Source: an uncultured Pelagibacteraceae bacterium
GTDB lineage: Bacteria; Pseudomonadota; Alphaproteobacteria; Pelagibacterales; Pelagibacteraceae
DNA: 42,407 nt
Reading direction: 5' to 3'
Assembly (NCBI GenBank): GCA_902630665.1
Contig: CACOVP010000007.1
Span: forward strand, 1-42,407
This document shows positions 1 through 42,407 of this stretch, one piece after another. Each line of letters opens with the position of its first letter. Position 1 is the first letter of the stretch. The notes under the pieces were generated by a model, which ran no database searches, was not told the DNA's origin, and was given only the letters and a program-made list of their open reading frames with translations. Made by a program: the position numbers and the translations under genes.

Positions 1-534
1 GAGATTAAAAAACTTCAAACTCAATTAAAAACTACTTCTCTTTATGTAACACATGATCAAGTTGAAGCCATGACTTTAGCTGATCGAATGATTGTAATGA
101 ACGAAGGTAATGTAGAACATATTGGAACCCCTTTAGAAGTGTATACAAAACCTAAAACTTTATTCACTGCTCAATTTATCGGAAGTCCAGCAATGAATAT
201 TTTAAAAGGTAATTGTGGAGGTAACAAATTGATTTTGGCAAACAAAGCTTCACTTTCGGTAAATTCAAAATTTAATGGACCTGTTAATATAGGTATGCGA
301 CCTGAAGATTTTGAATTAGATCAAAATGGTCCAATCAAGTTAAAAGTTGAACTTGTGGAGCTGATCGGAGCTAATACACTTATTCATGGTAAACTTGAAA
401 ATAGTAATGAAATTTTAGTTGCAAGTATCTCAGGTGTTGTTAAAGAAGATACTATTGGAAAAAATATTAATCTTTCCATTCAAAATGACAAACTACACCT
501 GTTTGATACTAATACTGACTTGAGGATTAATTGA
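1..534 (+). CDS. ugpC: sn-glycerol-3-phosphate ABC transporter ATP-binding protein, C-terminal part (5' end cut)
   Basis: The reading frame is open from base 1, so the gene begins upstream of the window; 177 residues are visible. The visible part opens just after Walker B and shows the switch/H-loop segment YVTHDQVEAMTLADR, followed by a C-terminal MOBE/TOBE-type beta domain (IGMRPEDFEL), as in MalK/UgpC-type sugar-phosphate importer ATPases. The family powers uptake through two permeases and a periplasmic binding protein from the cytoplasmic face of the inner membrane. Assignment to UgpC rather than another MalK-like ATPase rests on the overlapping downstream glycerophosphodiesterase gene (4 bases shared), which is the usual ugp neighbour. 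The Walker A and signature motifs lie outside the window, so activity cannot be judged here. Confidence 0.8.
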   Translation, partial: EIKKLQTQLKTTSLYVTHDQVEAMTLADRMIVMNEGNVEHIGTPLEVYTKPKTLFTAQFIGSPAMNILKGNCGGNKLILANKASLSVNSKFNGPVNIGMRPEDFELDQNGPIKLKVELVELIGANTLIHGKLENSNEILVASISGVVKEDTIGKNINLSIQNDKLHLFDTNTDLRIN

Positions 535-1463
535 TCAATCCATTTTTAACGAAACCTAACTACATAAGAATTTACGGCCACAGGGGAGCTAGAGGCGATA
601 TTGTTGAAAACTCAATCTCTGGTTTTAAATACACATTTGATTTAGGCATCAAGGCAGTTGAGTTTGATGTCGTGATTTCAAAAGATAATATCCCAACAAT
701 ATTTCATGATTACAGATTAAATCCTGATTTAGTTAAAGATGCTTCAGGTAGCTGGATCACAGATAAAAGTATGAAATTAGTAGAACTGACTTATGAGGAA
801 ATTAGCAAGTATAGTATTGGAAGTATAAAACCTGAAACAAAGTACGCAAAAAGGTTTAAAAATCAAAAACCTATTACAGGAGAAAAAATACCAAAGTTAA
901 CTGATTTCTTTAAATTAGTGACGGAAGAAAAATACAAAGACGTATTCTTAAATCTAGAAATTAAATCAACTCCTACACAAGAAAATGTAACACCAGATCC
1001 AGAGAAAATGGTTTCCTTAATCCTTAAAGATATTAAAGATTTTAAACTTGAGGATAGAACTTTAATTACTTCTTATGATTTTAGAATTTTGTATGCTGTT
1101 AAAAAACAAAACCCAAATATCCTAAGAGGATTTATTACCTTACAACAAGGTCTTTCAATAACTAAAAAGAATATTTACGAGAACTCTCCCTGGATGGTTC
1201 AAAATTATCCTTTGGAAGAATTATTTTTGCTGCCAAACATTATTAAATCATTAGAGGGACACGTATGGAGTGTTTTCTACCGTGATGTGACTAAACAAAA
1301 TGTTGAATTGGCTCATAAACATGGTCTAGCTACTTGTGTTTGGACAGTTAATAGAGAAAAAGATATTATTAGGATGATCGAGTACGGAGTTGATGGAATT
1401 ATCACCGACTATCCAAAAAAAGTTCAAGAAATTTGCAAATCTAAAAATATCTCCTGGTTTTAG
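531..1463 (+). CDS. ugpQ: glycerophosphodiester phosphodiesterase
   Basis: GDPD-family TIM barrel of 310 residues that hydrolyses glycerophosphodiesters to glycerol-3-phosphate and an alcohol. The catalytic signature is visible: HRGARG with His17, EN at 26-27, Glu44 and Asp46 in VEFDVV, and His59 in IFHD. The C-terminal strand motif DGIITDYP fits the end of the barrel. It is longer than the roughly 250-residue E. coli UgpQ because of an insertion around residues 75-125. The start is TTG at 531, overlapping the ugpC stop; no ATG or GTG lies between there and the catalytic histidine. No signal peptide is seen, so it is probably cytoplasmic, acting on diesters imported by the upstream transporter. 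Confidence 0.88.
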   Translation: MINPFLTKPNYIRIYGHRGARGDIVENSISGFKYTFDLGIKAVEFDVVISKDNIPTIFHDYRLNPDLVKDASGSWITDKSMKLVELTYEEISKYSIGSIKPETKYAKRFKNQKPITGEKIPKLTDFFKLVTEEKYKDVFLNLEIKSTPTQENVTPDPEKMVSLILKDIKDFKLEDRTLITSYDFRILYAVKKQNPNILRGFITLQQGLSITKKNIYENSPWMVQNYPLEELFLLPNIIKSLEGHVWSVFYRDVTKQNVELAHKHGLATCVWTVNREKDIIRMIEYGVDGIITDYPKKVQEICKSKNISWF

Positions 1464-1523
1464 GTACGCTGCTACAAATTCACATACTTACTAATCTAGT
1501 TTTAAACCTCTTAAAATTTCAGG

Positions 1524-1529
1524 TATAAT
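1524..1529 (+). promoter_or_regulatory. -10 box TATAAT before the 78-residue gene
   Basis: A perfect TATAAT ends 7 bases before the ATG at 1536, so initiation would fall at or next to the A of the start codon and give a leaderless mRNA. The -35 region is poor (TTTAAA at 1501-1506). No Shine-Dalgarno sequence precedes the ATG. Confidence 0.5.
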
Positions 1530-1535
1530 TTAAAG

Positions 1536-1772
1536 ATGACATTATTATTTTTATCTTTGGCAGGTATTATCGCTATAATAGTTATTCTTGTATCGGCTAA
1601 ATTTATTAAAGCAGGATTTGACGCTAGAGGCGAAGTTAAAGAGGAACAAAGAAAAGAGAAACTTAAGAAAGAGGATGAAGATATTTTAGACGAGTTAAAA
1701 AGAAAAGATTTATCCGAAAAAGATTTGAAAGACTTATACGATAAAATTCAAGATAAAAACAAAGATAGCTAA
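1536..1772 (+). CDS. small single-pass membrane protein with charged tail
   Basis: I do not recognise a named family. The 78-residue product has one hydrophobic N-terminal helix (about residues 3-27, starting LLFLSLAGIIAIIVIL) and then a highly charged, Lys/Glu/Asp-rich segment likely to form a helix or short coiled coil (about 33-78). Predicted topology is an inner-membrane anchor with a cytoplasmic tail. It is not obviously part of the ugp operon: 72 bases separate it from ugpQ, and it has its own TATAAT box. Its stop codon interlocks with that of the convergent PiT-like gene (CTAA at 1769-1772). The family and function are unknown; good codon structure and a promoter argue that it is real. 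Confidence 0.65.
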   Translation: MTLLFLSLAGIIAIIVILVSAKFIKAGFDARGEVKEEQRKEKLKKEDEDILDELKRKDLSEKDLKDLYDKIQDKNKDS

Positions 1773-2749
1773 AATAGTTCTCGTGGAATAATGAAATAGT
1801 GAATCACTAGAACTATTGCCACTGAAACACTTAAACCAAAAAACATTTTTACAAAATCCTTACCAATTAATGGGAACACATATTTGAACTTATATTCTTT
1901 GTTCATTGTTGAAATAGCAAGCTCCCTTCCACACAACAAACCTACAAACACCCAAGTTGTTGACATTGGTAAATCATTTAACTCTTTAAAATAGTATAAA
2001 ACTGCTGCATAGATTACATTTATAATTGTTGCTGATCTTGCGTATCTAGTTCCAGTTTTTTCTAATACAACTTTTTGAATTGGCCCTCCGTGAATATAAA
2101 AGATATAAAATAATAAGGCTGTAAAATATGCCATAACAATTAACAACAATGTTAGATCCAACTGCCTCGGTAGAAATACCGCAATATTAGCAACGTCGTG
2201 AGATAACCAAACCCACCATAACCATCCAGATGTTACCCAAACTGAATTACGCCAAAAAGAAATCCATTTATCTCCTTTTACCTCATCGAGTTTTTCATTG
2301 ATAAATTTGGAAACTACAATCCAGCATATGTAGGCAACTGTGGCTGCAATACCATAACCAACAATACTTTTTACTAACATTTTTTCCAAAACAATTGTCG
2401 AAGCAAATGCGGACAAAACTAAAAAAGTAGTCGAAACTGGAATACCAATTCTTGTTAATAATAAGAGAATAGCTGGCGCAACAGCGTGGTACCATTGAAT
2501 TTCTTGATATGGAATTCTCGTTAATCTGCCATAAGAAATATCTCCATCATAATTATACCATCCCCAAGCTAGGGCAAAAATCATAACTAATGAAGCTGAT
2601 CCCGCTAGAATATACCAAGCAAACCACTTTTTCTTAGATGCAATAAATGTCCCTAAAGTTTGTATAGAGTCATTTGCTATTACACTGTAACCAGCAAGAC
2701 CGAAACCAATTATTGTATATACTAAATTTATATCCATAAGATGATTCAC
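1769..2749 (-). CDS. PiT-family (inorganic phosphate transporter-like) membrane protein
   Basis: A polytopic membrane protein of 326 residues with about eight to ten hydrophobic segments. It shows the internal duplication typical of PiT phosphate permeases. There are two Asn/Asp-containing signatures, VIANDSIQTLGTFIAS (residues 23-38) and LSHDVANIAVFLPR (182-195), each followed by a P-x-S-T-T element, PVSTT at 104-108 and PMSTT at 261-265. Family members move phosphate with Na+ or H+, so phosphate or another oxyanion is the inferred substrate; the second signature has HDVAN instead of the usual ANDVAN, so specificity is uncertain. The second Met (residue 5, base 2737) is an equally plausible start. 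It lies near ugpCQ but on the opposite strand. Confidence 0.7.
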   Translation of the reverse strand: MNHLMDINLVYTIIGFGLAGYSVIANDSIQTLGTFIASKKKWFAWYILAGSASLVMIFALAWGWYNYDGDISYGRLTRIPYQEIQWYHAVAPAILLLLTRIGIPVSTTFLVLSAFASTIVLEKMLVKSIVGYGIAATVAYICWIVVSKFINEKLDEVKGDKWISFWRNSVWVTSGWLWWVWLSHDVANIAVFLPRQLDLTLLLIVMAYFTALLFYIFYIHGGPIQKVVLEKTGTRYARSATIINVIYAAVLYYFKELNDLPMSTTWVFVGLLCGRELAISTMNKEYKFKYVFPLIGKDFVKMFFGLSVSVAIVLVIHYFIIPRELF

Positions 2750-2879
2750 TTTATAACTTTCTAAAAAAGATTGTCTACTAGGAAAATTTATTTTTATTAT
2801 TTTTGGTTTGGGACTTGGGTCGTTGTTAAAAATTTTTTTTTAAAAATCAAATTTTAAATATTCTATCCACAAATTTTTT

Positions 2880-2910
2880 TATATAATTAAATTTCACAGC
2901 TTAATTTCAC
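2880..2910 (-). promoter_or_regulatory. candidate promoter with direct repeat for the PiT-like gene
   Basis: On the minus strand, GTGAAATTAA (2910-2901) and GTGAAATTTAA (2897-2887) form a direct repeat with 13-base period. They sit immediately upstream of a TATATA -10-like box at 2885-2880. This places a two-site operator over the -35 region of a promoter reading into the PiT-like gene with a leader of about 125 bases. The repeat is visible; its role as an activator site is inferred. Confidence 0.35.
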
Positions 2911-2918
2911 GAGGTTAT

Positions 2919-3146
2919 TTAATGAAATATAATTTGATAAAACCCTATTAAAAATAAAGGAATTTGTAATCCGAAGTTTGTAAGAATAGCTTTATCTTTT
3001 GATAAAAAACCAGCTATCGTCCAACCTACAACTCCTGCGCCATGGAACATTATATTTACTGGATAAATATTTAAGTTAGTTAACAGTATTCCCGTCAAGA
3101 CTAAAAAAGTGCTTAACCACTTAAGGTATTTTTTAATAAATTCCAT
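2919..3146 (-). CDS. small membrane protein, 75 residues
   Basis: A short protein made almost entirely of two or three hydrophobic segments (about residues 9-28, 34-48 and 53-74), with a positively charged start (MEFIKKYLKW) and a conserved-looking centre containing HGAGVVGW and a Lys-Asp-Lys turn. It resembles the small uncharacterised membrane proteins annotated as DUF6552 in alphaproteobacteria; I hold that family name only tentatively. It lies 11 bases downstream of gcrA on the same strand, so co-transcription with gcrA is likely. Function unknown. Confidence 0.6.
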   Translation of the reverse strand: MEFIKKYLKWLSTFLVLTGILLTNLNIYPVNIMFHGAGVVGWTIAGFLSKDKAILTNFGLQIPLFLIGFYQIIFH

Positions 3147-3157
3147 TTGTGTTTGAA

Positions 3158-3649
3158 TTACCCTGAAGCCTTAACTTTTTTCTCAATAAATTCTGGAATC
3201 TCATCACCAAGATCATCGTCTTTTTGATTTTTAGGTTGAAAGGCATACAAAACATGAAGTTTGCAATAAGGGAAATCTCCTTCAGGCTTTCTACCGCAAA
3301 AATAGAATTTTTCCTCATTTGGATGACCGATAGGCCACTTGCAAGTTTCATCAGTAAGTTCTTCAAGTGATTTAGGGTTTTCTGGCTCGAAGTTTTTATC
3401 TAATAATATTGATTGAAATTTAGCTTTTCTTGATGTGGGCGCAGGTCCTCTTCTATTCTGCTTATTGTCATTAGTTCTTGGTGAGTTAGATTGCTTAGAA
3501 GGCGCTCTAGCTTCTAAATTCAACCTATGAGCTTTTCCAATAACAGCGTTTCTAGTGGTGTCACCCAATGCTTCGGCTATCTGACTTGCAGTATGACCTT
3601 TAGACCAGAGTTCTTTTAATTTAGCGACTTTTTCTTCTGTCCAACTCAT
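3158..3649 (-). CDS. gcrA: GcrA cell-cycle regulator
   Basis: The N-terminus MSWTEEKVAKLKELWSKG followed by SQIAEALG and NAVIGKAHRLNL is the characteristic GcrA DNA-binding helix-turn-helix. The C-terminal part has a Cys/His cluster (CKWPIGHP, FCGRKP, YCKLH), as in the GcrA RNA-polymerase-binding region. In alphaproteobacteria GcrA works with sigma-70 at promoters carrying CcrM-methylated GANTC sites and controls cell-cycle and division genes. At 163 residues it is the usual length. The middle (about 50-85) is a polar low-complexity linker. CcrM and CtrA are not in this window. The gene is monocistronic or paired with the small membrane-protein gene downstream. Confidence 0.92.
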   Translation of the reverse strand: MSWTEEKVAKLKELWSKGHTASQIAEALGDTTRNAVIGKAHRLNLEARAPSKQSNSPRTNDNKQNRRGPAPTSRKAKFQSILLDKNFEPENPKSLEELTDETCKWPIGHPNEEKFYFCGRKPEGDFPYCKLHVLYAFQPKNQKDDDLGDEIPEFIEKKVKASG

Positions 3650-3772
3650 TGTATATAATTACAATATTTAGTAATTATGAAAAACTTAGGACATAATATT
3701 GGGGTTTAAAACATTAAAACGCATCAAAGCTGTGAGTAGATTTAGTTTTGCACAGTTTTTTTAATAACAGGT

Positions 3773-3778
3773 TATAAG
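3773..3778 (+). promoter_or_regulatory. -10 box TATAAG before the ABC permease-argDF operon
   Basis: TATAAG ends 8 bases before the ATG at 3786, so a transcript would begin at or one base before the start codon. A TTGCAC -35-like element lies at 3748-3753, with a 19-base spacer that is longer than ideal. No Shine-Dalgarno is present before the ATG, which fits leaderless initiation. Confidence 0.4.
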
Positions 3779-3785
3779 ACTATCA

Positions 3786-4598
3786 ATGGTTGAAATTTCG
3801 AAAAAATATAAAATTGGAAAAAGAAGATTCGGATTAGTTAATTGGTACGGAACATGGACTTTATACAAAAAAGAAGTTCTTAGATTCCTAATTGTTTGGA
3901 TACAAACTATTTTTTCTCCACTAATTTCGTCTTTACTCTTTTTACTTGTTTTATCTTTAGCAATTGGATCAGATAGAGGTGATGTTCTTGGTGTGCCTTT
4001 TATATCTTTTTTAGCGCCAGGGTTGATTTCAATGCAGGTAATTCAACAATCTTTTTCTCATTCTTCTTCATCTTTTATGATTAAAAAAATTGATGGAACT
4101 ATAGTAGATTTATTATTTGCTCCTCTGTCAGCTGGAGAGGTTACAATCTCAGTTTCTCTTGCGGCTGTAACTAGAAGTGTATTAATTGGAATAGTTTCGA
4201 TAATTGTATTTAAATTAATAATAGATATTGAAATCAAAAACTATTTAACGCTTATAGCCTTTACTTTGCTCTCCTCTTTTGTTTTAGGAAACATAGGAAT
4301 AATCGCTGGATTATGGGCTGAAAAATTTGATCATATGGCAACAGTTACTAATTTTGTAATAGTTCCATTATCTTTCTTATCGGGCACTTTTTATTCAATA
4401 GAGAGACTTCCTGACTTTTTGCAAGCAGTAAGTAAAGTTAATCCGTTTTTTTATATGATTGATGGTTTTAGATATAGTTTTATTGGCACTTCAGACGGTT
4501 CAATCTCTATTGGGTTGTCATATTTAACTGCTTTAAGCTTTGTGAGCTGGCTTGTTTGTTATTTATTGTATAAAAAAGGCTATAAAATAAAATCATGA
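3786..4598 (+). CDS. ABC-2 type transporter permease
   Basis: An integral membrane subunit of the ABC-2 (NodJ/DrrB-like) export family, 270 residues with about six hydrophobic segments (first near residues 35-60, last near 240-265). The family-typical region before the last helices is visible: VPLSFLSGTFYSIERLPDFLQ, then NPFFYMIDGFRYSF. Such permeases pair with a separate ATPase to export drugs, polysaccharide or lipid-linked substrates; no ATPase gene is adjacent, so the partner and substrate cannot be named. Its stop overlaps the argD start by 4 bases, so translation is coupled to arginine biosynthesis genes, though a functional link is not implied. Confidence 0.82.
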   Translation: MVEISKKYKIGKRRFGLVNWYGTWTLYKKEVLRFLIVWIQTIFSPLISSLLFLLVLSLAIGSDRGDVLGVPFISFLAPGLISMQVIQQSFSHSSSSFMIKKIDGTIVDLLFAPLSAGEVTISVSLAAVTRSVLIGIVSIIVFKLIIDIEIKNYLTLIAFTLLSSFVLGNIGIIAGLWAEKFDHMATVTNFVIVPLSFLSGTFYSIERLPDFLQAVSKVNPFFYMIDGFRYSFIGTSDGSISIGLSYLTALSFVSWLVCYLLYKKGYKIKS

Positions 4599-5761
4599 GT
4601 AAAATTTTAAATACTTATAACAGAAAGAAAATCTCTTTTTCCAAGGGAAAAGGAAGTTTCTTATATACAACGAATGGAAAGAAATATTTAGATTTCGTGC
4701 AAGGGATTGCTGTAAATTGTCTTGGCCATGCTAACGACTACTTAATTAGATCTATTAATAAACAATCTAAAAAATTATGGCATGTTTCAAACGTTTTTAT
4801 CATTCCTGAGCAAGAGAGATTAGCAAAAAGACTTGCCCAAAAAACATTTGCGGATTATGTAACTTTTCAAAATTCTGGTGCTGAAGCGACGGAGGCAGCT
4901 ATTAAATTTGCTAGAAGATATTTTTATTCAAAAGGTCAACCAAGAAAAAATAGAGTTCTTTGCATCAATAATAGTTTTCATGGAAGAACTATCGCGGCTA
5001 TTTTTGCAAGTAATAGCAAAAAAGCTATTGAAGGTTTCAAACCAAAAGTAGATGGTTTTGATCATTTTAACTTTGGTGATCACAAAGGCTTAGAAAAAGC
5101 GATAACCAGCAGAACAGCTGCTATCATGGTTGAGACAATTATGGGAGAAGGGGGCATCAAAGTTATTCCTGATATTTGCCTCAAAGGCCTAAGAAAACTA
5201 TGTAATAAGAAAAAAATTTTATTAATTCTTGATGAAGTACAATGCGGTATCGGAAGAAGTGGTAAATTTTTCGCTTTTGAATATGCGAAAATCAAACCTG
5301 ATATTGTTCCAATTGCAAAAGGTATTGGTGGCGGCTTTCCGATTGGTGCAGTTTTAGTAAATAAAAAAGTAGCTTCAGGTATGAAGCCTGGAACCCATGG
5401 ATCAACATTTGGTGGAAATCCTTTAGCAATGAGTGCTGGAAATGCGGTGATGGATATCATGTTTAAAAAAGGTTTCTTAAACAATGTAAGCAAAAATGGA
5501 AAATATTTTTTAAATCAACTCGATAAAATTAAAAATAAGTATCCCAAAGTTATAAAAGAAGTAAGAGGCAAAGGACTGCTCATCGGACTTTGTCTTCACG
5601 TAAATCAAGTAAAATTTATCCAAAAGCTTTTAGATAATAATTTGTTGACTGTAAGAGCTGCTGAAAACGTTGTCAGACTTTTGCCTCCTTTGAATGTAAC
5701 AAAGAGCGAGATAAATTTAAGTTTAAAAATAATAGAGAAAGTTTGCAAAAATTTTAAATGA
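4595..5761 (+). CDS. argD: acetylornithine aminotransferase
   Basis: A class III PLP-dependent aminotransferase of 388 residues. It converts N-acetylglutamate semialdehyde to N-acetylornithine in arginine synthesis, and related enzymes may serve lysine synthesis. Visible motifs include the NSGAEATEAAIK substrate/PLP loop (93-104), FHGRT (128-132), the ILDEVQCGIGRSG segment with Asp213, the Schiff-base lysine Lys242 in IAKGIGGGFPIGA, and HGSTFGGNPLA. The length is normal. It overlaps the upstream permease and the downstream argF by 4 bases each, an operon with coupled translation. The argF neighbour supports ArgD over other omega-aminotransferases. Confidence 0.93.
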   Translation: MSKILNTYNRKKISFSKGKGSFLYTTNGKKYLDFVQGIAVNCLGHANDYLIRSINKQSKKLWHVSNVFIIPEQERLAKRLAQKTFADYVTFQNSGAEATEAAIKFARRYFYSKGQPRKNRVLCINNSFHGRTIAAIFASNSKKAIEGFKPKVDGFDHFNFGDHKGLEKAITSRTAAIMVETIMGEGGIKVIPDICLKGLRKLCNKKKILLILDEVQCGIGRSGKFFAFEYAKIKPDIVPIAKGIGGGFPIGAVLVNKKVASGMKPGTHGSTFGGNPLAMSAGNAVMDIMFKKGFLNNVSKNGKYFLNQLDKIKNKYPKVIKEVRGKGLLIGLCLHVNQVKFIQKLLDNNLLTVRAAENVVRLLPPLNVTKSEINLSLKIIEKVCKNFK

Positions 5762-6684
5762 AAAACTTTATAAATATCTCTGACTGTTCTTCAGTAGAGC
5801 TAAGAGCTATTATTGAAGAAGCAAAAAAGAGAAAACAAAATAGATCTGGATTAAATAAATCTGCTCCTGACGAAGATAAACCTTTTGAGGGCAAGTCAAT
5901 GGCTATGATTTTTGAGAAACCATCTACTAGGACAAGAATGTCATTTGACATTGCTGTTAAACAATTAGGTGGATCATCAATTATTTTAAATCCAGATGGT
6001 ATACATTACGGCAAGGGTGAGGAAACTTTAAAAGATACGGCAAAAGTTTTATCTGAGTATGTCGATATCGTTATGTTGAGAACGTCATCTCACAAAAATT
6101 TAGAGGAGTTCGGAAAGCATTTAGATATTCCAATTATCAATGGCCTTTCAGATGCGAGCCATCCATGTCAAATTATGTCTGATATTCTTACTTACGAAGA
6201 AAGTAATGGTTCTATTGAGGGTAAAACTGTTTCTTGGATTGGAGATGGTAATAACAATATGTCAAATTCTTTAATAGAAGCAGCCGGGAAATTTAATTTT
6301 AAACTTAATATCGGTTGTCCAAAAAAATATTCTCCAAATAAGAGTATATTAAAATTAGCCAAAAAAGAGAGAGTGAAATTAACAATTACTTCTAAACCTC
6401 TAGAAGCAGTGAAAGATGCTGATTGCATAATGACGGACAAATGGATCTCAATGAACGATAAGGTTAATAAAGTCTCTAAAAAGAAAACTTTAAAACCCTA
6501 CCAAGTTAATAAGAAATTAATGAGCAAGGCAAATTCAGAAGCTATTTTTATGCATTGTCTTCCAGTGGGAAGAGGAGAAGAGGTCACGGATGAAGTAATA
6601 GATGGGAAGCAATCAGTAGTTTGGAGACAAGCGTTGAACAGAGTGCACGCTCAAAAAAGTATTATAAAGTGGTGTCTAGATTAA
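5758..6684 (+). CDS. argF: ornithine carbamoyltransferase
   Basis: Catalyses carbamoyl phosphate plus L-ornithine to citrulline, a cytosolic step of arginine synthesis. The carbamoyl-phosphate loop STRTR is at residues 56-60 (FEKPSTRTRMSF), HPCQ at 135-138, and the ornithine-side motif HCLPVGRGEEV is near residue 268. The 308-residue length is typical of catabolic and anabolic OTCases; the argD neighbour favours the anabolic role. The start overlaps the argD stop by 4 bases. At the 3' end its TAA shares the palindromic TTAA with the stop of the convergent cytochrome c gene. Confidence 0.95.
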   Translation: MKNFINISDCSSVELRAIIEEAKKRKQNRSGLNKSAPDEDKPFEGKSMAMIFEKPSTRTRMSFDIAVKQLGGSSIILNPDGIHYGKGEETLKDTAKVLSEYVDIVMLRTSSHKNLEEFGKHLDIPIINGLSDASHPCQIMSDILTYEESNGSIEGKTVSWIGDGNNNMSNSLIEAAGKFNFKLNIGCPKKYSPNKSILKLAKKERVKLTITSKPLEAVKDADCIMTDKWISMNDKVNKVSKKKTLKPYQVNKKLMSKANSEAIFMHCLPVGRGEEVTDEVIDGKQSVVWRQALNRVHAQKSIIKWCLD

Positions 6685-7226
6685 GGTAAAGGTTTTGGGT
6701 TATCACCTTTTGAATTCATATATAAAATAACCGAAGCTCTATCTTTTTCTTTTCTTAGTCCGGCAAAAGCCATTTTAGTTCCTTTAATATATGCTTGCGG
6801 CTTAATTAGGTAACTATTCATTTCTTCAAAAGACCATTCTTTAGCGTAAGCTACCATTGCTTTAGAATATTTATAATCACTTACTGAACCAGCTGTTCTT
6901 CCAATAACATTCCATAAATTTGGACCTATCATGTTTTTTCCACCAGCTGCAATCATATGACAAGCGCTACATTTTTTAAAAACTTTTTCTCCGTGTGCTA
7001 AGTCTCCCATAGCTAATAGAGCTTTTATATCTACTACTTCCGCAACCTTTTCAGTAGACTCAGCCATGTTGCTAGTTGAGGCAACTTCTAATCCTTCAAC
7101 TTTATAAGCCGCTTGCTCTGGTTTCTCCACGTGGAATAATATGTCAGTGAATTTTCCAATACCAATAACAATTAAAGCCGTAAGAAGAATTGCGGCTATT
7201 ATTTTATTTAATTCAAAACTATCCAT
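6681..7226 (-). CDS. membrane-anchored c-type cytochrome
   Basis: A class I cytochrome c of 181 residues. An uncleaved N-terminal anchor (about residues 8-27) precedes an acidic/Ala-rich linker. The heme-binding CSACH is at 86-90 (Cys86, Cys89, axial His90), with MIGPNLW after it and the probable Met axial ligand in KGTKMAF. This matches the CycM/cytochrome c552-like carriers of alphaproteobacteria that shuttle electrons between the bc1 complex and cytochrome oxidase on the periplasmic side. I start it at 7226 (MDSFELNKI) rather than the upstream ATG at 7259, because homologues begin MDSF-E-NKI and the extra 11 residues look non-coding. Confidence 0.88.
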   Translation of the reverse strand: MDSFELNKIIAAILLTALIVIGIGKFTDILFHVEKPEQAAYKVEGLEVASTSNMAESTEKVAEVVDIKALLAMGDLAHGEKVFKKCSACHMIAAGGKNMIGPNLWNVIGRTAGSVSDYKYSKAMVAYAKEWSFEEMNSYLIKPQAYIKGTKMAFAGLRKEKDRASVILYMNSKGDNPKPLP

Positions 7227-7298
7227 ATTTTTGGTAAGAACTTTAGAGATGTATAACACGAGTTTTTAAAAAAAAACTTAAAATTACCAAATTTTTTT

Positions 7299-7313
7299 GC
7301 GTCTCTAAGACGC
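7299..7313 (+). promoter_or_regulatory. small hairpin before kdsB start
   Basis: GCGTCT (7299-7304) and AGACGC (7308-7313) form a perfect 6-bp stem with a CTA loop, ending 6 bases before the kdsB ATG. It is GC-rich in a very AT-rich stretch. The preceding T-run is on the wrong side for a plus-strand terminator. A role in translation control, or as a dyad operator, is possible but unproven. Confidence 0.3.
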
Positions 7314-7319
7314 ATAATT

Positions 7320-8081
7320 ATGAATAAAACTGCAATAATAATACCATCAAGACTAAGCGCTCAGCGATTACCTAATAAACCTCTTAAACTTATAAATAAT
7401 AAAGAGATGATTCTTCATGTTTATGACGCAGCAAAAAAATCTAAAGCCGGAGAGGTTTATGTGGCCACTCCCGACCAACAAATAATAGATAAGGTGAAAA
7501 GTTATGGCGGAAACGCAATACTTACCTCACAAAACCATCAAACTGGAACTGATAGAGTTTTTGAGGTTTTTAAAAAAACACTACAAGAGAAACCAAAAAT
7601 AATTGTAAATCTACAAGGCGATATGCCAAATATTAATCCTGAGTCAATCAAACAATTAATTGATCATATGTGGGATGATAAATGTGAAATTGGCACTTTA
7701 GCTTCAGCTCTATTAGTTGACGAAGTTTATGATAAAAACGTAGTTAAAGTGTTTACAAGGCGTTTACCTAATAATAAACTTGAAGAAGCAATAAAAAATT
7801 CAACTTTTTCTCCAGTCTCAGATTTCGATAGAATTATTACTAAAGATCATAATGATTATGCATACCACCATATTGGGATTTACGGATTTACTAGAGAGGC
7901 ATTAATAAAGTATGTAAATCTTAAAAGAAGTAAGCTAGAGTTGGAAAGAAATTTAGAACAAATGAGGGCTTTTGAAAATAATATGAAGATAAACGTTGGT
8001 TTTGTAAACACAAAACCTTTAAGTGTAGATACCGAAAAAGATTTAGATGAAATCCTAAAAATAATGGGGACAAATGAGTAA
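7320..8081 (+). CDS. kdsB: 3-deoxy-manno-octulosonate cytidylyltransferase
   Basis: Activates Kdo as CMP-Kdo for lipopolysaccharide inner-core synthesis; its product is the donor for WaaA, encoded at 31081-32358. The nucleotide-binding start IIIPSRLSAQRLPNKPL, the T-G-T-D-R motif (HQTGTDRVFEV), NLQGDMPNINP and the late HIGIYGF segment are visible. The 253-residue length is normal. Met in QGDMP replaces the Glu common in gammaproteobacteria, but alphaproteobacterial enzymes also lack it. The gene overlaps pheA by 8 bases. A short GC-rich hairpin (7299-7313) stands just before the ATG, and no Shine-Dalgarno is seen. Confidence 0.93.
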   Translation: MNKTAIIIPSRLSAQRLPNKPLKLINNKEMILHVYDAAKKSKAGEVYVATPDQQIIDKVKSYGGNAILTSQNHQTGTDRVFEVFKKTLQEKPKIIVNLQGDMPNINPESIKQLIDHMWDDKCEIGTLASALLVDEVYDKNVVKVFTRRLPNNKLEEAIKNSTFSPVSDFDRIITKDHNDYAYHHIGIYGFTREALIKYVNLKRSKLELERNLEQMRAFENNMKINVGFVNTKPLSVDTEKDLDEILKIMGTNE

Positions 8082-8916
8082 AAAAAAAATTGCTATACAA
8101 GGTGAACTTGGAGCATATTCTCATATTGCAGTTGAAAATCTTTATAAAAATGCAGAGATAAAAACCTGCCCCACTTTTGAGGAAACTTTTGAACAAGCTT
8201 ATAAAGATTCTGATTATAAAATAGTAATACCTATAGAGAACTCTCTTGCAGGAAGGGTGGCTGATATTCACTATTTATTGCCAAAATACAAACTACAAAT
8301 TCACGGTGAGCATTTCCAGGTAGTTGAACACAATTTGTTATGTAAAAGGGATGCGAAAATTGAAGACATAAAATTTGTAAGAAGTCATGCTCAAGCTATA
8401 GGCCAATGCCAAAATATAATTAATAAAAAAAAATTTAAGCCAATAATTTCAGCAGATACAGCAGGCTCAGCAAAAGATTTAGCTGAAGGTAACGATAAAA
8501 CTATTGCAGCAATTGCTTCAGAACTTTCTGCAAAAATTTATAATCTAAAGATACTAGAAAAAAATATCGAAGATGAAAAAGGAAACGTAACTAGATTTTT
8601 AATAATGGGAAAAAGCATAGAGCAACCCGAATTTAGCAAACAAAAAAATTTCATTACAAGTTGTATATTTAGAGTAAAAAGCGAACCATCAGCTTTGTAT
8701 AAATGTTTAGGAGGTTTCGCAACCAACCAGGTAAATTTGACAAAGCTTGAGAGTTTTTCAGTTAAAAATACTTTTGATCAAGCAAACTTTTATTTAGATC
8801 TAGAGGGTCACATAGAGCAACCTGGGGTAAAAAAAGCATTAGAGGAACTTGGTTTTCATACCGAAACTTTAGATATTTTGGGAGTTTATGAAGCTTCAAA
8901 TTTTAGACAAAAATAG
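8074..8916 (+). CDS. pheA: prephenate dehydratase
   Basis: Converts prephenate to phenylpyruvate in phenylalanine synthesis. The 280-residue protein has the catalytic dehydratase lobes (IAIQGELGAYSHIA at the N-terminus, IPIENSLAGRV, and the diagnostic TRFL in NVTRFLIMG near residue 173). A C-terminal ACT domain (about 190-275) carries NLTKLES in the place of the E. coli ESRP phenylalanine-binding motif, as in other alphaproteobacteria. There is no chorismate mutase domain, so this is the monofunctional type. It overlaps kdsB by 8 bases, so the two are co-expressed. Feedback inhibition by phenylalanine through the ACT domain is expected from family knowledge. Confidence 0.93.
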   Translation: MSKKKIAIQGELGAYSHIAVENLYKNAEIKTCPTFEETFEQAYKDSDYKIVIPIENSLAGRVADIHYLLPKYKLQIHGEHFQVVEHNLLCKRDAKIEDIKFVRSHAQAIGQCQNIINKKKFKPIISADTAGSAKDLAEGNDKTIAAIASELSAKIYNLKILEKNIEDEKGNVTRFLIMGKSIEQPEFSKQKNFITSCIFRVKSEPSALYKCLGGFATNQVNLTKLESFSVKNTFDQANFYLDLEGHIEQPGVKKALEELGFHTETLDILGVYEASNFRQK

Positions 8917-8938
8917 TCCACAAATTTCAATTCTACTA

Positions 8939-8968
8939 TTGTAGTATTTAAATTTATCTTGATATACT
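8939..8968 (+). promoter_or_regulatory. promoter of SRP RNA (and probably dnaX)
   Basis: TTGTAG (8939-8944), an 18-base spacer and TATACT (8963-8968) make a good sigma-70-like promoter. Initiation about 7 bases downstream would fall at 8975, the first paired base of the SRP RNA stem, which supports both calls. Confidence 0.65.
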
Positions 8969-8974
8969 CCTTTT

Positions 8975-9064
8975 GAGGTTGGCATCAGGTGAATCTTTCA
9001 TAAACCCGGTCAGGTCTGAAAAGAAGCAGCCGTAGTGAAAATTGTTCAGGTTGTTGCCTGCCTC
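8975..9064 (+). ncRNA. ffs: small (4.5S-type) signal recognition particle RNA
   Basis: The conserved domain IV core is obvious: GGTCAGG at 9008-9014, a GAAA (GNRA) tetraloop at 9018-9021 closed by C-G and U-A pairs, then AAGCAGCC, corresponding to the Ffh-binding helix of 4.5S RNA. The ends pair as GAGG..GGCA (from 8975) with GCCTGCCTC (to 9064), giving one long hairpin of about 90 nucleotides without an Alu domain. The GAAA loop replaces the more common GGAA. It works with Ffh and FtsY in co-translational membrane targeting. No terminator separates it from dnaX, 12 bases downstream. Confidence 0.93.
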
Positions 9065-9075
9065 TAGAATTATAA

Positions 9076-10755
9076 ATGACAAACAAAATTTTAGCTTTAA
9101 AGTATAGACCTCAAGATTTTAAAGACTTAATAGGTCAAGAGGTAATGGCTCAGACAATAATAAACGCCATTAAGTTAAACAAGACTCCAAACGCCTATCT
9201 TTTAACTGGAATAAGGGGAGTGGGTAAAACCACAACAGCTAGATTAATAGCTAAATCTTTAAATTGTGAAAAAAATAAAAACCCAAAGATAAATTGTTTA
9301 GAAAATAATTTTTGTAATACTTGTCGTGAAATTATAAATTCAAATCATATTGATGTTCTAGAGATGGATGCTGCTTCAAAAACAGGTATTGATGATATAA
9401 GAGAACTTATCGAAAATTCTAAGTATAGCCCAACAAGTGCAAATTATAAGATATTTATTATAGATGAAGTTCATATGCTTTCAAAGCAAGCTTTTAACGG
9501 GTTACTTAAAACTCTAGAAGAACCTCCACCAAGTTTGAAATTTATTTTAGCAACAACAGAAGTTAGAAAAATACCAGTTACAATTTTATCTCGTTGCCAA
9601 AGATTCGATCTTAAAAGAGTAAACGTAGAATTACTTTTTAATCATTTAAAAAAAATATCTAAATTAGAGAAAGGAAGTATTTCGGATGATGCTTTAAAAC
9701 TAATCGCTAAATCCTCTGAAGGATCAGTAAGAGACTCTATTTCTTTATTAGATCGGGCTTTAATTTCACGACCAAATCAAAATAACAATCAAATAGAAGA
9801 ACAAGACGTTCGAGAAATGCTTGGTCTAGCGGATAAAGCTAAAGTTATTTTCTTATTTAAAGAAATTCTTAATGGCAATGAAAAAGAGTCTTTAAAATAT
9901 ATGAAAGAGCTTATCAATGACGGTTTGGATGCGAAAAATTTTCTTAACGATATTTTAGAAATATTATACATATTCAGCAGAAGAATAAATCTTGGTCCTA
10001 TAGAAAAAGATATGTCGATTTCCGATACGGAAATAAAGATGGTTGATGACTATTCTAAGAATATAGATATGCAAGACATAGGTTTATTTTGGCAACTAAC
10101 TATTAAAACAATTGATGATTTAAGATTAGTAGGTAATGAAAATTTAACTTTAGAGATGTATATAATGCAGCTAGTCCATTTAAAAAATTTAGATCAAACA
10201 GAAAAAGTAGATAACAAAACTCATTATTCTGACACAGATCAAGAAAACTTAATTGGAAAAAAAATAAAAGAAAAAGAAAAGTCTTATGCTGATAGTATAC
10301 TTGACAAAGTAAAAAATCAGTTAAAAAGTACAGATCAATTAAAAACTAATCCTGTAAAAAGTTTTACTTCTGAAAAAAATTTACCTATTTTCGAAATAAA
10401 AAGCTTTCAGGATTTAATTAAGATCGCGAGCAATGAAAAAGAAATTGAGTTAAAATATGATTTAGAACGCAATGTTAAATTAGTCAGTTTTAATAAAGGA
10501 TCAATAGATATAAGTTTTAACGAAAAACTTAACAAAAACTTCATTAAAAATTTAACTGAAAAACTACTACAATGGACTGGTGAAAGATGGATTATATCTT
10601 TAAGTAAAAATACTGAAGCTAAAAGTATTTATGAAAAAAATTTAGAAAATAAAAACGATTTAATTAAAGATTTTAAAAATAGTAAAATTTCAAAAAATCT
10701 TGAAAGTGCATTTCCAGACGCAAAACTAATAGATATTAAAAAAGAGGTAGATTAA
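9076..10755 (+). CDS. dnaX: DNA polymerase III gamma/tau subunit
   Basis: Clamp-loader ATPase of 559 residues. Domain I-II AAA+ features are visible: Walker A GIRGVGKTTT (45-54), zinc-binding cysteines Cys64, Cys74, Cys80 and Cys83, Walker B IIDEVHML (128-135), the LEEPP segment and the SRC arginine finger (172-174). Domain III extends to about residue 365. The charged, low-complexity domain IV-V region (from about 390) is the tau-specific part that contacts DnaB and the polymerase. An A8 run at 10257-10264 lies just after domain III and could support slippage to a gamma-length product. It is tightly linked to ybaB and recR, and follows the SRP RNA gene with no terminator. Confidence 0.95.
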   Translation: MTNKILALKYRPQDFKDLIGQEVMAQTIINAIKLNKTPNAYLLTGIRGVGKTTTARLIAKSLNCEKNKNPKINCLENNFCNTCREIINSNHIDVLEMDAASKTGIDDIRELIENSKYSPTSANYKIFIIDEVHMLSKQAFNGLLKTLEEPPPSLKFILATTEVRKIPVTILSRCQRFDLKRVNVELLFNHLKKISKLEKGSISDDALKLIAKSSEGSVRDSISLLDRALISRPNQNNNQIEEQDVREMLGLADKAKVIFLFKEILNGNEKESLKYMKELINDGLDAKNFLNDILEILYIFSRRINLGPIEKDMSISDTEIKMVDDYSKNIDMQDIGLFWQLTIKTIDDLRLVGNENLTLEMYIMQLVHLKNLDQTEKVDNKTHYSDTDQENLIGKKIKEKEKSYADSILDKVKNQLKSTDQLKTNPVKSFTSEKNLPIFEIKSFQDLIKIASNEKEIELKYDLERNVKLVSFNKGSIDISFNEKLNKNFIKNLTEKLLQWTGERWIISLSKNTEAKSIYEKNLENKNDLIKDFKNSKISKNLESAFPDAKLIDIKKEVD

Positions 10756-11076
10756 ATGACCAACTTTTCAGATATGTTATCTAAAGCAAAAGCAATGCAA
10801 GAAAAAATGAGAGAGGCACAAGATAAAATCAAAAGTATCGAAGTTCAAGGCATGTCTGGCGGAAATTTAGTAACAGTAACTTTAACCGGTGATTATGAGC
10901 TTAAGTCAATATTAATTTCGGAAAGTGCAAAAAAAGAAAGCCAAGATATTATAAATGATTTAATCATTGCCGCTTATAACAATGCTAAAGAAAATCTTAA
11001 AAAAAGATCTGCAGAGGAATTAACTAAGGTAACCGGTGGACTAAATTTCCCCCCAGATTTTAAAATACCTTTTTAA
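10756..11076 (+). CDS. ybaB: nucleoid-associated protein, YbaB/EbfC family
   Basis: A 106-residue homodimeric DNA-binding protein. The family pattern is clear: an N-terminal helix MLSKAKAMQEKMREAQ, a strand carrying VQGMSGGNLVTVTLTGDYEL, a helix with NDLIIAAYNNAKENLKK and a C-terminal tail with GGLNFPPDFKIPF. The family binds DNA and affects nucleoid structure and gene expression, and is nearly always encoded between dnaX and recR, as here. The ATG immediately follows the dnaX stop, and the stop overlaps the recR ATG by one base. It may also act in recombinational repair with RecR, an inference from gene order. Confidence 0.93.
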   Translation: MTNFSDMLSKAKAMQEKMREAQDKIKSIEVQGMSGGNLVTVTLTGDYELKSILISESAKKESQDIINDLIIAAYNNAKENLKKRSAEELTKVTGGLNFPPDFKIPF

Positions 11077-11681
11077 TGGATAATAATATCCCTGAAATAA
11101 ACGAACTTATTAAACAATTTTCTAAGCTGCCTGGTTTAGGACCTAAATCAGCTAAAAGAATAATTTTAAAATTAATTAATAACAAAGAAAATATGGTAAA
11201 GCCTTTGGCAAAATCTTTAGCCCAGGTTTACAAAAAAGTAGTCCGCTGTACAGAGTGTGGAAATTTAAAAATTATTGATGTAGATTGTTTGTGTTCAAAA
11301 GATAACTCATATGATAAAATTTGTGTTGTAGAAAATTTGGCTGATATGTGGGTAATAGATTCGGCACAAATTTATAAAGGTCATTATCACATTCTAGGTG
11401 GTACTTTAAATTCAAACGAAAACTATGAGCAAAAAAATTTACTAATCGAGTCATTACTTAAAAGAATAAAAAAAAATAATCTTAAAGAAGTAATTATTGC
11501 AACTAGTGCTACAGTTGAAGGTCAAACTACTGCGCATTATATAGAGGACACAATCAAAAATGACAAAATTAAAATAACCAAATTAGCGCAAGGGCTTCCT
11601 GTTGGAGGAGAAATAGAACAGCTTGATGATGGTACTCTACTATCAGCTTTTAAAAACAGAGTTCCGGTAACGGACAATTAA
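11076..11681 (+). CDS. recR: recombination mediator RecR
   Basis: RecFOR-pathway protein of 201 residues that helps load RecA onto gapped DNA. It contains the N-terminal helix-hairpin-helix [12 protein letters not shown], a C4 zinc finger (Cys at CTECG and DVDCLC, about residues 54-71), and a Toprim domain starting [11 protein letters not shown] and including YHILGG and [19 protein letters not shown]. The length is standard. Its TAA shares the TTAA at 11678-11681 with the stop of the convergent glcB gene, so the two genes overlap by 4 bases. It is co-transcribed with dnaX and ybaB. Confidence 0.95.
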
Positions 11682-13822
11682 ACAAGTGCTTTTTTTTCAA
11701 GCCTTTTTTTATGTAATAAAGGCTCAGTATATCCCGAGGGTTGAACCGCACCCTTAAAAACAAGATCACAAGCAGCTGAAAAAGCTATGGAATTTTCAAA
11801 GTCTTCAGACATTTTTTTGTATTCAGGATCATTCTTATTTTGGTTATCTACAATTTTAGCCATTTTTTTCATCACACTCATGACTTGATCTTTGTTGCAA
11901 ATCCCGTGATGAAGCCAGTTTGCTATATGTTGTGAGGAAATTCTTAGAGTAGCTCTATCTTCCATTAAACCTATATTATTAATATCCGGAACTTTTGAGC
12001 AACCTACACCTTGATCCACCCATCTTACTACGTAACCTAAAATCCCCTGAGCATTATTTTCTAGTTCTCGGTTGATGTCCTGTATTGACCAATTAGGTCT
12101 GTCTGCTTTAGGAATCTCTAAAATATCTTCAACTTTAGCTTGGTCTCTTTTTTTAATTTTGTTTTGTTCTAAAAATACATTTATTTTGTGATAGTGTAGT
12201 GAGTGTAATGCTGCTGCAGTAGGTGAGGGAACCCAAGCACAATTAGCTCCTGATTTTGGGTGAGTTATTTTTTGATCCATCATATTCGCCATTTGATCAG
12301 GCATAGCCCACATTCCTTTGCCGATTTGTGCCTTACCTGAAAATCCACATTTTAAACCTACATCAACGTTCCAATTTTCATATGCATTCAACCATTTTGA
12401 TTTTTTCATTTCTCCTTTGAAAATCATTGGGCCAGCTTCAAAAGAGGTATGCATTTCGTCTCCTGTTCGATCTAAGAAACCTGTATTAATAAAAACAATT
12501 CTATTTTTTACTTGCCTTATACATTCTTTTAAATTTACAGTAGTCCTTCGTTCTTCATCCATAATGCCTACTTTTATAGAATATTTTTCCATACCCAATG
12601 CTTTTTCAACTTTTTCAAATAATTTATTAGTAAAAGCAACCTCTTCAGGACCATGCATTTTAGGTTTTACAATATAAATTGAACCAGTTCTTGAATTTTT
12701 CTTATTTTTAAAATCATGTAATGCACATAGACTCGATATAAATGCATCTAAAATTCCCTCAGGTATTTCTGACCCATCTTTTAGGATAATCGAAGGATTT
12801 TTCATTAGATGTCCTACATTTCTATTTAAGAGAAGAGCTCTTCCGTGTAAGAAAATTTTTTTCCCCTCTTTTGAGATATAACTTCTGTCTGGATTTAATT
12901 TTCTAGTAAATTTTTTTCCATTTTTTTCAATATCAGCAGTAAGATTACCTTTCATTAAACCTAACCAGTTACGATAACATTTCACTTTATCTTTCGCATC
13001 TACTGCAGCAACAGAGTCTTCATTATCAATTATTGTTGATATTGCAGACTCGGTGATTACGTCTGAAATATGTGCTTTATCGTCTTTACCCACCTCAGTC
13101 TCTGGATCTATAATGATATCTATATGAAGGTTATTATTTTTGATTAATATTGAATTAGGTTTTTTTTTATCGCCATTATAACCTACAAATTGACTATTAT
13201 CTTTAAGGAGACTTTTTTCTGATCCACTAAAAAAAACTAATTTATCACCTTCAACAATAATTTTTGTAATTTTTTGCCAGTCTGATTTTATCAAAGGAAA
13301 ATTTTGATTAAAAAAATTTTTTACATATTCTCTTACTTTATTAGCTCTAACAATATTATACTCATTAGTTTTTTCACCAGGAATAATATCAGTACCATAT
13401 AATGAATCATAAAGGCTTACCCACCTCGCATTTGCTGCGTTTAAAGCATATCGAGCATTATCAACCGGTACAACTAATTGTGGACCGGCAACCGAAGTAA
13501 TCTCTTTGTCAACGTTAGAAGTCTCAATTTTAAAATCATTTTCTTCTTTGATTAAATAATCTATTGATTTTAAAAATTCTATATAACCTGATTTGTCAAA
13601 TTCTTTCCCTTTATTTAATTTATGCCACTCATCTATTTTTTTTTGTATTTGTTCTCTCTTCTCAACAAGACTTTTATTTATAGGAGAAAGTTCATGTACT
13701 ACATCAGAAAAATTTTGCCAAAACTCTTCGTGTTTGATTTTTGTTCCTGGCAACACTTCGTCATTAATAAATTTGTACAAAGTGAGACTAATTTTTAAGC
13801 CGTTTTTATCTACAGTATTCAT
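11678..13822 (-). CDS. glcB: malate synthase G
   Basis: Condenses glyoxylate and acetyl-CoA to malate in the cytosol; 714 residues, close to the 723 of E. coli GlcB and much longer than the A form. Visible features include [10 protein letters not shown] with the catalytic-region arginine, [35 protein letters not shown], and [21 protein letters not shown] near residue 632 with the general-base Asp. No isocitrate lyase is in the window, so glyoxylate may come from that enzyme or from glycolate/glycine metabolism. Only 62 bases separate it from divergent accA, too short for the glycine riboswitch reported before this gene in Pelagibacter ubique. Confidence 0.95.
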
Positions 13823-13884
13823 ATATTAGCCGACATTTACATTATTTTGTAATATAATAATACTATTAAAATTGTACCAATATT

Positions 13885-14991
13885 ATGAAAAACTATTTGG
13901 ATTTTGAAAAAGAAATTAAAGAATTAGAGCAAGAAGTTGATGGATTAAAAAGCCCATTTGGTTCAGAGGGAATTTCTGAAGTTGATACAAAAAAAATTAA
14001 AGATACTCAATTTGAATTAAATCAAAAACTAGATGAAGTTTACTCAAATTTAAATAATTGGCAAAGAACACAAGTAGCCAGACATGAAGATAGACCAAAA
14101 GCTAATTTTTATATAAACAAAATTTTTTCACAATTTACTCTTCTTTCAGGAGATCGGTATTTTGGAGATGATAAATCAGTAATCGCAGGTTTTGGATTGA
14201 TAGACAACAAATCTGTTTTAGTAATTGGTCAAGAAAAAGGAGATGATTTAAACAGCAGAATAGAAAGAAATTTTGGAATGATGCGTCCAGAGGGATATAG
14301 AAAATGTATCAGATTAATGAAGCTTGCTGATAGATTTCAGATACCAGTAGTAAGTTTTATAGATACTCCAGGAGCTTTTCCAGGTTTAGGTGCCGAACAA
14401 AGAGGACAAGCGTCTGCAATAGCAAATTCAATTGAATGCTGCATGTCGTTAATGGTTCCAAATATTTCAATAATAATTGGAGAGGGAGGGTCAGGTGGTG
14501 CGATTGCTTTAGCATCATCTAATAAAGTAATTATGTTAGAAAACTCAATTTACTCAGTAATATCTCCTGAGGGATGTGCATCAATACTTTGGCGAGATCC
14601 AAGCAAATCTTTACAAGCAGCAGAAGCTATGAAGCTTACAGCTCATGATCTTTTAAAACTAAAAATTATTGATGAGGTAATTCCTGAACCTTTAGGTGGA
14701 GCCCACAGAGATCCTGAGAGTATAGCTGCTGATATTAAGCAATCAATAATTAAAAATCTAAAAGTTTTTGAAAGTTTTGGTAAACATGAAATTTTTGAAC
14801 ACAGGAAAGCTAAATTTCTTCAAATAGGAAGAGACAAAGGTTTTAGCAAATCAACTAATCTAAGCGAGGGTGGATTAAGTTATCAAGACTCAAAGTTTGA
14901 AAATTTTAAGATACACATTGATAAAAATAAATACCTATACGGTGGTTTAGGACTTGTTGCTATTGCTAGCTTAATCGCTCTTTTATCCTAG
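13885..14991 (+). CDS. accA: acetyl-CoA carboxylase carboxyltransferase subunit alpha with C-terminal membrane tail
   Basis: Residues 1-317 are a normal AccA, the subunit that with AccD transfers the carboxyl group from biotin to acetyl-CoA. Motifs include the N-terminal amphipathic helix, FIDTPGAFPGLGAEQRGQ, IIIGEGGSGGAIALA and VISPEGCASILWRD. Ordinary AccA proteins end near here. This one continues for about 51 residues: a polar linker (318-349) and then a hydrophobic Gly/Leu/Ala/Ile stretch (about 350-368) that ends the protein, looking like a tail anchor. No frameshift or second domain is seen. The promoter candidate TACTAT (13861-13866) gives a leader of about 12 bases. It is transcribed divergently from glcB. 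Confidence 0.93.
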   Translation: MKNYLDFEKEIKELEQEVDGLKSPFGSEGISEVDTKKIKDTQFELNQKLDEVYSNLNNWQRTQVARHEDRPKANFYINKIFSQFTLLSGDRYFGDDKSVIAGFGLIDNKSVLVIGQEKGDDLNSRIERNFGMMRPEGYRKCIRLMKLADRFQIPVVSFIDTPGAFPGLGAEQRGQASAIANSIECCMSLMVPNISIIIGEGGSGGAIALASSNKVIMLENSIYSVISPEGCASILWRDPSKSLQAAEAMKLTAHDLLKLKIIDEVIPEPLGGAHRDPESIAADIKQSIIKNLKVFESFGKHEIFEHRKAKFLQIGRDKGFSKSTNLSEGGLSYQDSKFENFKIHIDKNKYLYGGLGLVAIASLIALLS

Positions 14992-15073
14992 TATTGTTGC
15001 AAAAAAACAATTGCGTCAAATTTTATAATTCTACTATTGACTTTCATGAAGCAAATCTATTTAAGGTGTTCAG

Positions 15074-15093
15074 GATTAGCTTTAAAGCTAATC
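15074..15093 (+). promoter_or_regulatory. perfect 20-base palindrome in the cspA leader
   Basis: GATTAGCTTT (15074-15083) and AAAGCTAATC (15084-15093) are exact reverse complements with no gap. It lies 31 bases before the cspA ATG and downstream of a TATAAT box at 15024-15029, so it would be transcribed in the leader. It could be a cold-sensitive RNA hairpin or a DNA operator for a dimeric regulator. There is no T-run behind it, so it is not an intrinsic terminator. Confidence 0.45.
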
Positions 15094-15124
15094 AAAGTTA
15101 ATAAAAAAAAGGAAAACTACAAAT

Positions 15125-15337
15125 ATGAGTACACTAAAAGGTAAAGTAAAGTGGTTCAATGGCACTAAAGGATATGGTTTCATTGAAAGAGAAGACAAAG
15201 AAAAAGACGTGTTCGTCCATTCTTCTGCTGTTAGGGAAGCTGGTTTAAAGTATTTAAACGAGGGTGATGAGTTAACGTTTGAAGTGGAGAGCACAGAAAA
15301 AGGTCCTTCAGCAGTAAAACTGCAGAAAACATCTTAA
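15125..15337 (+). CDS. cspA: cold-shock protein, CspA family
   Basis: A single cold-shock domain of 70 residues. RNP1 is present as KGYGFIERE (residues 16-24) and RNP2 as VFVHSSAV (30-37), preceded by the invariant [14 protein letters not shown] start. The family binds single-stranded DNA and RNA and acts as an RNA chaperone or antiterminator. It is preceded by AAGGAAAA (15109-15116), one of the better ribosome-binding sites in this window, and by a roughly 95-base leader containing a 20-base palindrome, the kind of long structured leader typical of cold-regulated csp genes. Whether it is cold-induced or constitutive cannot be told from sequence. Confidence 0.93.
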
Positions 15338-15579
15338 TCTAAATTTCCAAAAATCACTGATTATCGGGACATTAACTTTAGTCTTAACTATTATTATTGT
15401 CCCGCTAATTTCATCTTGAAATAGACACAATTATTTTCTAAAAAGTTCTTATGATTATTGATAAGAGAATCATTTCAACAATTAGATCTCATTCGCATAG
15501 AATGCACGCTAGGCTATTGCTTAGCTTGTAATCAAAAATATATAAATTTACTAAAAATTAAGATAAAAATAACAGGGAT
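15338..15579. other. longest intergenic stretch: hairpins, no gene seen
   Basis: No ORF is convincing here. Hairpins are visible: CGGGACA/TGTCCCG (15365-15371 with 15398-15404, 26-base loop), ATGATT/AATCAT (15451-15456 with 15468-15473), GCAT-AGA-ATGC (15495-15505) and GCTAGGC-TATT-GCTTAGC (15508-15525). None is followed by a clear T-run. The last three lie in tandem and are less AT-rich than their surroundings, so a small RNA or a processed leader of the tRNA-His transcript is possible. Confidence 0.3.
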
Positions 15580-15656
15580 GCAGCAGTAGCTCAGTTGGTT
15601 AGAGCACTAGTTTGTGGAACTAGGGGTCGGTGGTTCGAATCCACCCTGCTGTACCA
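15580..15656 (+). tRNA. tRNA-His (anticodon GTG)
   Basis: A full cloverleaf of 77 bases: acceptor GCAGCAG pairs with CTGCTGT, D arm GCTC/GAGC, anticodon stem CTAGT/ACTAG with loop TTGTGGA (GTG at 15614-15616), and T arm GGTGG-TTCGAAT-CCACC. CCA is encoded (15654-15656). Unlike most bacterial tRNA-His, the base before position 1 is T rather than G and the discriminator is A73, not C73. This matches the derived alphaproteobacterial type that lacks the G-1 identity element. It is followed after 4 bases by the hisS start codon. Confidence 0.96.
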
Positions 15657-15660
15657 AAAA

Positions 15661-16995
15661 ATGACAAAAGAAAAAAAGAACAAACCTTCTAAAGATCTTC
15701 CGCTAGGGTTTGTTGACAGGCAAGAAAAAGAATTACTAGTACGTGATTTTATAATTTCAAATATTAAGGAAGTTATGATTAAGTACGGTTTCCAATATCT
15801 TGAAACACCCAGTTTTGAGTATGCAGATAGTATTGGAAAATTCTTACCCGACAAAGATAGACCTGATGAAGGAGTGTTTTCATTTAAGGATGAAAATAAA
15901 TGGTTATCATTAAGATATGACCTAACAGCTCCTCTAGCTAGGTACGTTGCAAAAAACTATTTGGAAATTCCGAAACCATTTAAAAGATATCAATTAGGCA
16001 CTGTTTGGAGAAATGAAAAACCTGGTCCTGGCAGATTTAGAGAATTTTTACAATTTGATGCTGATTTTGTAGGAACAAAAAGTTCACAAGCAGATGCTGA
16101 GTTATGTATTATGATTTCAGAAATACTTGAAAAATGTGGTCTCACTAAGTCAGAATATATAATAAAAATTTCATCGCGTAAAATAACTGAAGAGTTATTC
16201 AAAAAAATAAATGTTAGCGATAATCAGCAAAAACTTACTGCTTTAAGAGCTCTTGATAAAATTGACAGGCTAGGTTGGGATGGAGTTAAAGAACTGCTAG
16301 CTGCTGGTAGAAAAGACAAATCCGGAGATTTCACAAAAGGTGCAAATTTAAAACCTGAAAATATCGAAGTAATAAAAGAAACTCTAAATAAAAAAACACC
16401 CGATACAGAAGATCTTGCTGAGATATTAAAAATTTTTGAAGATTATAATTTTATTAATTTTGAATTTGATCCATCAATTGTTAGAGGGTTAGAATATTAC
16501 ACCGGGGCAATATTTGAAGTGAATTTAAAATTTGATGTAAAAAATAACAAAGGACAGGTAATTCAATTTGGTTCCATAGGTGGTGGAGGGAGATATGATA
16601 ATTTAGTAAGTAATTTTGGCAACTTAGATGCACCCGCTACAGGTATATCAATAGGATTAGATCGATTGGTTTATGCACTGATGCAGAAAAAGGAATTTAA
16701 AGTAAAACAATCAAAACCTGTTGTAATCTGTGTTTTTGATAAAAATTCTATGAAAGAATACATAAACGTGCAAACGATATTAAGAAGAGCCGGTATCAGT
16801 ACAGAAATTTATCCTGGGGAAAGTAAGTTAAAAAAACAAATGGAATATGCGAATAAAATAAAATCTCCAGCTGTTATTTTATATGGAGAAGATGAGATAA
16901 AATTAGGTAAACCAACACTAAGAAATTTAAGCAACGGTAAAGAGCAATCAATCAAAATAAAAGAATTAGTTAATGAAATCAAAAAAATTATCTGA
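15661..16995 (+). CDS. hisS: histidyl-tRNA synthetase
   Basis: Class II synthetase of 444 residues that charges tRNA-His. LRYDLTAPLARYVA (84-97), motif 2 YQLGTVWRNEKPGPGRFREF (110-129), VRGLEYYTG and motif 3 (ATGISIGLDRL) are visible, with a C-terminal anticodon-binding domain (about 355-444). The LRYDLT form replaces the LRPEGT of canonical bacterial HisRS and resembles eukaryote-like/derived alphaproteobacterial enzymes, matching the aberrant tRNA-His next to it. The start is ATG 15661; a longer frame running back to 15595 would translate the tRNA and is rejected. No Shine-Dalgarno fits in the 4-base gap, so tRNA processing would leave a near-leaderless mRNA. It overlaps hisZ by 23 bases. 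Confidence 0.94.
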   Translation: MTKEKKNKPSKDLPLGFVDRQEKELLVRDFIISNIKEVMIKYGFQYLETPSFEYADSIGKFLPDKDRPDEGVFSFKDENKWLSLRYDLTAPLARYVAKNYLEIPKPFKRYQLGTVWRNEKPGPGRFREFLQFDADFVGTKSSQADAELCIMISEILEKCGLTKSEYIIKISSRKITEELFKKINVSDNQQKLTALRALDKIDRLGWDGVKELLAAGRKDKSGDFTKGANLKPENIEVIKETLNKKTPDTEDLAEILKIFEDYNFINFEFDPSIVRGLEYYTGAIFEVNLKFDVKNNKGQVIQFGSIGGGGRYDNLVSNFGNLDAPATGISIGLDRLVYALMQKKEFKVKQSKPVVICVFDKNSMKEYINVQTILRRAGISTEIYPGESKLKKQMEYANKIKSPAVILYGEDEIKLGKPTLRNLSNGKEQSIKIKELVNEIKKII

Positions 16996-18010
16996 AACTA
17001 TAATTAAAAATTTTAAAAGCAATGGTTTTGTTTTATCAGAACCTGATGTTCTTCTAGACTCAGATTATATTATTGAGAGATCAGGGGAAAAATTTAGAAG
17101 TTCAATGCTAACATTTGATAAAGAAGATGGAAAAACGATGTGCTTAAGACCCGATTTGACTGTAGCCTCATGTATAAGTTACTTACAAAAAAAATCTTCC
17201 TCAAAAATTTATTATTCTGGTCAAGCCTATAGGAGATCAGGTAATAAAGGCACGAATTTCATTAATGACCAGCTAGGGATTGAAATTCTAGGTTCAAAAA
17301 ATCAAATTCAAGATGATTTTAAAATTATAAGTACGATTCTAAGCTCAGCAAAAAAGATAAAGAAAAAAAATGTTTTAATTAAAGTTGGAGATATTGGATT
17401 ATTCAAAAGTTTAATTAATGCTCTGGATATGCCTGAAAGATGGAAGCTTAGACTTATAAGACATTTTTGGAGACCTAATTATTTTGAGGAGCTTTTAAAA
17501 AGACTAGAAAAAAATACTGATATTGATGCAGTTACTTTCGACACAGATAAAAAAAGATTTTATGAAATGAAAAAAAAAGATCAAGATAAAGTAGTTGCTG
17601 GAAGGACTATAGCGGAAATCTTAAAAAGATTTGACAAAAAGATTAAAGATCCAAGATCTTTTGTTGATGGAAAAAAAATTGTAAAAATTATTAAATCCTT
17701 TTTAAAAATAAACTGCAAACTCTCAGAACTGGATGAAAGATTGTTAGATTTTACTAAAAAAAATAATCTCAAAAAAAATATATTCAAAGACATTAAATCC
17801 ATTCTTTATTTGAAAAAACTTAGGCAAGATATTAGTTTCATCGCAAATTTTGGTAGAGATGTAGAATATTATACTGGAATTGTGTTTGAAGTATTCTCAG
17901 GAAAAAAGGAAATTGCTAGGGGAGGTCGTTATGACGACTTACTTAAAAGTCTGGGGGCTAAAAAAAATACCCCAGCTGTTGGTGCTGCAATTAATTTAAA
18001 AAATATATGA
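16973..18010 (+). CDS. hisZ: ATP phosphoribosyltransferase regulatory subunit
   Basis: A HisRS-like paralogue of 345 residues without the C-terminal anticodon-binding domain. LRPDLTVASCISYL, IYYSGQAYRRSG, the late VEYYTGIVFEVFSG and GGRYDDLLKSLG mark the synthetase-like fold. In organisms with a short HisG, HisZ forms the hetero-octamer that gives the first enzyme of histidine synthesis activity and feedback sensitivity to histidine. The adjacent short-form hisG supports this over a true second HisRS. Its ATG lies inside the hisS end (23-base overlap), and its stop overlaps the hisG ATG by 4 bases, so the three are translationally coupled. Confidence 0.9.
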   Translation: MKSKKLSETIIKNFKSNGFVLSEPDVLLDSDYIIERSGEKFRSSMLTFDKEDGKTMCLRPDLTVASCISYLQKKSSSKIYYSGQAYRRSGNKGTNFINDQLGIEILGSKNQIQDDFKIISTILSSAKKIKKKNVLIKVGDIGLFKSLINALDMPERWKLRLIRHFWRPNYFEELLKRLEKNTDIDAVTFDTDKKRFYEMKKKDQDKVVAGRTIAEILKRFDKKIKDPRSFVDGKKIVKIIKSFLKINCKLSELDERLLDFTKKNNLKKNIFKDIKSILYLKKLRQDISFIANFGRDVEYYTGIVFEVFSGKKEIARGGRYDDLLKSLGAKKNTPAVGAAINLKNI

Positions 18011-18684
18011 AAGATTTAATCACCATAGGTTTACCAAGTAAAGGACGATTAAAAGATAAAGCAATTTCATTTTTTAATGATAGAGGATTTAAGATTTTAC
18101 AAAGTGAAAAAGAAAGAAATTATTTTGGGACGATGGAAAATGAACCTAATATTAAGATCATTTTTCTCCATGCTAAAGAAATAATTCAAAGATTAGGAGA
18201 CGGAACTCTTGATATAGGTGTATCTGGGTTAGATCTTTTAAAAGAGTCTGATAAAAACTTACAGAATAAAATAAATATTCAAAAAAAACTTGGTTTCGGC
18301 AATGCTAACTTAGTTATAGCAGTGCCGGATGATTGGATAGATGTACAGACGATTGCCGATCTTGAGGAGGTATCTTTTGATATTAGATCTAAAAGAAATT
18401 CTAGATTGAGAGTGGCGACTAAATATCCAAATTTAACAAATAATTTTTTAATTTCTAAAGGGGTTACTCAGTATAAATTAATTCTCAGTCTTGGTGCTAC
18501 TGAAACTTATCCATTTATAGGTTCTTCCGAAATCATTACAGATATTTCATCAACGGGTAAAACTTTGGCTGATAATAATTTAAGAGTTCTTAAAGATGGT
18601 TTGATACTAAGCTCAAATGCATGTTTATTTATTGCAAAAAAAAAGGCTGCGAAGCTGCAGCCTTTTTTAAAATCTTTTGTGTAA
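18007..18684 (+). CDS. hisG: ATP phosphoribosyltransferase, short form
   Basis: First enzyme of histidine synthesis, joining ATP and PRPP. The 225-residue length identifies the short form, which lacks the C-terminal regulatory domain and needs HisZ. Visible elements are the N-terminal IGLPSKGRLKDKAISFF, DGTLDIGVSGLDLL and the PRPP-binding-like region GATETYPFIGSSEIITDISSTG. The last 15 codons contain a perfect 11-bp hairpin with T-runs on both strands (18640-18668), so the coding end doubles as a transcription terminator. Six bases separate its stop from that of convergent groEL. Confidence 0.92.
   Translation: MKDLITIGLPSKGRLKDKAISFFNDRGFKILQSEKERNYFGTMENEPNIKIIFLHAKEIIQRLGDGTLDIGVSGLDLLKESDKNLQNKINIQKKLGFGNANLVIAVPDDWIDVQTIADLEEVSFDIRSKRNSRLRVATKYPNLTNNFLISKGVTQYKLILSLGATETYPFIGSSEIITDISSTGKTLADNNLRVLKDGLILSSNACLFIAKKKAAKLQPFLKSFV
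18632..18668. terminator. bidirectional intrinsic terminator inside the end of hisG
   Basis: AAAAAGGCTGC (18640-18650), loop GAAGCT, and GCAGCCTTTTT (18657-18667) make an 11-bp stem with a GC core. On the plus strand it ends in T6 (18663-18668). On the minus strand the 3' arm GCAGCC is followed by nine Ts (complement of the A9 at 18636-18644). The minus-strand version is the stronger and would end the groES-groEL transcript about 20-50 bases after the groEL stop. On the plus strand it lies before the hisG stop codon. Confidence 0.75.
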
Positions 18685-18690
18685 GTGAAA

Positions 18691-20358
<1,668 letters not shown>

Positions 20359-20367
20359 CTATAATGT

Positions 20368-20664
20368 TTATTTTTTACTTTTTGAAATTCCCATTATGTC
20401 TGACTCTTTCATAATGCTGTATTCTTTACCGTCAATTTTAACTTCAGTTCCAGACCATTTTCCAAATAAAACTATATCTCCAACTTTAACGTCCATTGCA
20501 GAAACTTTTCCACTTTCATTTTTAGCTCCAGGACCCACAGCTACAACTTCACCTTCCTGTGGTTTTTCTTTAGCAGTGTCTGGTATGATAATTCCGCCAG
20601 CAGTTTTTTCCTCACTGTCTAGCACTTTAATAAGCACACGGTCGTGCAGAGGTCTAAATTTCAT
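20368..20664 (-). CDS. groS: co-chaperonin GroES (10 kDa)
   Basis: Heptameric lid of the GroEL cage, 98 residues. [13 protein letters not shown] at the N-terminus, the mobile loop [18 protein letters not shown] (about 17-34) with the IIIP hydrophobic anchor, and [24 protein letters not shown] are all typical. An AGGAG ribosome-binding site (plus-strand CTCCT, 20674-20678) stands 9 bases before the ATG. It is the first gene of the groES-groEL operon, behind a heat-shock-like promoter. I find no CIRCE inverted repeat, so HrcA control is unlikely from this sequence. Confidence 0.98.
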
Positions 20665-20699
20665 ATGTATTTTCTCCTATAAATTTTTACGTAGTGTTG

Positions 20700-20727
20700 A
20701 TATGGTATGTTTTAACTATATTTCAAG
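20700..20727 (-). promoter_or_regulatory. sigma-32 (RpoH)-type promoter of groES-groEL
   Basis: On the minus strand CTTGAAA (20727-20721), a 13-base spacer and TACCATAT (20707-20700) match the RpoH consensus CTTGAAA-N11-16-CCCCATNT: all seven -35 positions, and the CCAT-T part of the -10. It lies about 36 bases before the groES ATG, leaving a leader with a good ribosome-binding site. Confidence 0.65.
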
Positions 20728-20756
20728 AGGCAAAAATCACTAAAAAAACCATTAAA

Positions 20757-20783
20757 TACTATATTTATGGGCATTAAAAGGAG
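20757..20783 (+). promoter_or_regulatory. TACTAT -10 box and AGGAG ribosome-binding site of the HAD gene
   Basis: TACTAT at 20757-20762 is a plausible -10. AGGAG at 20779-20783 lies 12 bases before a TTG codon at 20796. The Shine-Dalgarno sequence is what decides this TTG as the start, since the next in-frame ATG is past the catalytic DxWGV motif. Confidence 0.45.
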
Positions 20784-20795
20784 AGAATTAGTAAA

Positions 20796-21602
20796 TTGAA
20801 AGAACTTAAACACTTAGAAGATATATTCGAAAACTATGACACGTTTGTTATAGATTTATGGGGCGTTATGCACAACGGTGTAGTTCTTAATCCAAAAGCA
20901 ATAGACGCAGTAGAACATTTAAAAAAAAATCTAAAGAAAATTGTATTTTTATCTAATGCGCCAAGGCCGAGTTCTAAAGTTATTAATTTTTTAATTAAAA
21001 TGAAAATGGATAAAAAATTTCTTGAAAATGTGATGACTTCAGGCGAAGCAGCAATGCATGCAATAAATCAAAAAAAATTTGGAAAGACATTTTTCCATCT
21101 TGGTCCAGAGAGAGATATTTCAGTTTTTGAAAAAGTAAAAGACAACAGAACTGATCTTCTTAGTTGTGACTTCATTTTATGCACTGGGTTATTTGATGAT
21201 TATGATGATGATCTAGACTATTATAAAAAATTTTTATTGAAACATATCTCAAAAAAATTAATTTGTACTAATCCAGATTTAATAGTTCATAGAGGAAATA
21301 TGGAAGAATTATGTGCTGGTTCAGTAGCAAAAGTTTTTGAGGAACTTGGAGGTGAAGTCATCTATTTTGGCAAACCCCACAGAGAAATTTACAATATGTG
21401 TTTTGGTTCTAATGAAAAAGTTTTAGCCATTGGCGATAACCTAAGAACAGATATTAAGGGAGCTAACAATTTAAAAATTGATTGCATATTTATATCAGAT
21501 GGTGTTCATCGAAAAGAAATCAAAAGTTTTTCTGGGCTTAATGAACTTTTAGAAAAATATGAGGTAAAAGCAAATTTTTTTCAAAAAGAATTAAAGTGGT
21601 AA
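20796..21602 (+). CDS. HAD-superfamily class IIA hydrolase (TIGR01459-like)
   Basis: A 268-residue HAD phosphatase. The nucleophile motif is in VIDLWGVMHNG (Asp20, with Trp where most HADs have Tyr/Phe); motif II is IVFLSNAPRPS; the NagD-type class IIA cap occupies about residues 60-185; and the C-terminal IYFGKPHREIYN and LAIGDNLRTDIKGANN carry the motif III lysine and motif IV aspartates. Alphaproteobacterial members are annotated only as TIGR01459 hydrolases; substrates are probably small phosphomonoesters, but none is established. The start is TTG, chosen for the upstream AGGAG. Its stop lies 1 base before ribF, suggesting a possible link to flavin nucleotide turnover, which is speculation. 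Confidence 0.85.
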   Translation: MKELKHLEDIFENYDTFVIDLWGVMHNGVVLNPKAIDAVEHLKKNLKKIVFLSNAPRPSSKVINFLIKMKMDKKFLENVMTSGEAAMHAINQKKFGKTFFHLGPERDISVFEKVKDNRTDLLSCDFILCTGLFDDYDDDLDYYKKFLLKHISKKLICTNPDLIVHRGNMEELCAGSVAKVFEELGGEVIYFGKPHREIYNMCFGSNEKVLAIGDNLRTDIKGANNLKIDCIFISDGVHRKEIKSFSGLNELLEKYEVKANFFQKELKW

Positions 21603-21603
21603 A

Positions 21604-22512
21604 ATGAAAATTTACAAAAGTCCAAATATAAATCTAAAACATTGTAATGGTGTAATTGCAATTGGAAATTTTGATGGATTACATTTAGGCCATCAAAAAG
21701 TTATAAAAGAAGGAAAGCGAAAAGCTAAAAAAAATAAATTACCTTTTGGAGTTATGACTTTTGAGCCTGTGCCTGTAATGTTTTTTAATAAAAAAATTAA
21801 AAATCATAGAATTAATTCTTTAGAACAGAAAAAGACTCATCTAAAAAAACTTAAATTAGATTTCTTAATAATAATAAAATTTAATAAAAAGTTTTCATCT
21901 CAATCACCAGAACAGTTTATAAAAAAGATAATCTTTAAAAAAACAAAATGTAAATATTTATATGTCAGTAAAAATTTTAAATTTGGTTTTAAAAGGCAAG
22001 GTAATATTTCAACTCTTAAAAAATTTGAAAAAAAATATAACTTTAGAAATATTGTAACTAAACCATTTAAAAAAAATAACAAAACAATTTCATCTACTTT
22101 TATAAGAAAAAAACTAAGACTGGGTAAAATCGAGGAAGTAAATAGATTATTAGGTCGTAATTGGTGTGTTGTTGGCAAAGTAATAAAAGGACAGAGAAGA
22201 GGACGTAAAATTGGTTTCCCAACGTGTAATTTAAAATTAAATGATTACGTTGTTCCTAAGTGTGGAGTTTACGCTGTTAAAGTTAAAAGTGATAGTTTTT
22301 ACAAAAATGGTGTTGCGAATGTAGGTTATAGACCTACTTTTAATGGACAAAAATTATTATTAGAGACAAATATCTTTGGAATTAATAAAAATTTATATAA
22401 TAAGGTAATAGGTATAAATTTTAAAAAATTTATAAGACCAGAAAAAAAATTTAGGAATTTGAAATATTTAAAAAAACAAATCAAATTTGATATTAAACAA
22501 GCTAGTAAATAA
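21604..22512 (+). CDS. ribF: bifunctional riboflavin kinase/FAD synthetase
   Basis: Makes FMN from riboflavin and then FAD from FMN. The N-terminal adenylyltransferase domain has AIGNFDGLHLGHQKVI (residues 19-34) and STFIRKKLRLG; the C-terminal flavokinase domain has GRKIGFPTCNL, the GVYAVKV strand and GVANVGYRPTF. The 302-residue length is typical. The protein is very lysine-rich, as in low-GC streamlined genomes. Its stop overlaps the ileS ATG by one base, so the order ribF-ileS-lspA is a tight operon, a gene order also common in proteobacteria. Confidence 0.93.
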   Translation: MKIYKSPNINLKHCNGVIAIGNFDGLHLGHQKVIKEGKRKAKKNKLPFGVMTFEPVPVMFFNKKIKNHRINSLEQKKTHLKKLKLDFLIIIKFNKKFSSQSPEQFIKKIIFKKTKCKYLYVSKNFKFGFKRQGNISTLKKFEKKYNFRNIVTKPFKKNNKTISSTFIRKKLRLGKIEEVNRLLGRNWCVVGKVIKGQRRGRKIGFPTCNLKLNDYVVPKCGVYAVKVKSDSFYKNGVANVGYRPTFNGQKLLLETNIFGINKNLYNKVIGINFKKFIRPEKKFRNLKYLKKQIKFDIKQASK

Positions 22513-25241
22513 TGTCTAAAGATACTTTACAACTCCCTAAGACGGCTTTCTCGATGAAGGCTGGTTTGCCATTAAAAGAACCTGAAATTTTGAAGAAATG
22601 GGAAAAAAATAAAATTTTTGAAAAGCTAAGAAAAAAGTCCAAAGGAAAAGAAAAATTCATTCTTCATGATGGTCCACCTTATGCCAATGGTCATATACAT
22701 ATGGGTACCGCGTTGAATAAAATTTTAAAAGATATGATTACTCGCTTTCATCAAATGAATGGCAAAGACTCTATTTATGTTCCTGGTTGGGACTGCCATG
22801 GACTACCAATAGAATGGAAGATTGAAGAACAGTATAAAAAAAAGAAAAAAAATAAAGACGAGGTCCCGATTAAAGATTTTAGACAGGAATGCAGGGAATT
22901 CGCAAAAAGCTGGATTGATGTTCATATCAAAGAATTTAAACGACTGGGAGTAGTTGGAGACTTTGAAAATTATTATTCCACAATGAGTTACGAAGCAGAA
23001 GCTCAAATTGTAAGAGAGTTAGGTAAATTTCTTTTAGATGGAAGTTTATATCAAGGTTTTAAACCAGTTCTTTGGTCTACTGTTGAAAAAACTGCTTTAG
23101 CTGATGCTGAAGTAGAATATTTAGATCATACTTCTAATACAATCTACGTTGCATTTAAAGTCAAAGAGACTGATAAAGACTTTCTTAAGGATACAAGCAT
23201 AATAATTTGGACGACTACGCCATGGACTATACCAGCCAACAAAGCATTAGCTTTTAATAGTAATATTGAATACGCAATTCTAGAAATTGACAACCTTGAA
23301 TATTTTAAAGATAAGAGAATTGTTGTTGCAAAAAATTTAATTGAATCAATCACTAAAGAATGTGAGATCAAAAGCTTTAAAGAATTAAAGACTTTTAAGG
23401 GTTCAGAATTTATTGGAACAATATGCAGCCACCCATTAGTTAAAATGGATTTTGACTATAATGTTCCAATGTTAGATGCTCAATTTGTAAATTTGGAACA
23501 AGGAACAGGAATTGTTCATTGTGCTCCAAGCCACGGTCCAGATGATTTTAATTTATGTTTAAGAAACAATATACCTTCACTTTATACAGTTGATAACTCT
23601 GGTGTTTACACCAAAGAGGTACCTTATTTTAAAAATACACATGTATTTAAAGCTGACCCGATAGTCATAGAAAAATTAAAAGAGCAAAATAAATTGCTTA
23701 AATCTGATAAACTTAATCATAGTTACCCTCATTCTTGGAGATCTAAGGCTCCATTAATTTATAGAGCAACACCTCAATGGTTTATCTCTATGCAAAAAAA
23801 TAAATTAAGAGATAAAGCTGTTAAAGCTATAAATGAAACTGTTTTCTATCCAAATAAGGGAAAGGATAGACTTTTATCAATGATTGAGGGAAGACCAGAC
23901 TGGTGTGTCTCAAGACAAAGAGTCTGGGGAGTACCATTGCCAATTTTTATTAATAAAAAAACAAAAGAGCCATTAAGAGATCAAAAAATTATAGATAGAA
24001 TTGCATCAATTTACGAGAAACAAGGCTCTGATTGTTGGTTCACAGATGATGCAAAAACCTTTTTAGGGGAGGATTATGACGCAAAAGATTATGAAAAATT
24101 AAATGATATTGTTGAGGTTTGGTTCGATAGCGGCTCGACACATAGTTTTGTTTTAGAGAAAAGAAAAGATTTAAAATGGCCTGCAGATATGTATTTAGAG
24201 GGATCTGATCAGCATAGAGGATGGTTTCACTCATCTTTATTGGAGTCATGTGGAACTAGAGGTAAAGCACCATTTAAAAGTATTCTCTCACATGGTTTTG
24301 TCGTGGACGGTAAGGGTATGAAAATGTCTAAATCAATGGGAAATGTTATCTCTCCAGAGGATATTCTAAAAAATTATGGCGCAGATATACTCAGAGTTTG
24401 GGCTTCAGCTTCTGATTATGCTGAAGATTTAAGAATAGATAAAAATATTTTAATCCAACATGCAGAATCTTATAGGAAAATTAGAAATACCTTTAGATTT
24501 ATGCTTGGTAACTTAAAAGATAATTTTGAAAAACAAAACTTTGAAAAAACTAAGCTAAACGAATTCGATGAACTTGAACAATTTATTTTGCATAAGTTGT
24601 TTTCAATAAATAAATCTTTTAATGAAAATTTAAAAAATTATAATTTGCATAAATTGTATAAAGAGCTTTTAAATTTTTGCACACTCGATCTTTCTTCTTT
24701 TTATTTTGATATAAGAAAAGATGTTCTTTACTGTGATAGCTTAAATTCAAAAAAAAGAAAAAATTGTATAATCGTTCTTAATATAATTTTAGAGAGTTTA
24801 TTAAAATGGTTTGCTCCAATTTTAGTTTTCACCACCGAAGAAATTTACAGCTTAGTAAATAAAAATAATGATGAAAGTATACATGAAAATCATTTTGTAA
24901 GAATTCCAACAAGTTGGGAAAATAATAAGCTTAACGAAAAATGGTTGAAATTATTTAAAATTAAACAAGATGCAAATATTGCGATAGAGGAGAAGAGAGC
25001 TAACAAAGAAATCGGATCAAGCTTAGAGGCTGAAATTAAACTTATATTAAAAAAAGATCAGTTAGAACTTCTCGATAAATTAGATTTACCAGATTACTTT
25101 ATTGTTTCAAAAGCTGAAAAAGAATTGTCAAATAATGATGAAATCAAGATTGAGGTTAAAAAAGCTCAAGGGGTAAAATGTGAGAGATGCTGGAAAATTA
25201 TTGAAAAAAAATGTGAGAGATGTTCAAAAGTTATCCAGTAA
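22512..25241 (+). CDS. ileS: isoleucyl-tRNA synthetase
   Basis: Class Ia synthetase of 909 residues. The HIGH motif appears as HIHMG (61-65) after LHDGPPYANG, and KMSKS is at about 603-607 (GMKMSKSMGNV). The CP1 editing domain includes WTTTPWTIPAN and GTGIVHCAPSHGPDDF. The WCVSRQRVWGVPLP and GSDQHRGWFHSSLL segments are standard. The C-terminus ends in a shortened zinc-binding element, CERCWK followed by CERCSK, with only about 8 residues between the two CxxC pairs; E. coli has a longer spacer. It is bacterial-type IleRS in an operon with ribF and lspA. Confidence 0.96.
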   Translation: MSKDTLQLPKTAFSMKAGLPLKEPEILKKWEKNKIFEKLRKKSKGKEKFILHDGPPYANGHIHMGTALNKILKDMITRFHQMNGKDSIYVPGWDCHGLPIEWKIEEQYKKKKKNKDEVPIKDFRQECREFAKSWIDVHIKEFKRLGVVGDFENYYSTMSYEAEAQIVRELGKFLLDGSLYQGFKPVLWSTVEKTALADAEVEYLDHTSNTIYVAFKVKETDKDFLKDTSIIIWTTTPWTIPANKALAFNSNIEYAILEIDNLEYFKDKRIVVAKNLIESITKECEIKSFKELKTFKGSEFIGTICSHPLVKMDFDYNVPMLDAQFVNLEQGTGIVHCAPSHGPDDFNLCLRNNIPSLYTVDNSGVYTKEVPYFKNTHVFKADPIVIEKLKEQNKLLKSDKLNHSYPHSWRSKAPLIYRATPQWFISMQKNKLRDKAVKAINETVFYPNKGKDRLLSMIEGRPDWCVSRQRVWGVPLPIFINKKTKEPLRDQKIIDRIASIYEKQGSDCWFTDDAKTFLGEDYDAKDYEKLNDIVEVWFDSGSTHSFVLEKRKDLKWPADMYLEGSDQHRGWFHSSLLESCGTRGKAPFKSILSHGFVVDGKGMKMSKSMGNVISPEDILKNYGADILRVWASASDYAEDLRIDKNILIQHAESYRKIRNTFRFMLGNLKDNFEKQNFEKTKLNEFDELEQFILHKLFSINKSFNENLKNYNLHKLYKELLNFCTLDLSSFYFDIRKDVLYCDSLNSKKRKNCIIVLNIILESLLKWFAPILVFTTEEIYSLVNKNNDESIHENHFVRIPTSWENNKLNEKWLKLFKIKQDANIAIEEKRANKEIGSSLEAEIKLILKKDQLELLDKLDLPDYFIVSKAEKELSNNDEIKIEVKKAQGVKCERCWKIIEKKCERCSKVIQ

Positions 25242-25258
25242 AATAGAAAGAAAATATT

Positions 25259-25762
25259 TTGATTAATATTAAAGATATAAAAAATAAAATTTTTACTCGT
25301 GAAAATTCTTATTTTTTAATAATCGTATCTATTACATTTTTTCTAGATAGATATTCAAAAATTCTTGTTCTTCAAAAAATAAGTGAAAATAGTTTTTACG
25401 TAAATAATTACTTAAATCTTGATCTTTTGTGGAATACAGGTATAGGATTTGGATTGTTAAGTTCTAACTCTCCTTTTTTATATAATTCGATAACTGTAAT
25501 TATTGCATTAGTAATTATTTTTTTAATAATAATTTCTATTAAATCTAATAAATTTGACAAAATTACGTTTTCTTTAATAATTGGCGGAGCGATAGGAAAT
25601 TTTTATGACAGAGTAATCTTTAAAGCAGTTCCGGATTTTATTGATTTTCACTACAAAGATTTACACTGGTTTACATTTAATTTAGCAGATATATTTATTA
25701 CTTTCGGAATTTTAATATATTTATTGAAAGATGTTGTAAGATTAAAATATGAAAAAAATTAG
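25259..25762 (+). CDS. lspA: lipoprotein signal peptidase (signal peptidase II)
   Basis: Inner-membrane aspartyl protease that cleaves prolipoproteins. The 167-residue protein has four hydrophobic helices (near 17-38, 70-95, 103-120 and 137-157). The catalytic aspartates are Asp117 in GGAIGNFYDRV and Asp144 in FTFNLADIFI; NTGIGFG at 59-65 replaces the common NxGxAFG. The start is TTG at 25259, 17 bases after ileS; the next in-frame methionine would remove the membrane helices. The stop overlaps the next lipoprotein gene, a likely substrate, by 14 bases. Confidence 0.93.
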   Translation: MINIKDIKNKIFTRENSYFLIIVSITFFLDRYSKILVLQKISENSFYVNNYLNLDLLWNTGIGFGLLSSNSPFLYNSITVIIALVIIFLIIISIKSNKFDKITFSLIIGGAIGNFYDRVIFKAVPDFIDFHYKDLHWFTFNLADIFITFGILIYLLKDVVRLKYEKN

Positions 25763-26054
25763 CTTACTGTTAACGGCTTTAATACTATTTTCTTGTGCTT
25801 CAGTAGAGGAGGCGGGAAAAGTTTTAAGAAATGAAAAAATTAAAACAAATGATGAATTTTTAGTTAAAAAGAAGGATCCTTTGATACTACCACCTGATCA
25901 CAAGAAAATACCTGAACCAGGCAGCATCGTAAATGATAAAAAAAGTGATACTCAAAGAATAAAAAAAATTTTGAAAGCACCTGAAGATAAAAGTACAGGT
26001 GTCAACAAATCCTCTTCAGTCGAAAAATCAATTTTAGAAAAAATTCGCCAGTGA
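25749..26054 (+). CDS. small lipoprotein, DUF3035/BamF-like
   Basis: A 101-residue lipoprotein with signal peptide and lipobox ending LILFSC (Cys16 would be lipidated). The pattern NDEFLVKKKDPLILPPDH (about 36-53) matches the PDEF..PL.vPPd motif of alphaproteobacterial DUF3035 proteins, which sit beside lspA and include BamF, a proposed lipoprotein partner of the outer-membrane BAM complex. The remainder is polar and probably disordered, and the protein is short for the family. It overlaps lspA by 14 bases and pgi by 4. Outer-membrane assembly is inferred from motif and neighbourhood only. Confidence 0.65.
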   Translation: MKKISLLLTALILFSCASVEEAGKVLRNEKIKTNDEFLVKKKDPLILPPDHKKIPEPGSIVNDKKSDTQRIKKILKAPEDKSTGVNKSSSVEKSILEKIRQ

Positions 26055-27271
26055 TAAGCAATTTTTATTTAAAAAATAACATAAAAAAAAACCATTTCAG
26101 TTTTGATCTAAATAAAAGATTATCAAAAAATTATGATAAAATTTTTAACAAAATTGTAAACCAAATTAAATTAGATAGAAATACACTTAATGTTTTAAAT
26201 GAAAATTTTATTTTTAATTTCAAAAAAAACCATTTGAATAGATTTCAAAAATTTAAAAATATAGTTGTAATTGGCATGGGCGGCTCAATTTTGGGAATAG
26301 AGGCCATTTACCAGTTTCTAAATCACAAAATAAAAAAGAATTGTTATTTTTTAGGTGATTTTGATATCAAAAAAATTGAACATATAAAAAAAAAATTAAA
26401 AAAAAATAAAACTTTATACTTAGTAATTTCTAAATCTGGTAATACTATTGAAACTTTGTCTACTTCATTGTTTCTTGAAATATTCAAAAAAGACTCAAAA
26501 AACATAATCCTAATTTCCGAAAGAAAAAATAATGTATTATTTAATTTGGCGAAAAATAAAAATTTATTCTATATAGAGCATAAAAATTTTATTGGTGGTC
26601 GTTATTCAGTTTTATCTGAGGTTGGAATGATACCTGCTTTTTTAATGGGTCTTAATATTCGCAAACTTAGATTAAATATAAAAAGATTTATTAAAAACAA
26701 AAAAGAAAAAAATTTTTTAAAGGAAAGTGTTATTATGATGTCAACTTTACTAGCTCAAGGTAAATATAAAAACCTAATTTTTTTAAATTATTCTCCAAAA
26801 TTGGAAAAATTTGTTTACTGGTGCCAACAATTAATCGCTGAAAGTTTAGGAAAAAAAGGAAAGGGCTTTTTACCAACAATTTCAAATGTGCCGAAAGATC
26901 ATCACAGTTTATTACAACTTTATTTGGATGGGCCAAAAGATAAGATATTTCAAATTATAAGCATTAATAAAGAGGATGGTGGTAAAAAAATTAAGATTCC
27001 TTTCTCTAATAATGAGATAAAATATTTAGAAAACAAAGACTTAAATACTATTAAAGAAGCACAAAAAAAAGCTTTAATTGAAACATTAAAATTGAATAAA
27101 ATTCCATACAGGGAGTTTCAATTTAGGAAAAAAAATCAAGAGTTATTGGGTGAATTATTTTCTTATTTTATTTTGGAAACAGTTTTAATTGCCGAGATTT
27201 TAAAAATAAATCCTTATAATCAACCGGCAGTGGAACAAGTCAAAAGTTTCACAAAAAAATTTCTTAAATAA
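26051..27271 (+). CDS. pgi: glucose-6-phosphate isomerase
   Basis: Interconverts glucose-6-phosphate and fructose-6-phosphate. The 406-residue protein shows VVIGMGGSILG, the sugar-phosphate-binding SKSGNTIETLST, IGGRYSVLSEVGM, the WCQQLIAESLGKKGKGFLP segment and the C-terminal NPYNQPAVEQVKSF with the catalytic lysine. It is shorter than the roughly 550-residue E. coli enzyme but all core motifs are present, so it is a compact version rather than a truncation. The start is GTG at 26051, overlapping the lipoprotein stop. It converges on rsmD, sharing 8 bases. Confidence 0.93.
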   Translation: MISNFYLKNNIKKNHFSFDLNKRLSKNYDKIFNKIVNQIKLDRNTLNVLNENFIFNFKKNHLNRFQKFKNIVVIGMGGSILGIEAIYQFLNHKIKKNCYFLGDFDIKKIEHIKKKLKKNKTLYLVISKSGNTIETLSTSLFLEIFKKDSKNIILISERKNNVLFNLAKNKNLFYIEHKNFIGGRYSVLSEVGMIPAFLMGLNIRKLRLNIKRFIKNKKEKNFLKESVIMMSTLLAQGKYKNLIFLNYSPKLEKFVYWCQQLIAESLGKKGKGFLPTISNVPKDHHSLLQLYLDGPKDKIFQIISINKEDGGKKIKIPFSNNEIKYLENKDLNTIKEAQKKALIETLKLNKIPYREFQFRKKNQELLGELFSYFILETVLIAEILKINPYNQPAVEQVKSFTKKFLK

Positions 27272-27824
27272 ATTTTCCAAATATTATTTTAGATCTACCA
27301 TAAATTTTTTCTTCAAAAATTTCTAAAATATTTTTCAGCTCATCTTCTGTTTTCTTTTCTCTGTGCAGGACTACAATATGATTATTTTTAAAAAGTTTCT
27401 TTTTTTTAATCAATTTTAGATCAATCAAAAATTCTTTATTTTTAAAAGGTGGATCTAAAAAAAAAATGTCAAACTTTTCAGTTTTAAAATTATTAAGAGT
27501 GTTTCGAGTTTTTTGATTAAAAACAAACGCCTTATTATCTGATGATATTTTAGAAAGATTTAGCCTAAGAATTTTTATCGCACTATTATTGTATTCAACA
27601 AAAGTAATTCTTTTCGCACCTCTAGATAGGCATTCCAAACCAAAAGATCCTATTCCCGAATAAAAATCTAAGACATCTGATTCATTTATTTTTACTTTTA
27701 TTTTTTTTGAGTGTTCTAAAATATTAAAAATATTTTCTTTAACTGAGTCTTTCAAAGGTCTAGTAGCGGGATTTTTTAAAAACTCAAGTTTTTTTCCTTT
27801 AAATTTACCTCCTATGATGCGCAT
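27264..27824 (-). CDS. rsmD: 16S rRNA (guanine966-N2)-methyltransferase
   Basis: A class I SAM-dependent methyltransferase of 186 residues. The family start MRIIGGKFKGKKL with TRPLKDSVKENIFNIL, the SAM loop VLDFYSGIGSFGLECLSRGA, and the catalytic DPPF in IFFLDPPFKN (near residue 124) are all diagnostic. It methylates G966 of 16S rRNA during small-subunit assembly. Its start overlaps the purD end by 20 bases, so it is translated from the purD transcript. Its 3' end runs 8 bases into pgi on the opposite strand. Confidence 0.94.
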   Translation of the reverse strand: MRIIGGKFKGKKLEFLKNPATRPLKDSVKENIFNILEHSKKIKVKINESDVLDFYSGIGSFGLECLSRGAKRITFVEYNNSAIKILRLNLSKISSDNKAFVFNQKTRNTLNNFKTEKFDIFFLDPPFKNKEFLIDLKLIKKKKLFKNNHIVVLHREKKTEDELKNILEIFEEKIYGRSKIIFGKFI

Positions 27825-29088
27825 TTTTTTTAATTACTTTCCAACCTATGTCTTTTCTATAAAAACCAGCGTTCCAATTAATTCTTCTAATTATTCTAAT
27901 AATATTTTTTCTAATAGAGGAAAAATTTCTTCCTAAAGATGTAATGTTTAAAACTCTTCCACCATTGGATAAAATTTTATTATTTTCTATTTTAGTTCCA
28001 GCGTGAAAAATGATTTCATTAGATTTAGGTTTAAATTTATCTAAACCGTTTAATATTTTATTTTTCTTATAATTTCCGGGATATCCCTTTGAGCATAAAA
28101 CGATGGTCATACATTTTTCTTTTTTCCAAGAGAGCTTTAAATTTTCTAGCTTATTTTCAATACAAGAATTTACAACCTTAACAAAATCTGTTTTTAATCT
28201 TGGCATAATTACCTGACACTCTGGATCACCCATTCGAATATTAAACTCGATTAAATACGGTTCATTTTTTTTTATCATAAGCCCAACATATAAAAATCCT
28301 TTATAGTGTTTATTGTTTGTTTTCAAAAAATTTAAAGTTGGTTTAACTATTTTATTTAATATTTTTTTTTCGATATTTTTACTTACTATTGGGGCAGGAG
28401 AGTATGCACCCATGCCACCTGTATTTGGTCCTTTATCAAATTCATATGCGCGTTTATGGTCTTGTGCAGTTCCAAAAAATTTAAATGTTTTTTTATCAGC
28501 TAAAATAAAATAACTTGCTTCTTCCCCATCAAGAAATTCCTCAAGCACAAGCGATTTTGAAGATTTAAATTTACCTTTAAAAATTTCCTTTGAAATTTTT
28601 ATTATCTCATCTTTCGTCTTACATATGGAAACACCTTTTCCTGCAGCTAAACCGTCTGCTTTAACAACCAAAGGTAACTTATTTTTTTTTAGAAAAAATT
28701 TAACATCAGTTAAATTTTTACAAATTTTAAAAGATGCTGTAGGTATATTTTTTATTTTACACACTTTTTTCATAAATGCCTTTGATCCCTCTAATTTGGC
28801 TGCATATTTATTAGGACCAAAAACTTTTATCTTATTTTTCTCTAAAAAATCGACCATTCCTCTAACCAAAGGCTCCTCTGGTCCAATTATTATCAAGTCA
28901 ATTTTATAATTTTTGATTTCGTTTAAAAGCTTATTAAAATTAAGAATATCTACGTTGATGTTTTTTGCATATTTAGAGGTACCGGCGTTTCCAGGAAAAC
29001 AAAATATTTTTTTTACCAAATTAGAATCATTTATTTTTTTGCATAACGCATGCTCCCTACCTCCACTTCCTATTAATCCAATATTCAT
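27805..29088 (-). CDS. purD: phosphoribosylamine-glycine ligase
   Basis: ATP-grasp enzyme that makes glycinamide ribonucleotide in purine synthesis. From the ATG at 29088 the product is 427 residues and begins MNIGLIGSGGREHALCKKI, the universal PurD start. The upstream ATG at 29154 would add 22 residues unlike the family and run through the divergent promoter, so it is rejected. Other motifs are PLVVKADGLAAGKGV, LDGEEASYFILAD, DHKRAYEFDKGPNTGGMGAYSP and FNIRMGDPECQ. The last is FNIRMGDPE rather than FNARFGDPE, a conservative variation in the metal-binding loop. Confidence 0.95.
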   Translation of the reverse strand: MNIGLIGSGGREHALCKKINDSNLVKKIFCFPGNAGTSKYAKNINVDILNFNKLLNEIKNYKIDLIIIGPEEPLVRGMVDFLEKNKIKVFGPNKYAAKLEGSKAFMKKVCKIKNIPTASFKICKNLTDVKFFLKKNKLPLVVKADGLAAGKGVSICKTKDEIIKISKEIFKGKFKSSKSLVLEEFLDGEEASYFILADKKTFKFFGTAQDHKRAYEFDKGPNTGGMGAYSPAPIVSKNIEKKILNKIVKPTLNFLKTNNKHYKGFLYVGLMIKKNEPYLIEFNIRMGDPECQVIMPRLKTDFVKVVNSCIENKLENLKLSWKKEKCMTIVLCSKGYPGNYKKNKILNGLDKFKPKSNEIIFHAGTKIENNKILSNGGRVLNITSLGRNFSSIRKNIIRIIRRINWNAGFYRKDIGWKVIKKNAHHRR

Positions 29089-29102
29089 CTTAAATAATTT
29101 AT

Positions 29103-29110
29103 TGTATAAT
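29103..29110. promoter_or_regulatory. overlapping -10 boxes of the divergent purD and DUF2093 promoters
   Basis: TATAAT at 29105-29110 on the plus strand ends 7 bases before the DUF2093 ATG (29117), predicting a leaderless mRNA. On the minus strand TATACA (29108-29103) is correctly placed for purD. The two boxes overlap within a 28-base intergenic gap, so both -35 regions must lie inside the opposing genes. Confidence 0.45.
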
Positions 29111-29116
29111 TTATAG

Positions 29117-29311
29117 ATGGATAAAAAAAAAGCTAAACTTCTTTTTAAGCACAACTCTTATGATATATTAGAAGATGGTGAGTACGTAATATGTGCAGTC
29201 TCCGGAAAAAAAATTATGCTAAACAATCTCAATTATTGGAACGTAGAGCTACAAGAAGCTTATTTTTCAGCAGAAGAGGCAGACAAAAGATATAGAGACT
29301 TAATTAAGTAA
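29117..29311 (+). CDS. DUF2093 domain-containing protein
   Basis: A 64-residue soluble protein matching the alphaproteobacterial DUF2093 family from the pattern SYDILEDGEYVICAVSGKKI, LNYWNVELQEAY and the ending ADKRY. The family has a beta-rich fold suggested by G-E-Y-V-I-C-A-V-S-G and no known function; the single Cys and the V(S/T)G-K-x-I motif are conserved in the members I recall. It is divergent from purD with a shared promoter region, and ends 1 base from the convergent lpxL stop. No partner is suggested by the neighbours. Confidence 0.85.
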   Translation: MDKKKAKLLFKHNSYDILEDGEYVICAVSGKKIMLNNLNYWNVELQEAYFSAEEADKRYRDLIK

Positions 29312-29312
29312 A

Positions 29313-30167
29313 TTATTTCCACCTGTTGTGTGTCCAAATCCATTGGTATGGATTCTTTATAATCAAGCTTTCTAAAAAACTATTTAATTTTTTTGTCATT
29401 TCTATTTTATTTTTAAAATCACTTGATTTTATCTCTTCATAAAATTGGATCGTGAAATTATTTAATTCATCTCTTTCCAAAAAAACTGGAACTACAGATA
29501 ATCCAAATTTCAATGCAAGTTGCGCTGGTAGAGTGGTTGTAAATGCAGGCTTACCAAAAAAATTAATTTTTTCTCCCTCACTAACTCTTTGATCAATCAT
29601 CAAGGCAACACTATAATCTTGTTTGATGTAATTAATTGCATCTCTAACACCGTTAATTCCTTTTTTAATTTGGTTTTTACACACAAATTTTCTTCTAAGA
29701 AATTCCATTAAGGGATTAACGAAAAAATTATTTAATGGTCTGTAAATTGTAGCAAGTTTTATTTTTCTTTTTACTATTTCCATAGACATTAATTCGTAAT
29801 TAGCAAAGTGTCCTGAAACAAATATTACGGGTTTATTTTTTTCGATTATCTTTTGTAAGTTATTCTCCCCAAGTATTTTTATATGAGAGTTATTTTTTTG
29901 AAAATAGCTAAGGAAAACATATTCTATAAATGTCATTCCGTAATTTTTCCACATACTTAAAATTATTTTATCTTTTTCTTTTTTAGAAATTTCACTATTA
30001 AATATTGATAAATTTTTGTTAATTATTTTTTTTGATTTAAATAGAGGAGCTAAAATTATGAAAATATTTGAGAAAAGTGTTCTGCTTATTTTTAAACCTA
30101 AAACTTTTCCAAACAAGAAAAAAAAATATAAAATGACTGCTTGTATTAAATATTTAAAAAATTTCAT
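29313..30167 (-). CDS. lpxL: lipid A acyltransferase, LpxL/HtrB family
   Basis: Transfers a secondary acyl chain to lipid A precursors at the inner membrane. The 284-residue protein has an N-terminal membrane anchor (about residues 4-24), the catalytic H-x4-E motif at His120-Glu125 (VSGHFANYE), RPLNNFFVNPLMEFLRR, and the VALMIDQRVSEGEKINFFGKPAFT block. The final WIWTHNRWK is the usual LpxL ending. It is the last gene of the ubiA-msbA-waaA-lpxK-lpxL operon, with its ATG abutting the lpxK stop. The exact acyl chain and position cannot be told. Confidence 0.9.
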   Translation of the reverse strand: MKFFKYLIQAVILYFFFLFGKVLGLKISRTLFSNIFIILAPLFKSKKIINKNLSIFNSEISKKEKDKIILSMWKNYGMTFIEYVFLSYFQKNNSHIKILGENNLQKIIEKNKPVIFVSGHFANYELMSMEIVKRKIKLATIYRPLNNFFVNPLMEFLRRKFVCKNQIKKGINGVRDAINYIKQDYSVALMIDQRVSEGEKINFFGKPAFTTTLPAQLALKFGLSVVPVFLERDELNNFTIQFYEEIKSSDFKNKIEMTKKLNSFLESLIIKNPYQWIWTHNRWK

Positions 30168-31091
30168 TTATAAATTTATAATCTCAATAAGCTCATCTTT
30201 TTTATCTATTACCAATTCAATTTTTAAAAAATTCAAGTTAGGAAATTTGAAATCCTTTATTTTATTATAATCTTTTTCAGTGACTATTACTTCACAACCT
30301 TTTTTAATTGCAGATTGAATTATATTAGAAATTTCTATCTTTTTAAATTTATGATGATCCGGAAAGATTTTTTCTTCTACTACTTTTAAATTATGATTTT
30401 TTAAAGTTTCAAAAAAATTTTCAGGATTTCCTATTCCTGCTACAGCTATCAAGTCCTTACCTTTAAAAGTATCCGCATTCAAAGCTCTATATTGTGAATA
30501 AAAAAATTTGATATTTTCATTTTTTTTAAGTATTTGATTTTCAAAATCTTTATCTTTTCTTCCATTTATCATTATCAAATCTGCTTTTGATAATGAATTT
30601 AAATTTTCTCTCAAAGGGCCAGCAGGTAGCACTAAGCCATTACCAATAAGCTGTCTTTGATTAAAACAAATTATGTTAAGATTTTTTTTAATTTTATAGT
30701 CTTGAAATCCATCATCAAGTATGACGATGTCAAAATCGTTTTTCTCAGCAATCTTAATACCAGACTCTCTTTTTTTATCTAAAATCAAATCTTTAAAATA
30801 TTTTTTAATAAGAAAATACTCATCCTCATGACTACTATAATACTTTCTTACTATTGCGGTTTTCTTTCCCTTTTTATTTAGCTCGTTAGCTAACAAAATT
30901 GATAATGGGGTTTTGCCAGTACCTCCAAGATAAATGTTTCCAACACACACTATTGGAATATTAAAAGTTTTAGATTTTATAATTAATTTTTTTAGAAAGA
31001 TAAAAAATATTACCAGGAAGGAAAAAGGTAATAAAAATTTTGATAAAAAACTATTTTTTTTATCCCAAAATTTTGGTTTATTAAATTTCAT
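30168..31091 (-). CDS. lpxK: tetraacyldisaccharide 4'-kinase
   Basis: Phosphorylates the 4' position of the lipid A disaccharide, giving lipid IVA. The 307-residue protein has an N-terminal membrane-associated helix (about 15-38) and a P-loop, VGNIYLGGTGKTPL (residues 50-63). DDGFQDYKI, a typical LpxK signature, then PAGPLREN, the AVAGIGNPENFF segment, FPDHHKF and VTEKDYNKI follow in the normal order. It overlaps waaA by 11 bases and adjoins lpxL, consistent with one lipid A operon. Slightly shorter than E. coli LpxK (328), but all motifs are intact. Confidence 0.94.
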   Translation of the reverse strand: MKFNKPKFWDKKNSFLSKFLLPFSFLVIFFIFLKKLIIKSKTFNIPIVCVGNIYLGGTGKTPLSILLANELNKKGKKTAIVRKYYSSHEDEYFLIKKYFKDLILDKKRESGIKIAEKNDFDIVILDDGFQDYKIKKNLNIICFNQRQLIGNGLVLPAGPLRENLNSLSKADLIMINGRKDKDFENQILKKNENIKFFYSQYRALNADTFKGKDLIAVAGIGNPENFFETLKNHNLKVVEEKIFPDHHKFKKIEISNIIQSAIKKGCEVIVTEKDYNKIKDFKFPNLNFLKIELVIDKKDELIEIINL

Positions 31092-32358
31092 TTTTTAAAA
31101 ATTTATTAATTTTTTCCATATTATTAATCAATACAGAGGCCCCTAAGTCATTTAAAAATTTATCGAATTGAAATTTTTTTTTCTCATTTGCATTTAAGTC
31201 ACTTTTAAGATTTTCCACCAATTCATCTGAACTCTCAATTTTTTTCGAAATATTCTTTTCTCCAAAAAGTTGGTATATTTCTCTGAAATTGTATACAAAA
31301 GGTCCATGATATACTTTGCATCCGAGTTTAGCTGCTTCAATGGGATTTTGACCACCTTCTTTTTCTAATCTTTTAATAAATGATTTTCCTATAAAAGCAC
31401 TTTTTGCATACTTAAAATATGAAGGCAAAGCGCCAAATGAATTAATAATGATTATCTCTTTCTCTTTTAATATAATGTCGTTCTCATTAAGAATTTGATT
31501 AGATAAATTTAGTTTACTACACATATTTTGAATTTGTTTGCTGCGACTGATATGTCTCGGTGCAATTATTGTAGTTATTTTTTTGAAGTGCTCTTTTAAT
31601 TTTTTATGAGTAGCTAAACAAAATTCCTCCTCATTAGAATGAGTGCTAGCAGCAAGCCAAAATTTTTCTTTTTCTAAAAATTCTTTATTGGTATTTTCAA
31701 TTTTATTTTGATCAATTTTATTTATTAATTTAATATTCCCCGTAAAAAAAACGTTTTTTGCTTTTAAATCAATTAATTTCTTTTTTGTTTCATTATTGGA
31801 AGCAAGACATAAATCAATTGAACTAAATATTTTATTTGCAGTTTTGTGAAATAACATCCATTTATCAGATGTCTTTTTTGTGATTCTTGCATTTATCAAT
31901 GCCAATGGTATTTTTAATTCTCTAGAATACAAAATTAAATTTGGCCAAATCTCAGAATCAACCAAAAAAATTGCTTTTGGTTTCCAATTTTTTAAAAAAC
32001 TTTTGATTACAAAACTTACATCAATTGGTAAAAACCTATGGTAAATATTTTCAATATTTTTAAATTCTTTATTAACTAATTTACTTGAGCTCAGTGTGGT
32101 AGTTGTTATTAAAAATTGATAATCTTTATTGATATTTTTTAATTCTTCAATAATAGGATGTATACTCCTTAATTCACCTATGCTTGCTGCATGAAACCAA
32201 ATTAAATCTGGTATATTTTTGACAATATTAAATTTATTAGGAAAGATTTTTTCTGTAAATCTTTTTGGGTCCTCTTTACCAAAAAATCTTCTTAAATAAA
32301 TTATTATTACGATAGTAGGATACAATAATACACCTAATAATCTATAAAGCGTTATCAT
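31081..32358 (-). CDS. waaA: 3-deoxy-D-manno-octulosonic acid transferase
   Basis: Adds Kdo from CMP-Kdo (made by KdsB, 7320-8081) to lipid IVA on the cytoplasmic face of the inner membrane. It is a GT-B fold glycosyltransferase of 425 residues with an N-terminal membrane anchor (about 5-22), FHAASIGELRSI with the catalytic-base Glu62, LVDSEIWPNLI, SNNETKKKL and the donor-binding EKEGGQNPIEAA region (about 345). The number of Kdo residues added cannot be predicted. It overlaps msbA by 4 bases and lpxK by 11 bases. Confidence 0.94.
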   Translation of the reverse strand: MITLYRLLGVLLYPTIVIIIYLRRFFGKEDPKRFTEKIFPNKFNIVKNIPDLIWFHAASIGELRSIHPIIEELKNINKDYQFLITTTTLSSSKLVNKEFKNIENIYHRFLPIDVSFVIKSFLKNWKPKAIFLVDSEIWPNLILYSRELKIPLALINARITKKTSDKWMLFHKTANKIFSSIDLCLASNNETKKKLIDLKAKNVFFTGNIKLINKIDQNKIENTNKEFLEKEKFWLAASTHSNEEEFCLATHKKLKEHFKKITTIIAPRHISRSKQIQNMCSKLNLSNQILNENDIILKEKEIIIINSFGALPSYFKYAKSAFIGKSFIKRLEKEGGQNPIEAAKLGCKVYHGPFVYNFREIYQLFGEKNISKKIESSDELVENLKSDLNANEKKKFQFDKFLNDLGASVLINNMEKINKFLKNEI

Positions 32359-34097
32359 TTTAATTGTTTTGAATAAAGTGACTTATACTCCTCACTTTTT
32401 TCTATTAATGCCTCGTGCTTTCCTGAATCAATCACTTTTCCATTTTTTAAAACAAAAATTTTATCCGCGTTATGTATTGTTGAAAGTCTATGTGCTATCA
32501 CCAAAGTAGTTTTATTTTTTGTAAGATTGAGAATTGCATTTTGAACGATCTCCTCAGACTCAGCATCAAGGGAAGAAGTTGCTTCATCTAATAAAATAAT
32601 TGGAGACTCTTTTAAAATAGCTCTAGCAATAGAAATCCTTTGTTTTTGACCTCCAGATAATCTTACACCATTCTCACCCACAACAGTATCGTATCCCAAA
32701 GGTAGCTTTTCTATAAATTCATCTGCAGCGGCAAATTTACAAGCTCTTTTAATTTCCTCAGTTGATGCACTCTCTTTGGCATATGCAATGTTATTCTTAA
32801 TTGTATCATCAAACAAAATCACATCTTGACTGACCAATGATAAATTTTTTCTCAATGAGTTTAATGAAACCTCTTTAATATTTTGATCATCAATTATTAT
32901 TTTGCCCTCTTGTGGGTCGTAAAATCTTGGAAGTAAGTTTATTATTGTGCTTTTACCTGCTCCACTATGGCCAACAAAAGCTGACATTGTATTACCTTTG
33001 ATTTCGAAATTTACGTCTTTAATTGCTTGTTTATCGGTTGTTTCGTATTTAAAACTCACATTACTAAAAATTATGTTTGAATCTTTTAAAATCAACTCAG
33101 GATTTTTTTCCTCATTTTTTATTTCAATTTTTTTGTCAATTATGTCACTAACTCTTTTAAAAGCTGCTGCTCCTTGATAAGCAGCCATATTGATTGTCGC
33201 TAAAGATCTTATTGGTTGGTATGCTAACATCATAGCAGCTAGAAATGAAAAAAAATTATTTACTCCTAACTCCCCATTCTCGATTAAAGTCCCTGAAAAA
33301 ATAATAAAACCTGCTATCATTACACCTGTCAAACTTTCCATTATAGGAGTAGCTCTGATTAGCACACTTCCAATTTTTATATTTTTTTCGACTAAGTCAT
33401 CGATAAAGTTATTTGCTTTTTTATTTTCAATATTTTCTTTTTGATAAATTCTTATCATTTTTGAACCTTTAAATATTTCGGTCAAGAAAGAAGCTAAATT
33501 ACCCGATGATGCTCCTGCTTTAGATGTAGCTTTGCCAATTCTTTTTCCCAACGATTTAGCTAAAGCCCCAGCTAATGGCATCATTAAAATTGCAAACAAA
33601 GCAAGTTTCCAATTTTGATAAAACATTAATGACACTAATGCAATGACAGAAAGAGTATCTTTCATTAAATTAAGAACACCATTGCTGACTAAATTTCTTA
33701 TATGGTAAGTGTCAAACATTATATTAGAAATATATTTTCCCGAATGCCTGTTATCTAATGTTTGAATATCTGAAGTTAAAATATTTACAGCAACTTTTTT
33801 TTGAAGCTCTCCAGCAACCTCCTCACCAACCCTTATAATATTTATTCTAGCTAAGTATAAAGATAGTCCTTTGCTTGAAAAAGCTAAAATAATAAGTATG
33901 GGAATAGTCCACGCAAAAAGCCTGTCTTGGTCAATAAATATTTTTTTTACAGCAGGGTCAAGCAGCCAAGCAATACCTGCTGTACTTCCCGCAACTATAA
34001 CTGATAAAAAAAGAGCTAATAAAATTTTCTTAATATGTTTTTTTACATATTGTTTAAAAAGCTTTTTAAGTAAAATTTTTAATTCTTCAAATTTCAT
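32355..34097 (-). CDS. msbA: lipid A export ABC transporter, MsbA-like
   Basis: A fused six-helix membrane domain plus ATPase (580 residues), the homodimeric type that flips core-lipid A to the periplasmic leaflet. Six hydrophobic segments occupy roughly residues 22-310. The ATPase has Walker A GHSGAGKST (376-384), a Q-loop near NLSLVSQDVILFDDTI, signature LSGGQKQRISIARA, Walker B IILLDEATSSLD and switch histidine in VIAHRLSTI. MsbA-like exporters are hard to separate by sequence, but its position between ubiA and waaA-lpxK-lpxL strongly supports lipid A. It starts directly after the ubiA stop. Confidence 0.88.
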   Translation of the reverse strand: MKFEELKILLKKLFKQYVKKHIKKILLALFLSVIVAGSTAGIAWLLDPAVKKIFIDQDRLFAWTIPILIILAFSSKGLSLYLARINIIRVGEEVAGELQKKVAVNILTSDIQTLDNRHSGKYISNIMFDTYHIRNLVSNGVLNLMKDTLSVIALVSLMFYQNWKLALFAILMMPLAGALAKSLGKRIGKATSKAGASSGNLASFLTEIFKGSKMIRIYQKENIENKKANNFIDDLVEKNIKIGSVLIRATPIMESLTGVMIAGFIIFSGTLIENGELGVNNFFSFLAAMMLAYQPIRSLATINMAAYQGAAAFKRVSDIIDKKIEIKNEEKNPELILKDSNIIFSNVSFKYETTDKQAIKDVNFEIKGNTMSAFVGHSGAGKSTIINLLPRFYDPQEGKIIIDDQNIKEVSLNSLRKNLSLVSQDVILFDDTIKNNIAYAKESASTEEIKRACKFAAADEFIEKLPLGYDTVVGENGVRLSGGQKQRISIARAILKESPIILLDEATSSLDAESEEIVQNAILNLTKNKTTLVIAHRLSTIHNADKIFVLKNGKVIDSGKHEALIEKSEEYKSLYSKQLK

Positions 34098-34958
34098 TTA
34101 GTAATTTATTGCTAAGATGCTTAAAAAGAGAGTTAAACCCGATAAATTATTTAGCTTAAAAGCTTTTAAACAATCCTTGGGTTTTATAAATTTAAATCCA
34201 TAAATTTGATAAATTAAACTTAAAATAAATATTAAAAAAATAATTGAAAATAAATTCATGCCTATCTCATTTTTGAAAAAAAATACCATCAATAATGAAC
34301 TTATAATGTACGAAAATAATACAAACGATTTCATATTCTTTTTAAATTTAATAGAAGTTGATTTAAGTCCAATTATTTCATCGTCTGACATATCTTGAGC
34401 TCCGTATATCGTGTCATACCCCAATGTCCAAAATATGGCCGATAAATAAAGTATGATAATTTCTGGAGAAAAATCATTAAAGATAGATGTCCATGCCATT
34501 ATAATTCCCCAGTTGAAAGTTAATCCTAAAAATAGTTGAGGCCAGTATGTAATTCTTTTCATGAACGGATAAGAAAAAGCCAAACTCATTGATGCTATTC
34601 CAAGAATTATAGTTAACAAATTGAATTGAATAAGTACCATAAAGGCAATTATGCAAAGAAGAACTACATAGATGAATGATTTTTTTACAGAAATTTTACC
34701 AGATGCTATGGGTCTATTTTTTGTTCTATGAACTTTTTTGTCAAAATCTCTATCCACTATGTCGTTAAAAATACATCCGGCGCTTCTCATTAAAACTGAA
34801 CCGAGAAAAAAAAGTAACAAATGATAGATAAATAAATCGATATTTTGATTTAAATAGTAACTATAAGCTAAACTCCAAGAACAAGGCCAAAATAAAAGCA
34901 TAAATCCTATAGGTTTATTCAATCTTGTGAGACTTATGAATATTTCAATTTGTTTCAT
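34098..34958 (-). CDS. ubiA: 4-hydroxybenzoate polyprenyltransferase
   Basis: Attaches the polyprenyl chain to 4-hydroxybenzoate in ubiquinone synthesis; an integral membrane protein with about eight to nine hydrophobic segments. The first Asp-rich motif is NDIVDRDFD (65-73), with the alphaproteobacterial extension HRTKNRPIASGKIS; the second is YDTIYGAQDMSDD, where the prenyl diphosphate Mg2+ site is completed. At 286 residues the length is typical. It is the first gene of the lipid A operon; ubiquinone serves the cytochrome system encoded elsewhere in the window. Confidence 0.93.
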   Translation of the reverse strand: MKQIEIFISLTRLNKPIGFMLLFWPCSWSLAYSYYLNQNIDLFIYHLLLFFLGSVLMRSAGCIFNDIVDRDFDKKVHRTKNRPIASGKISVKKSFIYVVLLCIIAFMVLIQFNLLTIILGIASMSLAFSYPFMKRITYWPQLFLGLTFNWGIIMAWTSIFNDFSPEIIILYLSAIFWTLGYDTIYGAQDMSDDEIIGLKSTSIKFKKNMKSFVLFSYIISSLLMVFFFKNEIGMNLFSIIFLIFILSLIYQIYGFKFIKPKDCLKAFKLNNLSGLTLFLSILAINY

Positions 34959-35011
34959 TAAATATTACTTGTAAATATCAAACACTATCTTCATAATCAA
35001 TTTGATTCGAT

Positions 35012-35422
35012 ATGGACATTGATTACACAGTAGCAGCTCTAATGTTCCCTGCAATTCCATTAATGATGACGATGTATAGCAATCGTTTTCATACTTTGAG
35101 TGCATTAATTCGGCAACTACATGACAAATTTACTTTTGAAAAAAAAGTTCCACCAGAGTTAGAAAAACAACTTCATGTTTTAAATAAAAGAACTAATTTT
35201 CTAAAGTATGTGATGGGTTTTTCATCTTTTGGATTCCTTTTTAATATGCTTACAGTATTACTGTTATATTTAAACTTAACATTTTATGCTAGGCTGAGTT
35301 TTGCATCGTGTTGTATTTGTATGATAATTTCAATTTTCTTATTTTTACAGGAAGTAAGAATGTCTAATGAAGCGTTGAAATATCATCTTAGTGACATGGA
35401 CTCTATGAAAAAAGATTTATAG
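35012..35422 (+). CDS. DUF2721 family membrane protein
   Basis: A 136-residue membrane protein with one hydrophobic segment near residues 6-22 and two closely spaced ones near 68-90 and 92-112, with a charged loop between. The N-terminal pattern PAIPLMMTMYSNRFHTLSAL followed by R-x-L and the late LFLQEVRMSNEAL is that of DUF2721, a widespread family without established function. It is preceded by a 53-base gap from ubiA (divergent), with a CATAAT -10-like box at 34992-34997. Its stop lies 1 base from that of the convergent DUF1289 gene. Confidence 0.8.
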   Translation: MDIDYTVAALMFPAIPLMMTMYSNRFHTLSALIRQLHDKFTFEKKVPPELEKQLHVLNKRTNFLKYVMGFSSFGFLFNMLTVLLLYLNLTFYARLSFASCCICMIISIFLFLQEVRMSNEALKYHLSDMDSMKKDL

Positions 35423-35423
35423 A

Positions 35424-35684
35424 TCAACTCTCCGAAAGTTTTTTTTTAAAAAGTGAAATTCCTTGATTAATTTTATGATTGTAGGACTCTTCAAAAGCAC
35501 TTAATTGCCACCCTTGCATTCGGGATTTTATTTTCTTAAGATTTTCTAATTTCCATTCTTCACCTATATTTTCATCTTTCCATTGTTTTTTTTCTTCATC
35601 AGTTCTTGCGCATCCGTAGCAATAGCCAGTTACAGGGTCAGTTTTACAAATACTAATGCAAGGAGAAATTATTTTTTTTGACAT
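35424..35684 (-). CDS. DUF1289 domain protein (cysteine-rich)
   Basis: An 86-residue protein with the DUF1289 signature: SPCISICKTDPVTGYCYGCARTD, four cysteines spaced as C-x3-C-x8-C-x2-C (residues 8, 12, 21, 24), followed by a Trp-containing helix. This looks like a small metal- or Fe-S-binding knuckle. The family is widespread in proteobacteria, and its function is unknown. The stop is interlocked closely with DUF2721, and the start overlaps the quinone oxidoreductase stop by 1 base, so it belongs to the downstream end of a redox-flavoured operon. Confidence 0.85.
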   Translation of the reverse strand: MSKKIISPCISICKTDPVTGYCYGCARTDEEKKQWKDENIGEEWKLENLKKIKSRMQGWQLSAFEESYNHKINQGISLFKKKLSES

Positions 35685-36658
35685 TAAGGAATTAAAATTG
35701 CTGGACCAATTAATTTTCGTGCCTCTAAATCTGCATGAGCATTTTTAGCGTCTGCAAGCTTATACTTTTTTGCAATTCTAATTTTTATTTTTCCAAATTT
35801 AACCTTTTCAAAAATTTGATCAGCCCCAGCTTGAAGTTCTTTTCTATTACTAAAATATTGTCCAATAGAAGGCCTTACTAGATATAGCCCTTTAGGTTGG
35901 AGTTCTTTTGGAACATTAACAGGATCTAAAGGTCCAGATGCATTTCCAAAGCTTATCATCATACCTCTTGTTGAAAGACATTCTAGTGATCCATGAAATG
36001 TTTTTTTTCCGACACCATCAAAAACTGCAGGCACTCCTTTATTATTAGTAATTTTCATAACTTCATTAGCAAAATTATTTTTTGTATAATTAATAACGTG
36101 AGAGTAACCATTTTCTTCAGCTATTTTTATTTTATTATCAGAGCCAACTGTTCCAATCACTTTTGCTCCAATACTATTTGCCCATTGAGCAAAAATTTGG
36201 CCGACCCCCCCAGCAGCTGCGTGAAAAAGGACTGTTTCACCAGCTTTCAATTTATAAGTCTTGGTGAGTAAATAATTTGTAGTTAAACCTTTTGTCATTA
36301 AGGTTGCGGCCAACTCATGTGAAATTCCATCGGGTACTTTTACAGCTATTTTAGCCGGGATAATTCTTTGTTGGGCATATGCTCCTAAAGGAACCGAGGC
36401 GTAAGCAATATTATCACCTTTATTAAATTCAGAAACATTTGAACCTACTTCATCAATTTTTCCAGCAGCTTCTAAACCAATACCACTGGGCAACTTGATA
36501 GGGTATAAACCAGATCTATGATAAGTATCGATATAATTTAAACCAATTGCATGATTTGTAACTTTAATTTCGTCTGCACCTGGAGAGTCAATGTTAACAT
36601 CCTGAAGTTCTAATACTTCAGGACTTCCATTTTTTTTAATTACAATAGATTTAGACAT
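35684..36658 (-). CDS. NADPH:quinone oxidoreductase (zeta-crystallin/Qor type)
   Basis: A medium-chain dehydrogenase/reductase of 324 residues. The N-terminal GroES-like fold contains GLNYIDTYHRSGLYPIKLPSG and GLEAAGKIDEVG. The Rossmann NADPH site is VLFHAAAGGVGQIFAQWA (about 144-161), and there is a late VFDGVGKKTF. Zinc-ligand cysteines of alcohol dehydrogenases are absent, as expected for Qor. These enzymes reduce quinones by one electron; a role in oxidative or electrophile stress is inferred. The next gene upstream is pirin (24-base gap). Confidence 0.9.
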   Translation of the reverse strand: MSKSIVIKKNGSPEVLELQDVNIDSPGADEIKVTNHAIGLNYIDTYHRSGLYPIKLPSGIGLEAAGKIDEVGSNVSEFNKGDNIAYASVPLGAYAQQRIIPAKIAVKVPDGISHELAATLMTKGLTTNYLLTKTYKLKAGETVLFHAAAGGVGQIFAQWANSIGAKVIGTVGSDNKIKIAEENGYSHVINYTKNNFANEVMKITNNKGVPAVFDGVGKKTFHGSLECLSTRGMMISFGNASGPLDPVNVPKELQPKGLYLVRPSIGQYFSNRKELQAGADQIFEKVKFGKIKIRIAKKYKLADAKNAHADLEARKLIGPAILIP

Positions 36659-36682
36659 TTTTACGGGAACGTACTTTAACTT

Positions 36683-37525
36683 TTAATATTTAGCAAATGT
36701 TCCGTTGTTATAGTCTTGAATAGCTTCAAGTATTTCAGCTTTTGTATTCATCACAAATGGTCCACCTCTCGCAATAGGTTCACCAATCGGCTTACCAGCT
36801 ATAAATAAAAACTCAGATTTTTTGGTTGCTTCAATTTTTAATTTACTGCCTCGCTCTAATAATATTAAATTTGAGTCAGCTGTTTTATCGTGGCTTTTCT
36901 CTCCAATATTTAATTCTCCTTTTAACAGGTATACAAAAGAGTTATGTCCTAAAGGCACATCACAATTAAATTCTTTTCCTTCATTTAAAATTACATGAAA
37001 ATAAATAGGATCAACGTTATGATTTTTTTCTGGTCCTTCAGCTTTTTTGTATTTACCTGCTATCACTTTTACATTTTTCTCACTATCTTTGTGTTCTCCG
37101 AGTTCATTACCTTTAATATATAGGTATTCTGGTTTATTTTTTTTCATTTTAGCCGGCATGTTTATCCAAAGTTGAAATCCCAATAACTTACCCTCTTTCA
37201 TTGCAGGCATTTCAGAATGAATAATTCCTCTACCAGTTTTCATCCATTGCACATCTCCGGATGTCATAATACCTTTTGCTCCAGTGCTGTCTTGATGTTC
37301 AAACTCTCCGTTTAACATATAAGTAACTGTTTCTATTCCTCTATGCGGATGAGGAGGAAAACCAGCGACATAGTCATCTTTATTTTCAGAACCAAATTCA
37401 TCAAGCATTAAAAATGGATCAATATAATCTGCTTCTGGAGTTCCAATGCTTCTTTTCAATTTTACTCCTGCACCATCTGAGGCACTTAAAGCTTTAATAA
37501 TTTTTTTAACTTCAATTTGAGACAT
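36683..37525 (-). CDS. pirin family protein
   Basis: A 280-residue bicupin. The N-terminal cupin has DPFLMLDEFG, the metal-binding PPHPHRGIETVTYMLNGEFEH (His at 56-62) and TGRGIIHSEMP (His and Glu near 101-103), giving the expected 3-His/1-Glu iron site. The C-terminal domain has GHNSFVYLLKGEL, then FLFIAGKPIGEPIARGGPFVMNT, a typical pirin ending. Bacterial pirins include quercetin-2,3-dioxygenases and uncharacterised redox sensors; no specific substrate can be assigned. It lies between a haloacid dehalogenase (20-base gap) and a quinone oxidoreductase. Confidence 0.92.
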   Translation of the reverse strand: MSQIEVKKIIKALSASDGAGVKLKRSIGTPEADYIDPFLMLDEFGSENKDDYVAGFPPHPHRGIETVTYMLNGEFEHQDSTGAKGIMTSGDVQWMKTGRGIIHSEMPAMKEGKLLGFQLWINMPAKMKKNKPEYLYIKGNELGEHKDSEKNVKVIAGKYKKAEGPEKNHNVDPIYFHVILNEGKEFNCDVPLGHNSFVYLLKGELNIGEKSHDKTADSNLILLERGSKLKIEATKKSEFLFIAGKPIGEPIARGGPFVMNTKAEILEAIQDYNNGTFAKY

Positions 37526-37545
37526 GGAACAAATATATTAGATGT

Positions 37546-38205
37546 TTAAATTATATCAAGCAGATGCGTTAAATTATTTATCTCATTTTTTGGCTGATAA
37601 TCAAGAATATCAAACTTTAATTTATTTCGATTTACCCAAATTGAATTATAACCATAGTTCCCACCTCCAGAAACATCCCATGTATTAGCGCTTAAAAAAG
37701 TAATTTCATTAGCTTTAACATTATATTTTTTTAACGGTATTTCATATACTCTTGGATCGGGTTTATAAACTTTTACTTCTTCAACAGAAAAAAGATCATC
37801 AAATAGTTTGTTTAACTTATTACTTTCTACCAATTCACTCAGAAGGTCAGGAGTTCCGTTAGAAAGTATAGCAAGTTTAAAGTTTTTATTTTTTAAATCT
37901 TCTAATACCTCTCTAACCTCGGGATACGGAGATAAAATCTTGTAAAGATTTAATAGCTCATTTTTCATGTTGATATTAATATTGAACACTTTCATAGATT
38001 TCTCCAAACTGTCTTCAGTAATTTCCCAAAAATTTTTATGTCTTTTCATTAAACTTCTAAGCCAAGTATATTCAAGTTGAGTAGTTCTCCAAAAATTTGC
38101 AAATGCCTCCCACTTAGTTCCAATTTTATCTTTACATCTTTCGGCAGCTGAATTTACGTCAAATAAGGTACCGTAAGCGTCAAACACTACTGCCTTTGTT
38201 TTCAT
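37546..38205 (-). CDS. haloacid dehalogenase, type II
   Basis: A HAD-superfamily hydrolase of 219 residues. The nucleophile is Asp9 in VFDAYGTLFDV, then WRTTQLEYTWLRSLM (with the substrate-binding Arg of L-2-haloacid dehalogenases), ILSNGTP, YKPDPRVYE with a catalytic Lys, and the characteristic SANTWDVSGG loop. These match true L-2-haloacid dehalogenases that convert L-2-haloacids such as 2-chloropropionate to hydroxy acids. No transporter or halide-linked gene is nearby, so actual substrates in the cell are unknown. The gene is 6 bases from the CDGSH gene and probably co-transcribed with it. Confidence 0.87.
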   Translation of the reverse strand: MKTKAVVFDAYGTLFDVNSAAERCKDKIGTKWEAFANFWRTTQLEYTWLRSLMKRHKNFWEITEDSLEKSMKVFNININMKNELLNLYKILSPYPEVREVLEDLKNKNFKLAILSNGTPDLLSELVESNKLNKLFDDLFSVEEVKVYKPDPRVYEIPLKKYNVKANEITFLSANTWDVSGGGNYGYNSIWVNRNKLKFDILDYQPKNEINNLTHLLDII

Positions 38206-38211
38206 TAATTT

Positions 38212-38448
38212 TTAAATGTTATGTGAACCATCGCATAATGGTTGATCATTTGTTTGTTTACATGAGCAGAAAAAAACTTTTTTAGATTGCTCAGCCAAAT
38301 ATTTCAAAGGAATAAATTCAGTTCCTTTATGTGAACCATCACAAAAAGGTTGCTTTGAACTAATTCCACAAGTACACCAAAAATAAGATTTTCCCTCTAA
38401 CACATCAATGCCAATTGGGGCATCTCCAGCTCTTATACCTTTTTTCAT
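38212..38448 (-). CDS. double-CDGSH iron-sulfur protein
   Basis: A 78-residue protein with two complete CDGSH motifs. Site 1 has Cys25, Cys27, Cys36 and His40 (C-x-C and FCDGSH), and site 2 has Cys61, Cys63, Cys72 and His76 (C-x-C and LCDGSH). Each would hold a redox-active, pH-sensitive [2Fe-2S] cluster with 3Cys-1His ligation, as in the mitoNEET relatives. It has no transmembrane anchor, so it is a soluble bacterial type. It is the first gene of the HAD-pirin-Qor-DUF1289 cluster, which suggests a redox or Fe-S-linked role. Confidence 0.93.
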   Translation of the reverse strand: MKKGIRAGDAPIGIDVLEGKSYFWCTCGISSKQPFCDGSHKGTEFIPLKYLAEQSKKVFFCSCKQTNDQPLCDGSHNI

Positions 38449-38480
38449 TAAAGCTCCTTTATATATCTAAAATTTATTTA

Positions 38481-38489
38481 TATTATAGT
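38481..38489 (+). promoter_or_regulatory. -10 region of the rsmE promoter
   Basis: TATTAT (38481-38486) overlaps a second candidate TATAGT (38484-38489). The latter ends 6 bases before the rsmE ATG (38495), and the former 9 bases before. Either would give a transcript beginning at or within two bases of the start codon. No ribosome-binding site is visible in the short gap. Confidence 0.35.
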
Positions 38490-38494
38490 TACTA

Positions 38495-39205
38495 ATGAAT
38501 ATTAGATTATATCATCCAGACAGTATACTAGAAAATAATACAAGTTTGCTAAGTAAAGAGCACACTCATTATGTTGTAAATGTAATGCGACTTAAAAGAG
38601 GCTCTAACTTAAATTTTTTTAATAAAAACGGAGAATGGAAAAGTGAAATAATTTTTCTAAATAAAGATAGAGTAGAAGTCAGGTTTTTAGAAAAAATTAA
38701 AGAAGCTAAAAATCTATCTAAAACAGAAATAGCAATTTGTTTGGTTAAAAAAAATCCAATGGACACTATTCTGCAAAAAGCTACTGAGCTGGGAGTTAGA
38801 AAAATAATTCCAATTGTTTCAGAGAGAACAGAAGTAAAAGAATTAAATATTGATAGAGCAAAAAAAATTGTAATTGAGGCAACTGAGCAATCTAATCAGC
38901 TCGTTCCCCCTGAAATTACAAATGTAATTAAATTAAAAGATTTTTTGAAAACCTTTGATAAAACCTCAAAAATTTTATTTGCTGATGTTAATTCAAAAGA
39001 TAATTTAAAAATTGAGGATTTTAAAAACTTTAAATCTTTCTGTATATTAGTTGGTCCTGAGGGTGATTTTTCTCCAGTTGAACGTGAGTTTATCCTTCAA
39101 AATAGAGCGGTAAAACCTTTTACGTTATCTAGAAACATTCTAAGGTCTGACACTGCTGTAATAAGCGCGATTTCATTAGTAAATTTTATCAATAACTTTA
39201 ATTAA
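38495..39205 (+). CDS. rsmE: 16S rRNA (uracil1498-N3)-methyltransferase
   Basis: A SPOUT-class methyltransferase of 236 residues. The N-terminal PUA-like domain (1-70) is followed by LVKKNPMDTILQKATELGVRKIIPI (about 88-112), SERTEVKE, EATEQSNQLVPPEI, and the trefoil-knot SAM site ILVGPEGDFSPVERE, then LSRNILRSDTAVISAISLV at the end. It methylates U1498 of 16S rRNA late in 30S maturation. It has its own promoter candidate just upstream and is divergent from the CDGSH gene by 46 bases. Confidence 0.94.
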   Translation: MNIRLYHPDSILENNTSLLSKEHTHYVVNVMRLKRGSNLNFFNKNGEWKSEIIFLNKDRVEVRFLEKIKEAKNLSKTEIAICLVKKNPMDTILQKATELGVRKIIPIVSERTEVKELNIDRAKKIVIEATEQSNQLVPPEITNVIKLKDFLKTFDKTSKILFADVNSKDNLKIEDFKNFKSFCILVGPEGDFSPVEREFILQNRAVKPFTLSRNILRSDTAVISAISLVNFINNFN

Positions 39206-39223
39206 TTGTCGCATTAATTGAAA

Positions 39224-39251
39224 TTGTTAAATCATCTAAAAACTGTATAAA
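39224..39251 (+). promoter_or_regulatory. promoter of the coxB-coxA-ctaB operon
   Basis: TTGTTA (39224-39229), 16-base spacer, TATAAA (39246-39251) is a good sigma-70-type promoter. The -10 ends 6 bases before the coxB ATG (39257), so the transcript would start at or next to the start codon and be leaderless. No Shine-Dalgarno sequence precedes the ATG. Confidence 0.55.
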
Positions 39252-39256
39252 AACTC

Positions 39257-41685
<2,429 letters not shown>

Positions 41686-41686
41686 A

Positions 41687-42407
41687 TTGAGCCAGATAAG
41701 TATAAAAACTAGAAACTCTAAACTTGGTTTAGCCTTAGAACTAAGCTCATTTTTTAATTTAATGAAACCAAGAGTAATGTCTTTGGTTTTATTTACTTGT
41801 ATGGTTGGTTTGCTAATAGCTCCAGTTAATATGGATTTTACTTCTGCTTGTATTTCCCTTATAGCGGTTGCTATAGGTTCGGGAGCCGCTGGAACACTTA
41901 ACATGTGGTACGAGTCTGATTTAGATGCTTTGATGAGTAGAACTTGTTTAAGACCTATTCCAACTGGAAAAGTTAAAAAAGATCAAGCCTTATACTTCGG
42001 TATTATTTTATCAGCTTTATCAGTAAGTATTATTTATTTTTCAGCTAACTTAATTTCTTCTATTTTATTAGCATCAACAATTGCTTTTTACTTTTTTGTT
42101 TATACAATTTGGTTAAAAAGAAAAACTCCACAAAACATTGTGATCGGTGGTGCCGCAGGTGCTTTACCACCAGTAATTGGTTGGACTATAGCAACAGGAA
42201 GTATTTCTATAGAGCCAATGATATTGTTTTTAGTCATTTTTTTATGGACCCCATCACACTTTTGGGCATTAAGTTTATATAAATTAGGTGATTATAAAAA
42301 AGCAAAAGTGCCAATGTTACCAATAATTTCTGGAACAAGAACGACTAAAATAAATATTCTTGCTTATGCTTTGATTATGGCACCAGTAGTATTGGCGCCA
42401 TACTTTT
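41687..42407 (+). CDS. ctaB: protoheme IX farnesyltransferase, N-terminal part (3' end cut)
   Basis: The frame is open from a TTG at 41687 to the window edge (240 codons plus one base). The UbiA-type fold shows ELSSFFNLMKPRVMSLVL and the Asp-rich motif NMWYESDLDALMSRTCLRPI, followed by PTGKV. A second motif typical of heme O synthases, PSHFWALSLYKLGDYKKA, is also visible near residue 190. It converts heme B to heme O for the aa3-type oxidase encoded upstream. The TTG starts 1 base after the coxA stop; the ATG at 41762 is a poorer choice because it would cut off the conserved SSFFNLMKPR start. Confidence 0.9.
   Translation, partial: MSQISIKTRNSKLGLALELSSFFNLMKPRVMSLVLFTCMVGLLIAPVNMDFTSACISLIAVAIGSGAAGTLNMWYESDLDALMSRTCLRPIPTGKVKKDQALYFGIILSALSVSIIYFSANLISSILLASTIAFYFFVYTIWLKRKTPQNIVIGGAAGALPPVIGWTIATGSISIEPMILFLVIFLWTPSHFWALSLYKLGDYKKAKVPMLPIISGTRTTKINILAYALIMAPVVLAPYF

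Follow-up and report, generated by a model that had tools for sequence, protein, structure and literature searches.

The accA locus and the layout of its product

The window, by which we mean the whole 42,407-nucleotide stretch analyzed, lies in a genome of the order Pelagibacterales (SAR11), its best genome matches being Candidatus Pelagibacter ubique HIMB058 and single-cell genomes of Pelagibacteraceae. It carries accA, the gene for the carboxyltransferase alpha subunit of acetyl-CoA carboxylase (ACC), which is single-copy in the source assembly (70% complete) and whose features are collected in Table 1. The encoded protein exceeds the cut-offs of three AccA family models, with 432.1 bits against a cut-off of 357 for NCBIfam NF004344, 384.7 bits against 319.3 for TIGR00513, and a score of 435.2 against 23 for Pfam PF03255. 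These models cover only the region from residue 1–4 to residue 315–316, leaving a tail of about 52 residues that begins at approximately residue 317 (nt 14833). Searched alone against Pfam, the last 51 residues gave no family match.

Table 1. Positions of accA and its subregions in the window.
Feature	Position (nt)	Strand	Details and evidence
accA open reading frame	13885-14991	+	368 aa; start ATG, stop TAG
Catalytic core, carboxyltransferase alpha, residues 1-316	13885-14832	+	NF004344, TIGR00513, PF03255; Foldseek
Polar, low-confidence linker after the conserved IGR motif, residues 317-336	14833-14892	+	pLDDT <50 at 319-335; dN/dS
Short basic helix before the membrane segment, residues 337-347	14893-14925	+	AlphaFold2 helix; K/R-rich flank; net charge
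Hydrophobic C-terminal helix, proposed tail anchor, residues 350-368	14932-14988	+	Kyte-Doolittle; AlphaFold2; absence of charge; substitution test
Stop codon TAG, immediately 3' of the hydrophobic segment	14989-14991	+	Reading of the open reading frame

The tail consists of a disordered linker followed by a short basic helix and then a charge-free hydrophobic helix extending as far as the stop codon. The final segment, residues 350–368 (YLYGGLGLVAIASLIALLS), is hydrophobic and uncharged, and the best 19 residues of the tail have a Kyte-Doolittle mean of 1.89. Both the run of about 51 residues past the usual AccA end near residue 317 and the hydrophobic 19-residue terminus at about residues 350–368, as described in the initial annotation, are thus borne out by the family model boundaries and by these measurements. 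The Wimley-White octanol sum of the segment is −5.75, and its position-independent Hessa sum is +0.8, compared with +6.5 for the best 19-residue segment of the core. A scan of the whole protein revealed no other segment of comparable hydrophobicity, and among the window proteins from open reading frames of at least 100 aa, AccA is the only one that ends in a membrane-like segment without containing another. The membrane-helix call is based on hydropathy sums together with AlphaFold2.

The AlphaFold2 model, built with 35 SAR11 sequences, displays the carboxyltransferase fold with a mean pLDDT of 71, a modest value for the core that probably reflects the shallow alignment and the missing partner subunits. 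Its best PDB match in Foldseek is E. coli AccA (8uz2_A, E 7e-26), and 2f9i and 2f9y were also retrieved. The terminal helix is predicted at residues 349–367 with a pLDDT of ~87, separate from the core, to which it and a preceding helix at residues 337–347 are joined by a linker with pLDDT below 50 (residues 319–335). The likeness to canonical bacterial AccA (E. coli 2f9y/8uz2, S. aureus 2f9i) extends over the full catalytic core, residues 1–316; the canonical proteins, however, end near residue 315–320 and are tail-less, whereas SAR11 AccA has the tail. We describe the protein as a canonical AccA with a predicted built-in anchor.

The tail is found throughout Pelagibacterales and is absent from the outside sample

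Searches detected AccA in 78 of the 101 genus genomes (most of these incomplete) and in 283 of 297 genomes of the order Pelagibacterales (SAR11). All 120 distinct full-length sequences examined, which cover 11 genera from the two families of the order and range from 359 to 373 aa, carry the tail and keep its hydrophobicity, with a 19-residue Kyte-Doolittle mean between 1.8 and 3.5. The absence of the tail from close relatives, which the initial annotation had named as refuting its claim, is therefore not seen. The hydrophobic segment is followed by a median of 0 and a maximum of 7 residues. The median Hessa sum in these relatives is −1.33, placing the source copy at the weak end of the range; with its moderate hydrophobicity (Hessa +0.8), insertion of the source segment could be weak or reversible. 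Assembly error or a frameshift is ruled out as the origin of the tail, which is present in many independent single-cell and isolate genomes.

The second Pelagibacterales family has a different linker (e.g., LQIGRSGLFSDKTSAAN...KYG) within the same architecture, and its linker starts in a similar way. Judged from the full-length sequences examined, the tail is an order-wide trait that extends beyond one genome. Because both families share the tail and, in most genera, the IGR..(G)(L)F start of the linker, a single origin on the stem of the order is most likely.

By contrast, a hydrophobic AccA tail was present in none of 99 loci inspected from other Pseudomonadota, nearly all of which end near residue 313–324, at most 15 residues from the 311-equivalent position. 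This sample comprises 67 loci from a search of the class, confined to the matches listed, and 32 from a wider search of the phylum, and was picked to take in nearly all listed genomes with a frame long enough for a tail, apart from a few long phylum frames such as G696 and G703 (355 aa). Two of the inspected proteins have extensions of another kind. A non-SAR11 alphaproteobacterial AccA (L198, G421:C1, ~74695-75645) carries a strongly basic C-terminal extension of 40 residues that ends MARRRKALKRGKSSRGRRFRSLKTLKR and is not hydrophobic, and an AccA from outside the class (L292, G691:C23, ~83363-84298) carries a polar one of 38 residues that ends GIMDKILSPIR and is likewise not hydrophobic.

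Selection maintains the hydrophobic character of the terminal helix

Both dN/dS and column counts were obtained from 78 close relatives of equal length. Across the 56 closest pairs, dN/dS is ~0.03 in the core, ~0.18 in the linker (residues 317–346), and ~0.30 in the helix, and the non-synonymous rate of the tail is about six to ten times that of the core. Substitutions were counted by parsimony on a tree of 83 sequences. Within helix columns 350–367, 389 changes away from non-polar residues were inferred, and just 3 of them led to D, E, K, R, N, Q, or H, where ~25% would be expected by mutation; the corresponding binomial P of ~1e-43 is approximate, as parsimony ignores ancestral-state uncertainty. 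No such avoidance is apparent in the linker, where 91 of 370 changes led to these residues, or in the core, with 152 of 747. On these counts, the hydrophobicity of the helix is under strong purifying selection, such that the sequence drifts fast while its character is kept. The same test rules out that the segment is hydrophobic by chance.

The columns and their surroundings also bear on what the helix might do if it were not a membrane anchor. One alternative is that it serves as an oligomerization or docking helix, packing onto AccD, onto AccB/AccC, or onto a neighboring AccA in a carboxylase filament. Extra contacts of this sort are conceivable in that E. coli ACC forms helical assemblies, going by the title of entry 8uz2, and hydrophobicity is only moderate in some SAR11 tails, that of the source among them. 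Some polar positions on one face would normally be expected to persist in a packing helix, yet not one of the 1404 residues in columns 350–367 of the 78 close relatives is D, E, K, or R, so that charge is excluded all around the helix. The helix columns in these relatives moreover drift freely among I, L, V, F, A, and G, unlike a specific interface. The flank of the helix is just as uniform: positions 336–349 contain on average 3.7 K/R and 0.46 D/E in the 78 close relatives, and the 12 residues before the helix have a mean net charge of +3.2 that is positive in all 120 order-wide sequences, while the remainder after the helix has a net charge of ~0. This always net positive flank with a neutral far side is the pattern of a membrane helix, and we regard the packing role as unlikely.

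In bacteria, a short hydrophobic C-terminus can serve as a degron. The segment might, then, be a degradation signal that sets AccA turnover without stable membrane insertion, and AccA of E. coli is in fact regulated by proteolysis (PMC12977641). A few terminal residues suffice for such a signal, however, whereas what is conserved here extends over 19 residues of charge-free helix together with a basic flank, and the last residue itself is variable (S, F, Y, N, T, or K at position 368 among the 78 close relatives); a degron is accordingly very improbable. That the tail is neutral read-through after loss of a stop codon, its hydrophobicity reflecting nothing more than the base composition of an AT-rich genome, can be given almost no weight, for although its high non-synonymous rate would suit this explanation and loss of a stop is plausible as an origin, it is contradicted by polar changes running ~30-fold under expectation in the helix and not in the linker, and any early stop would delete the tail, yet all 120 sequences keep it.

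The membrane-anchor reading, by comparison, agrees with the sequence in several respects. A single hydrophobic segment lies at the C-terminus, the remainder behind it is short, and the flank follows the positive-inside rule; the basic flank together with the neutral far side fits the pattern of an N-in/C-out tail anchor. The selection on hydrophobicity, the flank charge in 120 of 120 sequences, and the AlphaFold2 helix at residues 349–367 lend support to the initial annotation, in which the terminus had been put forward as a plausible tail anchor.

Other carboxylase subunits in SAR11

No hydrophobic tail was found on AccD in translations from 13 SAR11 genomes, and AccB is encoded by frames of ordinary length (137–152 aa), an extra tail being judged here by frame length only. 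The N-terminus of SAR11 AccD (L228–L240) has a long basic stretch, e.g., MNWITKFIKPKIKSLFKKK, which is probably amphipathic and might also touch the membrane.

The AccD of the source genome (L239, G000:C4:60839-61702) is highly divergent, scoring 139 bits to TIGR00515, where the ordinary SAR11 form of close relatives scores ~311–320 bits (L256 and L282 compared), and it reads QSGGMAVTG in place of the SGGxRMxE of the ordinary form. It sits in a trpB-trpA-accD-folC locus (gene names assigned by eye), as does ordinary AccD in close relatives, and the genes flanking the divergent and the ordinary accD are ~70–95% identical. Full-length, low-scoring AccD (124–144 bits) occurs in 7 of 48 genus genomes with an AccD match, with one AccD each. 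The divergent accD looks like an allelic replacement, and one guess is that it may provide resistance to natural carboxyltransferase inhibitors of the andrimid/moiramide class.

Discussion

In fatty-acid synthesis, acetyl-CoA carboxylase catalyzes the step that is both committed and rate-limiting, and the bacterial enzyme is usually regarded as soluble. Our analysis suggests a different arrangement in SAR11, in which a covalent tail anchor on AccA would dock the carboxyltransferase to the inner membrane, a reading to which we assign a probability of roughly 0.8. The carboxyltransferase core of AccA would fold in the cytoplasm, and after the flexible linker and short positive helix would come one C-terminal transmembrane helix, which at its end would just reach the periplasmic side. 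Since the alpha2-beta2 carboxyltransferase contains two AccA, it would have two anchors, and the complex with bound AccD would sit on the inner membrane, the site of acyl-chain consumption, where malonyl-CoA would be made at or near the membrane. We infer membrane insertion, its route, and its effect on the enzyme from the features of the tail described above.

Bacterial tail-anchored proteins are known to insert into the inner membrane, and in E. coli constructs, moderately hydrophobic helices can do so with little help, whereas those of strong hydrophobicity depend on SRP (PMC6794478). The SAR11 tail might insert by either route. With bacterial tail-anchored proteins such as DjlC and Flk (PMC6794478), SAR11 AccA shares a single hydrophobic helix at the extreme C-terminus of a cytoplasmic protein without a signal peptide.

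Two known systems bring the alpha subunit to a membrane by means of a separate protein. In plants (Arabidopsis), single-TM CTI proteins bind the C-terminal extension of alpha-CT and thereby fix the subunit to the plastid envelope, a docking that, according to the title of the paper, attenuates fatty-acid production (PMC7712654). The likeness lies in the use of a non-catalytic extension at the C-terminus to keep the alpha subunit at a membrane, as is proposed for SAR11. The plant extension, however, is a long coiled coil (residues 420–769) without predicted TM that binds the separate CTI (PMC7712654), whereas the predicted membrane helix of SAR11 lies within AccA itself, on a tail of ~52 aa. 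The SAR11 tail is thus not of the CTI type, which is defined by a separate envelope protein on the alpha-CT coiled coil. The second system is that of E. coli, where AccA is bound by YhcB, an inner-membrane protein for which a role in sequestering AccA during the slowdown of growth has been proposed (PMC12977641). Here the likeness is that a membrane protein (YhcB/LapD, ZapG-like, PF06295; PMC12977641, PMC12652820) contacts AccA and ties fatty-acid synthesis to the inner membrane. YhcB, though, is a separate protein, detected on AccA only in the transition to stationary phase, whereas the SAR11 anchor is part of AccA. A search for PF06295 detected the E. coli control and gave no match in 15 Pelagibacterales genomes. 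The SAR11 anchor would therefore represent a permanent covalent version of CTI docking and, perhaps, of the binding of AccA by YhcB; on the architecture predicted here, it resembles these systems in its working yet belongs to neither. Our literature search found no description of SAR11 ACC or of a tail-anchored acetyl-CoA carboxylase subunit.

On balance, we favor the broader view that in all SAR11 the heteromeric ACC is an obligate inner-membrane enzyme by virtue of a covalent AccA tail anchor that the stem lineage of the order acquired a single time and its descendants have retained. Such an anchor might activate the enzyme, restrain it, or do no more than set its position. If this view is correct, membrane docking of the first step of fatty-acid synthesis would be constitutive in SAR11, whereas other lineages rely on separate docking proteins that are regulated, and streamlined, very abundant ocean bacteria would fix the committed step of fatty-acid synthesis at the membrane. 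Plant CTI and E. coli YhcB would then be joined by a third solution, independent of both, which would point to the alpha subunit as the favored place for controlling ACC from the membrane.
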